64,000 nucleotides of DNA from Methanospirillum hungatei JF-1 (lineage in GTDB: Archaea; Halobacteriota; Methanomicrobia; Methanomicrobiales; Methanospirillaceae), in contig NC_007796.1 in NCBI RefSeq assembly GCF_000013445.1, positions 2,330,936 to 2,394,935 of the forward strand, read 5' to 3'. A program made the translations under genes and the position numbers. Under the pieces are notes generated by a model. The model worked only from the letters and a program-made list of their open reading frames with translations, was not told the origin of the DNA and did no database searches. Below, piece after piece: positions 1-64,000 of this stretch. The first letter of the stretch is position 1; each line of letters begins with the position of its first letter.

Positions 1-3000
1 TCAACCGGACAATAGAGCATTGTTTCCGGTGCATACTCACTTCTGATCTTTTCAATGGTGTGGATGATGCGATGCAGCTCAACCTCCTGCTCATCCCACC
101 AGTCGGTAGACCACAACCGGTGAATATTCCAGCCAAGGGTATGCAGGACAAAGAAGGTGAGAACGTCGCGGTCACGGGCTGATTTTGCCTTCTGGTACCG
201 TGGCCCGTCACATACAATACCAAGAATATACCGTCCAGGCAGGTCAGGGTCCAGTACTGCAACATCGATCCGGTACCCTCCGCATCCAACATGAGTATGG
301 ACCTCATACCCCTGATCTGTAAGGGATTTCGCTACATCCGACACAATGGGCAGGAGATCCGTCTCCATATCCCGGATACAGGTCTCTGCAATCGCTTTCG
401 GCCCTTTTTCCGCGAACTCAAGGAATGATTTCAGGAGGACAACTCCCATCCGCCTGGTCCGGGACAGATCGATCTGCTCCGGAGTCATCGAAGAGAATAC
501 TTTAATCTCTTTCCGTGCCCTGGTAATTGCCACATTCAGCCGTCTTTCTCCCCCGTCACGGTTCAGCGGCCCGAAGTTAAGGGAAACCCTGCCCGATTTA
601 TCAGGACCATATCCAACAGAGAAGAGAATGACATCCCGTTCATCACCCTGAACATTCTCAAGGTTTTTGATAAAGACCGAATCAGGACGGTCATCACTGA
701 AATAAGGTTCTATATCAGGCCTCATCCGCCGTTCCTTCTCCAGAAGGGTCCGGATGAGATCCTGCTGCCGTTCGTTAAACGTGATCACCCCGATAGAGTC
801 TGAGGACGTGGCAGGATCGCAAAGCCGCCGTACTATCTCGCTAACCACTGCTTCAGCCTCTGCCCGGTTTGTCCGGGTATTTCCTGAGTCAAAGACCCCA
901 TCAATATGGACAAGCGAGATGGCCGGGCTGGTATGGGGCGAGGGAAATGTCAGGAGACGATTACGGTAAAAGTGGTAGTTGCTAAAGGCGATAAGACTCT
1001 CATGCCTGCTCCGGTAATGCCATGCAAGGTGCAACTGTGGGATATCTGATGCAATGCATTCATCCAGGATACTCTCAAGATCAAGAGCAGATGTCCTGAA
1101 ATCATCTCCATCACTTTCATTCATCCGCTGAAAGAGGCTGGTCGGAGGAAGCTGTTTTGGATCACCAACAATAATGGCAGAATTTCCCCGTGCGATCACC
1201 CCAATCGCATCTGACACCGGGATCTGCGACGCCTCGTCAAAGATGACCAGGTCAAACCGGTGGATATCAGGGTCAAGGTACTGGGCAACCGAGATCGGAC
1301 TCATCAGCAAACAGGGCTTTAATCGCGGAAGAATTGTGGGAATACTCTTAAAAAGACTCCTGACCGGCATGTTACGGCGCTGCAGGTGAATCTGATGACG
1401 CAGAACCCCTAATTCCTCCTTCTCTGCCCCTTCACCCCTTGGGATCCGTGCCGACAGTCTGGCCTCTATCTCCTTTCTGGTCAGGTCGGTGAACCTCTCA
1501 TCAATCTCCCTGAATTTTTCGATGGAATCCTCAAACTTCGGGCGGTAAAATTCCTTCAGTACCGGATCCTGTTCACGAATGCCATCTACCCAGTTCTGGT
1601 AATAGCTCCGGAGCATCAGATCCTCAATCTGGGAATGGATAAGCGTTGCATCCTCATACCGTTGGATGACCGGTGAATACCCCTTCTCATCCGCTACCTG
1701 TCTGATCCGGTTCCACTGACACCAGCTCTTCAGGTGTGATGTCTCCTTCTCCCATCGCTGAACTGTTGCAGCCTGGGCACTGAGAAGATCGGTCACCGTT
1801 TGCTGCGGCCAGAGTATCCCGGGATCATACTGCAGCAGATCGGCAAGGGATGATCCTTCACGGTCATACTGGTGTAATGCATCCTCATAATCAGAGAACT
1901 GCTGCCGAATCTGCCTGGCATCTGACTCATTCATAAACCGGAACGTCAGATCACTCCAGCAGGTGACAAGCCGGATATACCCATCCTCATCTGCCCTGAT
2001 TCGGGATGCAGCAGCCGAAACTGCCTCTGCTGACCGTACTAGGTTCTCACAGATATCAAAGTCCTGATCCTCCACATTCCAGTACCGGCCAAAGAACAGG
2101 GCGGCACGATCAGAGAAATTCCGGATGATGTTATCCAGTTCCTGCATCCGGTGGATCTTCGGGATGTCATGAGAGAATTCTTCAACCGGTGGAATGGACA
2201 TGAGACAATACGGCAGGATATCTGATTGTATCTCCCTGACCAGTGCTTTCCGCCGCAGAAACCAGGCTGATCTCATGCTCTCAATCTTTTTGGAGAGAGA
2301 GGTGCAGTCAAGCTGGGAGATATCTGGATGATACCGTCCTGCCAGATAATTCCATATCCTGTTCCGCTCCTTTCCGGCCTGAATGAAACCGCCTATCTCT
2401 TTACGGGTATGGGGGTCCCGAAGAGCACGAAGCAGATCAGGGGAGAGGGCACATCCAGCTGTGCTGAGTAGCCGGTATATCGGGATAATCTCGTTGAGAA
2501 ATGACGAGGGAGATGCCGGATCAATTCCCAGAATATCACACAGAATTGGAAAGAGGGAAGAAAGTTTCTCAATAGAGGATCTGAAATGTCCAAGCCCCGT
2601 CTCCACTGCCGTCTTCCATCTGGCACTCCACTCCGTGCAGTGGACACCTGCCCAGACATTATCCCGTGGATGGACGATCTGCCCGGTGATGATCCGGCTG
2701 TCATGGATAAATGCCTGGATATCCTGAAGCGTTTCCCTCGTACAATCAGATGCATCCGGCCATGAAAGGGGTATATACTCTACATTTCGAAGACGAATAA
2801 GACGCTCGAGCCCCTGGTAGAAACTCTCCCCGGTGCTCCTGACCGAATGAAGGGCGTGGACATAGGAGTTCAGCCCGGCCCGAAGGTCGGCAAGATATTC
2901 GGCATACAATGACCAGTCATCAGGAGCAGGTAATTCATCCAAGGAAAGGACCTCTTCAAACTGGCGTAATACCTCCCGTTTATGGCTCTTGTTCGAGTGA

Positions 3001-5300
3001 AGTTCAAGGCAGAATGGTGCAAGGCCGGACTCTTTCAGCCGGCTGTGAACAACATCAAGGGCTACCCTTTTTTCTGACACAAATAATACCGTCTTCCCAA
3101 GAGCCAGACAGTGGGCGATGATATTAGTGATGGTCTGCGACTTGCCGGTCCCCGGTGGTCCATGGAGGACAAAGGTCTTCCCTTCCCCGGCAGCAATGAC
3201 TGCAGCAAGCTGTGACGAATCAACACCAACCGGGCAGAACGCATCTCCCGGCTGCACAGCCAAATCAAGGGTTGCCGGCTTTCGAAATGATCCATCCTTC
3301 GGGTACGGAAAGAGGTGGGGTTCCACGAGATTACTCACCAGGGGATTCTCCATGAAGGCTTCAGCATAGGTAGAGAGATCCCGCCACATGAGATACTTAA
3401 GGAAGGTGAAGTGACCGATGACTGCCGTGCTCACTACCTCATATCTGGGCAGATTCTTCACACTCTTCCTGAACTGGTGCAGGACTGCGGCAACATCCAC
3501 CCCGTGCTCATCTATCGGAAGTGGATCGATGGAAGATATCTCAATCTGAAAATCCTGATACAGTCGCTCTAACAGGGTTGTGTTGATCCGTGGTTCGTCA
3601 TCTCCCATCCGGATGGAAAACCCGGTAGTCACATCTTTTCTGGTTATTTCAAGGGGTATGAGCAGGATGGGTGCATGAAGGGGTGTATCAGAGATGTCTG
3701 TCTCATACCATATCAGGGTCCCGAGTGCAAGGTAGAGGGTTTCTGCTCCGCTCTCTTCCAAAGACTTCTTCGCCTGGGCATAGAGATTGTACAGTCTTTT
3801 ACTCAGTTCTTTCTCTGATATCTGACAATATAATCGATTCCTGCCCAGTTCCTCGACAAAATACCCAAACAGGGGATCATGCGGGAGCAGGGAGTGGGGG
3901 GTAACTTCTCCGGTATGATCAAAGTGATGCACATGAAACGCTCTCCCTTCAAAAACCGCATCCTTCAGCCGTGTGAGATCCGGAGTCAGAAGCGTGAGAT
4001 GAGACCCCGAATTATACATATTCAACAGGTGGTTTCTAAGCGTGAGATCAAGGAGATTATGCATCCACCGTTCGAGCCGGGGATAGCAGGATCGTCTCTT
4101 CTCATATGGAAAGAAAGGCAGGGGCGGGTGAATATCGCCAGGAGGAGCAGGGATGGAACCGCTAGATCCATCTCCTTCAGAGAGATTATCCGGCTCTGTT
4201 CTCCGGTCCTGATCATCCGGTATCGGGGTTTCATCTGAAACTGCCAGTTCTTCTGCCCACACCGGAAGAGGAATGATATTATATCTCCCATTTCGTGAGG
4301 TCTTTATATCAATAGCACAGAAAAAACCCTGACTGTCAGAGAGGTGACCGGCTCCACTGGTCACAGACATCTCAAAAGATACAGGGGTATCAGACGTCGC
4401 CGTCACCACGTCAAGAAGGAGAATTTCACCAAGTTCTACCCGCTTTTTGATGGGCAGAGATGCTTCAATGACCACATCACTGAAGGTGTCAGGAATCAGC
4501 CAGCATCCGGCAAAGGCATGGCCCTCAGTGATACATATGAGGGGATGAAGACCGATTCGCTCAAGACATCCGGCATACAGAAGGGAGAGATCAAGGCAGT
4601 TTCCCATCCGTTCCCCGATTATCGTATCTGCAAGCCTTACCTTCTGCCCTTCCTGTTCAAACCCGGCTTCAGGTGTCGCATACCTGATATGCAGATCCTG
4701 GAGTGCAGCATAGACCGCCGCTGCCATCTTCCTGACCCGGTTACTGTCACGAGTCTGATACCCGGTCAGTGAGGAGTCCCTGGTCCACCTATACAGGATA
4801 TCCTGTGCTTTTTGTACGATTGCAGTAATTTCAGGACTGTTCGGGATGATAAACGCAGATATGAGTTCAGGAACTGACCGAAGACCACTCCATTGATCAT
4901 AGGCAAGAATCCTGACCGAGTATGACTGAATGAGAAGTGGTTTCCCTTGGTACGAGATCTCAGCCGTGAATGAACCATGAACCGGAGAAACGACCGTTCT
5001 GAAAAATCCATGACGAAGGATGAGAGGGATCGTATGAATGGTAAAGGTCTCCCCAGGTGATATCTTTGATATGATGATCTCATAAGGATCAGAAAAAGAG
5101 GGATCTGATGTGATGCAAAGACGTAAGGCATGTAAGGGAGTATCTGCCAGGTTCCCGACCTTTATCCGCTTGATGACAGGAATCCGGTTCTGCTGAACCG
5201 CATAGCTGATTGCCGAATCATACTCAACGATGAGAGAGAGCGGGGATGACCCATCAGGTACACTCTGTTGATCTGGCGGAAATTTTTCAGTATTCACCAT
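1..5300 (-). CDS. DUF4011-type superfamily I helicase with C-terminal endonuclease-like domain (partial)
   Basis: A very large protein (at least 1766 residues) that continues past the left edge, so its C-terminus is missing. The ATG at 5300 is the only start after an in-frame TGA at 5330-5328, and GGTGAT sits just before it. From N to C: a transglutaminase-like/DUF4011-type region (motif GNCLDLSLLYAG), a Walker A motif HGPPGTGKS at about residues 713-721, a long helical insert, and a Walker B/motif II FDEASQIPVSDAIG with GDPKQLPP at about 1345-1390 (SF1 UvrD/Dna2-like). Near the left edge is a DUF559/Vsr-like nuclease fold with GYEVHTHVGCGGYRID and ILGIVCDGPRYQKAKSARDR. Proteins of this architecture are predicted DNA/RNA helicase-nucleases and are often found in accessory or defence loci. 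No partner gene is visible on this side. Confidence 0.85.
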   Translation of the reverse strand, partial: MVNTEKFPPDQQSVPDGSSPLSLIVEYDSAISYAVQQNRIPVIKRIKVGNLADTPLHALRLCITSDPSFSDPYEIIISKISPGETFTIHTIPLILRHGFFRTVVSPVHGSFTAEISYQGKPLLIQSYSVRILAYDQWSGLRSVPELISAFIIPNSPEITAIVQKAQDILYRWTRDSSLTGYQTRDSNRVRKMAAAVYAALQDLHIRYATPEAGFEQEGQKVRLADTIIGERMGNCLDLSLLYAGCLERIGLHPLICITEGHAFAGCWLIPDTFSDVVIEASLPIKKRVELGEILLLDVVTATSDTPVSFEMSVTSGAGHLSDSQGFFCAIDIKTSRNGRYNIIPLPVWAEELAVSDETPIPDDQDRRTEPDNLSEGDGSSGSIPAPPGDIHPPLPFFPYEKRRSCYPRLERWMHNLLDLTLRNHLLNMYNSGSHLTLLTPDLTRLKDAVFEGRAFHVHHFDHTGEVTPHSLLPHDPLFGYFVEELGRNRLYCQISEKELSKRLYNLYAQAKKSLEESGAETLYLALGTLIWYETDISDTPLHAPILLIPLEITRKDVTTGFSIRMGDDEPRINTTLLERLYQDFQIEISSIDPLPIDEHGVDVAAVLHQFRKSVKNLPRYEVVSTAVIGHFTFLKYLMWRDLSTYAEAFMENPLVSNLVEPHLFPYPKDGSFRKPATLDLAVQPGDAFCPVGVDSSQLAAVIAAGEGKTFVLHGPPGTGKSQTITNIIAHCLALGKTVLFVSEKRVALDVVHSRLKESGLAPFCLELHSNKSHKREVLRQFEEVLSLDELPAPDDWSLYAEYLADLRAGLNSYVHALHSVRSTGESFYQGLERLIRLRNVEYIPLSWPDASDCTRETLQDIQAFIHDSRIITGQIVHPRDNVWAGVHCTEWSARWKTAVETGLGHFRSSIEKLSSLFPILCDILGIDPASPSSFLNEIIPIYRLLSTAGCALSPDLLRALRDPHTRKEIGGFIQAGKERNRIWNYLAGRYHPDISQLDCTSLSKKIESMRSAWFLRRKALVREIQSDILPYCLMSIPPVEEFSHDIPKIHRMQELDNIIRNFSDRAALFFGRYWNVEDQDFDICENLVRSAEAVSAAASRIRADEDGYIRLVTCWSDLTFRFMNESDARQIRQQFSDYEDALHQYDREGSSLADLLQYDPGILWPQQTVTDLLSAQAATVQRWEKETSHLKSWCQWNRIRQVADEKGYSPVIQRYEDATLIHSQIEDLMLRSYYQNWVDGIREQDPVLKEFYRPKFEDSIEKFREIDERFTDLTRKEIEARLSARIPRGEGAEKEELGVLRHQIHLQRRNMPVRSLFKSIPTILPRLKPCLLMSPISVAQYLDPDIHRFDLVIFDEASQIPVSDAIGVIARGNSAIIVGDPKQLPPTSLFQRMNESDGDDFRTSALDLESILDECIASDIPQLHLAWHYRSRHESLIAFSNYHFYRNRLLTFPSPHTSPAISLVHIDGVFDSGNTRTNRAEAEAVVSEIVRRLCDPATSSDSIGVITFNERQQDLIRTLLEKERRMRPDIEPYFSDDRPDSVFIKNLENVQGDERDVILFSVGYGPDKSGRVSLNFGPLNRDGGERRLNVAITRARKEIKVFSSMTPEQIDLSRTRRMGVVLLKSFLEFAEKGPKAIAETCIRDMETDLLPIVSDVAKSLTDQGYEVHTHVGCGGYRIDVAVLDPDLPGRYILGIVCDGPRYQKAKSARDRDVLTFFVLHTLGWNIHRLWSTDWWDEQEVELHRIIHTIEKIRSEYAPETMLYCPV

Positions 5301-5631
5301 ATCACCATTCTGGTCATACGAGAAGGATCATGTTCACATCGGCATCGTGGCTGTCGGTACCGGCCTTTATTGATCTGGTATGTTGCGGGTGTTTATGCTT
5401 TCGAAAAAACCGGATACCATAAGAATAAATTCAGATATCAGGTAAAATGTATTCCCCTGCACGGGGATTTGTGTGTCAGGTGGGAGAATGTGGTGAACAG
5501 GAGTTCATATGATGGATGGTAGGTTATGCAGGGGATAATAGTAGTATCCACAAAGAGATATATGAATATACGTGTATGAACATATTGAGCATTATGAGCA
5601 ATGTGAACATTTCTGATTCACGAGGAAATAC
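5301..5631. promoter_or_regulatory. Divergent intergenic region between helicase and CARF-like regulator
   Basis: 331 bases with no convincing gene. An ATTTATTCTT sequence read on the minus strand near 5430-5421 could be the TATA box of the helicase. The right-hand end holds repeat structure just upstream of the regulator (see the separate entry). A short plus-strand reading frame at 5268-5522 overlaps the helicase start and has no family resemblance, so it is not called. Confidence 0.4.
5577..5610. promoter_or_regulatory. Candidate operator upstream of the CARF-wHTH gene
   Basis: TGAACAT occurs at 5577-5583 and again at 5604-5610 in direct orientation. Between them 5584-5602 is an imperfect palindrome with 7 of 9 base pairs matching (ATTG..CAT T ATG..CAAT). 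The element ends about 20 bases before the start codon of a predicted DNA-binding protein, the usual place for autoregulation. The structure is seen directly; the operator role is inferred. Confidence 0.4.
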
Positions 5632-6462
5632 ATGACTCCGGCCACAGAAAAACTTGAGCAACTGGTCCACATCATTCCAATTGGGTATGAGATCGACCGG
5701 GTGATCACCCCGTTCCAGGAGATAAAAGCCCACCGCGTCCACCTCATCTCAATGGATGACCTGACAAAGTATGATAACCCAAATGAACATGCACTGACGT
5801 CCAGGCAGCATGGATTTGATGAGCGGAACCGTGCGATTCTGGAGAAAAAGGGGATAGAAGTGGAACTGCACCGGATTGACATGTTTGACATCATTGAAGT
5901 CATGAAAACCATCTCATGGCTTATTGTCAAAGAGAAGAAGATGGGAAACCGCGTCTATGTCAATATGTCTGCCTGTGGAAAGATCGCCTGCGTCGGGGCG
6001 ACTCTTGCTGCCATGATCCATAATGTCAGGTTATACTATGTCAGGGCCAGCCGGTACTCATCAACAAAGAAAGAACAGAATGAGCACGGACTGTCGATAT
6101 GTGATGCGGTAAAGGTGTGGCAGCTGGAGAATTTCAGATTTGCACTCCCTGATGAATCATCACTCCTCATTCTTAATTATCTTGCGAATAGTGATGATGC
6201 ACTCTCCTGTGATGATCTCATCCGGTACCTCCATTCGATGCATGTTGACGGGTTTGAAGAGGATTATTGGAATTATGCATATGAAAAGAGGAGAAAAGTG
6301 CAGACCAGATACCTGATGAAACTGCAGAACCGGTACTTAAGTAAACTGGACGATGCAGGGTACATCAAACGAAAAAAGATCGGGAGGAATACGGTAGTGA
6401 AACTGACCAAGACCGGGAGGTATGTTGCGGCTGTAAGCGGGATGGATGGAGATACTCTGTAA
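5632..6462 (+). CDS. HFX_2341/DUF6293-like regulator: CARF-like domain plus winged helix
   Basis: 276 residues. The N-terminal ~150 residues form an alternating beta/alpha pattern starting with VHIIPIGYEIDRVITPF, and carry N111-x-S113-x-x-G116-K117, which resembles the second conserved motif of CARF (Rossmann-like nucleotide-sensing) domains. Residues ~170-270 read as a winged helix (RYLSKLDDAGYIKRKKIGRN, then VVKLTKTGRYVA). Archaeal proteins of this type are annotated as HFX_2341-family regulators and are related in plan to Csa3, which binds cyclic oligonucleotides. No CRISPR-cas genes are in the window, so the ligand is unknown. It is divergent from the large helicase and is followed 62 bases later by the LDRFNK repeat protein, which it may control (inference). 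Confidence 0.7.
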   Translation: MTPATEKLEQLVHIIPIGYEIDRVITPFQEIKAHRVHLISMDDLTKYDNPNEHALTSRQHGFDERNRAILEKKGIEVELHRIDMFDIIEVMKTISWLIVKEKKMGNRVYVNMSACGKIACVGATLAAMIHNVRLYYVRASRYSSTKKEQNEHGLSICDAVKVWQLENFRFALPDESSLLILNYLANSDDALSCDDLIRYLHSMHVDGFEEDYWNYAYEKRRKVQTRYLMKLQNRYLSKLDDAGYIKRKKIGRNTVVKLTKTGRYVAAVSGMDGDTL

Positions 6463-6524
6463 ATACGCCCGGAACGGAAAGGCCGATAAGAAGATAATTA
6501 ATTCTCTTCATCTAAAAATTTCTG

Positions 6525-7163
6525 ATGAAAAAATTTCTTCTCCTCATGAGTCTGTGTGTATTCATGATGGCAATTCACGGATCTTCGGTCTGTTTCGCCG
6601 CAGAAACCCCAAGGCTGGTTGATTATTCATTGGATCGATTCAACAAGGCTCCGGACCTGGTCAATACCGAACTGGACCGTATGAATAAATCACCGGTTCT
6701 GGTCGATACAGCACTGGATCGGTTTAATAAGACATCAAATCAGGTGGATACAGAACTTGATCGGTTCAATAAAACTCCTGATATTGTGGATACCAGACTT
6801 GATCGGCTGAATAAGGCTCCTGTCTTTGTCAATACCGAACTGGACCGGTTTAATAAGACACCGCAATTGATAGATACGGAACTTGATCGGTTAAACAAGG
6901 CGATAGAACTCGTGAATACCGAACTGGACCGGTTTAATAAGACACCGCAATTGATAGATACGGAACTTGATCGGTTAAACAAGGCGATAGAACTCGTAAA
7001 TACCGAATTGGACCGGTTTAATAAGACCCCTCAATTGATAGATACGGAACTTGATCGGTTAAACAAGGCAATGGAACTTGTGGATATCGAGCTGGACCGG
7101 TTTAATAAAAAATTTGATCTGGTTGATACTGAACTGGATAGGTTCAATAAGACACCATACTGA
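6525..7163 (+). CDS. Secreted protein of 14-residue LDRFNK tandem repeats
   Basis: 212 residues. A clear signal peptide (about 1-25, MKKFLLLMSLCVFMMA then cleavage near CFAAE) is followed by 12 full and one shortened copy of a 14-residue unit with consensus TELDRFNKTPQLID. Invariant positions are LDR and NK; F/L alternates at the residue between them. L3, F6, P/I10 and I/V13 fall on a 3-4-4-3 spacing, which would allow two heptads per unit or a solenoid, although prolines in many units argue against a plain coiled coil. There is no catalytic motif or membrane anchor, so it is probably exported and structural or adhesive (inference). I do not recognise a family. The central copies are nearly identical at DNA level, so copy number probably varies among strains. 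Confidence 0.75.
   Translation: MKKFLLLMSLCVFMMAIHGSSVCFAAETPRLVDYSLDRFNKAPDLVNTELDRMNKSPVLVDTALDRFNKTSNQVDTELDRFNKTPDIVDTRLDRLNKAPVFVNTELDRFNKTPQLIDTELDRLNKAIELVNTELDRFNKTPQLIDTELDRLNKAIELVNTELDRFNKTPQLIDTELDRLNKAMELVDIELDRFNKKFDLVDTELDRFNKTPY
6831..7082 (+). repeat. Three 84-bp tandem repeats inside the LDRFNK gene
   Basis: Copies start at 6831, 6915 and 6999, each beginning AATACCGAA(C/T)TGGACCGG. They are close to identical over 84 bases, encoding two 14-residue units each. The flanking units match in protein but have drifted in DNA, so the 84-bp block looks recently amplified. Confidence 0.9.
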
Positions 7164-7443
7164 CCATACTATTTTTTGTAACCCGGGTTCTCCACCCTTT
7201 TCTTAGTTGAGGTTTATTCATCTTCAGATGTTCAGGAGGAATCAAGAGAGCCAGATTACCTATCGCAATCTCATTTCCCGGTTCAAGTGCCAGCACCCGC
7301 ATCGACATCTCTCTTGACTTGTCGTTTTTCTCAAGGAACCGGTATAAAGTTCCAAGGTTATTTAGACCAATAACATAATCCGGGTTCAGCGATACAGCAC
7401 GCTCTAAATCCGTTATTGCTGCCTCAAATTTTTGCTGCTGCAT
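7144..7443 (-). CDS. Short TPR protein, possibly a gene remnant
   Basis: 99 residues from the ATG at 7443. It contains one and a half tetratricopeptide repeats: EAAITDLERAVSLNPDY, then a complete repeat GLNNLGTLYRFLEKN..SREMSMRVLALEPGNEIA. The frame stays open upstream through LGNRGIAY directly before the ATG, which is exactly the first half of the truncated first TPR, and that stretch runs into the end of the neighbouring flavoprotein gene. This suggests either an undetected non-ATG start inside that gene or a larger TPR gene that lost its 5' end. The last ~20 residues (WRTRVTKNSMVSMVSY) look unrelated, and the 3' end overlaps the convergent repeat-protein gene by 20 bases. Protein-protein scaffold at best. 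Confidence 0.5.
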   Translation of the reverse strand: MQQQKFEAAITDLERAVSLNPDYVIGLNNLGTLYRFLEKNDKSREMSMRVLALEPGNEIAIGNLALLIPPEHLKMNKPQLRKGWRTRVTKNSMVSMVSY

Positions 7444-7471
7444 ATATGCAATTCCCCGGTTCCCAAGTCTT

Positions 7472-8926
7472 CTAATAAACGAACTTCTTTCCGAAATCTG
7501 AACACATCTGTTTCACCGCTTTTCTCCCGCTCAAAACAGCCCCCGGTATTCCACCGCCCGTGACAACCCACTGACCGGCCATGGAAAACCCGGAGAGACC
7601 AGGGAGGATCTGTGGCAGATCCAGGAAGAAGGAGTCAGGGGTGACCTGCCAGCCCTCATAACTTCCCCTCCAGTTCCCGGTATACCTGACAAAAGTCATG
7701 GGCGTTGCTACATCCATAACCTCACATCTTTCAGATAAGTCAGGATACTGCTGACATAAAAGGGCTAATACCTTTCTTCCGACGTCATCCTTTTCTGCCA
7801 GGTAGGCTTCACTGTGGTACTGCAACCGGTCCCAGTACGAGTAATCTGCAGTAATCCATGTCGTAATAACCCCTTTTCCTGGTGGATAGAGGGTGGGATC
7901 ATGGACATGATTCCTGAAACTGATGGTATCCTGCTTCACTCCGGCAATCTCAACCGGATTGTCAAACAGTATGGTCAGATCTTTCGGGATATGGGAGAGA
8001 TCAGTACTCAGCCCGAATGAGATGAAGACGATCGGTGGAAAAGGTTTCAGGTTCTGGTAATAGCCTCGGATGGTGTCATCACAGTATGCTCCTTGCAGCC
8101 ACTCAAAGATCGTGGTATGCCCGTCAGCACAGGAGATGACATAATCAGCATACCGCTCGGTCCCGTCTGCAAGTCTGACCCCCTTTGCCCGGTTTTTTTC
8201 GGTGATGATTGCGGTTACTTTGCTCTTATACCGGATGACCCCACCAAGGTCCAGGTATCTCTTCTCAATTGCCTTTGCACATGGCAAGGACCCCCCGATC
8301 GGATACCCGGCATTTTTTGCCCCCTGCATAGCAAGACCCATGAGCGGAAAGAACAGAGACTGCCCTTCCCACCCAAACCCTGCAGTGAGAAGATTTCGAA
8401 GAACAGGACTCTTCACTTCTGACAGTATATCATGAACGGTTGGTTTGTACCGTTTCATCAGGCTGAAATAAGGGATATATCGGATGATATCAAGGATGGT
8501 CATGTCAACCAGTGTCTCCATCCTGCTGAGTTTTTTGATATCCTTGCAGAGCCGGGAGATGAAGGGTGTATCTTCCGGTGATATCCGGATCAGCTCGTCG
8601 TATAACCTATCAGGATCCGTGTAGATTGTAATCTCGTTCCCATGCTCATCACGCACGGATGTCCATGAGTCAGTATGATGAAACCTTCTGCCCTCCATCA
8701 GTCCGAGTTTGTCATAGACCTGGTACAGGGGTGTCCCGGGTTTTGAGCCGCAGAGCCAGTGGATACAGAGATCAAAGGTATACCCCTTCCGGGTCCACGC
8801 GGTACACAGCCCACCGGGGATTGTATGCATCTCAAGGATCTCGGTCTCAAATCCGTTCATCCGGGCAAAACAGCCGGCGGAGAGCCCTGCCATTCCTCCA
8901 CCGATAATCAGAACTGACGGAGCCAT
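7472..8926 (-). CDS. Phytoene desaturase-like FAD-dependent oxidoreductase
   Basis: 484 residues, normal for the CrtI/phytoene dehydrogenase-like superfamily. The N-terminus has the dinucleotide-binding fold VLIIGGGMAGLSAGCFARMNG (about 5-25) followed by the acidic end of beta-2 (EILEMHTIPGGLC). The C-terminus has the second FAD motif (GFSMAGQWVVTGGGIPGAVLSGR). The middle has GGSLPCAKAIEKRYLDLGG, also typical. In methanogens such proteins act on isoprenoid or other polyprenyl substrates, or have unknown redox roles. No carotenoid genes accompany it, so the substrate is unknown. It appears monocistronic or the lead gene to the TPR fragment. Confidence 0.8.
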   Translation of the reverse strand: MAPSVLIIGGGMAGLSAGCFARMNGFETEILEMHTIPGGLCTAWTRKGYTFDLCIHWLCGSKPGTPLYQVYDKLGLMEGRRFHHTDSWTSVRDEHGNEITIYTDPDRLYDELIRISPEDTPFISRLCKDIKKLSRMETLVDMTILDIIRYIPYFSLMKRYKPTVHDILSEVKSPVLRNLLTAGFGWEGQSLFFPLMGLAMQGAKNAGYPIGGSLPCAKAIEKRYLDLGGVIRYKSKVTAIITEKNRAKGVRLADGTERYADYVISCADGHTTIFEWLQGAYCDDTIRGYYQNLKPFPPIVFISFGLSTDLSHIPKDLTILFDNPVEIAGVKQDTISFRNHVHDPTLYPPGKGVITTWITADYSYWDRLQYHSEAYLAEKDDVGRKVLALLCQQYPDLSERCEVMDVATPMTFVRYTGNWRGSYEGWQVTPDSFFLDLPQILPGLSGFSMAGQWVVTGGGIPGAVLSGRKAVKQMCSDFGKKFVY

Positions 8927-9037
8927 ATGGTATAGGGATAGGTGATGATGGATGATATTGACTATGATAGACCAAACAACTCAGTTCTTTTTGTATTCAC
9001 AGGCCTGATCGATAAATGAGCGAATGGGAATGGACAA

Positions 9038-9229
9038 TCACCCGGTATACCTGACCTGATAAATTACCCCGTTCATATCATCTGAAATCAGCATTGATCC
9101 GTCTGGAAGGATCTCAACATCGACCGGCCTTCCATACATCTTCCCATCCCTTAGCCATCCTTCAATAAAGACAGATAGGAGATCGCAATTCATTACCCGG
9201 AATATCCGCTCACAGATATGAGAGAACAT
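9038..9229 (-). pseudogene. C-terminal remnant of a sorbosone-dehydrogenase/PQQ sugar-dehydrogenase-like beta-propeller
   Basis: Only 63 residues. The last ~35 (GRPVDVEILPDGSMLISDD followed by NGVIYQVRY) match the closing blade of soluble glucose/sorbosone dehydrogenase-type propellers. Those proteins are normally 350-450 residues, so nearly all of the gene is missing. The first residues (MFSHICERIFRV) do not look like the family or like a signal peptide. Best read as a decayed gene end. Confidence 0.6.
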
Positions 9230-9347
9230 ACACCGGTATCACACGGAGGGATAATCATCATACCGGTTACCGGTGACTCATACTTTGGGTTTTGGAATAT
9301 CTGATAGGCTATCAGTGATCAGATAGAATAATTACTCAAAGCCTCTC

Positions 9348-9370
9348 CAAAAAAAATCCGGGGGGATTGT
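9348..9370 (-). terminator. Hairpin plus U-tract terminator for the NapH-like gene
   Basis: On the minus strand AATCC-CCCC-GGATT (9368-9355) is immediately followed by eight T residues. It lies 14 bases beyond the stop of the NapH-like gene ending at 9384. Confidence 0.7.
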
Positions 9371-9383
9371 CTTTTTCACCCGG

Positions 9384-10127
9384 TTATACTTTTTTCCGGT
9401 CAGGCCTGCCAAAAGAGAACCTGATTACATCTTTGGGACAGGCATCAATACAGGCTCCGCACAGGATACATTCAGCCTGTTCCATCCGGCCCTGTTCCAC
9501 CATGGAGAGGACATCAAGCGACTGGGAACATTCCTTTGTGCACCGTCCACAGCTGATACAATCTTCTGAATGAGCGGTCAGCTGAAGGCCGGGAAGCCCG
9601 ATGGCATTCCGGATCTTCCTGCCAACGATCATCAGGACAGATATGGGACAGAAGAGATGGCACATCCCTCTTCTCCCGAGGAACAGTGCGATTGTAGTGA
9701 TGATAAAGAGGATAACAATAAACACGGTCAGTTCTATAGGGCCGGCTACCGAGAGGCCATTGGTTGTCTGATAGAATGGCTCAATTGAAGTTATGCCTCC
9801 TGCTCGGATGAAGAAGGCAAGCAGCATGAGGATCCAGAGGACAAAGAGCCCGTACCTGAACCGGTCTATCCAGGGGTTTGTTATCCGCTTTTCCTGTACC
9901 TCACGAGCCAGATCCTGAAGAGAGCCAAAAGGACAGATCCACCCACACCATAATCTTCCGCCAATCAGGGAAAACAGGAAGATAAAGGTGAATATAATAG
10001 CACTCCCAGTTACTATTCCAGATACGGCTCCTTCAATGATGAGAACCGGTGAGAGGTAAAAGAATGTGACGGGGAGGAGGAGGAGTGAGATTAGAAGGAT
10101 CAGACGTCTGAGCTTTTGCTGGTTCAT
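9384..10127 (-). CDS. NapH/NosR-type polyferredoxin membrane protein
   Basis: 247 residues with about five membrane segments. Two CxxxCP motifs (CGWICPFGSLQD near residue 63 and CHLFCPIS near 160) are the hallmark of the NapH/NosR/CcoG-like 4Fe-4S membrane family. They are followed by a C-terminal pair of [4Fe-4S] motifs (CISCGRCTKECS and CILCGACIDACPKD) on the cytoplasmic side. The protein would pass electrons between membrane carriers and soluble ferredoxin; the partner here is not apparent. It lies 36 bases downstream of the chagasin-type gene on the same strand and probably shares its transcript. A clear hairpin terminator follows. Confidence 0.8.
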   Translation of the reverse strand: MNQQKLRRLILLISLLLLPVTFFYLSPVLIIEGAVSGIVTGSAIIFTFIFLFSLIGGRLWCGWICPFGSLQDLAREVQEKRITNPWIDRFRYGLFVLWILMLLAFFIRAGGITSIEPFYQTTNGLSVAGPIELTVFIVILFIITTIALFLGRRGMCHLFCPISVLMIVGRKIRNAIGLPGLQLTAHSEDCISCGRCTKECSQSLDVLSMVEQGRMEQAECILCGACIDACPKDVIRFSFGRPDRKKV

Positions 10128-10163
10128 ACACCACCCAATCTCATTTTTATTGATTCAGGCATA

Positions 10164-10658
10164 TTACTCTACCACAATATATCGCTGGATATAGGTCGTA
10201 TCTGCATCGGCTGGTGGTTCCCAGGATCGGCGGTATACTCCGGTAAAGGTCTGGTTACCAGGGGCAATGGCCTCAAGGGTCCACATATGCACCCCTCCGG
10301 CTCCGACAATCTGCTTATTCTCCGGGCCTATGAAGGAGTCGTTCACAATGGCAAGTCCATCAGATACGGATACATTCCAGGTGTATCCGGTTGTCGGATT
10401 TTCCTTTAACGTCACTTCGGTCATCTCTCCTACCTTCAGCTGGATGGGAGACTCATTATCAGTTTTGTTCTGGAGCATGGCTATCTCCTCTTCAAAGGAA
10501 AGCGGTATATCAGGTTCAGATTCGGTGTCTGTCTCTGATAGGCCGGGAGTATTCTCAGGCACTACAGGGGTTTCAACCGGATTGCTGGAAGTTCCGGTGC
10601 ATCCACAGAAACATACCGCTCCGGTCAGAAGCAGGATGATGAAGATATACGGATTCAT
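10164..10658 (-). CDS. Chagasin-type (I42) protease inhibitor lipoprotein
   Basis: 164 residues. The N-terminus is a signal peptide ending in CFCGCTG, an archaeal-type lipobox with the likely lipidated Cys20, and a Ser/Thr/Glu-rich linker follows (21-60). The C-terminal domain shows all three chagasin loop motifs in order: NPTTGYTW (87-94), GGVHMW (121-126) and YRRSWEP (142-148). In known members these loops block the active site of papain-family cysteine peptidases. The target is not obvious: the cysteine peptidases 7-12 kb away belong to clan CD (C11), which chagasins are not known to inhibit. It may guard the cell surface against foreign or endogenous proteases. Confidence 0.85.
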   Translation of the reverse strand: MNPYIFIILLLTGAVCFCGCTGTSSNPVETPVVPENTPGLSETDTESEPDIPLSFEEEIAMLQNKTDNESPIQLKVGEMTEVTLKENPTTGYTWNVSVSDGLAIVNDSFIGPENKQIVGAGGVHMWTLEAIAPGNQTFTGVYRRSWEPPADADTTYIQRYIVVE

Positions 10659-10836
10659 GTACTACATTCACGTCAGGGAGAGGGAAAAATCTGTCGGTAT
10701 CAGGGAGAGAGAAGAAACAGGTAAAATAAGGGGGATGACCGGTGCATTAGATATCTGAAGAGAGCACAACGTAGCATAAATATATGTCGATCATAATAGG
10801 AATTATTTATCATGGTTCGGTGGCAATCCATTATGA

Positions 10837-12939
10837 ATGACCGAGAGCATACACAGCAGGATAGATCCTGATATCCTGCAGACTCTCCTTGACCAGAATC
10901 CTGTTGCAATGGCCCAGTTTGACACCCAGTTTCATTTTGTATATGCAAACCAGGCATTTTGTGATCTCTCCGGAATCGCTTTTGAAAAGCTGATCGGGAC
11001 CAGAATTTCAGACCTGAAGATCGTAAAACTGGAAGGGGAAGGATCCAAAGCGGCCATCGAAGAGAAGCGAAGAGGAAAGGCCCGGATAGAGGTTGAGTTT
11101 CCATCCGGATTTAAAATACTGAACGCCTATACCATCCCGGTTCTGGACGCAGAGAAAAATGTCACATCAGCTCTCGGAGTATATACGGATATTACCGCTG
11201 AAGAGTGGGAAAAACTGAAGACTTCACAGATAATTGAGAATAATCCCATCCCATTCCTGTTATTAAAGACCGACCTGGGAATTGAAGGAACCAACACGGC
11301 ATTTTTAAAAATGACCGGGTATACCACGGACCAGTTATTAAGGATGAAACTCCCCGATTTTCAGATTCTGAAACTGGAGGGAAAATCTGCACGTGATTGT
11401 ATTACTTCAAAAAAAGAGGCAATTAGCGATGCATTCATTGATTTTCCATCAGGCAAGAAATATATCAGGCTCTATTCCATCCCGCTTCTTGATAAGAAGA
11501 ACGAGGTAAACTCGGTTCTCATCACCTGTGTGGACCTGACCCCCCAGAGACGGCTGGCTGAATATCAGCAGACAGAAGTTGAACGTCTTGCACAGAACCT
11601 TCAGAACCTGGCAAAGGGAGATCTGCACTTTGATCTAGCCACCGGTCAGCCGGATGAATATACAAAAGAGGCCCATGCACAGTTTGCCACCATTCAGGAG
11701 AACCTGAAATTAGCAGGAGATAACCTGACCGGAGTAACCAAAGAGATGGATCGGCTCATCCAGGCGATAACGGCAGGAAACCTGAAAATCATGGGGGAGG
11801 CAGACAAATTCGCCGGCACATATCAGGAGATCATAAATGGCCTGAACAGGGTCGTAAAGACGGTTGATGTTCAGGTATCTGCAGCAATAACTCTGTCCGG
11901 TGAATATGCAAAGGGAAATTTCTCGGTAATCCCTCCAGATATCAAGGCGGAAGGAGACTTTCTTATCTTAAAGGAAGCACTGATGAACATCGGAGTCCAG
12001 GTCTCTGCCGTGCTGAAAGAGATCGACCGGGAGATGGAAGAACTCACGACCAGGGCCGAAGAAGCAAACGCCGGGGTGAAGGATGTTGCAGAAGGGTCTG
12101 CCATGGTGGCAAAGAATGCCGCAGAGGTTGGCAGCCAGAGTGAGCGGGGGAAACAGAATATCGACCAGGTTCTCCGGGCCATGATGGATCTCTCGGCAAA
12201 TGTGGAGGAGGTGGCATCAAGCACCGAATCAGTCAGCAAAGTCACCCACGACACCGATGAACTCTCAAAGAAAGGGGTTGAACTTGCGCATAATGCAGAA
12301 AACGGCATGAAAGGGATCATGGCATCCTCCGGTGAGGTGGAGCGGATCATCACCGAGATCAAGGGTGAGATGGCACAAATTGGAAAGATTGTGAATGTTA
12401 TCACGGATATTGCCAGCCAGACCAACCTTCTTGCCCTCAATGCTGCCATTGAAGCAGCCCGTGCCGGTGAAGCAGGACGGGGGTTTGCCGTTGTTGCAAG
12501 TGAAGTCAAAGCCCTTGCACTTGAGTCACGGCGGTCTGCAGAAAATATCGCCGAGATGATAACCAGCCTGCAGAAAAAGTCTGATGAAGCAGCAAAGGCA
12601 ATGGACCAGGCAGAGAATACCGTATCACAAGGAAATGAGGCGGTTCTTGAAACCCTCAATATTTTCAACCAGATCGTAGAGTCGGTCGGACAGATTGCCA
12701 GGAACATGGATGATGTGTCAAAGACCACCGAGCAGCAGGCGGCGTCTGTTGAAGAGATTACCGCAAGTGCTCATGAAGTGAACAGTCTGGTCGGGGAGAT
12801 TGCAACCGAAGCAATATCCGCAGCATCTGCAGCAGAGCAGAGCTCAGCCGGGACCAGCCAGATTGTCACGGTGGTTGAGGATCTGAATAAAATAATTATT
12901 GAAGTATCCAGGGCAATCGGGAAGTTTCAGTATCGATAA
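10837..12939 (+). CDS. Soluble PAS-containing methyl-accepting chemotaxis transducer
   Basis: 700 residues with no membrane segment. Two PAS domains (about 10-120 and 130-235; both with [17 protein letters not shown]/[12 protein letters not shown] type starts) are followed by a HAMP-like linker region (about 250-400). The C-terminus is a long MCP signalling coiled coil with the conserved hairpin tip [20 protein letters not shown] near residues 525-545. Being soluble, it senses an internal cue such as redox state or a bound cofactor and would signal to CheA/CheW encoded elsewhere. The ATG at 10837 is used; the ATG at 10833 is in another frame. A TATA-like AAATATATG lies about 50 bases upstream. 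Confidence 0.9.
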
Positions 12940-12941
12940 TT

Positions 12942-12957
12942 CTAAAAATATTTTTAG
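12942..12957. terminator. Bidirectional palindromic terminator
   Basis: CTAAAAATATTTTTAG is a perfect 16-base palindrome lying exactly between two convergent genes that end at 12939 and 12960. An A-tract on one strand and a T-tract on the other allow termination in both directions. Confidence 0.65.
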
Positions 12958-12959
12958 GG

Positions 12960-14171
12960 TCAGATTAAACTCATCGTGGTCTGTTCCATACTCCTAAATC
13001 CACTACTGGTTGTCGTCATTATTGTGATGACCATCTGAATCAGTTTCCCGAAAGAATTATACCAAAACTCGGTTGTATAATCATAGCCATTCGTTTTGGT
13101 GACAATTATCCCTTCATTATCATTTCTTGTAATACTAGTTATGATTCCTGTATCAGGATCCTGATCAAAGGTACCGGTACCAAGGCCAAATGCTTCTGGA
13201 GGTATGAAAATTCCTCCAATATGGGCCATACCAGATACTGTGGTAGTTGAACTCTGGGATGTGACCATATCCTGTGAGACTGTGGACACTACAAGCGGGA
13301 CATACCGATTTGTCACCGATCCAAAAATATACGAACTGCTACGGGGATACTGCGCAGGAGGACCAATTTGTCCATCCACCGAGAAAACCTTCGCACCCGA
13401 ATAGGAGAGACGAAGTCCATCTGTCACCCATGTTGGTATTCTTCCGCCCATCCAGGGGACCTGTATGGTCCTGATATTTCGTAAAGCAAATACAGAGTAA
13501 CTCCCGGACTGGCGCTGATACTGCTCACCCCCATCCTGGAACCAGGCATTATTCTTAATATCCAGTTTATGATAGAGGAGCATACCGGTCTTCAGATCAT
13601 ATATAATCGTCAGAATTCCCCCAGCTCCATCTGAAGAGAAGTCAAACTTAATTGCTTCATACGCAGTCCCTCCGGTTGAATAGGGTAAATGGGTAACTAC
13701 AAACGTCTGGGTTGACCTGTCTGCTACTGCAGCAATAACATCAGGATTTACCCAAAACGGACCACATCCGGCAGGGTACACACTCCCATGACTGTGCACC
13801 AGGTGCATGGTATCATAGGGAGGCTTCGGGGCATATGAGTCTGTGGTAACCGCGATGGTATCCCCGCTTATCCCGACAACGGTCAGTTGGGTAATGCCAG
13901 CTCCGGTCCCGGCATTATCACTTGACAGAGCAAATCCGTATTGATTCACCTCTGCCCCGCCATAGGAGACCATGGTATTATAGGAGAACCTGACTCCTTC
14001 AGTAACCCAGGAAGGGGCAGGAGCAGTCAATAGTTCAGGAATGAAGATCGGAAGAGGATTCTCCACTCCTGACACCAGAAGCGGGGATGCCAGTGAGGGA
14101 GCAGATACCGCAATCGATACAAAAATGGCGATAAAAACCAGACCTCTGAACTTTACCAGATGAACACCCAT
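12960..14171 (-). CDS. Exported protein of unknown function with internal duplication
   Basis: 403 residues. A signal peptide (about 1-29, LVFIAIFVSIAVSAPSLA) is followed by a beta-rich, Ser/Thr/Gly-rich protein with no cysteine pattern or catalytic motif that I recognise. Two segments begin alike, PSWVTEGVRFSY at 53-64 and PTWVTDGLRLSYSG near 248, which points to two related halves. No sorting motif or C-terminal anchor is visible. It is followed by a palindromic terminator. The upstream gene on the same strand ends 38 bases before its start region, so co-transcription is possible. Confidence 0.6.
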   Translation of the reverse strand: MGVHLVKFRGLVFIAIFVSIAVSAPSLASPLLVSGVENPLPIFIPELLTAPAPSWVTEGVRFSYNTMVSYGGAEVNQYGFALSSDNAGTGAGITQLTVVGISGDTIAVTTDSYAPKPPYDTMHLVHSHGSVYPAGCGPFWVNPDVIAAVADRSTQTFVVTHLPYSTGGTAYEAIKFDFSSDGAGGILTIIYDLKTGMLLYHKLDIKNNAWFQDGGEQYQRQSGSYSVFALRNIRTIQVPWMGGRIPTWVTDGLRLSYSGAKVFSVDGQIGPPAQYPRSSSYIFGSVTNRYVPLVVSTVSQDMVTSQSSTTTVSGMAHIGGIFIPPEAFGLGTGTFDQDPDTGIITSITRNDNEGIIVTKTNGYDYTTEFWYNSFGKLIQMVITIMTTTSSGFRSMEQTTMSLI

Positions 14172-14209
14172 ACTATCAGAGTGGGAGCATAAGGCAAAAA
14201 TATTGCACT

Positions 14210-15070
14210 CTACTTACTCCTGAAAATCTCCTTCTTTCGAGTAAGGATCTCTATCGTATTTGTAATGGAAAACATGGTTGAAAACCCAAGCAACGTTCCA
14301 AGTATGACCCTGATATTATTTAAGTCCCGAGTGATAAGCCGGTTTTCCAGAGTCAGCATCAGATCACTCTCCGAAGCATCGACATCAAACTGATAAACGG
14401 CAAGGTTATTTCCGGTTACCTTAAACCGGGTCGGTTTCGGGACCGAGTTTATCAGTTCGTAATTCTTTGGGAGCTGCACCTGAACTATGTATTTCGTCAC
14501 CTGGCTTACACCAGGGATCTGCTCATCCCCCATCGCATACAGGGGAATCACAATAGAGACCTGGGAAAGGGACGTCTGACGAATCCAGCCTGGAACGAAT
14601 ACCTCAACCCCATAATAGTCATCAATAGCATCAGGCTTTACAACGAGAACCCCGCCGTTCTCTTTTGCATGGCTCAGATTTTCATAGTGATCATATGGTA
14701 TCCGGATGGTATCAGTACTCTCAGCAATCTTATCTGGATAGGTAATACCCTCTCTTTCAGGCATCTGTAAAAATGAGATATTTTCTGCATTATCCGGGAC
14801 GACCATAAGGCATCTGGACTGATGATCATATCCGCCCCATTCGGTGATGACAATACCCATGGTCTTCTGCTCGATAAGAGGATACAGACCGATAAAATAC
14901 TTTGCATTCTCATTTTTTTCGGTAAAAACTCCAACATAATCAAGTTCTTCCGGGTAGAAGGAACTCGTATAGGAGAGATACAGGAGTGAGGATATCGTAA
15001 AGAAAAAAACAACCAGACCCAGTATCAATTTCAACACAGGGTGTTCTTTCATATATGAAGGGATTTTCAT
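14210..15070 (-). CDS. Two-span membrane protein with large external domain, unknown function
   Basis: 286 residues. One hydrophobic segment lies at about 13-33 (LKLILGLVVFFFTISSLLYL) and another near the C-terminus (VILGTLLGFSTMFSITNTI, about 255-273), followed by a short basic tail TRKKEIFRSK. The ~220 residues between would face outside and look beta-rich. No family is recognised. It sits 28 bases downstream of the potassium channel gene on the same strand, so it may be a co-expressed accessory or surface protein (inference). Confidence 0.55.
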   Translation of the reverse strand: MKIPSYMKEHPVLKLILGLVVFFFTISSLLYLSYTSSFYPEELDYVGVFTEKNENAKYFIGLYPLIEQKTMGIVITEWGGYDHQSRCLMVVPDNAENISFLQMPEREGITYPDKIAESTDTIRIPYDHYENLSHAKENGGVLVVKPDAIDDYYGVEVFVPGWIRQTSLSQVSIVIPLYAMGDEQIPGVSQVTKYIVQVQLPKNYELINSVPKPTRFKVTGNNLAVYQFDVDASESDLMLTLENRLITRDLNNIRVILGTLLGFSTMFSITNTIEILTRKKEIFRSK

Positions 15071-15098
15071 AAGGCTGTCCGGTCTTTAGTACATGATC

Positions 15099-16805
15099 TT
15101 ATGAGAGTTTTTTTATTGCCTTTTGAATCTGCACCTCGGTTCCCATCAGGTACAGACAATCACCCTGACATATCTCTTCTGCATCGGAGAGGAAAAAGAC
15201 CACTTCTTTACGCCGGTCACGTGCAAGAATGGATATCCCGGTCTTTTTTCGAAGGGTACCCACATCAGCAGGTCTCGTGCAGGTGACCTGTTTTGCGGCG
15301 ATATGGAGAGAATGACCGATGATGTGTAGAATCTGTGCATCATGGTACAGCATCATCCGACAGACTGCCTGGGCCAGGATGGTCGGGACATATACCACAT
15401 AATCAGCACCGGCTTCATACATCCGGGGGATGAGTTCAGGTCGTAAACACCGTGAAAAAATACAGACATCAGGGTTCGCATGCCGCACCATAAGCGTGGT
15501 AAACAGGTTTTCCCGGTCATCATGGGTGACTGCCAGGAAAAACCGGGCCTTGCCAATGAGATCATCCGCAGATGCAAGAACAGAGCGGCTTGTCCCGATG
15601 ATATCAGCCCCGCTTTGAGGATTGCTGTCAATACTGATACAGGAAATACCAAATTTTTGAAGATCCCTGGTGATGACAGAGCCCATATCTCCGAAACCGG
15701 CAACAATTGCGTTGTTCTCATCCCCTGCCCTGGCCAGAAAGGCACCGCTGATAAGCCTGAATAATCCTGCACCCGGTCCTATGAAAAAGAGCACCATTGA
15801 CCGGTCAATAATCATATCTCCAGGAGGAGAAAGGATAATCTCACCTCTTTTGAGAAGATAAATCAGCCTGAACTGATAATCCTCTTCAAACCGGAGTGAG
15901 GAGATGGTCCTTCCCTCAGCAATACTGCCTGGTATCACCGGGATACGGACAAACCTGCAACTTCCAAATGCAGAGGAGGTTTCATGCAGGATCTCCTGCA
16001 TAAGAGGATTTTTCTCAAGGGTATCTGGTTCTGTTGCAAGCAGGGCATGCCGGGCGGTCAGGGTCCCGACAATATCCCTGGAATGGACCAGGATATCTGC
16101 ACCACAGAGGGGTAATAGCTGATCAGCCTCATGACCGGATGTTATTACAATAATCCGTGCATCGGTCTTCTTCGAGAGGCCCAGAATAACCTCGGCAGAT
16201 ATCCAGTCCTCAAGGCAGAAGAGGATATACCGGCATTCAGAGACTCGTGCACTATTCCATGTCTTCTCTTCATCAAACCGGCCATAGATGACCTGAACCA
16301 GTCTGGGAAGAGAAGCGGTCTCCATGAGGGCTTTTGTCTTATCCTCCTCTATCAGAACAATATCAACACCCAGACAATGAATATGCTCCAGTACCTCAAG
16401 TATGACCGGATTATACCCGAAAATGACAACATGACCGGCACAGGGATAGGTCAGCGAGGCAGGAGGAACCGGGTGGACTTTGTTCTGAATGACTGGAGTG
16501 ATGAAGAGATTTATCAGCATCAGGAACATCACAACACCGGATATCATCATGACAAGGACGAATATCCAGAGATAATCATGCGAGAACGGGAGAAGCTCTC
16601 CATATCCGGTGGTTGTGACGGTCTCAGCCACAAAAATAAGGGCCTCTAACGGAGTGATGGAGGTATCCTCGTATTGGTTATGGATATAATAAAAGAGCAT
16701 CGTCCATACGAGAATGATTAGTGAGAAGAGAATGAGCGAAAAAAGAACCTGCTTTTCATACGAAGACTGGATATTTCGGAGCAGGCGCCGTATTGATCGA
16801 ATCAT
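15099..16805 (-). CDS. Two-TM potassium channel with two RCK/TrkA-N modules (MthK-like)
   Basis: 568 residues. Two membrane helices (about 18-40 and 79-100) flank a pore loop with the K+ selectivity filter TVTTTGYGE (filter residues T66-G67-Y68-G69). The soluble part contains two Rossmann-like RCK modules, each with its own glycine-rich start: VVIFGYNPVILEVLEHI near residue 128 and IVAGFGDMGSVITRDL near 365-380. Each is followed by TrkA-C-like sequence. MthK-type channels have one RCK domain per chain plus an internal start giving a second ring; here the duplication is fused, as in BK-type and some bacterial channels. Gating by Ca2+, nucleotides or redox state cannot be told from sequence. 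Confidence 0.88.
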   Translation of the reverse strand: MIRSIRRLLRNIQSSYEKQVLFSLILFSLIILVWTMLFYYIHNQYEDTSITPLEALIFVAETVTTTGYGELLPFSHDYLWIFVLVMMISGVVMFLMLINLFITPVIQNKVHPVPPASLTYPCAGHVVIFGYNPVILEVLEHIHCLGVDIVLIEEDKTKALMETASLPRLVQVIYGRFDEEKTWNSARVSECRYILFCLEDWISAEVILGLSKKTDARIIVITSGHEADQLLPLCGADILVHSRDIVGTLTARHALLATEPDTLEKNPLMQEILHETSSAFGSCRFVRIPVIPGSIAEGRTISSLRFEEDYQFRLIYLLKRGEIILSPPGDMIIDRSMVLFFIGPGAGLFRLISGAFLARAGDENNAIVAGFGDMGSVITRDLQKFGISCISIDSNPQSGADIIGTSRSVLASADDLIGKARFFLAVTHDDRENLFTTLMVRHANPDVCIFSRCLRPELIPRMYEAGADYVVYVPTILAQAVCRMMLYHDAQILHIIGHSLHIAAKQVTCTRPADVGTLRKKTGISILARDRRKEVVFFLSDAEEICQGDCLYLMGTEVQIQKAIKKLS

Positions 16806-16882
16806 AATCTGATCGGATTCTGCTTTAAAACCATATATATTCGCCCATCAGGAACGAGGGACAGCAATAACTATACAATCCG

Positions 16883-17677
16883 GTGATCCAATACAGGAGT
16901 GTGAATTCATATATTCCTGCAGCACTGCTGTTCCTGACACTCATCCTGATAGTAAACGGAGCAGAACACACGAACTATAATCCTGAGTCAGATCTCTTCC
17001 GCCCGGTCTATTCAACCCACCTGAGCGGGGAGGTATCACCTGACCATCCTATCCAGGTTGACCTGGATATCCGTGACAGTAAGACGGGTTTTGTCAGAGT
17101 ATACGGATGGGGGGAGATGGGGACTGAATGGAATCTGACGGTTGGAGAGGGCTATGAAAACTTTTTCGTTCCTGATCTCTTTACCGAGGTTCAGACCGGA
17201 TATCCCCGGATTTTAACCCTGAAAAATATCAGCAGCGAATACCTGATCCTCGATCCTGGGAGATATCCGGTATATTTTTCTTCGGACTCATCTGGAGGAA
17301 AAGCAGAAATTCTCGTCATGTATGTCTATCATGAACAGATAGACTTGGGAATTATTCAGAATCAGACCCATTCAGTATTTGAAACATATATTCCACCCGG
17401 CCTTGAGCGGGTGATATTTATGACTGAGTCAAGAGATGGAACAAACCTTGATCTCTATGTCCATAAAGGGTCAAGTCTTCCGGACTCATACGAGGAATTT
17501 ACCTATAATTCAACCGATGAATGCCAGGAGTGCTGGTCACAGGGGATAGAGAATTTTATTTCAGAGATGCTTGTTCTTGACAATCCTGAACCAGGACCAT
17601 ATCTCATGGTCACAAGAGCAACCGGAGGCGATGACTTTTTCTATACTTACTGGACCGGTATCGAAAAAAAGAGGTAA
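16883..17677 (+). CDS. Secreted protein with bacterial pre-peptidase C-terminal (PPC)-like domain
   Basis: 264 residues. A signal peptide (about 8-27, YIPAALLFLTLILIVNG) precedes two beta-sandwich segments. The second, about 150-260, has the PPC pattern: a strand with RVIFMTESRDGTNLDLYVHKG, then a GPYLMVTRATGG strand that ends in aromatic residues. PPC domains are usually attached to secreted peptidases as targeting or folding modules; here no peptidase is fused. The gene converges on a C11 peptidase 11 bases away. A free-standing PPC protein next to a secreted peptidase suggests an accessory role (inference). Confidence 0.6.
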   Translation: MIQYRSVNSYIPAALLFLTLILIVNGAEHTNYNPESDLFRPVYSTHLSGEVSPDHPIQVDLDIRDSKTGFVRVYGWGEMGTEWNLTVGEGYENFFVPDLFTEVQTGYPRILTLKNISSEYLILDPGRYPVYFSSDSSGGKAEILVMYVYHEQIDLGIIQNQTHSVFETYIPPGLERVIFMTESRDGTNLDLYVHKGSSLPDSYEEFTYNSTDECQECWSQGIENFISEMLVLDNPEPGPYLMVTRATGGDDFFYTYWTGIEKKR

Positions 17678-17688
17678 TTCATCGATGA

Positions 17689-19584
17689 TCATTGTGAGAT
17701 TATCTCTGCACTGTTCGGAAACCGCAGCACATCCATGAGATAAATATCATAATTCATATTGTAATCGTACGCCCACAATGAAGGTAAATATGACCCATAG
17801 GGGAGCCGATCCCGTTCAATCGCAAGTTCGCCGGTTATCAGGAGAGGATCGAGAGCCGTATACTGCCATCTGGATTCACCGCCCAGAAACCGTTCGACGA
17901 TCACCGGGGTTATTATATCCCCGGTTCTGACGGTGAGGGGAATTCTGGAGAACAGATACTCTCCGGTTGAGGGGTTGATCTCGTAGGGGAAGAGGGCATA
18001 CTGTATCAAGCCATCCTGGCTTTGCATGATATTGATTGCAGTTTCACGGGTCTTTGATCCCCTTGTAATATTCAAAAATCCAAAATATAACTCAGTTCCA
18101 TTGATATCAGTTCCATAATAGGTATTGTAAAAATACGAGCGGTTCCCGGTCCCGGTATCGGTCAGGTAAAAGGTTTTATCATCCGGATTTGGAATATAGA
18201 TCCCCTGAGCGTCAGGATATACCGGATCAGCTTTCATCCCGAATGAATGCGTAAAGTTTGTGACGTCAGGCATCCAGTCGGTCTTTACCATCACCATCTG
18301 AATACCCTGGTCATCACTCACCTGAAACGTCCCATTCCCACGAGTAGTTATCACAGGTTTACTCGAGTCGGTGGATATATACGAGACATAATTTTTAATA
18401 AATGAGAACCAGGTTGAATTATGTATACTATTGCCAGATGATGCAGAGATTTCATCTATATGCCTGTTCCGTGGAGAGATTGTTGAAATACCTGTTGATT
18501 TGGGTCGTGAACCATCATTGCGCTGGTATAATACCACACTGGCCATGGTCTGTTTCACCTGGCCGATGATATCAGAGGAGTCTTTGACATGCATCCCAAG
18601 ATTATCTGACAGATCCCCAAGGTCAACCGAGACCTCGATATCTTTTCTGGGATCATACCCGAATCTCTGTGCATTGTAAAAAGAAGTTCCAATACCCTCG
18701 TATACTGGTTTTTGATCCATCTTATCACGAAGAAATGTGCCAAGGAGAGAGAGATCTTCTTCCAAATCCGGGAGACTGGTCATTTGAATAAGGGAGAGGG
18801 TCTTTTTCATCGGTTCATGTTGTGGATTGTCCATGTATGAATCTATGACCAGCTTTGCCCATTCTTCAATCGTTATTGCGGGGTTATCAGAGAGGGCCTG
18901 TAACGGGATCTCATAATCCCATCCATGGCCCGGTTCAACCTCTTCTGAAACCAAAAGCAGATGCCCGAATGGAGAGACTGTCTGCATGACCTCTAAAGAA
19001 CCCATCAGACAGGCATCCATACCGATAAGGTCCCAGGTTATTGCGGAATTTTCAAGTGCATCGGTGATCTCCTGCATCGTCAGCTGATCCCAGTTATAAT
19101 TTTCATCAAAACACAGCCCGGCAAGGGATGCGCCATGATCCCAGAAGATGAAGATGTTCCGGTCAGATGCAGGGAGATCATTCAGGTATTCAACGAATGT
19201 TGTCAGTCCTTTTGTATCTCCCATATTCATGGAGGTATCTCTGAATGCATAGTGACCATTTCCGATAACACCATCACGATAGTCATCCTGAAGATCTTCT
19301 TTGTCTGCGATGGTCATACCGGACCATCCCATACTCCGTGCACCCCCAAATGCAATCTGAAGATCGATATGCCTGGAATCACCGGAAAGACCGGATAGTA
19401 TCTCCTTAATCTCTGCGGAACCAAGATGTGACTCTGATTCAAGGTCGCTGCCGACCATGTACATTGCAATCCTGGTCGTTGGAACATCTGCCGGGGTCGC
19501 AATAGAAGCAGAAAGCAGAATCAGAAGAAGAAGGGAAATTATTGGAAAAAAACCATGTGAAAAGAGGGGCATAACATTCATCAA
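17689..19584 (-). CDS. Secreted clostripain-family (C11) cysteine peptidase
   Basis: 631 residues. A signal peptide or N-terminal anchor (about 12-30) is followed by the caspase-like C11 core. The catalytic dyad is visible: His150 in FIFWDHGASLAG and Cys192 in LIGMDACLMGSLEV. Clostripain-type enzymes cleave after Arg or Lys and often self-activate. A C-terminal beta-rich region of ~230 residues follows the peptidase core. It is the first of two C11 genes in this block, and both share the MxxVGSDLES/FYLVGNDIES opening strand. Likely extracellular or surface-bound. Confidence 0.85.
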   Translation of the reverse strand: MMNVMPLFSHGFFPIISLLLLILLSASIATPADVPTTRIAMYMVGSDLESESHLGSAEIKEILSGLSGDSRHIDLQIAFGGARSMGWSGMTIADKEDLQDDYRDGVIGNGHYAFRDTSMNMGDTKGLTTFVEYLNDLPASDRNIFIFWDHGASLAGLCFDENYNWDQLTMQEITDALENSAITWDLIGMDACLMGSLEVMQTVSPFGHLLLVSEEVEPGHGWDYEIPLQALSDNPAITIEEWAKLVIDSYMDNPQHEPMKKTLSLIQMTSLPDLEEDLSLLGTFLRDKMDQKPVYEGIGTSFYNAQRFGYDPRKDIEVSVDLGDLSDNLGMHVKDSSDIIGQVKQTMASVVLYQRNDGSRPKSTGISTISPRNRHIDEISASSGNSIHNSTWFSFIKNYVSYISTDSSKPVITTRGNGTFQVSDDQGIQMVMVKTDWMPDVTNFTHSFGMKADPVYPDAQGIYIPNPDDKTFYLTDTGTGNRSYFYNTYYGTDINGTELYFGFLNITRGSKTRETAINIMQSQDGLIQYALFPYEINPSTGEYLFSRIPLTVRTGDIITPVIVERFLGGESRWQYTALDPLLITGELAIERDRLPYGSYLPSLWAYDYNMNYDIYLMDVLRFPNSAEIISQ

Positions 19585-19642
19585 TCAATATGTCATTATA
19601 CTATTATTTCTTCCTTTTGAGAACAGATGAGGTCAGTGATCC

Positions 19643-20983
19643 ATGAAAAAGATACTGCTACTCGTAATTGTCATTCTGTTATCCGGCCAGGGAATGGCAT
19701 CAGAAACCATATCTGACCCGGCAATACAGGCTCTTGTAGTCATTCCGTCTGCGGGTTTTGACGAAGAGTCATTTCAGACGGTGGTTCGTGAACTCACATT
19801 ATATGATATCGCCTGGACTCTTGCAGCCCCTGATCCTGTCAGTCAATTGATATCTGATACAGAAGTACAGTCACTTGACAGCATTTCTGACATGATAACC
19901 AATGAGACAGCAATCATTGTCATCGGGGGCAGTGATATGAGTTCTCTTTTCAGCTCTGAACCGCTCAACCGGATATTAGAAAAGGGTTCCCAGGCAGGAT
20001 CGATCTGTGCCGGGATCGGGAACGGGACTCTGGCTCTGGCGAATGCAGGGATCCTGAACGGGGTAAAGGTATCGGCTCCTGATGAGAATAGCCGTGTATT
20101 TCTGGAACAATCAGGTGCTATCCCGGATCAGGCAGAAGGAGTGATTACCGATACCATCATCACGGCACAGGGACCTGCATCAGCACAAACCTGGACAGAT
20201 ATTATTGTCAGGGAGATCATCGCCCGTGAAATCACAAATAATCTCGGGGTTTTATATCTTGGAGACCAGGAGAATGGAAAATCAGTGTATGTCATTCCTG
20301 AGCGTCTCCGATCAGCGGTCGTGTCAGGGATCAGGGAGGGTCAGGTCAGTGATACGTGGGCAGGTGAGTCATTTGGCATCCCGGCCCTGAATACATCAGT
20401 TCAGGTTCCGGTACGGGGGGACTGGATACTTACCATCTCACCGGAGAATAATGTATGCCTGCTCTATGAACAGTTTACCGGGGCAACCATTCCGTATGGG
20501 TCGGTTGTTTATATCGATCCCTCCCTGCTTGGGGCAAAAAGAGACTTTTCAACAAACAAAGTTCCAATTGAGGGGATGATCCAGGATATCACCTTCAAAG
20601 ATGTATACCAGAATTCGAATGAGTATAATGAGTCTAACAGGACTCTTAGGAACTGGACGATTGAAGTGAATAACACGAACAGCAGTGTGAAAAAGTCAGT
20701 TGCCCTCCTCTTTGATGACATCAGAATTGCAGAGATCACCTGGGAAGATCTTACCCTTCGAACCTGTATTGAGGGGAACGGCGTAGGAAGCGGGATTCTG
20801 GATATCCTCAAAACACAGGGTGACGGTGATTCAAGTATAGCCTACGATGAGGAGAAGATTGAAGGGTCGGGCTGTTATGAAGTGGTTATTAGTGTGGATG
20901 CCCCAAAAGGGATCACGGCATATCTTACCCTCTTTGGTAAGGAGGGGGATATACTGAGAGAGAAAGAGATCGTTATTCCCTGA
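19643..20983 (+). CDS. Secreted DJ-1/PfpI-like protein
   Basis: 446 residues. A signal peptide (1-19) is followed by a DJ-1/PfpI-type domain at about 28-195: strand ALVVIPSAGFDEESFQTV, then ETAIIVIGGSDM, then the nucleophile-elbow-like GSICAGIGNGTLALANAG carrying the conserved cysteine and a following Gly where many members have His. The C-terminal ~240 residues are beta-rich with several N-glycosylation-type sequons. DJ-1 superfamily members can be proteases, chaperones or deglycases, and none of these can be assigned. The gene is divergent from one C11 peptidase and convergent, with no gap, on the other. Confidence 0.6.
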   Translation: MKKILLLVIVILLSGQGMASETISDPAIQALVVIPSAGFDEESFQTVVRELTLYDIAWTLAAPDPVSQLISDTEVQSLDSISDMITNETAIIVIGGSDMSSLFSSEPLNRILEKGSQAGSICAGIGNGTLALANAGILNGVKVSAPDENSRVFLEQSGAIPDQAEGVITDTIITAQGPASAQTWTDIIVREIIAREITNNLGVLYLGDQENGKSVYVIPERLRSAVVSGIREGQVSDTWAGESFGIPALNTSVQVPVRGDWILTISPENNVCLLYEQFTGATIPYGSVVYIDPSLLGAKRDFSTNKVPIEGMIQDITFKDVYQNSNEYNESNRTLRNWTIEVNNTNSSVKKSVALLFDDIRIAEITWEDLTLRTCIEGNGVGSGILDILKTQGDGDSSIAYDEEKIEGSGCYEVVISVDAPKGITAYLTLFGKEGDILREKEIVIP

Positions 20984-22915
20984 TCAGCAGGGCAGATCCA
21001 ATCTCTTTCTCTGTCCCTCCGCACGGTTACCGTGCATATCTGTTGCAACCAGGAAATAATCGTACGAACCGCAGGCCACAGCCTCATAACTGGTGACGAC
21101 GTCCTCATTGAGTTCAAACGGATGGGAGGCTACCGGCTTCCAGGTTCTTTCTCCGTTTTTAGACTGAACCACTGCATATGGGATGAGACCAATACCTGCC
21201 ATATCAGATATGGAATTCAGCCTGCCTGAACGGGCGACTTTCAGGATATTTTCCTCATCAGGTCCAAGATATAGAAAGAACATGGTTGTCCGACCAGTGG
21301 TACTCTCGAAGTAGATGTCTATACAGATCCATGACTCATCAGGATCATCCTCTTTTGAGATCCGGGAAAATGCATAATACTCCTCAGTCTGATTATCAAC
21401 TCTTCGCTGGAAGAAAACCGGCATAATCTGAATCTTCCCGGTCTTTGGATCCTTCAGATGAAATGCCCTCCCGTCCCACTCAGGGAGAACATACTCACCG
21501 GATGGATAAGCGTATGCCGGTTCTGCACCAAGAAGGACATCACCATCAGCATTATGACGGACAAATTCTATCTGGACGGTGGCATATCCATCATCCCTGA
21601 CCAGAATCCCATTTTCTGAATTGGTCAATACCGGCCGTTCTTTGTCAGAGAGGACAGATCTGAAGAACTGTATCAGGAATGAGTACCATTCTTCGGATAT
21701 CGCTATGACCGGTGAGTATTCAAAGATATGTTCAAGGATTATTTCCTTGTGAACCGGTGAGAAGATTGAGAGACCATGTGCATACGGTCGTTTCTGCTCG
21801 GTGTGATAGAGAACTGCATCGGATACTGACTGGATAAGCGAATCTGAAGCAGGATGCATGGCAGGGAGTGCATTCCCGATATTTTTGGCAAATGAGATGA
21901 TATCCAGCGTATATGATATGAAGATCCGCTCATCTGTCTTCAGGCTCATATACATCTGAAGTCCAAATTCCCCGGAATTGGTAAGGATCTCTTCGATGAT
22001 CCGCTTTCCTTCAGGATCTTTGTATACCGTTTGTAATGAACGGGAGAAATCATCCAGTGAACTGATAACCGCTGGAATGGCATCTATATCAATCAAGGAG
22101 AGCGTTGCAGGGCTGTTTGGTACCTGGTATCTGATATAACCATCAATGATATGGATACCAAGTTCTTTTGGATCAATTGATGGATTGTTCACCAGCTCAT
22201 GGGCAATCATAGAGTAATTCCATCCACGTGAGGGCTCCGTCTCTTCAGATGCGAGGAGATACCGGGTCGTGCCTGACAACGCATCTGCAACCTCTATGGT
22301 CCCCATCAGGCAGGTATCAAGACCGATCAGATCAAAATGGATTCCGGATCTGGCAAGAGCGTCTTTCAGATCAGGAAGCGGGATATTCCCGGTATCATAA
22401 TTTTCATCAGGAAATGCTCCCTTGTATGCCGCTCCATGACCGCTCATGATCAGGTATGTTCGTTCGGCATTTCTCCACGGCTCAAGGAGGGATAAAAACT
22501 CCTGAAATGATTCCTTTGTGCCCATATTGTAATCAGGATATGAACGGGTATACGTATCCCAGGAGTCATACCGGCCATTATCCTGAAAATCAGACGTTGC
22601 ATCGGCAAGAGAATATACCCGCATACCACGCCATCCCTCCTTATCAGCTCCGCCATATGCGATGATGACGGTGAGATTTGGGTTTCCTGAACCATACCCC
22701 TCCCGCATATCAAGAAGGTTCTGGGTGATAAACCCATAATCTCCAAGACGATTTTGAGACTCAATATCATTTCCGACCAGATAAAAGGCAAGAAGTGTTC
22801 CATGATACTCATATGAGGGTTCCTCAATATCAGATACCACCGGGAATCCAACCATGGATAACCCCAGAGCTATGAGGAGGCAGTATAAAAGATGCGGGTA
22901 ACTGGATTTACTCAT
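20984..22915 (-). CDS. Second secreted clostripain-family (C11) cysteine peptidase
   Basis: 643 residues with a signal peptide (about 8-27). The C11 core keeps the dyad: His160 in YLIMSGHGAAYKG and Cys202 in LIGLDTCLMGTIEV. The order and spacing of the other conserved strands match the C11 protein at 17689-19584, so the two are paralogues that have diverged strongly. Its start codon overlaps the stop of the upstream TPR gene by four bases (ATGA), so the two are translationally coupled and the TPR protein is probably a partner. The 3' end abuts the convergent DJ-1-like gene. Confidence 0.85.
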   Translation of the reverse strand: MSKSSYPHLLYCLLIALGLSMVGFPVVSDIEEPSYEYHGTLLAFYLVGNDIESQNRLGDYGFITQNLLDMREGYGSGNPNLTVIIAYGGADKEGWRGMRVYSLADATSDFQDNGRYDSWDTYTRSYPDYNMGTKESFQEFLSLLEPWRNAERTYLIMSGHGAAYKGAFPDENYDTGNIPLPDLKDALARSGIHFDLIGLDTCLMGTIEVADALSGTTRYLLASEETEPSRGWNYSMIAHELVNNPSIDPKELGIHIIDGYIRYQVPNSPATLSLIDIDAIPAVISSLDDFSRSLQTVYKDPEGKRIIEEILTNSGEFGLQMYMSLKTDERIFISYTLDIISFAKNIGNALPAMHPASDSLIQSVSDAVLYHTEQKRPYAHGLSIFSPVHKEIILEHIFEYSPVIAISEEWYSFLIQFFRSVLSDKERPVLTNSENGILVRDDGYATVQIEFVRHNADGDVLLGAEPAYAYPSGEYVLPEWDGRAFHLKDPKTGKIQIMPVFFQRRVDNQTEEYYAFSRISKEDDPDESWICIDIYFESTTGRTTMFFLYLGPDEENILKVARSGRLNSISDMAGIGLIPYAVVQSKNGERTWKPVASHPFELNEDVVTSYEAVACGSYDYFLVATDMHGNRAEGQRKRLDLPC

Positions 22916-23856
22916 AATTCAGATCCATCAGAGATATTGGTCAGACGCTGCCGGATTTCAGAATCATTTGGATTCAGACTGAGTGCCTGCTCATATGCAT
23001 GATGTGCTTCAGTTCTCCGGTTCAAATCTTCCAGGAGTCGTCCCTTCTCCTTCCAGAGCAGGAATGAAGAGGGATTTGCAATCAGGCCCGTTGTAATCAC
23101 CACAAGTGCGTCATCCCCTTTTCCTGATCTTTCATACAGATCAGATATTACGAGATACGCCTCGATAAACCCCGGGTCAATGGATACCGTATGATTCAGA
23201 CTGGATAAGGCCCCGGTTTCATCGCCAAGCATGAACAGGCTTTTTCCCTCCCAGTAATGAGCCGACGGTAAATCAGGACGTAATGAAAGACTCTGCTGAC
23301 AGGCATCACGGGCATCCTCATACGAACCTGTCCCATAGAGTGCTGCTCCATATCCGGCCCAGGCAAGAGCATCGGTAGTATTCAGCTCGAGTGCCTTCTC
23401 ATAACTGGCAACCGCATCCGGATATTTTTGAAGGGATGTCTGGATTGTTCCCTGCAGAAGATACCCCTGCCATTCATCCGGATGGCGAAACAGGAACTCT
23501 TCTAAAGATATGAGGGCCTGCTCTTGTTCTCCTGCACCTGATTGTGCACGGGCAAGACCCAGCCAGCCGGGAGATGAATCCGGATCGGCCTGGAGAACCT
23601 GATCAAATGCTCTGGTGGCCTCGGAAAATGATCCATTTAAAAGGAAACGTTCCCCTTCGGCAAGAAGGTCATCTGCCGTTCCATCACTTCTGGAGTACCC
23701 TGTAGTCAGGGTATTGAGAACTCCGGTAAAAAGACCCTTGTCTATGCTCTCCGGTGGTGACGAGTTATCGCAAAGGGCAGAGGGAATAATCACCAGGAGA
23801 AGCCCGCACCAAACAAGCATTATTGCTCTCATCAGCAGAGTATGTAATCCAGGCAT
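22912..23856 (-). CDS. Exported TPR-repeat protein coupled to the C11 peptidase
   Basis: 314 residues. A signal peptide (about 8-29, RAIMLVWCGLLLVIIPSALC) is followed by a run of about seven tetratricopeptide repeats from residue 60 to 305, for example PGWLGLARAQSGAGEQEQAL and ALAWAGYGAALYGTGSYEDA. TPR arrays form protein-binding superhelices. The four-base overlap with the peptidase gene suggests the two are made together and that this protein binds or positions the peptidase outside the membrane (inference). Confidence 0.8.
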   Translation of the reverse strand: MPGLHTLLMRAIMLVWCGLLLVIIPSALCDNSSPPESIDKGLFTGVLNTLTTGYSRSDGTADDLLAEGERFLLNGSFSEATRAFDQVLQADPDSSPGWLGLARAQSGAGEQEQALISLEEFLFRHPDEWQGYLLQGTIQTSLQKYPDAVASYEKALELNTTDALAWAGYGAALYGTGSYEDARDACQQSLSLRPDLPSAHYWEGKSLFMLGDETGALSSLNHTVSIDPGFIEAYLVISDLYERSGKGDDALVVITTGLIANPSSFLLWKEKGRLLEDLNRRTEAHHAYEQALSLNPNDSEIRQRLTNISDGSEL

Positions 23857-23913
23857 ATGCCACCAATGAGGAATCGGAGTTATACCGGATAAAAATTTCT
23901 AAAAAAGGGTAAA

Positions 23914-25329
23914 TTATTCCTGGGTACATGTCGGAACAGGAGAGACCTCCGGATATACCGAGCCACTGCTGCTCTGTCCTGATGACTCTTTCAGTTTTGA
24001 CAGGAAGGAGATATAATCCCCGTTATCGGGTGCCAGGTCCACGGCTTTTTGTGCTGCTGCAATTGCATCCTGAATAGGGGCCCCGCTATCATAGAGTAGT
24101 TTAGCCTTGAGATAATAATCACCGGCCAGGTACTGCGGATCATCATGAGCAATGACGAAGTCAATGGATTGTAGAGCATCGGAATATCTCTTCAGATACT
24201 CCTCTATCTGTGCCTTTAATGTGTAAAGTATTGCCAACTGAGAATTATTGGCAGAACCTGTTGCTGATGATACCGCGTATTTTACCTGTTCCAGGGCCTC
24301 TTCTTCACGACCATCATACCCGTAAAAGAGAACCTTAGCATAGCCATACAGCGCAACAAAATCTGAAGGATCTAATTGCAGTGCGGTCTTGAAATTCTGT
24401 TCAGCCTGCTTATACTGCTTTTTTGTCAGATAGTCGAGTCCGTCATTAATCAATTGATTTATATCTCCCCCTGAACTTACCGGGACTGTTATCGGCGTCT
24501 GGTATGGCTGAACTGTTGGCATCATTGTCGGTGCCATGGTATAGCCGGGCATCATTCCCTGAGTCGGCATCGGTGTTGGCTGGGGATACTGCTGGTACTG
24601 AGGGTAGGAGGAATAGGGATTATATCCGGTATATTGTGGGAACTGATCGGCGTTCTCATACGGAAGCTGATATCCAGTTGACCCGTCCCAGCCATACGAG
24701 TAGGGATACCAGGCATACTCACTCTCATCATTCATTGGCATGCCAAAGACGTCATACACCATACCCGGGTAATAGGAGTATCCGGGGTAGTATTTTTCTT
24801 CAGTATCACGCTCAATGAACCGGAAAGACTCAATCATTGGATCAATCAGGATTTTTTCCGCTTCAAACTGATCTGCGCGGTTATCATAGTTCACGGAGAA
24901 TGATCTGCCGTCTTTTACGGTTGTAATCGTGTATGTTCTGACCGGGGTATCATTCCTGACCCACTGGTAATCAAGGAAGAAGGCATCATTATCTCCAAGG
25001 ACCCCTGCCCCGCTTGATACCACCGTTCCTTCAGGGAGGAGAGAGACTGAAGAAACCAGGTCAGACGTCAGGTCTTCCAGCTGCTGGTCAGTTGTTCTTA
25101 CCACGATGGTAATCATCGTGACATTATTCGGAGTCTGAACCGCTAATTCCCTCGTATCTGCATCTGCAGCATACACCAGGGAGGCACCCTCCGGATAGGC
25201 AAAGGAAAACCCGGCGGTTGTATCGTTATAGGTGAGATACGAGACCTCTTCGGCGGTACAGATACCAGACATCATCACTAGCACAAGCAGAGTGATGGTG
25301 ATCGAATAGACATGAGAAAGAGATCCCAT
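23914..25329 (-). CDS. Exported PsbP-like/TPR protein with Pro-Tyr-Gln-rich linker
   Basis: 471 residues. After a signal peptide (about 8-26) comes a PsbP-like domain (about 30-170; FSFAYPEGASLVYAADAD start and FEAEKILIDPMIESFRFI end). Next is a low-complexity linker rich in Tyr, Pro, Gln and Met (about 175-290, many YPQY/YNPY units). The C-terminus holds three to four TPRs (about 292-445). PsbP-like domains outside photosynthesis occur in archaeal exported proteins of unknown role. It lies 57 bases upstream of the TPR-C11 pair on the same strand and probably belongs to the same transcript. Confidence 0.7.
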   Translation of the reverse strand: MGSLSHVYSITITLLVLVMMSGICTAEEVSYLTYNDTTAGFSFAYPEGASLVYAADADTRELAVQTPNNVTMITIVVRTTDQQLEDLTSDLVSSVSLLPEGTVVSSGAGVLGDNDAFFLDYQWVRNDTPVRTYTITTVKDGRSFSVNYDNRADQFEAEKILIDPMIESFRFIERDTEEKYYPGYSYYPGMVYDVFGMPMNDESEYAWYPYSYGWDGSTGYQLPYENADQFPQYTGYNPYSSYPQYQQYPQPTPMPTQGMMPGYTMAPTMMPTVQPYQTPITVPVSSGGDINQLINDGLDYLTKKQYKQAEQNFKTALQLDPSDFVALYGYAKVLFYGYDGREEEALEQVKYAVSSATGSANNSQLAILYTLKAQIEEYLKRYSDALQSIDFVIAHDDPQYLAGDYYLKAKLLYDSGAPIQDAIAAAQKAVDLAPDNGDYISFLSKLKESSGQSSSGSVYPEVSPVPTCTQE

Positions 25330-25552
25330 ATTCCAATATAACCAGAGTGTACTTTAAGGTATTTGCATCAGTCTGACATGTGGATGACACCATACGATAC
25401 TGGACCGAAAGAGTTCTTCAAATCATCTATGTATGAAGAAACCGGGTGAATTCCATACCCTGTCCAATAAACTCTAATCCTTTTCCGTCCAACTTTTTTT
25501 GAATGGTTTTTCGAGTAATGATCTTAATCAGGTATTATCCGGAGATACCTGA

Positions 25553-26785
25553 ATGAAGATCCTCCATACCTCGGACTGGCACCTCGGGAACCAGATCTGC
25601 GGGCGTAAACGATACGATGAACACGAACAATTCCTCTCATGGCTCTTATCCCTCATTAACCGGGAAGGGGTTGATATCCTCATCGTTGCAGGAGATATAT
25701 TTGATACAACCACCCCGCCGAACCGTTCCCTGGAGCAATATTACCAGTTCCTTGCAAGAGCTGCCGGATCCTCCTGCAGGCAGATCATCATTACCGCCGG
25801 AAACCATGACTCCCCCTCCCTTATTGCAGCACCACGGGAGCTCTGCAAATACCTGAATATCACCGTCGTCGGTCAGGTGCCGGATGATCCTGAGGAACTT
25901 ATCACCATATTGAAAGACCAGGACGGGAGACCCGAACTTATCATCTGTCCGGTCCCGTACCTCCGTGACCGGGATGTCAGAACCATGCAGGCAGGGGAGA
26001 GTGCCGGAGAGAAGGCGGCAAACCTTATTGAAGGGATAAAAGCCCGATATCATGCAATTGGTTCCTGTGCAGAAAAGATGCGGGAGGAGATGGGAGATTT
26101 CATCCCGATTATTGCAACCGGACATCTGTTTGCTGCAGGAGGCATAACCAGGGAAGATGACGGCTGTCGTGACCTGTACCTGGGAACACTCGCCAGTGTC
26201 GGGGCTGATGCGTTTCCTTCCTGCATCGATTACCTGGCGCTCGGTCACCTGCACCTTCCCCAGAGAGTATGTGGGAATGACCGGATGCGATACAGTGGTG
26301 CACCCCTGCCTATGGGATTTGGAGAGGCCGGGCAGACGAAATCGGTCCTCATGCTTGATGTGCAGGATTCACGCAATATGTCGGTGAAAGAGATCCCGGT
26401 CCCGGTATTTCAACAATTACGCAGAATATCAGGAGCGTTTGAAGAGGTATTAAAGGAACTTGGCAGATTGAAGATGGAGTACTCTCCTGCCCTGGTTGAG
26501 GTAATTCTTGAAGATCCCCGTATCATTCCAGACGCGTCGGAGAGGATCCGAACCACTATTCAGGGATCACCTGTTGAGGTCCTGAAAGTGAAAGCTCAGC
26601 GGATATCTGCACAGGCAATGCAACCTGAACGTGCTGAAGAGTCCCTGGCCGGGCTTTCTCCTGAAGAGGTATTTCACAGACGGCTTGATGCTGCAGAAAT
26701 CCCGAAGGAAGAACGTCAGGAACTTCTTGAATCATTCCATGAAATCTACTCAGAACTGCTGGAAGAGGACACCAATTCGGAGTGA
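25553..26785 (+). CDS. sbcD: Exonuclease SbcCD subunit D (Mre11-type nuclease)
   Basis: 410 residues, normal for SbcD. All metallophosphoesterase motifs are present: D8-x-H10 (HTSDWHLG), D48 (VAGDIFD), N84-H85 (TAGNHDS), H191 (ATGHLF) and H232-x-H234 (LGHLHL). These bind two Mn2+ ions that catalyse 3'-5' exonuclease and hairpin-opening endonuclease activity on DNA ends. It is followed four bases later by its ATPase partner SbcC. The SbcCD type is found here in place of the usual archaeal Mre11-Rad50-HerA-NurA cluster, at least in this window. Confidence 0.95.
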   Translation: MKILHTSDWHLGNQICGRKRYDEHEQFLSWLLSLINREGVDILIVAGDIFDTTTPPNRSLEQYYQFLARAAGSSCRQIIITAGNHDSPSLIAAPRELCKYLNITVVGQVPDDPEELITILKDQDGRPELIICPVPYLRDRDVRTMQAGESAGEKAANLIEGIKARYHAIGSCAEKMREEMGDFIPIIATGHLFAAGGITREDDGCRDLYLGTLASVGADAFPSCIDYLALGHLHLPQRVCGNDRMRYSGAPLPMGFGEAGQTKSVLMLDVQDSRNMSVKEIPVPVFQQLRRISGAFEEVLKELGRLKMEYSPALVEVILEDPRIIPDASERIRTTIQGSPVEVLKVKAQRISAQAMQPERAEESLAGLSPEEVFHRRLDAAEIPKEERQELLESFHEIYSELLEEDTNSE

Positions 26786-26789
26786 CGAG

Positions 26790-29700
26790 ATGAAGATCCT
26801 GCAACTGAAATTTTCAAACCTGAATTCCCTTGCCGGTGACTGGACCATCGACTTTTCCAATCCCGCATTTACCTCTTCCGGTATTTTTCTGATCACAGGC
26901 CCGACCGGATCAGGGAAAACGACCGTTCTTGATGCCATCTGTCTGGCACTGTACGGGAAAACACCCCGGCTTGGGAAAGTTACCAAAACGAACAATCATA
27001 TCATGACCAGGCATACCGGTGAATGTTCTGCCGAAGTCGTATTTGAATCTCAAAAAGGGAGATTTGTCTGTCACTGGAACCAGCGGCGGGCAAAAAATAA
27101 GCCGGACGGTGAGCTGCAGCCCCCGCAGCATGAGATCAGCCGGGCTGATACCAAAGAGATACTGGCTTCAAAGATAAACCAGGTCCAGGAGATTGTGAAA
27201 GAAGTAACCGGCATGGACTATGACCAGTTTACGAGATCCATCCTTCTTGCCCAAGGGGGATTTGCCGCTTTTCTTCAGGCCGGGGCAGATGAACGGGCAC
27301 CAATCCTTGAGCAGATAACCGGAACAGCCATCTATTCAAAGTTATCAGAAAAGACTTATGAGCGATACACGAGTGAGCGGGAAAAACTTGAGCAGGTAAC
27401 CCGTGAATGTGATCTCATATCTATCCTTTCTCCTGAAGAAAAGGAGAGCATAGAGCAGCAGATAGAGGAACTCCGGAAGGCTGCAGCAGGGAAAGATGTT
27501 ATGATCATCCGGACCAATGAGGCCATCCAGTGGATTGAAACACTTGAGAAACTCCGCAGTGAAATCGATGGTCTTGAGACGGATGCAAAACACCTTGACG
27601 AGAAAAAGGCTGCCTTCGAGCCTTCCAGAATAGCACTTCTTGCAGCACAGAAAGCGGCATCATTCCAGGGGTTATATGCCCCGCTTGAGTTGAAACGGGA
27701 GACACTTCAAAAGGATACCAGACAGTATGAAGAAACAGCCCGTATGAGAGACTCACTCAAGGCTTCGCTTCCCGACGTTGAGAGTCTGGTTCTGAGTGCT
27801 AAAACCGAAATGGACCAGGCTGAACGGGAACGAGAAGAAGGATATGTACTCATCAATGAGATCAGGACCCTTGATAAACAGATCAGAGAGAAGGAATCAG
27901 AGCTGTATAAAAAGAAAGAAGAATTAAAGGGACTACAGGACCTTCTGGCAGGATATACGAGTGAGCAGGAACTGGCAGAAAAGAAACAACAGACAATTTT
28001 AAGAGAAAAAAGTGATGCTGCCAGGTATATTGATCAAAATGCCAGGGATGCAGTCATCAGGGATATCTATTCAGGAACTGAAGAGAAGATCCACCAGATC
28101 CTGAATGAGATGAAAACAATCGGGAGGTTGAACAAAGACTGCTCGGAGCAGAAACGACTGGTTCATTCAAAGAGACAGGACCTGGAAGACCTCAAAAAGG
28201 ACCGGGAGAAGAAGCAACAAGCATTACAGGTACTTGAAGACCAGCAAAAAATCCGAGAAGGAGAACTCGAAAAAATTCTGTCCGGCACCACAATCGGAGA
28301 ACTGCGACAGAGGCGTGATGATAAAAAGGTCAGAATTGAACATCTGAACCGGCTGAAAGAAATTTTGACCGGAAAAAGAGAGATATCTGCAAATAAAGAA
28401 GCACTAAGTCTGAAACGGGATGACCTTATCCATTACCTGCAGTCATCCGGATATGAAAAAGAACGCCTCGGGTCAGATCTCAAACATCGTGAAGAACTCC
28501 TGACTACAAAGCGGACGGCTGCATTCCTAGCAGCGAAGGTCAGAGATCTCGCCACAGAGAGAAATCAGCTTGTAGACGGAGAACCCTGTCCACTGTGTGG
28601 CTCCCTTCACCATCCATTTGTAACAGAACAGGAGATTAAACCTGATGAGATCATCAGTGATTTTGTAGAAGAAGAAAAGAAGATCAAGGATCTTACCAGG
28701 GAACTGACCAGCCTTACGGCAATAATTGCTGAAAAAGAAGGTGAGCTCAAAAGATGCACTGAGGATATCACCGAATGCGACGCTCAACTGAATGAACTGA
28801 ACCGGGCATGGAAAGAGGGGGCTGAACTCCATGGCATACATGCAGAAACCGATGAAAGAACCCTTGAATCATGCATAAAATCTGCTGCATCAGAACTCGG
28901 GAGTCTCGAGGCAACACTCCGTACTGCAGAGCAATATGACGAGCAGATCAAAAAAGCATCTCCCCTTATTAGTACGAACCGGGAAACCCTGATCTCCCTT
29001 GAGAAGAACTACAGGGAGAAGGAGTTTGAGATTATATCAGGTGAAACCAGAATCGGGGAGATACAGGAGCTGATTGCAGCCAGTGAATCGAAGATATCCA
29101 CCTCTTTTCTAGAACTGCAGCCAGTACTTGCCGATCTCGGGTGTTCCATAAATCAGGATACCAACATGCCGGCACTCCTGCTCACTTTGAAGAACCGACA
29201 AAAAAGATTTCAGGAGCAGGAAGACAGGATAAAGTCCTGTGAAGTCGGGCTTCAGGAATTACATGCAAAATTGAGTGGTCTCATTGCAAGGATATCTGAA
29301 AAAACCAATGAGATAACCAGAACGCATGAAGCCATAAAGGAGAAGGAATTAACGCTGCATGCCCTGAAAAACGAGCGAAACAATAAATTTGGAGAGAAGG
29401 ATACTGACTGTGAAGAGAAGCGTCTGGCCGAAGCGGTTAAAAAAGCCAGCGAGATATTCGAGACCAGGCAGAAGGAGAAGAACGATCTCTCCAACCGGCT
29501 GCAATCACTCGAAGGTCTTCTTTCAGATCTTGAGAAACGAATTTCAGAAGCTCAACAGGACATCAGTTCATCTCTTGACGAATTTCTCTCCCATATCCGA
29601 CAGGCAGGATTTCAAGACGAAGAGGCATATACATCTGCCCTGATGAAGCAGGAAGAGATGGTCCGGCTTGAAAAGGTATGGGAAGATATCAGAACCGAAG

Positions 29701-30449
29701 AGACCCGGATACGAGAGCGGAAAATATCTGCAGAAACCAGGTATGTGGAAGAGCAGAAGAAAAATCTCACGACAAAACCGGCTTTGGACCTGAAAGCAGA
29801 CCTAGAGGAGTTACAGAAACAAAAAGACCTATATATAGCAGATATTGGGAAGAACCAGGAGAAACTTATCAGACATGAAGAGATGGTACGGCAGCAGCGT
29901 GAGAAGATTGCCATCCGGGATGCCCGGCAGCGGGAGGTGAATAAATGGCACCGTCTCAATGAGCTCATCGGTTCAGCGGATGGGAAGAAATTCAGGGTGT
30001 TTGCCCAGGGACTCACATTCTGTATTCTCCTCAGTCATGCAAACCAGCATTTACAACGCATGACCGACCGGTACATCCTTATTCAGGACAAGGATCTCCC
30101 CCTGGACATGCAGGTCATCGACACCTGGCAGGGTGGTGTGGTCAGGTCAGTAAAGAACCTGTCAGGAGGAGAGATTTTCATGGTCAGTCTTGCCCTGGCT
30201 CTTGGCCTTTCACATATGGCAAGTCAGAATGTCAGGGTTGATTCCCTCTTCCTTGATGAAGGATTTGGAACGCTTGATGATGATGCTCTTGAAACCGCCC
30301 TTTCCACGTTATCCGGTCTTGAGCAGGAGGGGAAACTCATCGGCGTTATCTCGCATGTATCGGCACTCAAAGAGAGGATCCCTGTCCGTATATCAATAGA
30401 GAAAGGAAGCAACGGAAGGAGTACAATTCTTCTTCCCTATCTCTTCTGA
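26790..30449 (+). CDS. sbcC: Exonuclease SbcCD subunit C (Rad50-type SMC ATPase)
   Basis: 1219 residues from the ATG at 26790, four bases after sbcD. An in-frame start further upstream would overlap sbcD and add 53 non-conserved residues, so it is rejected. The N-terminal ABC half has Walker A GPTGSGKTT (37-45). Long coiled-coil arms surround a zinc hook, Cys600-Pro-Leu-Cys603 in GEPCPLCGSLHHP, where two molecules dimerise. The C-terminal half has the ABC signature LSGGE (1124-1128) and Walker B LFLDEGFGTLD (about 1153-1163). It tethers DNA ends and gates SbcD access in double-strand-break and hairpin processing. Confidence 0.95.
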   Translation: MKILQLKFSNLNSLAGDWTIDFSNPAFTSSGIFLITGPTGSGKTTVLDAICLALYGKTPRLGKVTKTNNHIMTRHTGECSAEVVFESQKGRFVCHWNQRRAKNKPDGELQPPQHEISRADTKEILASKINQVQEIVKEVTGMDYDQFTRSILLAQGGFAAFLQAGADERAPILEQITGTAIYSKLSEKTYERYTSEREKLEQVTRECDLISILSPEEKESIEQQIEELRKAAAGKDVMIIRTNEAIQWIETLEKLRSEIDGLETDAKHLDEKKAAFEPSRIALLAAQKAASFQGLYAPLELKRETLQKDTRQYEETARMRDSLKASLPDVESLVLSAKTEMDQAEREREEGYVLINEIRTLDKQIREKESELYKKKEELKGLQDLLAGYTSEQELAEKKQQTILREKSDAARYIDQNARDAVIRDIYSGTEEKIHQILNEMKTIGRLNKDCSEQKRLVHSKRQDLEDLKKDREKKQQALQVLEDQQKIREGELEKILSGTTIGELRQRRDDKKVRIEHLNRLKEILTGKREISANKEALSLKRDDLIHYLQSSGYEKERLGSDLKHREELLTTKRTAAFLAAKVRDLATERNQLVDGEPCPLCGSLHHPFVTEQEIKPDEIISDFVEEEKKIKDLTRELTSLTAIIAEKEGELKRCTEDITECDAQLNELNRAWKEGAELHGIHAETDERTLESCIKSAASELGSLEATLRTAEQYDEQIKKASPLISTNRETLISLEKNYREKEFEIISGETRIGEIQELIAASESKISTSFLELQPVLADLGCSINQDTNMPALLLTLKNRQKRFQEQEDRIKSCEVGLQELHAKLSGLIARISEKTNEITRTHEAIKEKELTLHALKNERNNKFGEKDTDCEEKRLAEAVKKASEIFETRQKEKNDLSNRLQSLEGLLSDLEKRISEAQQDISSSLDEFLSHIRQAGFQDEEAYTSALMKQEEMVRLEKVWEDIRTEETRIRERKISAETRYVEEQKKNLTTKPALDLKADLEELQKQKDLYIADIGKNQEKLIRHEEMVRQQREKIAIRDARQREVNKWHRLNELIGSADGKKFRVFAQGLTFCILLSHANQHLQRMTDRYILIQDKDLPLDMQVIDTWQGGVVRSVKNLSGGEIFMVSLALALGLSHMASQNVRVDSLFLDEGFGTLDDDALETALSTLSGLEQEGKLIGVISHVSALKERIPVRISIEKGSNGRSTILLPYLF

Positions 30450-30490
30450 ATGAATGAAACCTTTATCTTTGTTGATTTCCATTTCCATGT

Positions 30491-30963
30491 ATGGCACCAT
30501 CAGAGTGGTATACCGCGATTCTCCTCATCCTTCTCTCCGGTCTTGTTATATCCGGAGTGAGTGCAGCAGTTATTGACTCATCATATGTGTACGGGCATCC
30601 GCCCAGTGCAGGTAACATTGTCCTGAACTTTGACAATACCGGCAATGACCTGGACGCGGTTGTGATTGTCACTCTTGGCGGAAATGCCGATCCGCTCTAT
30701 GCGATATATATTCCTGCGGAGGATTATGGCAGTATCAAGAGTATTGGTCAGGGACGATTTGATGTGTATTTGAACTCGGGGTGGACTGGGACGAGCGGAA
30801 CCGTATCTTCCAGGATGGGAAGTTTTACAAGATCTCAACCCCGGTGATTCTGAAGGACAATAAGGATAGCTACACGGTGTACCTCTATGATAAAGAGGGA
30901 AAACCTAAGAGAGTGAAAGAAATAACGCAGAAAGAGATGCCGGATATCAGGCCACGGATCTGA
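30491..30963 (+). pseudogene. Small exported protein gene interrupted by a frameshift
   Basis: The frame opening at 30491 encodes a signal peptide (about 8-25, ILLILLSGLVISGVSAA) and a beta-rich body, and stays in frame to ...DVYLNSG near 30780. After that its own frame ends in an unrelated short tail at 30847. The -1 frame continues smoothly with VDWDERNRIFQDGKFYKIST through DKEGKPKRVKEI to a stop at 30963. The switch falls on a GGGG run (30778-30781) and needs one extra base or a -1 slip. Joined, the product would be about 157 residues. It could be a sequencing error, a true inactivation or slippage; no known function. Confidence 0.65.
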
Positions 30964-30993
30964 TTCCGGATTATTTTACCCTGTTTTCACACC

Positions 30994-31039
30994 CTTTATA
31001 AATATTTGATACAAATACGCTATTTTACATAATTTTACA
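30994..31039 (+). promoter_or_regulatory. Promoter with repeated TTTTAC elements, FmdE/ABC-importer operon
   Basis: CTTTATAAATA (30994-31004) is a good archaeal TATA box. Just downstream, TTTTACA occurs at 31023-31029 and 31033-31039, ten bases apart (one helical turn), near the expected transcription start. A related ATTTTACC lies upstream near 30972. The repeats could bind a metal-responsive regulator (inference). The leader to the first start codon is about 85 bases. Confidence 0.5.
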
Positions 31040-31115
31040 GCATATGATAATACGGCCCGATCATTCTTCTCAAAGGATATGAATAGTACATTTTTTGTGT
31101 TACAAACAAAGATAG

Positions 31116-31565
31116 ATGATCATGAAATGGCATGAACACTGCCACTATATGGAGCTCCCCCGTGAATACCCTGTTACGGAACTTGCCAGATTTCATGGAC
31201 ATCTGGGCCCGTTTATTGTAATCGGGTACCGGATGGGAAGATATGCATTACAAAAATTAGGTGACAATCCCTTTGCCATGAAGGCCAGTATCTATTGTTC
31301 AGGCACTACCCCGCAGTCGTGCCTCGCTGATGGCGTTCAGCTGGGAAGCGGATGCACCCTTGGAAAAGGCAATATTGAGATCGTGAAATCTGATGTCGTG
31401 TACACCGAGTTCTCATCTGATGGAGTGAAAATCCGTCTAAAGCCACTGGCATTAAAACAGTTGCCCCAGGATACACCGGATTATGAACTCGAGATCGAGA
31501 AATATGCTGCTGACCTGTATTCTCTCCCTGATGACCAGCTCTTCTCGGTTGAGGTCCTCTCATGA
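31116..31565 (+). CDS. FmdE-domain protein heading an ABC importer operon
   Basis: 149 residues, one FmdE domain only. Family motifs are FHGHLGPF (His27, His29) and CSGTTPQSCLADGVQLGSGC followed by TLGKGN (Cys61, Cys69, Cys80). The zinc-ribbon tail of long FmdE proteins is absent. FmdE proteins were first found copurifying with molybdenum formylmethanofuran dehydrogenase, but stand-alone members are metal-binding proteins of uncertain role. Its stop overlaps the ATPase start by four bases, so it is made with the transporter and may be a metal chaperone or sensor for the imported ion (inference). The ATG at 31122 is an alternative start. Confidence 0.8.
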   Translation: MIMKWHEHCHYMELPREYPVTELARFHGHLGPFIVIGYRMGRYALQKLGDNPFAMKASIYCSGTTPQSCLADGVQLGSGCTLGKGNIEIVKSDVVYTEFSSDGVKIRLKPLALKQLPQDTPDYELEIEKYAADLYSLPDDQLFSVEVLS

Positions 31566-32305
31566 CCTGTGGCAAAGACCACATCATCCAGCTCAAAGAA
31601 GTATGGACCACCTATGAAGGCGCAGACCTTCCGGTCATAAAAGATGTCACCCTCAGGATAAAACCGGGCGAGTTTGTCGTGATTGGGGGTCCGAACGGAG
31701 CTGGTAAAACCACTCTCCTGGAAACAATTGCAGGACTGCTTCCGGTGGTCAATGGCAGCGTTCAGGTCTGTGGTCATGACGTCATCAAAGACGGGTGTGC
31801 TGCACGTAAGAAGATCGGGTATGTCATTCAGAATTTTGATTTTCACCCGTACACCCCGTTCACCGTTGAGGAGGTTGTCCTTATGGGACGGTACGGAAAG
31901 ATTGGATGGCTGAAACGTCATTCCAGCAGGGACATGGACAAGGTCACATCGGCAATAAACCAGCTGGGCCTGAGCCTGATGCAAAAGAACCAGATCGGAA
32001 AACTCTCCGGAGGACAGCAGCAGAAGGTGCTTATTGCACAAAATCTAGCAAAGGATCCAGAGGTTCTTCTCCTCGATGAACCCTTCAGCAACCTTGACAT
32101 GGTCACTCGGGAAGAAGTCAGCAGACTCCTCTGCCAGATAGCCGATGCAGGGATTCCGGTCCTTATCGTATCTCATGCATTTGACGCCCTGCCAGACCGG
32201 GACATCAGGGTTGTTGTCATGCAGCATGGGGAGATCATCCTCAATCAGCTCTCTCATCCGTCTGATGTTGGAAACCTGGTTCGTTCTGCCTCGGTGGCAG
32301 CCTGA
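31562..32305 (+). CDS. ABC transporter ATP-binding protein (ABC-3 metal-importer type)
   Basis: 247 residues. Walker A is GGPNGAGKTT (about 41-50), Q-loop VIQNFDF, signature LSGGQQQKV and Walker B VLLLDEPFSNLD, with the switch His in IVSHAFD. It most resembles ZnuC/MntB-type ATPases of metal uptake systems. It overlaps the FmdE-domain gene upstream by four bases and the permease gene downstream by one base, so the four genes form a tight operon. Confidence 0.9.
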   Translation: MTCGKDHIIQLKEVWTTYEGADLPVIKDVTLRIKPGEFVVIGGPNGAGKTTLLETIAGLLPVVNGSVQVCGHDVIKDGCAARKKIGYVIQNFDFHPYTPFTVEEVVLMGRYGKIGWLKRHSSRDMDKVTSAINQLGLSLMQKNQIGKLSGGQQQKVLIAQNLAKDPEVLLLDEPFSNLDMVTREEVSRLLCQIADAGIPVLIVSHAFDALPDRDIRVVVMQHGEIILNQLSHPSDVGNLVRSASVAA

Positions 32306-33135
32306 TGCTGGAATTTCTCATTCCAAATAATGTCATGTGCCATGCAGTGGAGGCGATGCTCTTTGCCTCCCTGGGCTGTGCGATATTAAGTGTCCTGATC
32401 ACCCAGATGAACATCTCATCCATCGGGTTTACCATGTCCCATGCCGCTTTTGCCGGTGGATCAGTCGGGGCATTTTTCGGGTACGCAGTTCTCCCGTCAG
32501 CAGTATTAGTAAGTATCCTGACCGCTTTTCTGATGGGGCCACTCAGTGACCGGACCAGGATGCATACTGATACAACCCTGGGGGTGCTCTTCGGGACCAT
32601 GATGGCCGTTGCTATCTTCTTTATTGCACTCATGCAGGGGACGGGAAAGGGCTTTGATGCAAGTTCACTCCTGTATGGGAATGTCATCTCCCTCTATCGG
32701 GAGGAGATCTATGCCCTGGCTGTCATCACCTGCACCATCCTCATATTCCTGATAATCTTTTACAAGGAGATAACCGCGATCGTCTTTCACAAACGTCTTG
32801 CCGAAATTGCGGGGATTCAGGTGAAACCGGTCTACTATGGGATCCTGTTTCTGATCTCAGTCATGGTTGCCCTGAGTATCCCAATCGTCGGCGGACTGCT
32901 CCTGTATGTCTGGCTGGTGACCCCAGCTGCGATCGCCTACCAGTTCTGTAATACTATGCGGAATATGTTCATCATGGCACCGGTTATTGCAGTTATTGTC
33001 AGTGTCACAGGTGCGATATGTGGTATTTTGTACTCCCTCCCGGTCGGCCCTCTGACGGCGGTGATTTTTAGCGGCCTGTTTGTCGGAGCAGTAGCAGTAT
33101 CACCTAAGAGAAAGATAGTGTTTCACAATCATTAA
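32305..33135 (+). CDS. ABC-3 family permease (ZnuB/MntC-like)
   Basis: 276 residues with about eight membrane segments. Family features are the MNISSIGFTMSHAAFAGGSVGAFFG stretch near residues 32-56, where the SHAAF(A/G)G motif is diagnostic of ABC-3 permeases, and IPIVGGLLLYVWLVTPAAIAYQ near 195-215. It forms the transmembrane pore with the ATPase encoded just upstream. Confidence 0.9.
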   Translation: MLEFLIPNNVMCHAVEAMLFASLGCAILSVLITQMNISSIGFTMSHAAFAGGSVGAFFGYAVLPSAVLVSILTAFLMGPLSDRTRMHTDTTLGVLFGTMMAVAIFFIALMQGTGKGFDASSLLYGNVISLYREEIYALAVITCTILIFLIIFYKEITAIVFHKRLAEIAGIQVKPVYYGILFLISVMVALSIPIVGGLLLYVWLVTPAAIAYQFCNTMRNMFIMAPVIAVIVSVTGAICGILYSLPVGPLTAVIFSGLFVGAVAVSPKRKIVFHNH

Positions 33136-33160
33136 TACGAAAAATGAAGAAGTAATAATT

Positions 33161-34042
33161 ATGAAGCATGCAGGATTATTGCTGATTCTAGGCATCATCA
33201 TTGCTCTTATTCCGGGGGCAATGGCCCTGAACGTTGTAACAACGACCTCCGTCCTGTGGGATCCGGTTCATGAGATTGGGGGCGAGGATGTAAATGTCGT
33301 ATACATCGCTGACCCGACCGTCTGCCCGCACCTGCAGGGAGATATTCTGCCAGGCCTGATTCAGAAGAATGCAGAGAATCTTGAGAAGGCAGATCTGTTC
33401 CTGGCCCATAACTCCAGTATGGATTTTGCAACCATGCAGGCGGTAGAAAAATTCCGTGACTCAAACGGGTTTGGAAAGACAAACTGGAAGATCCTGAAGC
33501 AGGACACTTCATGGAACACCCCTGATACCGCTGTGGAACTTGCAGACACGGTCCTTGGCTGGCTGAAAGCAGCAGATGCCACCAAAGCAAAGGCTTTTGA
33601 TGAACGTGCACAGGCATACAAGGACAAGATTATGGCAGCAGGAACCCTGACCGATGAGGAGAAAGGTCTGCTTGCAAAGAAGTATGCAGTTGTCATGGCC
33701 TGGCAGAGAGAGCCGGTTGAGAAATGGCTTGGTCTGAATGTGGTTGATTTCTTTGCTCCGGAGTTCGCATTTGGTGGCAATAAGACACCGGCAAAGGTAG
33801 TTGACACATTGAAGGCAGATCCGCAGAAACTCTATGCACTGGATCTCCTGCCTGGTGGCGGAAAGATCTACGTGATTGAGAATATGCAGTCAGGCGAGAT
33901 GGCAAAGGGTATTGCAGAGGCACTTGAAGATATGGCAATTTATGCAAATCGGGTCATATTTACCAACTTCCCGAAATCAGTAGAGGGCGTGGACTCAATT
34001 CCGGATGTGCTGACATATAACAAGAACCTGGTTCTCCAGTAA
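33161..34042 (+). CDS. Divergent ZnuA-like substrate-binding protein
   Basis: 293 residues with a signal peptide (1-22). The fold and spacing match the cluster A-I (ZnuA/TroA) family: LNVVTTTSVLWDPVHEIGG, an N-domain histidine in DPTVCPHLQGDI (His57, beside Cys55), the long backbone helix, and LALDLLPGGGKI-type C-domain strands. The usual later ligands are altered. The segment that normally carries a His before the helix reads VMAWQREPVEKW, and there is no His-rich loop. The ligand set therefore differs from zinc or manganese binders. A different metal, or a metal chelate, is likely (inference). Confidence 0.75.
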   Translation: MKHAGLLLILGIIIALIPGAMALNVVTTTSVLWDPVHEIGGEDVNVVYIADPTVCPHLQGDILPGLIQKNAENLEKADLFLAHNSSMDFATMQAVEKFRDSNGFGKTNWKILKQDTSWNTPDTAVELADTVLGWLKAADATKAKAFDERAQAYKDKIMAAGTLTDEEKGLLAKKYAVVMAWQREPVEKWLGLNVVDFFAPEFAFGGNKTPAKVVDTLKADPQKLYALDLLPGGGKIYVIENMQSGEMAKGIAEALEDMAIYANRVIFTNFPKSVEGVDSIPDVLTYNKNLVLQ

Positions 34043-34240
34043 CTCTTTTTTTTGTCTAGAAACTATAGTGATAATATTCATATAGATTATTACCCAACGG
34101 ATAATAGTACTACTGTGATGATCTCAATGGTGGGAGTACATCAGAAAACCAGTATCAACCGATTCATCATTGCTCCATCAACATAATCACATAACACCCC
34201 GGACAGGTTCAGTACAGCCTGCAGGTCATCACATACCCAC

Positions 34241-34264
34241 CAAAAAAAGGGGGATATTCCCCCT
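34241..34264 (-). terminator. Strong hairpin terminator of the znuABC-like operon
   Basis: GGGGGATATTCCCCC (34249-34263) is a near-perfect hairpin. Read on the minus strand it is followed by seven T residues. It lies directly after the permease stop at 34267. Confidence 0.85.
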
Positions 34265-34266
34265 GT

Positions 34267-35100
34267 CTAATCAGTATTTTGCATATCTTTTCTAAACCCC
34301 CTCGCAATACTGCCTCCTCCCAATACCAGGAGGTACACGACTACACCAAGGAGAATGATGGTAGAGCCTGAGGGGATGTCAAAGATCCAGGAGAGAAAGA
34401 TACCTGATGTTGTCAGAATCATGCTTATCAAAGTAGCCCTGACCATCATACCATTCAGTGTTCCTGAACATGGCCGGGCAATGGCTGCAGGGAGTGTCAG
34501 AAGGGCAATGACGAGGATGATACCGACAACCTGGATGAGAACCACTACTGATATCGCTATCAGGGACAGAACCACCAGATGAAGACTCCTGGTCGGCAGG
34601 TTTGAGATGGTGGCATACTCGGCATCAAATGCCACAGCCTGCAGTACAGGGTACAGAATCCAGAAGAGGAGGACAATACTGACCGCCAAAAGAGCGATCA
34701 TCATCAGATGTTCTGGTGCGACCAGGAGAATATTGCCAAAGAGATAACTGAAGAGGTCGGGAGTATACCCAGGGGTCAGAGAGAGACAGAGGATACCAAA
34801 GGCCATCCCACCGGCCCAGAACGCACCGATGAGCGTGTCAATGTGCTCTTTTGCCCGTTCAATCAGCCCCCAGATGAGAGCAGCAATACCAAGGGTGAAC
34901 CAGAAGGCACCGACAACCGGGTCAATACCCAGAAGATATCCAAGTCCAATCCCGCCAAAGGCTGCATGGGATATCCCCCCGGCTATCGATATCATATGCC
35001 TGACATAGATATAACTCCCGATGATGCCACAGATGACTGATGCCATAAGGCCGGAGAGAAGAGCGGACCGGAAAAATTCAAAGCTGAGTGCTTCAATCAT
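34267..35100 (-). CDS. znuB: Zinc/manganese ABC-3 family permease
   Basis: 277 residues, about eight membrane segments. The ABC-3 signature ISIAGGISHAAFGGIGLGYLLG is at about 36-58, and VVGIILVIALLTLPAAIAR near 190-208. Unlike the permease at 32305 it keeps the full 'GISHAAFGGIGLG' glycine pattern. The start overlaps the ATPase stop by four bases. The choice between zinc and manganese is open; the symbol marks the family. Confidence 0.85.
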   Translation of the reverse strand: MIEALSFEFFRSALLSGLMASVICGIIGSYIYVRHMISIAGGISHAAFGGIGLGYLLGIDPVVGAFWFTLGIAALIWGLIERAKEHIDTLIGAFWAGGMAFGILCLSLTPGYTPDLFSYLFGNILLVAPEHLMMIALLAVSIVLLFWILYPVLQAVAFDAEYATISNLPTRSLHLVVLSLIAISVVVLIQVVGIILVIALLTLPAAIARPCSGTLNGMMVRATLISMILTTSGIFLSWIFDIPSGSTIILLGVVVYLLVLGGGSIARGFRKDMQNTD

Positions 35101-35873
35101 GGATGATCTCCATGTCGCTCCAGTACCCGGTGTGGAATATCCCCATGGGTAATGAGATCAACCGGACACCCATAGGTTCGGGAGATCATCTCAGGTGCCA
35201 CTTGATCACTCTCATGCATAAATAAACGCCGGTTCAGACAGGCAACCCGGTTAACGTGTCTGGAGACCACACCGATATCATGGGTTATCATTACAATGGT
35301 GATTTCCTTTGCTAACGAGGAGAGAAGTTCATAAAAGTGTTCTTCTGTCGGAGTATCCACATAGACCGTTGGTTCATCTAGAATGAGGATATCAGGGTTT
35401 CCGGCTAACGCCCGTGCAATCAAAGCCCGCTGCCGCTCCCCACCAGATAACTCGCGAACCGGCCGGGGCCCAAGGGGCTCAGCTGATAGCCTGGATAATG
35501 CCTTGTCTGCAGCAGCATGATCCTCATGAGTATATCGTCTGATAACCCCGCTCTTTCTCCCCATCATGCCGGTCAGAACCATTTCATGAACAGTAATCGG
35601 AAAGGAGAAATCAAATGCATGCATTTGAGGAACATATCCTATCCTGGCCCTGGTATCAGGTGTTGCCGGTGAGCCGAAAAGAAGGATCTCCCCGGTATCG
35701 CAGGGGATAAGACCGAGGATGGCCCTGACCAGTGTTGTTTTCCCGGCCCCGTTCGGACCGATGATAGCGAAAAAGTCACCTTTCCTGACCTGAAAGGTTA
35801 TCGAATCCAGGACTTTTTGCTGATTCCTGATGATGGATACATTGGTAACCTCAATCACCGGTTCATGATTCAT
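35097..35873 (-). CDS. znuC: Zinc/manganese ABC transporter ATPase
   Basis: 258 residues. Walker A GPNGAGKTT (about 38-46), signature LSGGERQRA, Walker B ILILDEPTVYVD and the switch His in MITHDIGVVSRHV. The C-terminal tail has ACLNRRLFMHE and a His near the end, usual for ZnuC/MntB ATPases. It overlaps the binding-protein gene upstream and the permease gene downstream by four bases each. Confidence 0.9.
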   Translation of the reverse strand: MNHEPVIEVTNVSIIRNQQKVLDSITFQVRKGDFFAIIGPNGAGKTTLVRAILGLIPCDTGEILLFGSPATPDTRARIGYVPQMHAFDFSFPITVHEMVLTGMMGRKSGVIRRYTHEDHAAADKALSRLSAEPLGPRPVRELSGGERQRALIARALAGNPDILILDEPTVYVDTPTEEHFYELLSSLAKEITIVMITHDIGVVSRHVNRVACLNRRLFMHESDQVAPEMISRTYGCPVDLITHGDIPHRVLERHGDHP

Positions 35874-36841
35874 GATACCCCTGATATTCTCTCTGCTATC
35901 TGTCGCATGTTCTCAAGGTAATCCCCGGCAAGCGGACTGATAAGAACCATGGTCCCATTCAGCTCACGTGCCAGAGTCTCAGCCTGCTTCGTGGACTCTT
36001 CAGGTTCTGCAAAAACAATGGTTATTCCCATGGATTTTGCCTGTGTGATAAGATCTGCGAGCTGCTTTGCTGATGGTTCACGGCTGTTCTCTTCAACCGC
36101 CATCTGGGTCAGATCATAGTCCCTGCAGAAATATCCAAAAGCAGGATGAAATACGAGAATTGTCCTTGATTTTAACTCCTTGAATGATTCACGGATTTCC
36201 TGGTCAATATCTGCAAGGTTTTCGAGGTACTTGTCCCGGTTTGAATAGAACGTATCTCTCATCTCCGGTCGTGCATCGGCCATCGCTTCTGCAGTGGTAT
36301 TGACGATACGGGCGGCATTCTGAAGTGACAGCCAGACGTGGGGGTCAAAATGATCAGACTCCTGATCCGCTTCTTCACCCTCATGCTCATGCGTATGTGC
36401 TACACGGTGGACCACGATGGTATGTGAGGCATTGATGATCGGCATATCCGGATAGATCCGGGTTATTCTCTCCATCCACCGGTTCTCAAACTCAATTCCT
36501 GAACCCAGTGCAATGTAGAGATCTGCAGACTCTAGACCGGCAATCTGTGACGGGGTCGGTTCAAAGGTATGCGGACTTGCCCCGGGCGGGACCATCACCA
36601 GCACTGAAACAGGATAATCACCTGCAACCGCTCTGATAAACTCCTCCTGGGGAGGGATGGTGCAGGCGACCACCAGGGAATGGGAAGGAGAGACTTCCTG
36701 CTGTTCAATGCAGCCACATACACAGAGAAAAAGAACAACCCAGCAGAGAACCAGAAATACCTGACTACAACGCCCAATATGATGAAAAATATGGCGGTTT
36801 TCCATCTTCCCGAATTGAAGCTTGAAGCTAATATTTTCCAT
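35870..36841 (-). CDS. znuA: ZnuA-like metal-binding lipoprotein with His/acidic loop
   Basis: About 323 residues. I use the ATG at 36841 because GGAG lies seven bases upstream; a TTG at 36847 and an ATG at 36805 are alternatives. A hydrophobic stretch ends in the lipobox LCVCGC, so the protein is membrane-tethered. Zinc ligands are apparent: His in GASPHTFEPTPSQI, the His/Glu/Asp-rich loop HTHEHEGEEADQESDHFDPHVW, His in FHPAFGYF, and a late Glu in FAEPEEST. This is a standard high-affinity zinc (or manganese) binding protein. The stop of the upstream regulator lies only a few bases away, so regulator and transporter are one operon. Confidence 0.88.
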   Translation of the reverse strand: MENISFKLQFGKMENRHIFHHIGRCSQVFLVLCWVVLFLCVCGCIEQQEVSPSHSLVVACTIPPQEEFIRAVAGDYPVSVLVMVPPGASPHTFEPTPSQIAGLESADLYIALGSGIEFENRWMERITRIYPDMPIINASHTIVVHRVAHTHEHEGEEADQESDHFDPHVWLSLQNAARIVNTTAEAMADARPEMRDTFYSNRDKYLENLADIDQEIRESFKELKSRTILVFHPAFGYFCRDYDLTQMAVEENSREPSAKQLADLITQAKSMGITIVFAEPEESTKQAETLARELNGTMVLISPLAGDYLENMRQIAERISGVS

Positions 36842-36843
36842 TT

Positions 36844-37269
36844 TCAAACTCCGCAGCAGAGAGGATCATGGTCAATTACCCCACATGCCGCCCGGCTTGG
36901 ATGACCTAATGAACGACATATCTGGTCGATATGAACCTTTGGAACCAGATGTTCTATCTTTTCAGCCTGGATACATGCATCATGTTCTGAAAGACCGGCA
37001 CGGGTAAACATGAGTGAGAGGATACGGTGTCGACGCTGAAGAAAACGGGTCAGATCCTTACCGGCATCAGTAAGAAAGACCATTTTATAGGAGTCATACC
37101 GGATATACCCGGCTTGTCCAAGTTCATGGAGAGAACGTGTGACGGTAGAAGCCCGGATCCCAAAATTTTGTGCAATTTCACCGGGTTTTACTCCGGATTC
37201 GCGGGAATGGATGAACTTTAAAAACCTGATCTTCTGCGGTGTATCAATCCGGCCGGTCATATATTTCAT
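36844..37269 (-). CDS. DtxR/MntR-family metal-dependent repressor
   Basis: 141 residues, the length of the short MntR-like forms (no SH3-like tail). A winged helix spans about 10-65 with recognition helix RASTVTRSLHELGQAGYI. The dimerisation/metal part keeps RRHRILSLMF, then HDACIQAEKIEHLV (Cys and Glu ligands of the family) and a His/Cys-rich end (HPSRAACGVIDHDPLCCGV). It heads the znuABC-like operon and should repress it when metal is plentiful. A palindrome beside its TATA box is the likely site. Whether it also controls the convergent FmdE-linked importer is unknown. Confidence 0.85.
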   Translation of the reverse strand: MKYMTGRIDTPQKIRFLKFIHSRESGVKPGEIAQNFGIRASTVTRSLHELGQAGYIRYDSYKMVFLTDAGKDLTRFLQRRHRILSLMFTRAGLSEHDACIQAEKIEHLVPKVHIDQICRSLGHPSRAACGVIDHDPLCCGV

Positions 37270-37282
37270 ATAGAACAGAAGA

Positions 37283-37301
37283 AGATATAAAGCTGCCAGC
37301 T
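37283..37301 (-). promoter_or_regulatory. TATA box and palindromic operator of the metal regulator operon
   Basis: On the minus strand a TTTATATC TATA box (37290-37283) is directly preceded by the perfect palindrome AGCTGGCAGCT (37301-37291), which overlaps the place of the TFB recognition element. The start codon at 37269 is close downstream. A regulator bound to the palindrome would block transcription-factor binding (inference). Confidence 0.5.
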
Positions 37302-37350
37302 AAAATTATGAAAATCCTGTCCTGAGTCAGAATTCAGAGAGGAACCTGAA

Positions 37351-38283
37351 TCAGGAATCATATATTTCAGGATTTTGCCACTGCTTTAATGTCTTTTGTA
37401 TCGTTTTCTTTCCAAACAGGGTATCCCGAAAGACTGGATCAGGGCGAATCCCGAGTTCTTCTGATACGGCGAATACACATGCATGTTTCACCAGGCAGGC
37501 TCTGCATTTCGGTCCAGGACCGCACCACGTTGAGCCGATGAGGTAGAGTGGCCGATCCAGATCCCAGGGATCTTCAGGTGAGAGCATCCTGGCAAGCCGC
37601 CGTGCTTTCATGGGCGTGATCCCGCTTCCATCCCCACATATCATCCGCCCCAGAACCCGTGAATCAACAATATCACCCACAATATCAAACGGCCCCTGGA
37701 TAATCCCCAGGTCTTTTAATGTGCCAACAATAAGACATGCAATTGACCGGGGAATTCTGAGGAGTAAGAGCCGTTTGTATACCGACTCCGGATCCTGCTC
37801 ATATCCGATCCATATCTGCCGGCCGTCACCTGCATAAAATCTGATCATCAGGGTAGCTATCGTATAAAGCCGGGAGTGAATCTTTGGTTCGGGATGGAGG
37901 TTATAATCAAAAAAACGTTCATCCCATCCCTCCTGGGTGTGATCAACAATCTCCTGCCACAGGGATTCAGGATTGTCCAAAACCTCCTCGGTGAAAAAAA
38001 CCACATTATCCCATACATCCGTCTTTCCTGATCGATATTCAAGAAAACAAGCACATAAAAATGCATTTGCCTCTTTTCTGGTCATCTCTGATGAAAAAGT
38101 ATCAGTGAGCAGGAAAGAGTCAGGAGCACGAAACCGTGGATGCTCCCTCGTCAGTCTGAACAAGGAATCAGATACGATCTGAAGTACTTCTCCGGTAACC
38201 TGGCTTATTTCAGCAGGATCCTGACCGGATACAGAACTCATGAGAGGGATTAACCGGGCCATGCGGGGGGTATGCTGTGTCAT
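37351..38283 (-). CDS. Endonuclease III-like [4Fe-4S] protein, function unknown
   Basis: 310 residues. Near the C-terminus are four cysteines, C254-x5-C260-x2-C263-x5-C269 in STWCGPGPKC then RACLVKHAC. This is close to the C-x6-C-x2-C-x5-C cluster loop of endonuclease III/MutY DNA glycosylases. The middle has a helical region (GTLKDLGIIQGPFDIVGDIVDSRVLGRMI) where a helix-hairpin-helix would be, but the usual catalytic Lys and Asp cannot be placed confidently. It overlaps the MobB-like gene by four bases, which hints at a cofactor-related rather than a repair role. Assignment beyond Fe-S protein is weak. Confidence 0.6.
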   Translation of the reverse strand: MTQHTPRMARLIPLMSSVSGQDPAEISQVTGEVLQIVSDSLFRLTREHPRFRAPDSFLLTDTFSSEMTRKEANAFLCACFLEYRSGKTDVWDNVVFFTEEVLDNPESLWQEIVDHTQEGWDERFFDYNLHPEPKIHSRLYTIATLMIRFYAGDGRQIWIGYEQDPESVYKRLLLLRIPRSIACLIVGTLKDLGIIQGPFDIVGDIVDSRVLGRMICGDGSGITPMKARRLARMLSPEDPWDLDRPLYLIGSTWCGPGPKCRACLVKHACVFAVSEELGIRPDPVFRDTLFGKKTIQKTLKQWQNPEIYDS

Positions 38284-38975
38284 GACTGTAATAAGGGATG
38301 GAGTAATTTGAGTGCCTCAGAAAAGACTTCAACATCAGCATGAAGGGCAGGCATGGCCATGACCAGGTACACCGGGTACCGATCATCATACACCCACCTC
38401 TGTACCCTGGCACGTATTCCTGAAATCCGGTGATCACCTGCATATTGCTCCTCTATCTGTGAACAAAGGCCTGCTGCCTGAACATAATCAGAAGTATATC
38501 CGGTCCAAGATACGATCTGACAATGCAGGTATTCCTCACTCAATTCTTTCATAAGACCAGCCATAGTATACCAGTCATCAAACTGATCAAGGGCCGCCAG
38601 AACGTCAGGGATTTGCGGATTTTTTAACAGGTATTTCCCGTCCAGGTCACCAATAAGTATCTTCTGAAAGGGTCTTTTTTTAAATCCTTCAATTACTGTA
38701 TACCTGATCCCTGAATCTGACAGATGGTTTAACGCATCATCCAGATTGGTACTGTGAAAAGAAGCTGATGTTTTCTCGTCATCTATTCCGATTGCCGGGT
38801 CGGCTCCGGCCTCAAAATGAAGTGTCGTATCCTTCCCAAGTGGAAGAACATTATAATGACTCCCGATATGCTTGATAGTTGCCGTTCTGCCACGATGTAC
38901 AAGATGTGAACAGAGCTCAAGGATGAATGTTGTTTTCCCTGAACCAGACCATCCTGCAATATGAATCACTTTCAT
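38280..38975 (-). CDS. MobB-like molybdopterin-guanine-dinucleotide GTPase with extra C-terminal domain
   Basis: 231 residues. The N-terminal ~140 residues are MobB: P-loop IAGWSGSGKTTF (about 6-17), KHIGSHYN switch region and TVIEGFKKRPFQKI. MobB helps attach GMP to molybdopterin, giving the MGD cofactor that formylmethanofuran dehydrogenase needs. The C-terminal ~90 residues (QIVSWTGYTSD through HADVEVFSEALKLL) are not part of MobB and weakly resemble a degenerate MoaE-type fold, in which case the protein would be a MobB-MoaE-like fusion. It is 3-4 kb from the fwd operon. Confidence 0.7.
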   Translation of the reverse strand: MKVIHIAGWSGSGKTTFILELCSHLVHRGRTATIKHIGSHYNVLPLGKDTTLHFEAGADPAIGIDDEKTSASFHSTNLDDALNHLSDSGIRYTVIEGFKKRPFQKILIGDLDGKYLLKNPQIPDVLAALDQFDDWYTMAGLMKELSEEYLHCQIVSWTGYTSDYVQAAGLCSQIEEQYAGDHRISGIRARVQRWVYDDRYPVYLVMAMPALHADVEVFSEALKLLHPLLQS

Positions 38976-39072
38976 AAAAAAGACACCCCACCCTTACCAA
39001 GAACCTGATCTCATATCAGACACAGAAGTTTTTAAGTAATACTATATCCAATTCCCCTCTTACGGGGTATAT

Positions 39073-40959
39073 ATGGGGGATGAACCGCCATTGATTTTTT
39101 CATCATTTTCACGCAAATTAGCGGCAGTCATACTTTTTGTACTCCTGTTTTCCCTTATTACGCTGGTCATCGTCTGGTACTCGGGGTCACTGGCTACCCT
39201 GGATGAGGAATTTAAAAACCGGCAGAACCTCACCGACCAGATTCTGAAACAATCAGTTATCTGGATTGACCGGGGGATTTCCCTGTATGAACTGCAATAT
39301 ATTCCCTCCTTGGAGCAAGCAATGGATATATACCATACCGCTTATGAAAACTCGGGGGGAGATATCGCAAAGATTAATCTCAGCGCATTAAAAGAGCAGG
39401 TGGATGCACAGCTGGAGGGGACCTATGACTTTTACCTGGTTCATGCCGATGGGCAGGTAGTGAAAAGCACCTTTGTTGAAGATATCGGACTTGACTTTAA
39501 AATGTGGCCGAAGTTTTATTCGGTCGTCTCTGCGATCAGGGAGAATGGCACCTTTGTTCCGGATCGGATGGTGCGGGGATATGCGAAAAATGCACCCATA
39601 CGGAAATTTGCATACATGGGAACCAGTGACAGGAGATATCTGCTAGAAATTAGCAGGTCATTTGACCGGTTACTACCCTACGCATCCGGTGCATCATACA
39701 AAGAACTCATCAATAATCTTCCTGATCTGAATCAGGATATCCGGTCTATTGAACTATACAATTCACGATATGAACTGGTCTCGAAATATCCTGAACCTGC
39801 CGCAAACGAACAGCCAAATGCGGAAACATTGTCGAAAATCATCAGAACATTTGCAGATAATACAAATTATGAAGAGACGGACCCGGTAACCGGAGATATT
39901 ATCCGGTACACCCATCTTCCTATCAGTGATTCAGAGTCACCATCAGCATCCGAGATGTTTCTGGCGGCACGGACGGTATATTCAACTGATGACCGGGATC
40001 ATAAAAAACTGACTCTTACTTTGATTTTTGGTGGCTTCCTGCTCCTCACAGCGATTATTGCAGCCGGGGGAGCCTTTGCCGCGTCACGATACCTGTCCAG
40101 GCCGATCGACCGGATTGTTGAAGATATTCAGCATATCGCAGACGGAGACCTGGACCACCGGATCCGCCCGACCGGATCATCTGAGTTCAATACTATTGAA
40201 AAAGCCATAAACAGCCTTGTAACAAGTCTGAAAGGGACGATTAACAATTTGAAAATGCGGGAGGAAGAGCTGCTTGAGGAACTGGGAAAGAGATGGAAAG
40301 CAGAGGAGAATTATCGGAGACTTTTTGAATCTGCACACGAAGCGATCTTCATCCTGAAAGATACCAGAATTGAGAGTTGCAATAATGCAGCAACTCATCT
40401 TATCGGGATGAACATGAAGGAGATTATCGGGAAAGAACTTTTCGAATTCTCACCACCGACACAACCAGACGGGAGAGATTCCAAAGAGGCATCCCGTGAG
40501 ATAATTCGCCGGGTTACCCAGGGTGATTTATCCATTATTGAATGGGACTTCATGAAGAAAGATGGAAAAATTTTGAATACACAAGCTCAATGCAGCGCTA
40601 TCCTTTCCGGTGATGAAATCCTCGTTATGATAATATTCCGTGATGTAACCGAGCTTTTGGAGATGAGGAAGCGGGAGATTACTGCAATATCCCAGATTGA
40701 AGAGAATCTTGTCAGACTTGCTGCGATAAATGATCAGATCAGAAATCCCCTGGCATCTATCACCATCCTCAATGAGTTGCAGGGCGGGGATTATGAAGAG
40801 AAGATCTTTGAGCAGATTAAGACTATCGATGCTTTAATAAATGAAGTTGATAAAAACTTTGTGAAAACCGATAAAGTCCGTCTTTTCCTGACAAAACACT
40901 ATGGCATACACCCCATCACTCCTAAAGAGGAGAAAGGAAAGAGTCCGGCCCATCGATAA
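39073..40959 (+). CDS. HAMP-PAS sensor without a histidine kinase domain
   Basis: 628 residues. TM1 at about 13-33, an extracellular sensor region (34-310), TM2 at about 313-335, HAMP (336-388), a coiled linker and a PAS domain (about 400-520). The C-terminal ~90 residues occupy the place of the dimerisation helix of a kinase, but the H-box reads INDQIRNPLAS (about 552-562) with Asn/Gln in place of the phospho-accepting His. There is no HATPase domain and the chain ends soon after. This tail type is common in Methanomicrobiales PAS proteins. It likely signals through protein-protein contacts. Confidence 0.75.
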   Translation: MGDEPPLIFSSFSRKLAAVILFVLLFSLITLVIVWYSGSLATLDEEFKNRQNLTDQILKQSVIWIDRGISLYELQYIPSLEQAMDIYHTAYENSGGDIAKINLSALKEQVDAQLEGTYDFYLVHADGQVVKSTFVEDIGLDFKMWPKFYSVVSAIRENGTFVPDRMVRGYAKNAPIRKFAYMGTSDRRYLLEISRSFDRLLPYASGASYKELINNLPDLNQDIRSIELYNSRYELVSKYPEPAANEQPNAETLSKIIRTFADNTNYEETDPVTGDIIRYTHLPISDSESPSASEMFLAARTVYSTDDRDHKKLTLTLIFGGFLLLTAIIAAGGAFAASRYLSRPIDRIVEDIQHIADGDLDHRIRPTGSSEFNTIEKAINSLVTSLKGTINNLKMREEELLEELGKRWKAEENYRRLFESAHEAIFILKDTRIESCNNAATHLIGMNMKEIIGKELFEFSPPTQPDGRDSKEASREIIRRVTQGDLSIIEWDFMKKDGKILNTQAQCSAILSGDEILVMIIFRDVTELLEMRKREITAISQIEENLVRLAAINDQIRNPLASITILNELQGGDYEEKIFEQIKTIDALINEVDKNFVKTDKVRLFLTKHYGIHPITPKEEKGKSPAHR

Positions 40960-41899
40960 TATCTCCGGTGCTTTTTCATTCATCCTTATCATCCTGCTTT
41001 GCCTGCTCTCTGTAGGATCTCCGGCATTTGGAGAACATACCATAAGTTTTGCTGCTTTTGGAGAGATCTCATTCTCGGAAGGAGTCACCGAGGAGAGTGT
41101 CCCTATCAGGCCGGTGGTTGCATTTGACCCTGGCACCGTGAAGATCTGTGCGGTCTTCCCGTTTATGAACATGCAAGACGGGATGCCGGTCGAGGTAGAA
41201 TGGCTCTATAATGACGAATGGTTTTACTCAACCGAAGAGGAATGGGACGAAGGGGAAGAGGGAATCACACACCGGTCAATCTCATGGGAGGATGGCCGTG
41301 AACTGGACCCGGGGATCTACACCCTCCGGTTATTCATAAACGGCCAGCTTGCCCGGTCGGCTGATGTGGAAGTTCTGGCACCAATAGAGGAGGAAACGCC
41401 GAAACCTGCAAGAAACCCTGAAGACCTCATTGATCCTGACCTGATGAAAGCATGGGAGATTCTTGCGTATTCAGATAATGACCTGTTACAAGACCTTGCC
41501 GGCCTTGTTCCTGATTATGGGATAGAACTCAGGCTGACTGACGAGATCGACTCAAACGGGAAATATGTCTATGCAAGCGGTAAGAAAGAACCAGGGAAGG
41601 TTTACATCTCATGGGATTTCTGGAAGAGAAAAACATGGGAAGAGGTGAGCGGAACCATCGCACATGAACTCACGCATGCCGTGCAGCATCTGACCAGTGA
41701 TGAAGAAACATTCGGATGCACCATCGAGCGGGAATATGAAGCATATATGGCAGAATTCTATGTGCTCATGGAGACCGGACGGGAAGATATCCTCATGAAA
41801 TCCTGGTCGGCGATCTACAATCCGAAGACCGGGAAGATTTGGAAGAATGAGCTCTGGAAGGCGCTTCAGGATGCCTATGAAACCTGTCCTGAATACTAA
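40901..41899 (+). CDS. Exported zinc metallopeptidase (HExxH)
   Basis: 332 residues from the ATG at 40901, which overlaps the end of the sensor gene by 59 bases. The true start could be a later codon, but the signal peptide (about 22-43, ISGAFSFILIILLCLLSVGSPAFG) must be kept. A beta-rich N-domain (about 45-155) precedes an alpha-helical catalytic domain with H255-E-L-T-H259 in TIAHELTHAVQH. The following ERE-YEAYMAEFY gives likely third-ligand Glu residues. Gluzincin-like, substrate unknown. It immediately follows the sensor and may be controlled with it. Confidence 0.75.
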   Translation: MAYTPSLLKRRKERVRPIDNISGAFSFILIILLCLLSVGSPAFGEHTISFAAFGEISFSEGVTEESVPIRPVVAFDPGTVKICAVFPFMNMQDGMPVEVEWLYNDEWFYSTEEEWDEGEEGITHRSISWEDGRELDPGIYTLRLFINGQLARSADVEVLAPIEEETPKPARNPEDLIDPDLMKAWEILAYSDNDLLQDLAGLVPDYGIELRLTDEIDSNGKYVYASGKKEPGKVYISWDFWKRKTWEEVSGTIAHELTHAVQHLTSDEETFGCTIEREYEAYMAEFYVLMETGREDILMKSWSAIYNPKTGKIWKNELWKALQDAYETCPEY

Positions 41900-42038
41900 T
41901 TATTTACTCATATGAGGGAAACCCGAGAGTTCCATTGACCCTGGTGCAAAAACGGCTCTTTCTTCTTTCAGTCTGGTGTATAATCATGGATCACAACCTT
42001 TAATCTGTTCCCGCACGAAGTGTACGTTACTAACCGGC

Positions 42039-42524
42039 ATGATTAGCTCGTTCCTTCAGATTGCCTTTGCAGCCATCTGCTGCTGGGTTCTCTTTATCAC
42101 CATTGATATGATCTGGGCACTGCCTCGGGAAGGGGGCGTTGTCGGAGCAAAAGCGATTGCAGCAGCAGTTGAGAAGACTGGAGGAGATCTCAGGGGAGGG
42201 ACCATGATGGGCAATATTGTATCATCCCCTGATGCATCGGCCGGGACCCTTCTTGCTGCCTGTGGAGTATACTGTTTTGGAATACCAGGGGGCCTTATTG
42301 CAACGGTTCTCGTGTATATTGGAAACCGCATCTGTTATGATCCGGGGTATGCCGGGACAACGGGATGTTTTCTGGCAACCTTTATGGTATACCTTGGGAC
42401 CCAGATCGGGATTCCGGCTGAGTTCTTCATCATCGGAATGGTAATTGCCATCCTGACTATACAGGGGATATCTCACCGGCACTCAAGCAGGCTGCTTGGA
42501 GCAATATGGAGGATTCGGAGATGA
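42039..42524 (+). CDS. ehaB: Eha hydrogenase membrane subunit B
   Basis: 161 residues from the ATG at 42039; a GTG 21 codons upstream adds only a polar, non-conserved stretch. Four to five membrane segments, with a conserved-looking loop LRGGTMMGNIVSSPDASAG that is typical of EhaB. EhaB is a core membrane subunit of the ion-translocating module. It is the first visible gene of the eha operon: EhaA, normally just ahead, is not found in the 140 bases upstream. A weak TATA-like TATAAT lies near 41979. The membrane subunits that follow mostly overlap by four bases. Confidence 0.7.
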   Translation: MISSFLQIAFAAICCWVLFITIDMIWALPREGGVVGAKAIAAAVEKTGGDLRGGTMMGNIVSSPDASAGTLLAACGVYCFGIPGGLIATVLVYIGNRICYDPGYAGTTGCFLATFMVYLGTQIGIPAEFFIIGMVIAILTIQGISHRHSSRLLGAIWRIRR

Positions 42525-42847
42525 GCATCGACGGAACAGAAGACCTGCTTGGCTTGATATCCGGCCCATTCTCCTCCTCATATATCAGCCCCCCGTCTGA
42601 GAGTGCTGAACTTGCAGCCCTCATGTGTGGCCTTATTGCTCTCTATGCAGTCATCAGAATCATTCTTGAACAGGATGTCATGCGTAAACTGCCATTCCTG
42701 AATGTATTCAGCTTTGCTGTTTCCGGAATCATGGCCCTTCTCATCCCTCACCCGCTTGGGATTATTGCCGCAGCAACCTATTTTATCGGCTCGACATTTG
42801 AATCAAATGCTATCGCGAGCACGTGGGCCGGAGGGGTGGAGGAATGA
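42506..42847 (+). CDS. ehaC: Eha hydrogenase membrane subunit C (DUF2109-like)
   Basis: 113 residues with about three membrane helices and a polar N-terminal ~30 residues (GPFSSSYISPPSES). Position directly after ehaB, size and hydrophobicity match EhaC. It starts 18 bases inside ehaB (GGAG four bases upstream of the ATG); an ATG at 42521 is an alternative. MrpC/NuoK-like role in the membrane arm is inferred from the complex, not from motifs. Confidence 0.65.
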   Translation: MEDSEMSIDGTEDLLGLISGPFSSSYISPPSESAELAALMCGLIALYAVIRIILEQDVMRKLPFLNVFSFAVSGIMALLIPHPLGIIAAATYFIGSTFESNAIASTWAGGVEE

Positions 42848-43071
42848 ACACCCTGCTCCTGATATTTTGTGCCATTGCCCTTATTGGTGGATTGTATGCA
42901 GGTTTTGCACGGGATCCCTATGCAAAACTTATCGCAATCGGGATTATTGCAGGCGGCGTAATGCCCCTCATTATTGCACGGGGCTATGTTGATGTGGCAG
43001 CAGCCCTTGCTCTCATAATACCACTGTCAACCATTTTTGTACTTCAGCTCTGCAAAAAGGGGGCCGCATGA
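42844..43071 (+). CDS. ehaD: Eha hydrogenase membrane subunit D (DUF2108-like)
   Basis: 75 residues, three membrane helices. The ATG overlaps the stop of ehaC (ATGA), which decides the start over a longer in-frame alternative. Order and size fit EhaD. Small hydrophobic subunit of the ion-pumping arm. Confidence 0.65.
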   Translation: MNTLLLIFCAIALIGGLYAGFARDPYAKLIAIGIIAGGVMPLIIARGYVDVAAALALIIPLSTIFVLQLCKKGAA

Positions 43072-43304
43072 ATCCTGAGTTTTTTGCAGGTCTGATTCTG
43101 CTCATCATCGGGACGTGGATAACCGCTTTTCCCCGTGACCGGGAGTATCTGACTCGTCTTATTAATCTGGAAATTCCAGCCTTCGGACTACTTCTCGTGG
43201 CCTTGTCATTTGATGAGACGCTGGCATTGCTGACATTTATTGCGGTATCAACCCTGACTACTTTTGTTCTCGTACTATTGATCGAAAGGAGGGCAAAGGA
43301 ATGA
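43068..43304 (+). CDS. ehaE: Eha hydrogenase membrane subunit E (DUF2107-like)
   Basis: 78 residues, about three membrane helices (EFFAGLILLIIGTWITAFP at the start, LLTFIAVSTLTTFVLVLLI at the end). Four-base overlaps with ehaD and ehaF. Position and length fit EhaE. Confidence 0.65.
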   Translation: MNPEFFAGLILLIIGTWITAFPRDREYLTRLINLEIPAFGLLLVALSFDETLALLTFIAVSTLTTFVLVLLIERRAKE

Positions 43305-43768
43305 TCCGGTGGATAGGGCGCAACTTTCGGACATTTTCAAACTGGATGTCAACCTATGAAAACCTCGTTGCAGTATACGCTGCACTAGGAATTTTCGTTG
43401 CTATCTGCGGATTGATCATGGTTCCCATGCTTACCTACCATGAGGACCAGATTTATTCTAAAACAATAAACCGTGATTCAACTCTTAATCCCTATGACCG
43501 GGGAGGTATTCCCTTTACAAGGGCAGATGTGAAGGCCCAGTATCCGGAAAACTCCCCGACGGTCGGATTTGTTACGGCATACCTGACGCCACTCTCATGG
43601 TTCCTTGCAAATACAACGCCATATCTTGGAACCACAATCGTTGCACATCCTGGAGGAATCCTTGATGAAATCCTCTATAACACCCGGGGCCTTGATACTG
43701 TGGTCGAGACGAGTATCCTCTTTACTGCATTTGCCATTGCTTCATTCCTGTTCAGGAGGAAAGAATGA
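43301..43768 (+). CDS. ehaF: Eha hydrogenase membrane subunit F (DUF2106-like)
   Basis: 155 residues. One N-terminal membrane segment (about 22-45), a polar external loop with NPYDRGGIPFTRADVKAQYPEN, a second helix, and a closing segment GLDTVVETSILFTAFAIASFLF that resembles MrpB/MbhE-type subunits (the DT(V/L)xE motif). It belongs to the Mrp-like membrane module that couples electron transfer to ion flow. Four-base overlaps on both sides. Confidence 0.7.
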   Translation: MIRWIGRNFRTFSNWMSTYENLVAVYAALGIFVAICGLIMVPMLTYHEDQIYSKTINRDSTLNPYDRGGIPFTRADVKAQYPENSPTVGFVTAYLTPLSWFLANTTPYLGTTIVAHPGGILDEILYNTRGLDTVVETSILFTAFAIASFLFRRKE

Positions 43769-44364
43769 TGGATTTTTATCAGATCGGTCTTTTATGCACC
43801 CTTATCTGTGTAACCATATCATTCATTGCTCTCTTCAGGGAACGGGATGATATCCATAAAATCCTTGTTGTGGACCTGATAGAAACGACAGGCCTTGTTC
43901 TTATCTGTCTTGTCGCAACAGATCTGGCAGAAGCCCTGATCCTCCCCGGTCTTGTGGTCGGTATTTCTGAACTCCTGATGCTGACTGAACTCTATATCAG
44001 AAAGGAGAAACTCCCTCTTCCGGCATATAAACCGATTCGGATCGAGGTCATGCGGACCGCACCACCCATCATCACCTTTGCCCTGGTTGTGTATGGGATT
44101 ATCCTGTCAGGGTTCTCAGGAGGTGCAGTCGCAGGAATAGGACTTGTATTCTACTTCCTCTGTAAGGGATATGAAGAGCGGTTTGCACTGCTTGAAACAA
44201 TATCCGGGTATGCATGGGCACTCTGGATTGTGGCATTCTTTATATTCATGATCTTACCACAGGCCTGGCTTATTGCGGTGATGCTCTCCGGAGGGGCGAT
44301 TCTCGTTAAAGTAACCACCAAGATGGCACTTATCGGCACCATGCAGGAGGGACGGAATGTTTAA
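43765..44364 (+). CDS. ehaG: Eha hydrogenase membrane subunit G (DUF2105-like)
   Basis: 199 residues with about five membrane segments. NuoK/MrpC-like features include a buried Glu in DLIETTGLVLICLVATDLAEAL. Size and place between the F and H subunits match EhaG. Overlaps ehaH by eight bases. Confidence 0.65.
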   Translation: MMDFYQIGLLCTLICVTISFIALFRERDDIHKILVVDLIETTGLVLICLVATDLAEALILPGLVVGISELLMLTELYIRKEKLPLPAYKPIRIEVMRTAPPIITFALVVYGIILSGFSGGAVAGIGLVFYFLCKGYEERFALLETISGYAWALWIVAFFIFMILPQAWLIAVMLSGGAILVKVTTKMALIGTMQEGRNV

Positions 44365-45013
44365 TCTGCCCATTGAAGGAGAGGAACTCTTTGTCCTGGA
44401 GTTCGGGGACATTGTCAATTACTTTAGTCTATACACGACAACCCTGTTCCTGTTTGCGACCGCCTTCATCATCATCGCCATCATCGCACGACCGGAGCGG
44501 CAGACAGATATCGTCTTTGGTACTGATGCGATATACACCAAGGAGATAAATCCGGACAATTTGCGTTTTCAGCGATTTATGGCAATCGCCTGTGGTCTTG
44601 CTACACTTGGGGCAGTGAGCTCAGGCGACCTCTTTAACTTCTCCCTTTTTACCGCACTCATCGGGATAACCAACATCGGGATTGTTGCCGGTGTAAACAA
44701 CCGGTATGTACTGAATGCGGCATATAATTACGGAATCGTTGCGATGGTTGCAACCACGTTCCTTTTTGGCGGTGCAGCAACGGCCCTTGGGACCTGTGGA
44801 ACCCTGTCCATTTGGGAACTTGCCGGCCTTGGGATGGTCCCCCTGGCTGCAAAGATGTTCCTGGTCCTTGGAGTGATGGGAGAAGGAATGGCTCCCTTTT
44901 ATATCGCAAAGGCTGAGATCACCCGGGCACCGGGAGCACCCTATGTACTGATGATCCATGTCAGTTCGCTCCTCATCTTCCTCCGGGTAATTGAGATCAT
45001 TCTGACGGTGTAA
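44357..45013 (+). CDS. ehaH: Eha hydrogenase antiporter-like subunit H
   Basis: 218 residues, about five membrane helices. It is a shortened NuoL/M/N-like subunit: GDLFNFSLFTALIGITNIGIV and AGLGMVPLAAKMFLVLGVMGEGMAPFYIAKAE recall the antiporter core, including the conserved Lys before the membrane helix and a Pro-rich kink. Likely part of the cation channel. Normal EhaH size. Confidence 0.75.
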   Translation: MFNLPIEGEELFVLEFGDIVNYFSLYTTTLFLFATAFIIIAIIARPERQTDIVFGTDAIYTKEINPDNLRFQRFMAIACGLATLGAVSSGDLFNFSLFTALIGITNIGIVAGVNNRYVLNAAYNYGIVAMVATTFLFGGAATALGTCGTLSIWELAGLGMVPLAAKMFLVLGVMGEGMAPFYIAKAEITRAPGAPYVLMIHVSSLLIFLRVIEIILTV

Positions 45014-45015
45014 CA

Positions 45016-45219
45016 ATGAATAAAGAGTCATATCTGGCAGTAACCATAATTACAGCAGTCATCCTCGGGCTTTCGGCATATGCGGTATCCATTGGAACCG
45101 AGCCGGGATGGTTTCCGGTGATCGTTGTGGTTCTGACATTTCCGGTATTCAATCTGGCACTCTTTCTCTGGTGGAATGCATCGAATACAGACGGGGATAT
45201 CCCATTTACCGGGTATTAA
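45016..45219 (+). CDS. ehaI: Eha hydrogenase membrane subunit I
   Basis: 67 residues, two membrane helices (LAVTIITAVILGLSAYAVSI and WFPVIVVVLTFPVFNLALFLWW). Begins two bases after ehaH ends. Identified by position and size only. Confidence 0.6.
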   Translation: MNKESYLAVTIITAVILGLSAYAVSIGTEPGWFPVIVVVLTFPVFNLALFLWWNASNTDGDIPFTGY

Positions 45220-45220
45220 T

Positions 45221-46063
45221 ATGATAACACTGATACTTCCAGCAGTTTTTATCGGCCTTTTGTTTCATGGTATACATCGAAAAGTCATCGCACGGATACA
45301 GGGAAGACCTGGCCCGCCGATCTGGCAGGAGATACTCCATACCTTAAAATTCTCCTTTAAGCAGACATGGATTCCGAAAACGGCAAGCATGCCTATGTTT
45401 GTCTTTATCGTGGCGGTTTCCATAGCCATCTGGACTGGTGCATTCTATATCATCTTCAGTGGCGGCAGTCTGCTCCTCCTCTTCGCGGTATTTATGCTCC
45501 ATAAGATCACCGAACACGGGCTCGGGCTCTCGTCTGGTTCACCATACGGAAAGTTTGGGGCAATACGGTCGGTGATGTCTGCAGCATCAGAGATTCCGCT
45601 CTTTGCAACCATTGCAGGGATATATGTGGTGACCGGTTCCCTGATGATCAGCGATATAACCAGGTATCAGGAGATGCACGGGCCCATGCTCGTCGGGGCA
45701 TTCCCGATAGCCATCGCCATGTACATTGTCATACTCTCCAAGATGCATTATGGCCCGTTCTCAATCATTGAGGCGAAAGAGATCGTATCAGGGAACCGTA
45801 CCGAGCACTTTGGTGTCTGGAGGGCCGGTCTTGAAGTGGCCTATGCATTAAAAACCTTCGTACTTCTGGCAGCATTTGTTCTGCTCTTTATCGGTGCCCT
45901 CCCCTGGTACCTGATGCTCCTTGCAATGCTTATCGTCCTGATATCACTCTCCTTTGTCTGTGCATTCACGCCGATGCTCTCGCCATTTGATGCGGTTGCC
46001 CTGCAGACGGTGATCACCGGGGTCCTCGCAGTGTATATTATCATTCTCGGGGTGATGGGATGA
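45221..46063 (+). CDS. ehaJ: Eha hydrogenase NuoH/EchB-like subunit J
   Basis: 280 residues from the ATG at 45221, one base after ehaI. A longer in-frame GTG start would overlap ehaI and is not needed. About seven to eight membrane helices. NuoH-family hallmarks are HRKVIARIQGRPGPPIWQEI near residues 17-36 and the acidic loop FSIIEAKEIVSGNRTE at about 180-195. It anchors the hydrogenase module to the membrane and passes conformational or ion-coupling signals between them. Confidence 0.88.
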   Translation: MITLILPAVFIGLLFHGIHRKVIARIQGRPGPPIWQEILHTLKFSFKQTWIPKTASMPMFVFIVAVSIAIWTGAFYIIFSGGSLLLLFAVFMLHKITEHGLGLSSGSPYGKFGAIRSVMSAASEIPLFATIAGIYVVTGSLMISDITRYQEMHGPMLVGAFPIAIAMYIVILSKMHYGPFSIIEAKEIVSGNRTEHFGVWRAGLEVAYALKTFVLLAAFVLLFIGALPWYLMLLAMLIVLISLSFVCAFTPMLSPFDAVALQTVITGVLAVYIIILGVMG

Positions 46064-46305
46064 ACCTCATCAGGATAGCTCTTGCTGGAGGAGCACTTAT
46101 TTATGGAGTGTTATTCGGGATTGAACTCGTCAGGGGACATGTACTCTGGCAGGCAGTACTTGGAATTATTGCCGTTGCCGCCCTTGCCCTGCTTCCCTTC
46201 ACCAAAAATGAGCATCAGCTCCATGACGGGGAGATGATTGCAGTCTGGATCTGTATTTTGCTCTTCGGCCTGTATGCGATTTTGAAAAGCGGAGGGCTGG
46301 TATGA
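46060..46305 (+). CDS. Eha hydrogenase small membrane subunit (EhaK/EhaL-like)
   Basis: 81 residues, three membrane helices with a polar turn KNEHQLHDGE between the second and third. The usual operons carry EhaK and EhaL between EhaJ and EhaM; only one such gene is present here and I cannot decide which it is. Four-base overlaps with ehaJ and ehaM. Confidence 0.6.
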   Translation: MNLIRIALAGGALIYGVLFGIELVRGHVLWQAVLGIIAVAALALLPFTKNEHQLHDGEMIAVWICILLFGLYAILKSGGLV

Positions 46306-46679
46306 CAGATATATATGAGCGTGACCTGTATGGAATGAAATTTGCCATCCTGAACAGTCCGTACCATAAGAGAGTGGTCACTGCCTGTGCAGATATGCTG
46401 GGAATTCCTCCGATGAAACTGCGACGAATACTAATAGAAAACCTTGATATGATGATGCTGGAGTCACTTGCTGTCAGATATGACAGCTGGCGGGAACGGG
46501 GCGATAAAGAGGGGGGAATAAGGCGGGAGATAGGGTATGAACTTTTCACGACCTATATCCCTATTATCTCCCCTGATGTAATGGAAGAGGCCATGCAAGA
46601 GTCCACCAATAACAACAGTAACGCTGAATATGGAAAAAAATTCCTGCAGTCACGGGTATTTGAGGAGGAGAGCAAATGA
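46302..46679 (+). CDS. ehaM: Eha hydrogenase soluble subunit M (DUF1959-like)
   Basis: 125 residues, hydrophilic and helical, no membrane segment. It sits between the membrane block and the small subunit, as EhaM (DUF1959) does. Conserved-looking stretch [25 protein letters not shown]. Role unknown, probably peripheral and close to the [NiFe] module. Confidence 0.75.
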
Positions 46680-47128
46680 CAACACTCCAGTCCCTGAAGA
46701 ACGCCGTCCGTCAGCGGTCGATTCATGTCTGTTATGTGGACACCGGTTCATGCAACGGATGTGATATCGAGGTCCTTGCCTGCCTCTCGCCCCGGTATGA
46801 TCTTGAGCAGTATGGCATTTATGTCCACAATAACCCGAGAGAGGCGGATGTTCTGCTTATCATCGGCGGGGTGACTCCCCAGTGGGAAGATAAACTCAGA
46901 ATGGTGTGGGATAAGATCCCGGAGCCCAAGGTAGCGGTCTCAATCGGCAACTGCCCGATCTCCGGATGTGTCTTTTCCAGGCCACAGACACTTACCAGGG
47001 CTCCTGCAAAGAGTTATATTCCGATTGCTGCAGAGGTCCCCGGTTGTCCCCCACGACCGACTGAAATAATTCAGGCCATCCTTTCAGTCGCTCCTCTGAT
47101 ATTCAAAGACTGGGAGTTACGGCGATGA
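46676..47128 (+). CDS. ehaN: Eha [NiFe]-hydrogenase small subunit
   Basis: 150 residues, the size of group 4 small subunits. It binds the proximal [4Fe-4S] cluster through Cys26 and Cys29 ([11 protein letters not shown]), Cys93 (IGNCPISGC) and Cys124 (VPGCPPRP). It hands electrons from the large-subunit nickel site to the ferredoxin subunit. Overlaps the large-subunit gene by four bases. Confidence 0.92.
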
Positions 47129-48210
47129 AAAAAACCGTTGATGTTTCCATACCCCTCGGCCCGGTCCATCCGATTTTCAAAGAGCCATGCCGGATTAAAT
47201 GTGAGACCTTTGGAGAGCAGGTCCTTGCCGCCGAGGTTGAACTTGGGTACATGAAGAAAGGGATTGAACGGATCATGGTTGGCCGGCCCTGGCAGGAGGT
47301 CATGTTCCTTGCCGAACGAGTATGCGGAATCTGTTCAGTCATTCATAACTTTGTGTTTATTGAGACCATGGAGAAGATATCCGGGGTTACGGTTCCAGAT
47401 CGGGCTGCATACCTGCGGGTGCTTGCAAATGAGCTGGACCGGATGCAAAGCCACCTGATTGCAAACTTCTCATACTGTTATACCATCGAACATGAGACCA
47501 TCGGGATGTATCTCCTCAATATCCGTGAAACGGTCATGGACATGCTCGAATACCTCACCGGTGCAAGAGTCACTTGTGCCTACATCGTTCCCGGAGGGGT
47601 GCGATTTGATCCTGACAATGAAGACCTGACCCGAATAATGACCGCCATGGATGACGTGGAACGGGAAACCCGCCGGTACATGAGCATGTTTGAATCAGGG
47701 CCGCTCATCGGACTTCGGAGTAAGGGGATTGGTGTCATGACCCGCGAGCAGGCAGAACTCATCCATGCAGTCGGGCCAACCGCACGGGCCTGTGGTATTA
47801 CCACTGACTGCAGATCAGACCACCCGACATACCAGAGGCTGAACTTCTCACCCCTGGTACGGACTGAAGGAGATAACTATGCCAGGGTCATGCTACGGTT
47901 CCAGGAAATTTTACAGAGTGTGGATCTGATACGAACCATCATCCGGACCCTTCCGGAAGGAAAGATACGAGGTGGAGGGACCATCGGACGGGGTGAGACC
48001 ACCCATAAGGGTGAAGCGCCAAGAGGTGAACTGACCTACCGGATTAAATCAGATACTCATGGAAGAGTCCAGGAGATATCTATCCAGACCCCGTCTATTA
48101 TGAATATAGAAGCATGTGCACGATACATGATCCCGGGAGTAACATCGGTTGCAGATGTCACGGCGGCATACATCAGCTCTGACCCGTGCGTTGCCTGTAC
48201 TGAGAGGTAA
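47125..48210 (+). CDS. ehaO: Eha [NiFe]-hydrogenase large subunit
   Basis: 361 residues. Nickel-iron ligands are Cys67 and Cys70 ([12 protein letters not shown]) and Cys355 and Cys358 (DPCVACTER). The chain ends only three residues after the last cysteine, so there is no C-terminal extension for a maturation endopeptidase, as in several group 4 enzymes. It oxidises H2 at the cytoplasmic face; with ion influx the electrons reduce ferredoxin. Start and length are well supported by the ATGA overlap with ehaN. Confidence 0.95.
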
Positions 48211-48213
48211 CAG

Positions 48214-48825
48214 ATGAGATCCATCCTTTCATATATCCGGCATATGGCACGACCTGAGTGGGTGAAAACATTCTTCCTTGCGAAGACTGCCCCCCTCTCC
48301 ACGCCGCCCCATTTCAGGGAATTCCCCCATCTGACCGGAAAGGAATGCACCCATTGCTTTCAATGCATGATGATCTGCCCGGCTCCCGGGGCGATTGAGG
48401 TCATCAGAACTGATAAACCCGGAGAGTGGAAACCGGTCATCCATCTTGGACATTGTATCAGGTGTGGCCTGTGTGTTGAGATCTGCCCGGAACTGGTCCT
48501 TGATGCCGGCCGGGTTCATATGAAAAATGCACAGGACGGCACCTATATGCAGTTCCAGTTCCACATCACCATAAACCCGGTCACCTGCATGGGGTGTGGG
48601 AGCTGCACGGTTGCCTGCCCGGTCAATAAGGAGATAGATCCCCAACTGGCAGCAAAAGGGACGAGCACCTCTGATGAAGTCATCATGCGGGTATACAAGG
48701 GGATCAACACCGTATTCCATGAAGATAAATGCACCGGATGCAAGACCTGTGAAGAGCAGTGCCCGACCAGGTCAATTCTTGTGGCCCGGGTCCTCGAACC
48801 CCTGCAGATATCGGAGGAGACATGA
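48214..48825 (+). CDS. Four-cluster polyferredoxin linking Eha and Fwd
   Basis: 203 residues with four complete CxxCxxCxxxCP motifs: CTHCFQCMMICP, CIRCGLCVEICP, CMGCGSCTVACP and CTGCKTCEEQCP. The sequence between the third and fourth, with PVNKEIDPQ and VYKGINTVFHEDK, resembles EhaP/FwdF-type ferredoxins. It sits three bases after the hydrogenase large subunit and overlaps fwdD by four bases, so it is placed to move electrons from Eha to formylmethanofuran dehydrogenase. Whether it is an Eha or an Fwd subunit cannot be decided from sequence. Confidence 0.85.
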   Translation: MRSILSYIRHMARPEWVKTFFLAKTAPLSTPPHFREFPHLTGKECTHCFQCMMICPAPGAIEVIRTDKPGEWKPVIHLGHCIRCGLCVEICPELVLDAGRVHMKNAQDGTYMQFQFHITINPVTCMGCGSCTVACPVNKEIDPQLAAKGTSTSDEVIMRVYKGINTVFHEDKCTGCKTCEEQCPTRSILVARVLEPLQISEET

Positions 48826-49211
48826 AAATCCGTATCAATACCGGACGGACAGTGATCCAGGGATCCCATGTGGACCGGAAGAATTCACCAGAATACTTCA
48901 GGGAGACATCAACCCTCCACCTCAACCCCGTGGACATGATGGAGATCGGAATTGATGACGGGGAGCGGGTGAAAGCAACAACCGGGGGTATTTCTGTTGT
49001 ACTCCGGGTCATTTCTGATGAGACGATAAAGCGGGGGACCGGATTTCTCCCGCTCGGACCCTATGCCAATGCTCTGGTTGGCGGAACCACTCACAGCACC
49101 GGGATGCCAGACTTTAAAGGATCAGTGGCAGAAATAGAGGCGACCGGAGAAAAAATCCCGACAGTGGGAGAACTGATGCAACATTTGGGAGGGCTCCCGT
49201 ATGGTAGATAA
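48822..49211 (+). CDS. fwdD: Formylmethanofuran dehydrogenase subunit D
   Basis: 129 residues. Matches the molybdopterin-dinucleotide-binding C-terminal domain that in Fwd is a separate chain: LNPVDMMEIGIDDGERVKATT is the typical double-psi barrel turn. It completes the MGD-binding site of FwdB. The ATG overlaps the ferredoxin stop. Confidence 0.9.
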   Translation: MKIRINTGRTVIQGSHVDRKNSPEYFRETSTLHLNPVDMMEIGIDDGERVKATTGGISVVLRVISDETIKRGTGFLPLGPYANALVGGTTHSTGMPDFKGSVAEIEATGEKIPTVGELMQHLGGLPYGR

Positions 49212-50505
49212 AATCAGGCATGTGGTCTGCCCCTACTGCGGATGCCTCTGTGATGATATCATGATCGAGGTAACCGACGGGAAGATATCAGGAGTTGAGA
49301 ACGCCTGCACGTTGGGAGCCCATAAGTTTCTTGATGATGCAGGAAACCGGCTCAAAGGCCCTATCATGCGAACGGGGGATGAATGGGTTGATATCTCCTA
49401 TGAAGAAGCAATAGAGTTCGCAGTTAAAGTCCTGTCTGAAGCGGATCGTCCGCTCCTCTATGGGTGGTCAGGGTGTGCAACAGAGACACAGGCCATCGGA
49501 GCTCACCTTGCTGAACTTATCGGAGGAGTCGTGGACAGCACCACATCAGTCTGTCATGGACCATCTATCCTTGCAATCCAGGAGGTCGGCCACCCCGGCT
49601 GTACCTTGGGACAGGTGAAAAACCGGGCTGATACGATAATATACTGGGGGTCAAATCCGATAGAAGCTCATCCAAGGCACCTGAGCAGGTATACTAACTA
49701 TGCCGATGCTTATTTCCTCCACAACGCATTCCGCGAACGAAGAGTCATCGTCGTCGATGTCAGAAAGACACCAACCGCAGAGATAGCAACTGAGTTTGTG
49801 CAGCTTGAGCAGGGTGGGGATTATCATGTTCTGTCTGCTCTTCGGGCCATCATCAGGGGGAGAGGGGACATTATACCGGATATGGTTGCAGGTGTTCCAA
49901 AGACTCAGCTTATCCGGGTTGCTGATATGTGCAAAAAGGCAAAATTCGGTGCTCTCTTCTTCGGCGTCGGTATCACAATGACCGGCGGTAAATATAAAAA
50001 TATCAGGAATGCCATCGAATTTGTCGATGAATTAAACCGCCATACCAAATGGACCATATCACCGATGCGGGGGCATTCGAATGTATATGGATCAAACGAA
50101 GTGTTCACCTGGATCACCGGGTATCCCTTTGCCGTGGATTATTCAAGGGGTATTGCATTTTATAACCCAGGTGAGACCACCGCAGTTGATATCCTTGCAC
50201 GGAAAGAGGCGGATGCTGCACTCATTATGGCAAGTGATCCTGGAGCCCATTTCCCACGAATCTGCTGTGAACATCTTGCAAAAATTCCAACCATCCTCTT
50301 TGATCCCTACCCGAGTGCAACTACTCACCTCTGCACCCTGCAGATCCCCTCTGCGGTAAATGGGATTGATGCAGCAGGAACAGCATACCGGATGGATGGA
50401 ATTCCCATCAGGACACGCAAATTTATCGAGACCGGTTACCCGACCGACACCGAGCTCATGGAGAAGATTTATGATCGCATCAGGCAGGTGAAAGAGAATG
50501 CGTGA
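49201..50505 (+). CDS. fwdB: Formylmethanofuran dehydrogenase subunit B (catalytic W/Mo subunit)
   Basis: 434 residues. N-terminal [4Fe-4S] ligands are Cys10, Cys13 and Cys17 in CPYCGCLCDD with Cys36 in ENACTLGA. The metal-ligand residue is Cys118 in STTSVCHGPS, so this is the cysteine rather than the selenocysteine form. It carries bis-MGD with tungsten or molybdenum and reduces CO2 to formate inside the complex. The gene overlaps fwdD by 11 bases and fwdA by eight. Confidence 0.95.
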   Translation: MVDKIRHVVCPYCGCLCDDIMIEVTDGKISGVENACTLGAHKFLDDAGNRLKGPIMRTGDEWVDISYEEAIEFAVKVLSEADRPLLYGWSGCATETQAIGAHLAELIGGVVDSTTSVCHGPSILAIQEVGHPGCTLGQVKNRADTIIYWGSNPIEAHPRHLSRYTNYADAYFLHNAFRERRVIVVDVRKTPTAEIATEFVQLEQGGDYHVLSALRAIIRGRGDIIPDMVAGVPKTQLIRVADMCKKAKFGALFFGVGITMTGGKYKNIRNAIEFVDELNRHTKWTISPMRGHSNVYGSNEVFTWITGYPFAVDYSRGIAFYNPGETTAVDILARKEADAALIMASDPGAHFPRICCEHLAKIPTILFDPYPSATTHLCTLQIPSAVNGIDAAGTAYRMDGIPIRTRKFIETGYPTDTELMEKIYDRIRQVKENA

Positions 50506-52195
50506 ACTCCTGATTAAGAACGCCTATGTCATCGATCCACTCCAGGGAATCCGTGGGGATATCATGGATCTTCCTATCCGGGAAGGAAGAATCGTAGACA
50601 AGGTGTCAGGATCCTGTGAGGTTATCGATGCCGGCGGCCACCTGACGTTGCCAGGAGGAATAGACTCTCATACCCATGTCTGTGGAACCAAGGTCAATTT
50701 TGGCCGGTATATGAGCCCTGAAGACATGCGGGCCGGAAGGACGCCACGACGCGGTGCGATGTATCCGACCTCCGGGTATACGGTCCCGACGACATACGGG
50801 AACAGTTACCGGTATAGCAAGATGGGGTATACAACGCTTCTTGAGGGGGCAATGGCACCCCTGGAGGCACGTCACACCCATGAGGAGTTTGCTGCAACAC
50901 CCATGCAGGACATGCTTGCAAATACCCTGTTTGACGGGAACTGGAGTCTTTTTGAAGCAGTCGCCGACAAGGATGTCAGACAGGCTGCCGCGGTCATCGG
51001 GTGGACACTTTCAGCCGTCAAGGGTTTTGGGATAAAACTTACCAATCCGGGCGGTACTGAAGCGTGGGGGTTCGGGGATGACCTCTCAAACATCGATGAA
51101 CCGGTCCCAAACTGGGATATCACCCCACGGGACATCATTGATACAACCATTCAGGCCTGCGAATATTTACATCTCCCCCACTCGGTTCACCTTCACTGCA
51201 ATAACCTGGGTATGCCCGGAAATTACCGGACAACCCTTCAGACCCTTGATATTCCATCTGATCTTAATCCGAACCGGCAGACGCTCTATCTGACCCATGT
51301 CCAGTTCCACTCTTATGGAGGGAGTACCTGGGGCGATATTCGATCTGAAGCGGGGAAGATCGCTGGATCAGTCAATACCAAGCCACAGGTGGTCATCGAC
51401 ATGGGGCAGGTCATGTTTGGCCGGACAATGACCATGACCGCAGACGGGCCGATGGAGTTCCGGCTCTACACACTCCACCACAACAAATGGAGCAACCATG
51501 ACGTGGAACTCGAAACCGGCTCAGGGATCATTCCTGTCTATTACAGCAGGAAATCTCTGGTCAACAGCATCATGTGGGCCATCGGGCTTGAACTGGCTCT
51601 TTTGATCAAAAATCCCTGGCAGTGTATGCTCACGACTGATAACCCGAACGGAGCTCCCTTTGTGAAGTACCCAGAGATTATCGGCCTATTAATGTCTAAC
51701 AAGTACCGGGAGAAGGAACTAGGTCAGGTCCACCGACTTACCACAGACCGGACATCCCTCGGGACCATCGACCGGGAGCTGAGCTTTGAAGATATCGCGG
51801 TTATGACGAGGGCAGGGCAGGCAAAAGCGCTTGGAATTATCGATGAAGGGAAGGGACATCTGAAGGAAGGAGCCCTTGCTGATATTGCAATATATCCGGT
51901 AAAACCGGACGAGACCGATCCATCGCTCCAGTATGAAGAGGTTATCGGAGCATTCCAGCAGACGTTATATACCCTCAAAGACGGTATTGTGGTAAGCAGG
52001 GACGGGGAGGTTATGAGAGCTGTCCCGAACCGGACGTTCTGGTCTCATGCTGAGCTTCCGGATGATATGGATGTCATGAAGAGCCCCCGGTTTGTGGAGA
52101 AGTTCTCACGGTTTTACTCGGTGGATCTGGAGAATTACAGGGTACAGGATGAGTACGTGCAGCGGGGTGTTGCGATGAATACCCGGACTGCATAA
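50498..52195 (+). CDS. fwdA: Formylmethanofuran dehydrogenase subunit A (amidohydrolase)
   Basis: 565 residues, full length. The amidohydrolase metal motif is His58-x-His60 in GGIDSHTHVCG, and the likely carboxylated bridging Lys is K180 in GFGIKLTNPGG. Further His ligands lie in SVHLHCNNLG and THVQFHSYGG. FwdA condenses formate with methanofuran at a binuclear zinc site after FwdB makes the formate. Its downstream partner fwdC is separated from it by an inserted toxin-antitoxin pair. Confidence 0.95.
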   Translation: MRELLIKNAYVIDPLQGIRGDIMDLPIREGRIVDKVSGSCEVIDAGGHLTLPGGIDSHTHVCGTKVNFGRYMSPEDMRAGRTPRRGAMYPTSGYTVPTTYGNSYRYSKMGYTTLLEGAMAPLEARHTHEEFAATPMQDMLANTLFDGNWSLFEAVADKDVRQAAAVIGWTLSAVKGFGIKLTNPGGTEAWGFGDDLSNIDEPVPNWDITPRDIIDTTIQACEYLHLPHSVHLHCNNLGMPGNYRTTLQTLDIPSDLNPNRQTLYLTHVQFHSYGGSTWGDIRSEAGKIAGSVNTKPQVVIDMGQVMFGRTMTMTADGPMEFRLYTLHHNKWSNHDVELETGSGIIPVYYSRKSLVNSIMWAIGLELALLIKNPWQCMLTTDNPNGAPFVKYPEIIGLLMSNKYREKELGQVHRLTTDRTSLGTIDRELSFEDIAVMTRAGQAKALGIIDEGKGHLKEGALADIAIYPVKPDETDPSLQYEEVIGAFQQTLYTLKDGIVVSRDGEVMRAVPNRTFWSHAELPDDMDVMKSPRFVEKFSRFYSVDLENYRVQDEYVQRGVAMNTRTA

Positions 52196-52246
52196 CCATT
52201 ATGTAATGTCACATCTTATGGGAAAACTAATCTAGGGGGAGGAATT

Positions 52247-52558
52247 ATGAAAAACATCACTTTTGCTGATATTGAAGGGGAGATCAAAAAGATTCCAGTA
52301 GATAAACTCCCCGAGGTATATATAATAATCAAGGAATATTCTCAAAAATCCTCCAAAAAAACGAAATCACATTCGAATAGAAAAAACAACATGACAGAAA
52401 CTTTGCAGGAATTGAACGGGTGTATAAAAATTGAAGATCTCAATGACTATGCAAACATAAAAGGTTTAAAAAAACCATTCGTGACTGATTATGCTAGCAC
52501 TGTTGATCAGGATCTTTCCATTGCATGCGTAAACGAACCTTCTCAATATGAAGAATAG
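52247..52558 (+). CDS. Putative antitoxin of a VapBC-like pair
   Basis: 103 residues, Lys- and Asn-rich, starting after a strong GGGGAGG ribosome-binding site at about 52237-52243. The N-terminus (FADIEGEIKKIPVDKLPEVYIIIKEY) is a helix-type segment common in small antitoxins, but no clear DNA-binding fold is recognised. It overlaps the PIN-domain gene by 11 bases, the usual arrangement of an antitoxin before its toxin. Its AT-rich composition contrasts with the flanking fwd genes. Confidence 0.55.
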   Translation: MKNITFADIEGEIKKIPVDKLPEVYIIIKEYSQKSSKKTKSHSNRKNNMTETLQELNGCIKIEDLNDYANIKGLKKPFVTDYASTVDQDLSIACVNEPSQYEE

Positions 52559-52961
52559 TATTATTGTAGATACCTCGGCATTGATAGCATATTTCATCCA
52601 AAGTGAGAAAAAACACCAATGTATCAATTCGTATATTAAGACCCATCCCAAACAGGAGTGGATTATTGTTTCAACCGTTTTTTCGGAAATTATGACGTGG
52701 TTACGATTAAAAGTCCACCCCAGACATGCAATTCCAATTGGATCCTTTCTCCGTGAGCAATGCTACTATCACCCCATAACCCCATCGGAGGATGAAGTAA
52801 CCTGGGATATTTATAAGACATATTCCGATAAAAAATGGAGTTTTACTGATTGTTCACTCCTCGCGGTATCAAAAGAAGAAAATGTGCCATTAATCCTCTC
52901 CATCGATCATCATTTTCACCAAATGAAGAGCTTTGGAGTAACTGTTGTTCCGGATGAATAA
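52548..52961 (+). CDS. PIN-domain toxin-like ribonuclease (VapC-like)
   Basis: 137 residues, one PIN domain. The four acidic positions are present: Asp8 (IIVDTSALIAYF), Glu47 (VFSEIMTW), Asp101 (SFTDCSLLAV) and Asp120 (ILSIDHHFH). VapC toxins cleave RNA, often initiator tRNA or rRNA, when freed from the antitoxin. The gene sits three bases before fwdC, inside the otherwise metabolic operon, and has a lower G+C look than its neighbours. Confidence 0.8.
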   Translation: MKNSIIVDTSALIAYFIQSEKKHQCINSYIKTHPKQEWIIVSTVFSEIMTWLRLKVHPRHAIPIGSFLREQCYYHPITPSEDEVTWDIYKTYSDKKWSFTDCSLLAVSKEENVPLILSIDHHFHQMKSFGVTVVPDE

Positions 52962-52963
52962 TT

Positions 52964-53728
52964 ATGATGCAGGTCACCCTTACGATGAAACCCCGGGCAA
53001 AGCCCTTCCTGCCCATTGAAGCAGAGATGATCATTCCGATGAATTTTATCGGGAACCGTGAACTTTTTGTCTGGGAAGGCAATAAGAAACGCCGTCTTGA
53101 AGAAGTATTCACAGTCAGAAAAGAAGGGAATGTCAACTCACCAGAGAACATCGTTGTTATTCTCAGGGGAGATACGAGCCGGGTGAAACGGGTTGGAGAG
53201 TATATGTCATCCGGAACGATCACTATCGAAGGTGATATCGGGATGCATTGTGGTAATTTCATGCGTGGCGGGAATATTGTCATTCATGGCAATGCTGACG
53301 GATGGCTGGGCCGTGAGATGCGTGCCGGATCAATCGTCTGCCATGGGAATGCCGGGGATTACTGTGGTTCCGGGTACCGGGGTGAGAAGCGGGGCATGCG
53401 TGGCGGGAAGATCGAGGTCATGGGAAATGCCGGGGATTATCTTGGTGAGTACCTGACCGGAGGAGAGATCCATGTGCATGGGAATGCCGGGATGTTTGCA
53501 GGAGCAGAGATGCGTGGTGGGACATTGCGTATTGACGGTGATGTCCGGATACCGGCAGCGAATATGTCAAAAGGGACATGCATAGTCCGGGGGGTGGTTC
53601 ATGACATGCTGCCGACATTTGAGAAGATTGGAGAGAAGGATGGGATGGTGGTGTTTCATGGAGATGTGGCGAATAAGGGAAAGGGAGAGCTGTTCGTGAA
53701 GAGTGTAGGGGATGGTTTGTTCCGATGA
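52964..53728 (+). CDS. fwdC: Formylmethanofuran dehydrogenase subunit C
   Basis: 254 residues. A run of glycine-rich repeats of GxxxxGGxIxVxGNA type (GNADGWLGREMRAGSIVCHG, GNAGDYCG, GNAGDYLGEYLTGGEIHVHG) builds the right-handed beta-helix related to the C-terminal domain of glutamate synthase. FwdC bridges FwdA and FwdB. Two tandem ATGs, at 52964 and 52967, can serve as start. The start lies two bases after the PIN-gene stop, so it would be translated with the toxin gene or from its own signal. Confidence 0.93.
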   Translation: MMQVTLTMKPRAKPFLPIEAEMIIPMNFIGNRELFVWEGNKKRRLEEVFTVRKEGNVNSPENIVVILRGDTSRVKRVGEYMSSGTITIEGDIGMHCGNFMRGGNIVIHGNADGWLGREMRAGSIVCHGNAGDYCGSGYRGEKRGMRGGKIEVMGNAGDYLGEYLTGGEIHVHGNAGMFAGAEMRGGTLRIDGDVRIPAANMSKGTCIVRGVVHDMLPTFEKIGEKDGMVVFHGDVANKGKGELFVKSVGDGLFR

Positions 53729-53802
53729 TTCAATATAAATAAGAACCAAAATTAATCTTGTTTTTGTCAGTTCAGATCCCTAAATCCTGAATAATTAACA
53801 CC

Positions 53803-55089
53803 ATGGAGAGTACAATTTTGAATATTTCAGTTATTGGCGGAGGATATGTCGGTCTTGTCACCGCATCATGCTTTGCATATCTTGGTCATACGGTACGGAT
53901 AGTTGAGATAGATACGAAAAAAGCAGAGCTCATTAATAAAGGAATACCCCCGATTTACGAAGAGAAACTCGAGGATATCCTGAAACAGACATCAGGGAAA
54001 AATCTGTCTGCACAATCCCATTACGAAGGAATTGATGATGCGGATATCATCTTCATTTGTGTTGGAACACCTCCGCAGGATGACGGATCGGCAGATCTCA
54101 CATACATAACAAGGGCTTCAGAATCGATCGGTTCTGCCCTGAAGGGATCAGAAAAATACCATGTTATCACGGTAAAAAGTACCGTTCCCCCTGGGACTAC
54201 AGAATCGGTTGTCATTCCAGCAGTGATGAAATCACTTGGAGATACATCAGATTCAGTCGGTTTTTGTATGAACCCGGAATTTTTACGGGAAGGACGAGCG
54301 ATTGATGACTTTTTACATCCTGACCGGATTGTCATCGGTGGTTCATCTGAAAAAGCAATTTCAGTGGTTCAAAAAGCATATGAAAAACTGGATGCACTGG
54401 TCATTACAACATCCCTGAAAGCAGCAGAGATGATTAAATACACATCAAACGCTTTTCTGGCTACCAAGATCTCATTCTCAAATGAGATTGGAAATATCTG
54501 CAAAAGAATCGGGATCGATGTGTACGAGGTGATGAAAGGGGTCGGGTATGATCACCGGATTAACCCGTACTTTTTAAATGCAGGTCTTGGATTTGGAGGA
54601 AGTTGTTTTCCGAAGGATGTCATGGCACTTATAAAGCTTGCAGAGAAGAATGGTGAGAACCCAATCCTGCTTAAATCGGTGATTGATGTGAATGAGCAGC
54701 AACCTGGCAGGATTATCCAGGTCCTTCACACGCGGATTGGAGATATCAGAGGGAAGAGGATCGCGGTCCTCGGTCTTGCATTCAAGGATAATACCGATGA
54801 TGTCCGTGACTCGCGATCCATCCCGGTTATCGATGAACTCTTAACACAGGGGGCGATCGTCTCTGCATTTGATCCGATGGCAACCGAATCGATGAAAAAA
54901 ATTTTCCCGGACATTACCTATCATACAAACGCCGGAGATGCTTTGGAAGGGGCTGATGCCTGCCTTGTTCTGACAGAATGGCCTGAATTTTCTAAACTCA
55001 CAGATGAATTCAACCGAATGAAAAGCCCAGTCATCATCGAAGGGAGGAGGATATTGTCCTGTTCCGGCATCGAAGGAGTCTGCTGGTAA
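53803..55089 (+). CDS. UDP-glucose 6-dehydrogenase-like enzyme
   Basis: 428 residues. NAD-binding motif ISVIGGGYVGLVTA (about 8-21), a second conserved block ICVGTPPQDDGSADL, STVPPGTT and MNPEFLREGRAIDDF, and catalytic Cys268 in GGSCFPKD. It oxidises UDP-glucose (or a related NDP-sugar) to the uronic acid. It lies one base before galU, which makes UDP-glucose, so the two form a pathway unit. An AATATAAATA TATA-like sequence precedes it. Confidence 0.9.
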   Translation: MESTILNISVIGGGYVGLVTASCFAYLGHTVRIVEIDTKKAELINKGIPPIYEEKLEDILKQTSGKNLSAQSHYEGIDDADIIFICVGTPPQDDGSADLTYITRASESIGSALKGSEKYHVITVKSTVPPGTTESVVIPAVMKSLGDTSDSVGFCMNPEFLREGRAIDDFLHPDRIVIGGSSEKAISVVQKAYEKLDALVITTSLKAAEMIKYTSNAFLATKISFSNEIGNICKRIGIDVYEVMKGVGYDHRINPYFLNAGLGFGGSCFPKDVMALIKLAEKNGENPILLKSVIDVNEQQPGRIIQVLHTRIGDIRGKRIAVLGLAFKDNTDDVRDSRSIPVIDELLTQGAIVSAFDPMATESMKKIFPDITYHTNAGDALEGADACLVLTEWPEFSKLTDEFNRMKSPVIIEGRRILSCSGIEGVCW

Positions 55090-55090
55090 C

Positions 55091-55963
55091 ATGGCTGAAA
55101 TGGTCAGAAAAGTAGTTATCCCGGCAGCAGGACTTGGAACACGGTTCCTCCCGATAACGAAGGCACAGCCAAAAGAGATGCTTCCCGTCGTAGACAAGCC
55201 GGTGATACAGTATGTGGTGGAAGAAGCGGTTGCCTCAGGGATTGATGATATTATTATCATAACCGGAAGAAACAAACGGGCGATAGAGGACCATTTTGAT
55301 CGGTGTATAGAACTTGAGGATAAACTGTCATCAAATCCCGGGTCGCCATCACATGCCTATGTAGACATTACCGAGATTCCAAATATCCATTATATCAGAC
55401 AGCGTGAGCCAAAAGGACTTGGAGATGCGATCCTTCTTACCGAAAAACACTGTAATGATGAGCCTTTTGTTGTCCTGCTTGGAGATACGATAACCATTGC
55501 ACCAGAAGGTGAACTGACCTGCACCTCCCAGATGATTCAGGCATATAATAAATATAAAAAATCCATTATTGCAATTGAACCGGTCCCTGATTATAAAATT
55601 CCGGATTATGGGATAATTGATGGGAAAGAGATAGAAAAGAATCATTTTTCAATCGTTGATATTATAGAAAAACCTCCAATTGCACAGGCCCCTTCAAACC
55701 TTGGCGCAATTGGATGTTATCTCTTCACCCCGGAGATATTTGCCCAGCTGAAGCAGACAAAGCCGGGGAAAGGGGGAGAGATACAACTCACTGATGCTAT
55801 CCGGAAATTATCCGGATCAATCGGGCTTGTTACGAACTGCAGGCGGTATGATATCGGTGATAAACTTGGATGGATGAAAGCATTTTTTGAACTGGCATTA
55901 CAACGGGATGAATTCAGGGATGATCTCATGGCTATATTACGGGAAGATGTGTGTGATACCTAA
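55091..55963 (+). CDS. galU: UTP-glucose-1-phosphate uridylyltransferase
   Basis: 290 residues. N-terminal nucleotide-binding motif VIPAAGLGTRFLPITKAQPKEMLPVVDKP is split here as GLGTRFLP and KAQPKEMLPVVDKP. DDIIIITGRNKRAIEDHFD and the substrate block VVLLGDTI follow. Makes UDP-glucose from UTP and glucose-1-phosphate. Starts two bases after the dehydrogenase that uses its product. Confidence 0.93.
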   Translation: MAEMVRKVVIPAAGLGTRFLPITKAQPKEMLPVVDKPVIQYVVEEAVASGIDDIIIITGRNKRAIEDHFDRCIELEDKLSSNPGSPSHAYVDITEIPNIHYIRQREPKGLGDAILLTEKHCNDEPFVVLLGDTITIAPEGELTCTSQMIQAYNKYKKSIIAIEPVPDYKIPDYGIIDGKEIEKNHFSIVDIIEKPPIAQAPSNLGAIGCYLFTPEIFAQLKQTKPGKGGEIQLTDAIRKLSGSIGLVTNCRRYDIGDKLGWMKAFFELALQRDEFRDDLMAILREDVCDT

Positions 55964-56066
55964 TCCTCCCCATTTTTCATTCAACTCATTTTTCAGTCCA
56001 TTTTGAAGGTTCAATCAAATCAGCAATTTTATTGGACCTGAGAACAATTCTTGTATTGTGATATAA

Positions 56067-58151
56067 TTGAACTTGAATAGGAAAATAATACGTGAATATG
56101 TAATAATTATCGTACTGTATGCACTCCTCACCGCTATATTAACATATCCCATGATTCTACATGTGAGTGACACCATCGGCGGAGGGGATGAGGCATTCAC
56201 CTGCTGGTCGTTAACCTGGACGACAAAGAAAGTTCTGGAAGACCCGATAAACCTTTTCAAGGCGAATATTTTTTATCCGGCGAATGAATATTCCTTGGCA
56301 TTGTCCGAACATCTCACCGGATGGACCATTTTTTCAATCCCCGTATATGGGATTACTCATGACCCGGTATTCACACACAATTTCGTCAGACTCCTGACCT
56401 TTGTTCTGTGTGGGTTTGGTATGTATCTGCTCACATATCGGTATACACAAAACCGGTATGCGGCTTTTATTGCAGGAATTTTCTTTGCATTCTATGGATA
56501 CCGGATGGCGATTCAGTTACATCTCTTAGCAATGCAATGGATTCCATTGATGCTGCTATTTCTGGATAAGTTCTTTCATTCATTGAAATTTCGGGATATT
56601 GGCGCAGCATCAGTGTTTTTTATTTTATCTGCTTTGTCCAGTTGGTACGTGGGGATTTTTACAACGATTATCGGAGTTCTTTTTGTACTTGGATACGTCA
56701 TCCTGGATTTAGAAGTTCGGAACGGTTTAATCTCAAAAAAGGCGGTTGTGAGAATTCTTATTTCACTGGCATTCATCATCATTACTCTCACCCCCTTTGC
56801 TCTTCCCTATTTTGAGGCAAGTCAGCATTATGATGCTGAAAGGGATTTAGATGAACCAATGAACTCCTCCTGGTCATGTGATCCAATTTTTTTAATGAAT
56901 CAATTCGGAGTACTTTTTTTTATTTTTTCCCTGGTGGGACTTCTACTGCCCCTGTCAAGAAACACGGCTCTAAAACCGGATTGGGAATTTGTGAGATCCC
57001 AAAAAATCCCGATAATATTTGCAGGGATTGGCATAATAAGTTACGTCCTTGCACTTGGACCTGTGCTAAAAATTAACGGTGTTCAGACGGGAATACTGAC
57101 ACCGTACTATTTTTTCTATTCCATAATTCCTTATATCGCCATTATACGGGATCTTTCAAGATTCAGCTTTATTATGAGTCTAGCCGGATCAGTTCTGATC
57201 GGATTTGGTGTTGCAGCTATTCTTTACCGGATAAAAAAGGATGATTTAAAGACAATTGTTGCTATAGCATGTATCATTCTTGCTATTATCGGATCATGGC
57301 ATGTCCCGGTTCAGATTCCAGCCTCTCTTGCAACCGGAGACCAGGTACCGGAGGTGTATCGCTGGCTTGCAGAACAACCAGGTGATGTGAAAATTATCGA
57401 AATCCCAACCAGATGGATTGAAGATAACTCGGAATATACCTATTATTCAGTCTATCACTGGAAAGAGATGGTAAATGGGTATAGTGGGAGGGATGTTGAA
57501 CTTGCTTCGAAAATCATGCGTGACACCGGGGGTTATTTCCCCTCTGATAATATTGTTTCATTATTACAGCATATCGGAGTAAAATACGTTATCATTCATC
57601 CAGACAGAATCCGGATAGTGGAGAATATCCCTGATGAACAGGCGGAAGCATTCATCTCACAATATTTATCCGTTCTGAATCAAAAGATCGAACAAAATTA
57701 CAATTCCACCATCAGGATGGCAGGATCATTTGGTGATACGATAGTGTATGAAATACTCGAAACTCCGGAAGTTCTGCCTGAGGATGTTATTTTACTCTTT
57801 CAAAATGGGTGGTTTGGATCAAATACATTCCCAGAATTTTATTTGAAAGAAGAGGGGAAGATCAAAGCTTATGCAGGGACAACCGGAGAGTATGAACTCT
57901 ATTTTATGGCTGAACCAATTTATACAGAAAAAAATCTCTCCTTAAAAATAAACGGTGAAAACCTGGGAACAATTACTGCTCCAGCAGGAGGTTTGACCGA
58001 AGGCAGGAGTAATTTTATCTTACATAAAGGCATGAATGAGATTACATTCACAAGCACGTGTACACAATTATGTGACATTCCGGAGATGAAAACAATATCT
58101 GATAAATGTATGAGCTTTAAATTTGTGAACCTGACAATTTTTCAACCCTGA
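56067..58151 (+). CDS. Polytopic membrane protein, probable GT-C-type glycosyltransferase or glycan assembly protein
   Basis: 694 residues from a TTG at 56067. About eleven membrane segments occupy residues 8-430, and a soluble C-terminal region follows. An acidic first outer loop (DTIGGGDEAFTCWSL) is in the place of the catalytic Asp loop of GT-C enzymes, but no diagnostic signature is present. It lies between nucleotide-sugar genes and a flippase/GT2 pair, so a role in surface-glycan or N-glycan assembly is inferred. Confidence 0.55.
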   Translation: MNLNRKIIREYVIIIVLYALLTAILTYPMILHVSDTIGGGDEAFTCWSLTWTTKKVLEDPINLFKANIFYPANEYSLALSEHLTGWTIFSIPVYGITHDPVFTHNFVRLLTFVLCGFGMYLLTYRYTQNRYAAFIAGIFFAFYGYRMAIQLHLLAMQWIPLMLLFLDKFFHSLKFRDIGAASVFFILSALSSWYVGIFTTIIGVLFVLGYVILDLEVRNGLISKKAVVRILISLAFIIITLTPFALPYFEASQHYDAERDLDEPMNSSWSCDPIFLMNQFGVLFFIFSLVGLLLPLSRNTALKPDWEFVRSQKIPIIFAGIGIISYVLALGPVLKINGVQTGILTPYYFFYSIIPYIAIIRDLSRFSFIMSLAGSVLIGFGVAAILYRIKKDDLKTIVAIACIILAIIGSWHVPVQIPASLATGDQVPEVYRWLAEQPGDVKIIEIPTRWIEDNSEYTYYSVYHWKEMVNGYSGRDVELASKIMRDTGGYFPSDNIVSLLQHIGVKYVIIHPDRIRIVENIPDEQAEAFISQYLSVLNQKIEQNYNSTIRMAGSFGDTIVYEILETPEVLPEDVILLFQNGWFGSNTFPEFYLKEEGKIKAYAGTTGEYELYFMAEPIYTEKNLSLKINGENLGTITAPAGGLTEGRSNFILHKGMNEITFTSTCTQLCDIPEMKTISDKCMSFKFVNLTIFQP

Positions 58152-58166
58152 AACGGGGTTCTTTTT
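58144..58166. terminator. Short hairpin terminator between convergent genes
   Basis: AACCC (58144-58148) pairs with GGGTT (58156-58160) and is followed by CTTTTT. It overlaps the stop of the plus-strand gene and faces the end of the minus-strand gene at 58165. Confidence 0.5.
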
Positions 58167-58521
58167 ACCCCCTTACAAGGATAATAATCCCGCTAATTAT
58201 CACTAATGCTCCAAATAGTCGCATGAAGCTGATCTGCTCATGAAAGAGAAAAAATGAGGCTATGAATATAATGACAAAGGTAAGTGCAATAAAGGGATAC
58301 ACAAATGAAAGATCAGCCCGTGATAGAGCAATAAGCCAGAAAACGGTGGAAAGGCCATAACATACCGTTCCCCCAATTACCCATGGGCTGAGTAGCATCG
58401 AGATAAAGGATCCAGTCGTGACAGATGTAATCGGACCAATGTCAGTCATCCCAATTTTCCATAAAATCTGTCCGGATGATGCAAATAAAATCCCGATAAG
58501 GATAATAATTATCGTATTCAT
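58165..58521 (-). CDS. EmrE/ArnE-like four-helix flippase subunit
   Basis: 118 residues, four membrane helices, small-multidrug-resistance/EamA fold (GLSTVFWLIALSRADLSFVYPF at the second-third helix boundary). When such a protein is eight bases from a polyprenyl-phosphate glycosyltransferase gene, as here, it usually flips a lipid-linked sugar across the membrane, as ArnE/ArnF do. A general drug exporter is less likely in this context (inference). Confidence 0.7.
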   Translation of the reverse strand: MNTIIIILIGILFASSGQILWKIGMTDIGPITSVTTGSFISMLLSPWVIGGTVCYGLSTVFWLIALSRADLSFVYPFIALTFVIIFIASFFLFHEQISFMRLFGALVIISGIIILVRG

Positions 58522-58529
58522 TCAGGTTA

Positions 58530-59444
58530 TTACTCCTTTTTAATAAAACTCTGACGGATTCTTTCCTCAATCCGATCCATCTTTTTCGAAAGGTAATCAA
58601 TGATGAGGCCGATTGAGGTCAGTTGTATCCCAAAAAGCATGAGAAAAACGGAAATAAGTGGATAATATTCGTGGATTAAATAGTAATTTAACAGCCTTTC
58701 CTGTACACTGATAAGGCCAAATCCAATTCCTGCAAGAAGAAGAAATAAACCCGGGACAGATATCATTTTCGCAAGAGGGGAAGTCTCATGCCATGCAATC
58801 GATAATAACGCACGAAACATCCGATACCCATCACGAATGGGATGAAGTTTTGACGTACCAACCCGCTCGCGATATTCTATGGGAACTTCAGAGATAACAT
58901 ACCCCAATTTCGCTGCACGGACGGTCATCTTTGTCTCGAACTCCAGGCTTTTCGCCGATACCAGGAGTTCATCCATCATCTCTTTCCGAAAAGCCCGATA
59001 TCCCGTCTGGCCATCTGATATATACTTACCACTGATGTAGGTTGCCATTGTCGAGAAGACCGCATTACCTATCCGGTTAAACAGAGGGATATTATGTGCC
59101 TCGATATTTCGAACGCCCAAAACAAGGTCAGCCCCACGATTCAGTTCAGATAAGAAAACCGGAATATATCGAGCAGGGTAGGTACAGTCTGCATCAGTAA
59201 AGACAATAATTTCGCCAGTTGATTTCCTGACACCGGTGAGCAATGCACCTACCTTGCCCTGGTTCTGGGTATGCTGAAAAACATGCACCTTTGCATCCTG
59301 ATAATGAGAGGCTATTTCATATGTCTTGTCCTTTGATCCATCATCAACAACAATAATTTCGTCAACGAAAGGATAATATTCCTCAATAACGAGACCAATT
59401 GCTTCTTCTTCATTAAAAGCAGGAATAATCAAAGAGGTTGTCAT
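58530..59444 (-). CDS. Family 2 glycosyltransferase (dolichyl-phosphate sugar synthase type)
   Basis: 304 residues. GT2 core with SLIIPAFNEEEAIG at the start, the DDGS motif (VVDDGSKDKT), a DXD-like TDADCTYP and the acceptor-site GQTGYRAFRKEM. Two C-terminal membrane helices (about 235-255 and 265-290). It transfers a sugar from an NDP-sugar to a polyprenyl phosphate. Divergently arranged from the UDP-xylose-synthase-like gene. Confidence 0.88.
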   Translation of the reverse strand: MTTSLIIPAFNEEEAIGLVIEEYYPFVDEIIVVDDGSKDKTYEIASHYQDAKVHVFQHTQNQGKVGALLTGVRKSTGEIIVFTDADCTYPARYIPVFLSELNRGADLVLGVRNIEAHNIPLFNRIGNAVFSTMATYISGKYISDGQTGYRAFRKEMMDELLVSAKSLEFETKMTVRAAKLGYVISEVPIEYRERVGTSKLHPIRDGYRMFRALLSIAWHETSPLAKMISVPGLFLLLAGIGFGLISVQERLLNYYLIHEYYPLISVFLMLFGIQLTSIGLIIDYLSKKMDRIEERIRQSFIKKE

Positions 59445-59466
59445 AATATACCCGTGAATGCGAATA

Positions 59467-59503
59467 TTCCAGAATGAAGATTTTTTACCGTGATATTCTG
59501 GAA
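59467..59503. promoter_or_regulatory. Inverted repeat in the divergent GT2/epimerase promoter region
   Basis: TTCCAGAAT (59467-59475) and ATTCTGGAA (59495-59503) are perfect 9-base inverted arms separated by 19 bases. GAATATTC also occurs at 59462-59469 and 59564-59571. Could be an operator for one or both divergent genes. Confidence 0.4.
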
Positions 59504-59625
59504 AATCTAATTATCTCAATGTTTTGTAATAATAGATGATAATAGTTCATGAATTGTTTCTCTGAATATTCTCTCGTTTAGGTAAACTCATAACAGAGCA
59601 GATGTCACGTGTCTTTTCCGTACCA

Positions 59626-59632
59626 TTATAAA
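59626..59632 (+). promoter_or_regulatory. TATA box of the UDP-xylose-synthase-like gene
   Basis: TTATAAA about 45 bases before the start codon, giving a leader of roughly 17-20 bases. Confidence 0.5.
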
Positions 59633-59673
59633 GGGTAGTAAAAACAGAATTATCTATTGCGGAAGATCCAACT

Positions 59674-60684
59674 ATGAATATATCTACCCCATCATCATCA
59701 GATTTTGAAATTCAAAAGATATTAACTGGCCTTTCAGATCTATCATTTCCTGATCAGACCATTCTGGTAACCGGTGGTTCAGGTTTTTTGGGTTCATGGA
59801 TGTGCGAGGTCCTTCTCAATACAGGAGCCAATGTCATCTGCCTGGATAATTATGCATCTGGCCGGCCAGAAAATACTGAACATCTGAAAAATCATCCAAA
59901 ATTTACCCGAATCGTCCACGATATATCAAAGCCATATGATCCAGGGAGAAAAGTCGACCTTGTCTGTCATCTGGCTTCACGGGCAAGTCCTCTTGAATTT
60001 GAACATTATCCCATCCAGATTTTGAAATCCAATACCCTGGGAACCATGAATGCTCTTGGAATTGCCAGAAAATATGAAGCCAGATTCTTATTCACCTCTA
60101 CCAGTGAAACATATGGAGAAGCTGCAATCTTCCCGACACCTGAAACCTACCGGGGCAATGTGAATACCCTGGGAATCCGTGGGTGTTATGATGAGGCAAA
60201 AAGGGCAGGAGAAGCATTCTGTATGGCATATTTCAGGCAGCATGGTTTGGATGTCAGGATTGCCAGGATATTTAATACCTATGGGCCGAGGATGAGATCG
60301 GACGGGCATTATGGGAGAGTAATTCCCCGGTTTATTGACCAGGCTGTGCACAATGCACCAATAACCATTTTTGGTGAAGGAAAACAAACCAGATCATTCT
60401 GCTATGTAACTGACCAGATAACCGGATTACTTCGTCTGGCAGGATTGCCTGATTTAGCAGGGGAAGTTGTAAATATCGGAAATCCGGTTGAATGGACAAT
60501 TCTTGATTTAGCTCATATGATAATTGAATTAACCGGTTCGAAGTCCGAGTTATCCTATCAACCAATGCCTCCGGATGATCCAACACGGAGGGTTCCGGAT
60601 ATTACCAAGGCACGGGAAAAACTTGGATGGGAACCCAAAGTTGAACTGAAAGATGGGCTTATGAAGATGCTAGAGTTGAAATGA
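59674..60684 (+). CDS. UDP-glucuronate decarboxylase-like (UDP-xylose synthase) SDR enzyme
   Basis: 336 residues. Extended SDR: NAD motif TGGSGFLG (33-40), catalytic Y172-x3-K176 (GCYDEAKRAGE), TSTSETYGE for the active-site Ser/Thr. FNTYGPRMRSDGHYGRVIPRFI is typical of UDP-glucuronate decarboxylases. It would convert UDP-glucuronate, made by the UDP-glucose dehydrogenase 5 kb upstream, to UDP-xylose. A 4,6-dehydratase/epimerase role remains possible. Confidence 0.8.
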   Translation: MNISTPSSSDFEIQKILTGLSDLSFPDQTILVTGGSGFLGSWMCEVLLNTGANVICLDNYASGRPENTEHLKNHPKFTRIVHDISKPYDPGRKVDLVCHLASRASPLEFEHYPIQILKSNTLGTMNALGIARKYEARFLFTSTSETYGEAAIFPTPETYRGNVNTLGIRGCYDEAKRAGEAFCMAYFRQHGLDVRIARIFNTYGPRMRSDGHYGRVIPRFIDQAVHNAPITIFGEGKQTRSFCYVTDQITGLLRLAGLPDLAGEVVNIGNPVEWTILDLAHMIIELTGSKSELSYQPMPPDDPTRRVPDITKAREKLGWEPKVELKDGLMKMLELK

Positions 60685-60865
60685 TTATCAAAGACTCTTT
60701 TTCAGTCCTGAAAGGATATGCTTCTATTAGCCAGAACAGAGATTAAAGAACTCATAAACCAATTAATTCAGGCAGGCGTCTTAAGCGCAGGACGCAGTTG
60801 ACTGGCTGGTGATTAATACCCGGCATATTTTTTGCATTTCGGAGTTTCATAAAAAGAGGGTGGGA

Positions 60866-61225
60866 TTACACTTCCACTTTTCGTACACACTGGTCACCGG
60901 AAAAAACCAGAACCCATTTCTTCAGATTCGGTATTGTTGATAATTCAGGTGATGATATGTACCGTTTCATTCGGAGCGTTCCATCAATAGTCATCCTCTC
61001 TATCTCCTCTTCAGAACTCATGCTTCTTTTGAGGTACTTCAATTCGAAGATAGGGTAATGATCAGGGTGCCAGGGATCTCTTTTGAGCAGAGTAAGATCG
61101 ATATAACCTTCTGAAACCTCATACTCCAATTTAACCTGGTACCGACTGCTCATGTTTGCATATGCAAAAATTGCAATTCCAGAGGTCATACTATATTCAC
61201 CAGGTAATCCTGTTCCCCTTCTCAA
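60866..61225 (-). pseudogene. C-terminal remnant of an AAA-ATPase-like/PD-(D/E)XK nuclease protein
   Basis: 119 residues from a TTG at 61225, with an in-frame TAG immediately before it. It matches the C-terminal PD-(D/E)XK domain of archaeal AAA-ATPase-like proteins: EVSEGYIDLTLLKRDPWH, then PIFELKYLKRS (Asp and ExK of the nuclease core). These proteins are normally ~500 residues with a P-loop ATPase in front, which is absent here. Such genes are often mobile and present in many copies. Probably a truncated remnant next to a gene-free region. Confidence 0.7.
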
Positions 61226-62044
61226 ATCCTATTGTGATGAAATAATCTTTCGTAACGTTGTAACCAGATATTGAGTCAGGAACCCTACTATATTAAAAAA
61301 ATATGACCTTTTTTTGCGTTTCAAACATTGCAAAACCTCATACCTGTAACTCACTCCGAAAAGTATCCTCCAATTATCTTAAAATATGCACCGATGATGT
61401 AATCCACTATCTTTCATATCTCGAGGATGTATTCCTTCTTTTTCTGTAACCCATTATGATGTATCACTTAAACCACAGTTGAATAAACAAAAAACTATTG
61501 TATTGACCATGGAATGATACAACTGTTTCTTTCAGGTTTACTGGTTTGGGGAAGAAAAATGCCACCATATTTGTGGTTTCACGCCGCCGATGCCACTTTC
61601 AAATCAGAAAAAACAATTAAACCTCGTTGTTTTTAAAAATACTCATATTTTACCCCTGAAATAAGGGCGAAATATTGTTCTCACAGCGGGCCGGTATGAC
61701 CACATCTCTTTTCGCCTAGGGATTTATATGGATCAGGATATCTCTCAATAGCGGGCCTTGAGAATTGTGGTTTTAGAAGGTTTTGAGAGGAACGGCCTTC
61801 AATTCTGCAAAATTACAGATAGATATGGTAATTAGGAAAACGGGTTTTTCACATTGCCCTCTGATTTTAAAAAGAACGAAAAATTTTCGTTTTAAAGAGG
61901 AGTCATTTCTGGTAAAAGGATACTATAAGTAATAGAGTTATATAATTTAAAACTATTATTTAATAAGATCAAAAAACTGCCTCATACAACTATAGAACAT
62001 TATCCATAACTTACTTCCTTTCACATAACCAGTACTAATGAGTA
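61226..62044. other. Gene-free AT-rich region with inverted and direct repeats
   Basis: 819 bases with no supported gene. It holds AACGAAAAATTTTCGTT at 61875-61891 (perfect 8+1+8 inverted repeat), a GAATTG(61762)...CCTTCAATTC(61796-61805) foldback with a loop at 61781-61795, and a related pair CTCACAGCGGGCC/CTCAATAGCGGGCC at about 61680 and 61744. TATA-like sequence near 61940-61950 may serve the exporter gene. Probably the scar of a lost mobile gene (inference). Confidence 0.45.
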
Positions 62045-63823
62045 ATGGTCACATTCAAAGAATATCTTCATCAACTTCGGTTTTTCATTCAAGGGTATGA
62101 ATATTATCTGTTTTTACTCCTTATTCTATCCATCATCATTGGCCTGATTGATGCAGGGAGTATTGCTCTTTTATATCCCATGATATCAGTGGGATTTCAG
62201 ATAAATGCTGATGCCATCCCCTTTTACGGAGTTATCGAATATATAAGCAGCCTGATTCCGATGGGATCGCAATTTGTCCATCTCGGATTATTATTTATTC
62301 TGCTCACCGGCATATCACTTATTCTTCAACTGGCATACTGGAAGATTGCATTCATTTTCCAGCGGGAACTTATCGTAAAGACGAAAAAGTCGATATTTTC
62401 AAAGATAGATTCCAACGATTATAAATTTTTTGTCGATGCACGGCAGGGAGATCTCATCAATCTCTTTAACCAAAGTCCCTATTATGTCCAGCAGACATAC
62501 GACCGGTTGTTATGCCTGTGCACGGATCTGATGACCTCAATTCTGGTGATAGTGATGCTTTTTCTGATTTCACCAGGAGGACTTCTTCTGGTATTAATCG
62601 GGGGGGGCGTTTTTTATCTCATCATCAACTCAATCAGCAAAAACATTTCAGAGAAACTGGGGAACCTTCAGATAGCATCTGGTCAATCCGAAAACAAGGT
62701 TATCAATGAATACATAACCGGCATTAAGCCAATAAAAGCGCTCCATGCATCGGAACATTGGGGAAGGCAGTATATTGATGCTTTAAAAGTGTATTGGGAT
62801 AAGTTTGCGGAACTCATGTTCATTCAGAGAATCCCTATCATTGCGATAAATTCCCTGTTTTATATTACCATTGGAGTTATTGTTCTTGTCCTTTACATTT
62901 ATTACGCGGATAATTTTCTTGTGATAATTCCGGTTCTTGGAACGTTTGCTGCGGGCATGATGAAAATTCTGCCTAAAGCTATGAATATGGGGACCTATAA
63001 GATGGAACTGAAAAATTTTTATCCCCATGTTACAACCATCCATTCAATTCTCCAGGAGAAAAAATATCATTCGGTAGTAAATGGTGAAAAGACCTGCAAT
63101 GAAATCATATCAGATATCATTCTGGAGGATGTCAGTTTTTCATATGGTCATGCAAAGATCCTGCATAATGTGTCGATGACTATTGCGAAAGGTTCAATGA
63201 CTGCTCTTGTTGGTCATTCAGGATCAGGTAAGTCAACGATTGCGAGCCTGCTCCTACGACTCTATGATCCTGGTTCAGGGAGGATACTTGTTAATGGTTT
63301 TGATTTGAAAGAGTATGATGTGAATACATACCGGGATATTGTCGGGTATGTAAGTCAGGATCCATTTGTATTCAACGCAAGTATCAGGGAGAATATACTG
63401 TTCGGAGGGCTATTTTCAGATAAAGAAGTCATTGATGCAGCGAAATTAGCTTATGCACACGAATTTATCATGGAATTGCCAGAGGGATATGAGACATTGG
63501 TGGGAGATCAGGGGGTCACTCTCTCAGGGGGGGAGAAACAACGGATCGTGATTGCCCGGGCTATGATCCGCCGGCCTGAATTTTTAATATTGGATGAAGC
63601 AACGAGTGCGCTCGATAATATTTCTGAGGCAGCAGTACAGAAGGCGATCGATCAGGTCGCGAAGGAATGTACGACGCTGGTGATTGCGCATCGGTTGACG
63701 ACAATACGGAATGCTGATAAAATTGTGGTGATTGAGAAGGGGAGAATTGTTGAAGAGGGGACACATGAAGAGTTGATTGAGAGGAGAGGTAAGTATTGGG
63801 AGATGAGTGAGAATAAAGCATAA
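62045..63823 (+). CDS. MsbA-like ABC exporter, fused membrane and ATPase domains
   Basis: 592 residues. Six membrane helices (about 20-330) precede an ABC domain with Walker A GHSGSGKST (about 398-406), the signature LSGGEKQR (about 495-502), Walker B FLILDEATSALD and the switch His in VIAHRL. Half-transporters of this type export lipids, lipid-linked glycans or peptides as homodimers. Being next to glycan genes suggests export of a lipid-linked oligosaccharide (inference). Confidence 0.9.
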   Translation: MVTFKEYLHQLRFFIQGYEYYLFLLLILSIIIGLIDAGSIALLYPMISVGFQINADAIPFYGVIEYISSLIPMGSQFVHLGLLFILLTGISLILQLAYWKIAFIFQRELIVKTKKSIFSKIDSNDYKFFVDARQGDLINLFNQSPYYVQQTYDRLLCLCTDLMTSILVIVMLFLISPGGLLLVLIGGGVFYLIINSISKNISEKLGNLQIASGQSENKVINEYITGIKPIKALHASEHWGRQYIDALKVYWDKFAELMFIQRIPIIAINSLFYITIGVIVLVLYIYYADNFLVIIPVLGTFAAGMMKILPKAMNMGTYKMELKNFYPHVTTIHSILQEKKYHSVVNGEKTCNEIISDIILEDVSFSYGHAKILHNVSMTIAKGSMTALVGHSGSGKSTIASLLLRLYDPGSGRILVNGFDLKEYDVNTYRDIVGYVSQDPFVFNASIRENILFGGLFSDKEVIDAAKLAYAHEFIMELPEGYETLVGDQGVTLSGGEKQRIVIARAMIRRPEFLILDEATSALDNISEAAVQKAIDQVAKECTTLVIAHRLTTIRNADKIVVIEKGRIVEEGTHEELIERRGKYWEMSENKA

Positions 63824-64000
63824 TATTCTGTAAACCATATAGTATTCTGTGTAATTGACATCCAAAATTTGAAATTAAAGTTTTTTGCAAATGAATGTCT
63901 GATGTTTAGTAATTATAAAAACTGGAGAATAAAAATCAGAATTATTACCAAAAGATTAAGATTTTAAAAATGAAAACAGTATAATGCTAAAAATAAAAAT
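63824..64000. other. AT-rich right edge, no feature
   Basis: No gene or structured element seen in the last 177 bases. The composition is strongly AT-rich, as at a promoter or intergenic region continuing past the window. Confidence 0.5.

What the first reader, a model, noticed from the sequence alone, without database searches (positions are those of the whole stretch)
6525..7163. Unrecognised secreted 14-residue LDRFNK repeat protein
Twelve-and-a-half near-perfect units make up the whole mature protein. The 84-base DNA blocks are nearly identical, so the repeat number is probably variable, as in surface proteins. The unit resembles no family I can name.
Basis: seen in the sequence. Interest (0 to 1): 0.6.

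Follow-up and report, generated by a model that had tools for sequence, protein, structure and literature searches.

The report
Secreted 14-residue repeat protein, Methanospirillum only
A sheath-forming methane-producing archaeon carries a real but undescribed exported protein built almost wholly of a 14-residue unit whose number differs between strains; it was found only in this genus and is probably a rod-like part of the cell envelope that may carry sugar chains.

Summary
Window 6525-7163 encodes 212 aa: a signal peptide of about 25 aa, a short linker and 13 units of 14 residues (VDTELDRFNKTPxL). "Near-perfect" fits only the centre: identity is 59% at lag 14 and 76% at lag 28; about three 84-bp blocks are 93% alike. 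Against the orthologue in an M. hungatei MAG, dN/dS is 0.096 and that copy is exactly 84 bp shorter, so unit number varies. Homologues occur in 5 of 12 Methanospirillum genomes and in none of 220 other genomes of the class.

Above-cutoff Pfam hits are repeat artefacts: orthologues do not share them, and a scrambled-unit control also gives one. The unit has heptad hydrophobicity (period 3.5) but proline in 34 of 50 units; AlphaFold models are too weak to settle the fold. Asn 9 is invariant (50/50) and starts an N-x-S/T sequon in all or nearly all units of three species, but in only 7 of 13 here. A second, apparently unrelated Methanospirillum family also has one sequon per 14 residues.

Best reading: exported, proline-punctuated amphipathic-helix rod of the envelope, glycosylated perhaps in some species. 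Location, fold and glycosylation are untested.

The parts
6495..6503 (+). TATA-like AT-rich element (TAATTAATT), 22-30 bases before the ATG; suggests a very short or absent leader
   Evidence: Near-identical AATTAATT element at a similar distance before the ATG in M59, G149 and G153, a weaker form in G155, although gene neighbours differ. No promoter assay; inference.
6525..6599 (+). Signal peptide MKKFLLLMSLCVFMMAIHGSSVCFA, probable cleavage CFA|AET, no lipobox
   Evidence: Sequence; comparable N-terminus in all homologues with a known start. By eye, no predictor was available.
6600..6617 (+). Linker AETPRL before the array
   Evidence: Sequence; RLVDY conserved in all homologues with a known start
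6618..7160 (+). Array of 13 units of 14 residues, consensus VDTELDRFNKTPxL; last unit lacks one residue and ends the protein in TPY
   Evidence: Unit table and lag identities; TRF
6828..7079 (+). Units 6-11: three 84-bp (28-residue) blocks, like units 90-100% identical in DNA; most likely the region of recent gain or loss
   Evidence: Unit identity matrix; the best place for the 84 bp missing in M59 is ORF offset 420-459, i.e. window 6945-6984
7161..7163 (+). Stop codon TGA
5632..6462 (+). Neighbour, not part of the feature: HFX_2341-type / DUF6293 regulator
   Evidence: Pfam PF19810 E 2.9e-39, PF22665 E 2.8e-22; not linked to the repeat gene in G149, G153, G155

Best explanation
A real, genus-restricted, exported repeat protein. 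It is made with a Sec-type signal peptide and leaves the cell as a chain of amphipathic helical segments, two heptads per 14-residue unit (a = Leu, d = Phe/Leu/Met, a' = mostly Pro/Ile, d' = Val/Ile). The chain is bent or interrupted at Asn-Lys-Thr-Pro turns, giving a long, acidic, segmented rod or bundle outside the membrane. The rod most likely serves as a structural or spacer part of the Methanospirillum envelope (S-layer, sheath and plug region). Its length is set by the number of 84-bp blocks, gained or lost by recombination inside the array while both ends stay fixed. Asn 9 may carry an N-glycan, in most units of related species and in at most about half of the units here. Shown: gene, repeats, purifying selection, variable number, genus restriction, heptad hydrophobicity, invariant Asn. 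Inferred: export, helicity, rod shape, envelope location, glycosylation.
For: dN/dS 0.096 and 84-bp length difference; found in 5 of 12 Methanospirillum and 0 of 220 other genomes of the class; ends conserved while the interior varies, 28-residue superperiod in every lineage; hydrophobic periodicity 3.5 strongest in JF-1, M59 and G149, second strongest in G153, and Leu at heptad position a in 13 of 13 JF-1 units; AlphaFold model of JF-1 mostly helical with breaks near the Pro sites; mature protein net charge -10, no Cys, Gly or Trp. The M. hungatei envelope has parts whose proteins are not identified (PMC6242892, PMC11641113).
Against: Models have mean pLDDT 54 and 48 on four-row alignments, so the fold is not established. 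The homologue with Pro in every unit is predicted with only short broken helices. No anchor, no localisation data. Two nearly complete Methanospirillum genomes lack the gene, so it is not needed for whatever they share.
Confidence: 0.4

Rival explanations
1. Glycan carrier: the array exists to display one N-glycan per unit, like a mucin-type rod made by an archaeal oligosaccharyltransferase, and protein shape is secondary.
For: Asn 9 invariant in 50 of 50 units; sequon in 10/10 units of G149, 8/8 of G153, 7/8 in the G155 fragments, with Ser and Thr both used. A second Methanospirillum family has one sequon per 14 residues. Four sequons at exact 14-residue spacing are rare in these genomes outside the two families, backward-pattern controls mostly 0. 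Five STT3 matches in JF-1.
Against: JF-1 has only 7 of 13 and M59 6 of 11 sequons, yet Asn 9 stays where the sequon is gone, so Asn has some other role too. Most sequons are followed by Pro, which lowers use in eukaryotes (my knowledge; archaeal rule not found). Ser/Thr before Pro also suits a helix N-cap.
Confidence: 0.2
2. Classical oligomeric coiled-coil stalk or adhesin, continuous helices pairing through the heptads.
For: Perfect 4-3 spacing and period 3.5; PDB sequence hits, all weak, include many coiled coils such as tropomyosin, E 0.01 and above.
Against: Pro at a core position in 34 of 50 units, in every unit of G149; no head domain and no anchor, which stalks usually have.
Confidence: 0.13
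3. Surface-seeking amphipathic helices, in the manner of proline-punctuated apolipoproteins, lying on the membrane or sheath.
For: Short amphipathic units with regular Pro.
Against: Analogy only; period is 14, not 11 or 22; no lipid or binding test.
Confidence: 0.1
4. Part of one superfamily with the KFNSSEI 14-residue arrays found elsewhere in the same genomes.
For: Protein and profile searches link them at E about 1e-6 to 1e-7; both exported, both 14 residues, both FN-x-S/T.
Against: When the 14 columns of one family are permuted, 13-63% of permutations align as well as the real order, so the score reflects period and composition. Period 3.5 is strong in the first family but not in the second.
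Confidence: 0.08
5. A dispensable or hardly expressed array without a definite function.
For: Absent from two nearly complete genomes of the genus; no expression record found in the texts read.
Against: dN/dS 0.096; both ends and the register conserved across species.
Confidence: 0.07

Closest known systems
KFNSSEI 14-residue secreted arrays of Methanospirillum
   Same: Signal peptide, nearly all repeat, 14-residue unit, FN-x-S/T once per unit, same genus
   Different: Unit sequences are no more alike than permuted ones; no 3.5 periodicity; tandem gene pairs; own N- and C-terminal caps (YPGGM, PLPxGV)
Heptad coiled coils (tropomyosin type)
   Same: Hydrophobic 4-3 spacing, period 3.5
   Different: Pro in a core position of most units; short interrupted helices predicted in G149
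Exchangeable apolipoproteins (proline-punctuated 11/22-mers; from memory)
   Same: Works-like resemblance: tandem amphipathic helices with regular Pro
   Different: Period 14; no sequence relation found; other domain of life
M. hungatei sheath protein MspA (Mhun_2271) and S-layer protein Mhun_2263
   Same: Exported envelope proteins of the same species
   Different: MspA: two imperfect repeats of about 80 aa and cross-beta sheath structure (PMC6242892). Mhun_2263: Ig-like domains and a PGF-CTERM anchor (PMC11641113). None of these is seen here.

Membership tests
Pfam PEP-utilisers_N (PF05524) | Hit over cut-off shared by orthologues | tested here: not met
   JF-1 36.2 bits, cut-off 24.4; M59 22.4 bits, below cut-off, G149 and G153 not listed; scrambled-unit control gives another family over cut-off
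Pfam TMP_N, phage tape measure N-terminus (PF24164) | Hit over cut-off shared by orthologues | tested here: not met
   JF-1 33.9 bits, cut-off 27; M59 26.6, below; G149 and G153 not listed; the scrambled control also hits it weakly. No phage, viral-contig or plasmid match
Any NCBIfam family | Score at or above the curated cut-off | tested here: not met
   All listed hits far below cut-off
Coiled coil | Hydrophobic a/d heptad pattern | tested here: met
   Period 3.5; a = L in 13/13 JF-1 units, d = F/L/M, d' = V/I
Coiled coil | No regular helix breakers in the core | tested here: not met
   Pro at position 12 (a') in 34 of 50 units
Coiled coil | Oligomeric assembly | not testable with these tools
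   No multimer prediction or biochemistry
N-glycoprotein | N-x-S/T sequons and an oligosaccharyltransferase in the host | tested here: met
   Sequons in 7 of 13 units; five STT3 matches
N-glycoprotein | Glycan on Asn | not testable with these tools
   Needs mass spectrometry
KFNSSEI array family | Unit similarity beyond period and composition | tested here: not met
   Column-permutation test, 13-63% as good
Exported protein | Signal peptide conserved in homologues | tested here: met
   By inspection in JF-1, M59, G149, G153, G155; no predictor run
S-layer / PGF-CTERM anchored protein | C-terminal PGF motif and membrane anchor | tested here: not met
   Protein ends in ...LDRFNKTPY

The most novel reading that the evidence does not exclude
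Methanospirillum independently evolved two exported families that each place one N-glycosylation site every 14 residues, so the genus builds glycan-studded rods for its sheath or plug region, with rod length set by repeat number.
Probability: 0.12. Interest if true: 0.7.

Novelty: new member of a known kind. Interest (0 to 1): 0.35.

Why it matters
Sheathed archaea have envelope parts, such as the spacer plugs and the links between S-layer and sheath, whose proteins are not fully identified. An exported, genus-only protein of variable length under purifying selection is a reasonable candidate to test there. A second, apparently unrelated 14-residue sequon array in the same genus would, if glycosylation is shown, point to a regular way of displaying glycans that I do not know to have been described.

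Tried and rejected
Pfam, NCBIfam and PHROGs hits: not shared as a set by orthologues, and a scrambled-unit control also scores. PDB sequence search: best E 0.01, many coiled coils. Homology to the KFNSSEI family: not supported by permutation. Phage or plasmid origin: no match. The hit in another genus (G066) lies in the repeat tract of a larger protein with a methyltransferase-like start, not a relative. The G011 hit of the second family lies antisense to a HEAT-repeat-like ORF. Link to the upstream HFX_2341-type regulator: rejected, since G149 and G153 have the repeat gene without a close copy and G155 has it on another contig. Fold-library searches were not run because both models are of low confidence. 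The locus tag was not established. The antisense ORF 6740-6982 lies inside the array; differences with M59 follow the plus-strand third codon position. Papers on M. hungatei: main texts searched for repeat proteins, nothing matching; supplements could not be read.

Full report
Observation. The ORF at 6525-7163 (+) encodes 212 residues. TRF finds 12.5 copies of a 42-bp unit and, in 6831-7108, 3.3 copies of an 84-bp unit at 93%. In register the mature protein is a six-residue linker and 13 units. Amino-acid identity at lag 14 is 59%, at lag 28 76%, and at lags 13, 15 and 21 1-8%. So the array is real, but 'near-perfect' fits only units 6-11, where like units are 90-100% identical in DNA.

Where it is. 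The window is part of a single-contig genome of 3,544,738 bp. That size matches M. hungatei JF-1 by my own knowledge, and the closest named record is an M. hungatei MAG, M59, about 92% identical over the locus.

It is a gene. Against M59 the differences fall 28, 9 and 3 at codon positions 3, 1 and 2; dN 0.026, dS 0.273. The M59 copy is 184 aa, exactly 28 residues shorter, behind the same upstream gene. This shows that block number changes between close relatives. M59 is a MAG, and an assembler could in principle collapse a block, but sequence differences outside the missing block show it is a separate allele.

Relatives. Homologues lie in M59 (L004; L005 in G151 is a contig of the same length and the same match), G149 (170 aa, 10 units) and G153 (142 aa, 8 units), and as fragments at two contig ends in G155. 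A profile search of 232 genomes of the class found it only in five of 12 Methanospirillum genomes. An order-wide protein search gave one further weak hit, in an unrelated repeat tract. Viral contigs, phages and plasmids gave none. G152 and G159, both 99% complete, lack it. Neighbours differ between species, but an AT-rich TATA-like element stands at a similar distance before the ATG.

Anatomy. Both ends are conserved: RLVDY and DRFNK at the start, RFNxTPY at the end (MPF in G155). Inside, units alternate in a 28-residue superperiod in every lineage, with lineage-specific sequences. Mean unit identity within G149 and within G153 (58% each) exceeds that to other species (47-55%), as expected if blocks are amplified separately. 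Over 50 units position 9 is always Asn, position 7 Arg in 47, position 12 Pro in 34, position 11 Ser or Thr in 38.

Fold. Hydrophobicity peaks at 3.5 residues in JF-1, M59 and G149 and is second strongest in G153, with Leu at heptad a in all 13 JF-1 units. Pro at a' speaks against an unbroken coiled coil. AlphaFold gives mostly helix for JF-1 at mean pLDDT 54, pTM 0.24, and short broken helices for G149 at pLDDT 48, pTM 0.14. Both alignments have only four rows. I read this as amphipathic helical segments with turns near N-K-T-P; that is an inference.

Database hits. Pfam reports PEP-utilisers_N and TMP_N over cut-off for JF-1. M59 scores below cut-off for both, G149 and G153 are not listed for them, and a control in which residues are rearranged within the units scores over cut-off with GP180_GOLD. 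NCBIfam and PHROGs hits are likewise not shared by the orthologues as a set. I treat all as artefacts of periodic sequence.

Sequons and a second family. Asn 9 begins N-x-S/T in 7 of 13 units here, 6 of 11 in M59, 10 of 10 in G149, 8 of 8 in G153 and 7 of 8 in the G155 fragments. A weak hit in G153 led to a different exported family with a 14-residue KFNSSEI unit. It is present in all seven good Methanospirillum genomes, in JF-1 as two tandem genes near 3.49 Mb. A pattern search for four sequons at exact 14-residue spacing found in JF-1, on the plus strand, only these tandem genes; in G149 and G153 it found both families. Such a pattern also matches frames that are not read, so the counts are only a screen. 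The JF-1 genome holds five STT3 matches. But permuting the unit columns shows that the two families are not alike beyond period and composition. Evidence against a pure glycan role: JF-1 lacks nearly half the sequons while keeping Asn 9, and most sequons are followed by Pro.

Literature. The M. hungatei S-layer protein is Mhun_2263, in a band that stains as glycoprotein, and S-layer paralogues are proposed as links to the sheath (PMC11641113). The sheath protein is Mhun_2271, and the proteins of the spacer plugs remained unclear in that study (PMC6242892). The M. hungatei papers searched do not mention a protein of this kind in the passages returned; supplements could not be read.

Verdict. 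A real, undescribed exported repeat protein, restricted to the genus in the genomes searched. Its most likely role is structural, in the envelope. Confidence in the feature is high; confidence in the mechanism is moderate to low.

Noticed in passing
G000:C1:3489356-3490623 (L034:5357-6052 and 6187-6672): Two tandem genes for a second exported 14-residue repeat family (KFNSSEI), one N-x-S/T per unit, present in all seven good Methanospirillum genomes.
   Followed up: partly
window 7467-7471, ORF 7144-7443 (-): The TPR gene downstream is a 99-aa remnant; M59 has 379 aa there. About 849 bp are missing in the window relative to M59.
   Followed up: partly
window 9191-9192, ORF 9038-9229 (-): A 63-aa remnant where M59 has a 401-aa sugar-dehydrogenase-like gene (L004:9270-10475); about 1,013 bp missing in the window.
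   Followed up: partly
L012:420-2762: Next to the N-terminal half of the repeat gene in G155 lies a subtilase-like gene with its own TPTPTPYPSPTVTR repeats.
   Followed up: no
G153:C1:1874106-1874555 (L031, L032): Another array with a 42-bp period, read on one strand as a 14-residue coil-like unit.
   Followed up: no
L038:7663-8508 and 8716-9564: In G159 the KFNSSDV array gene lies beside two paralogous exported proteins of about 280 aa; the one tested has no NCBIfam match.
   Followed up: no
G000:C1, five places (L073-L076 and one more): Five STT3 oligosaccharyltransferase matches in one genome.
   Followed up: no
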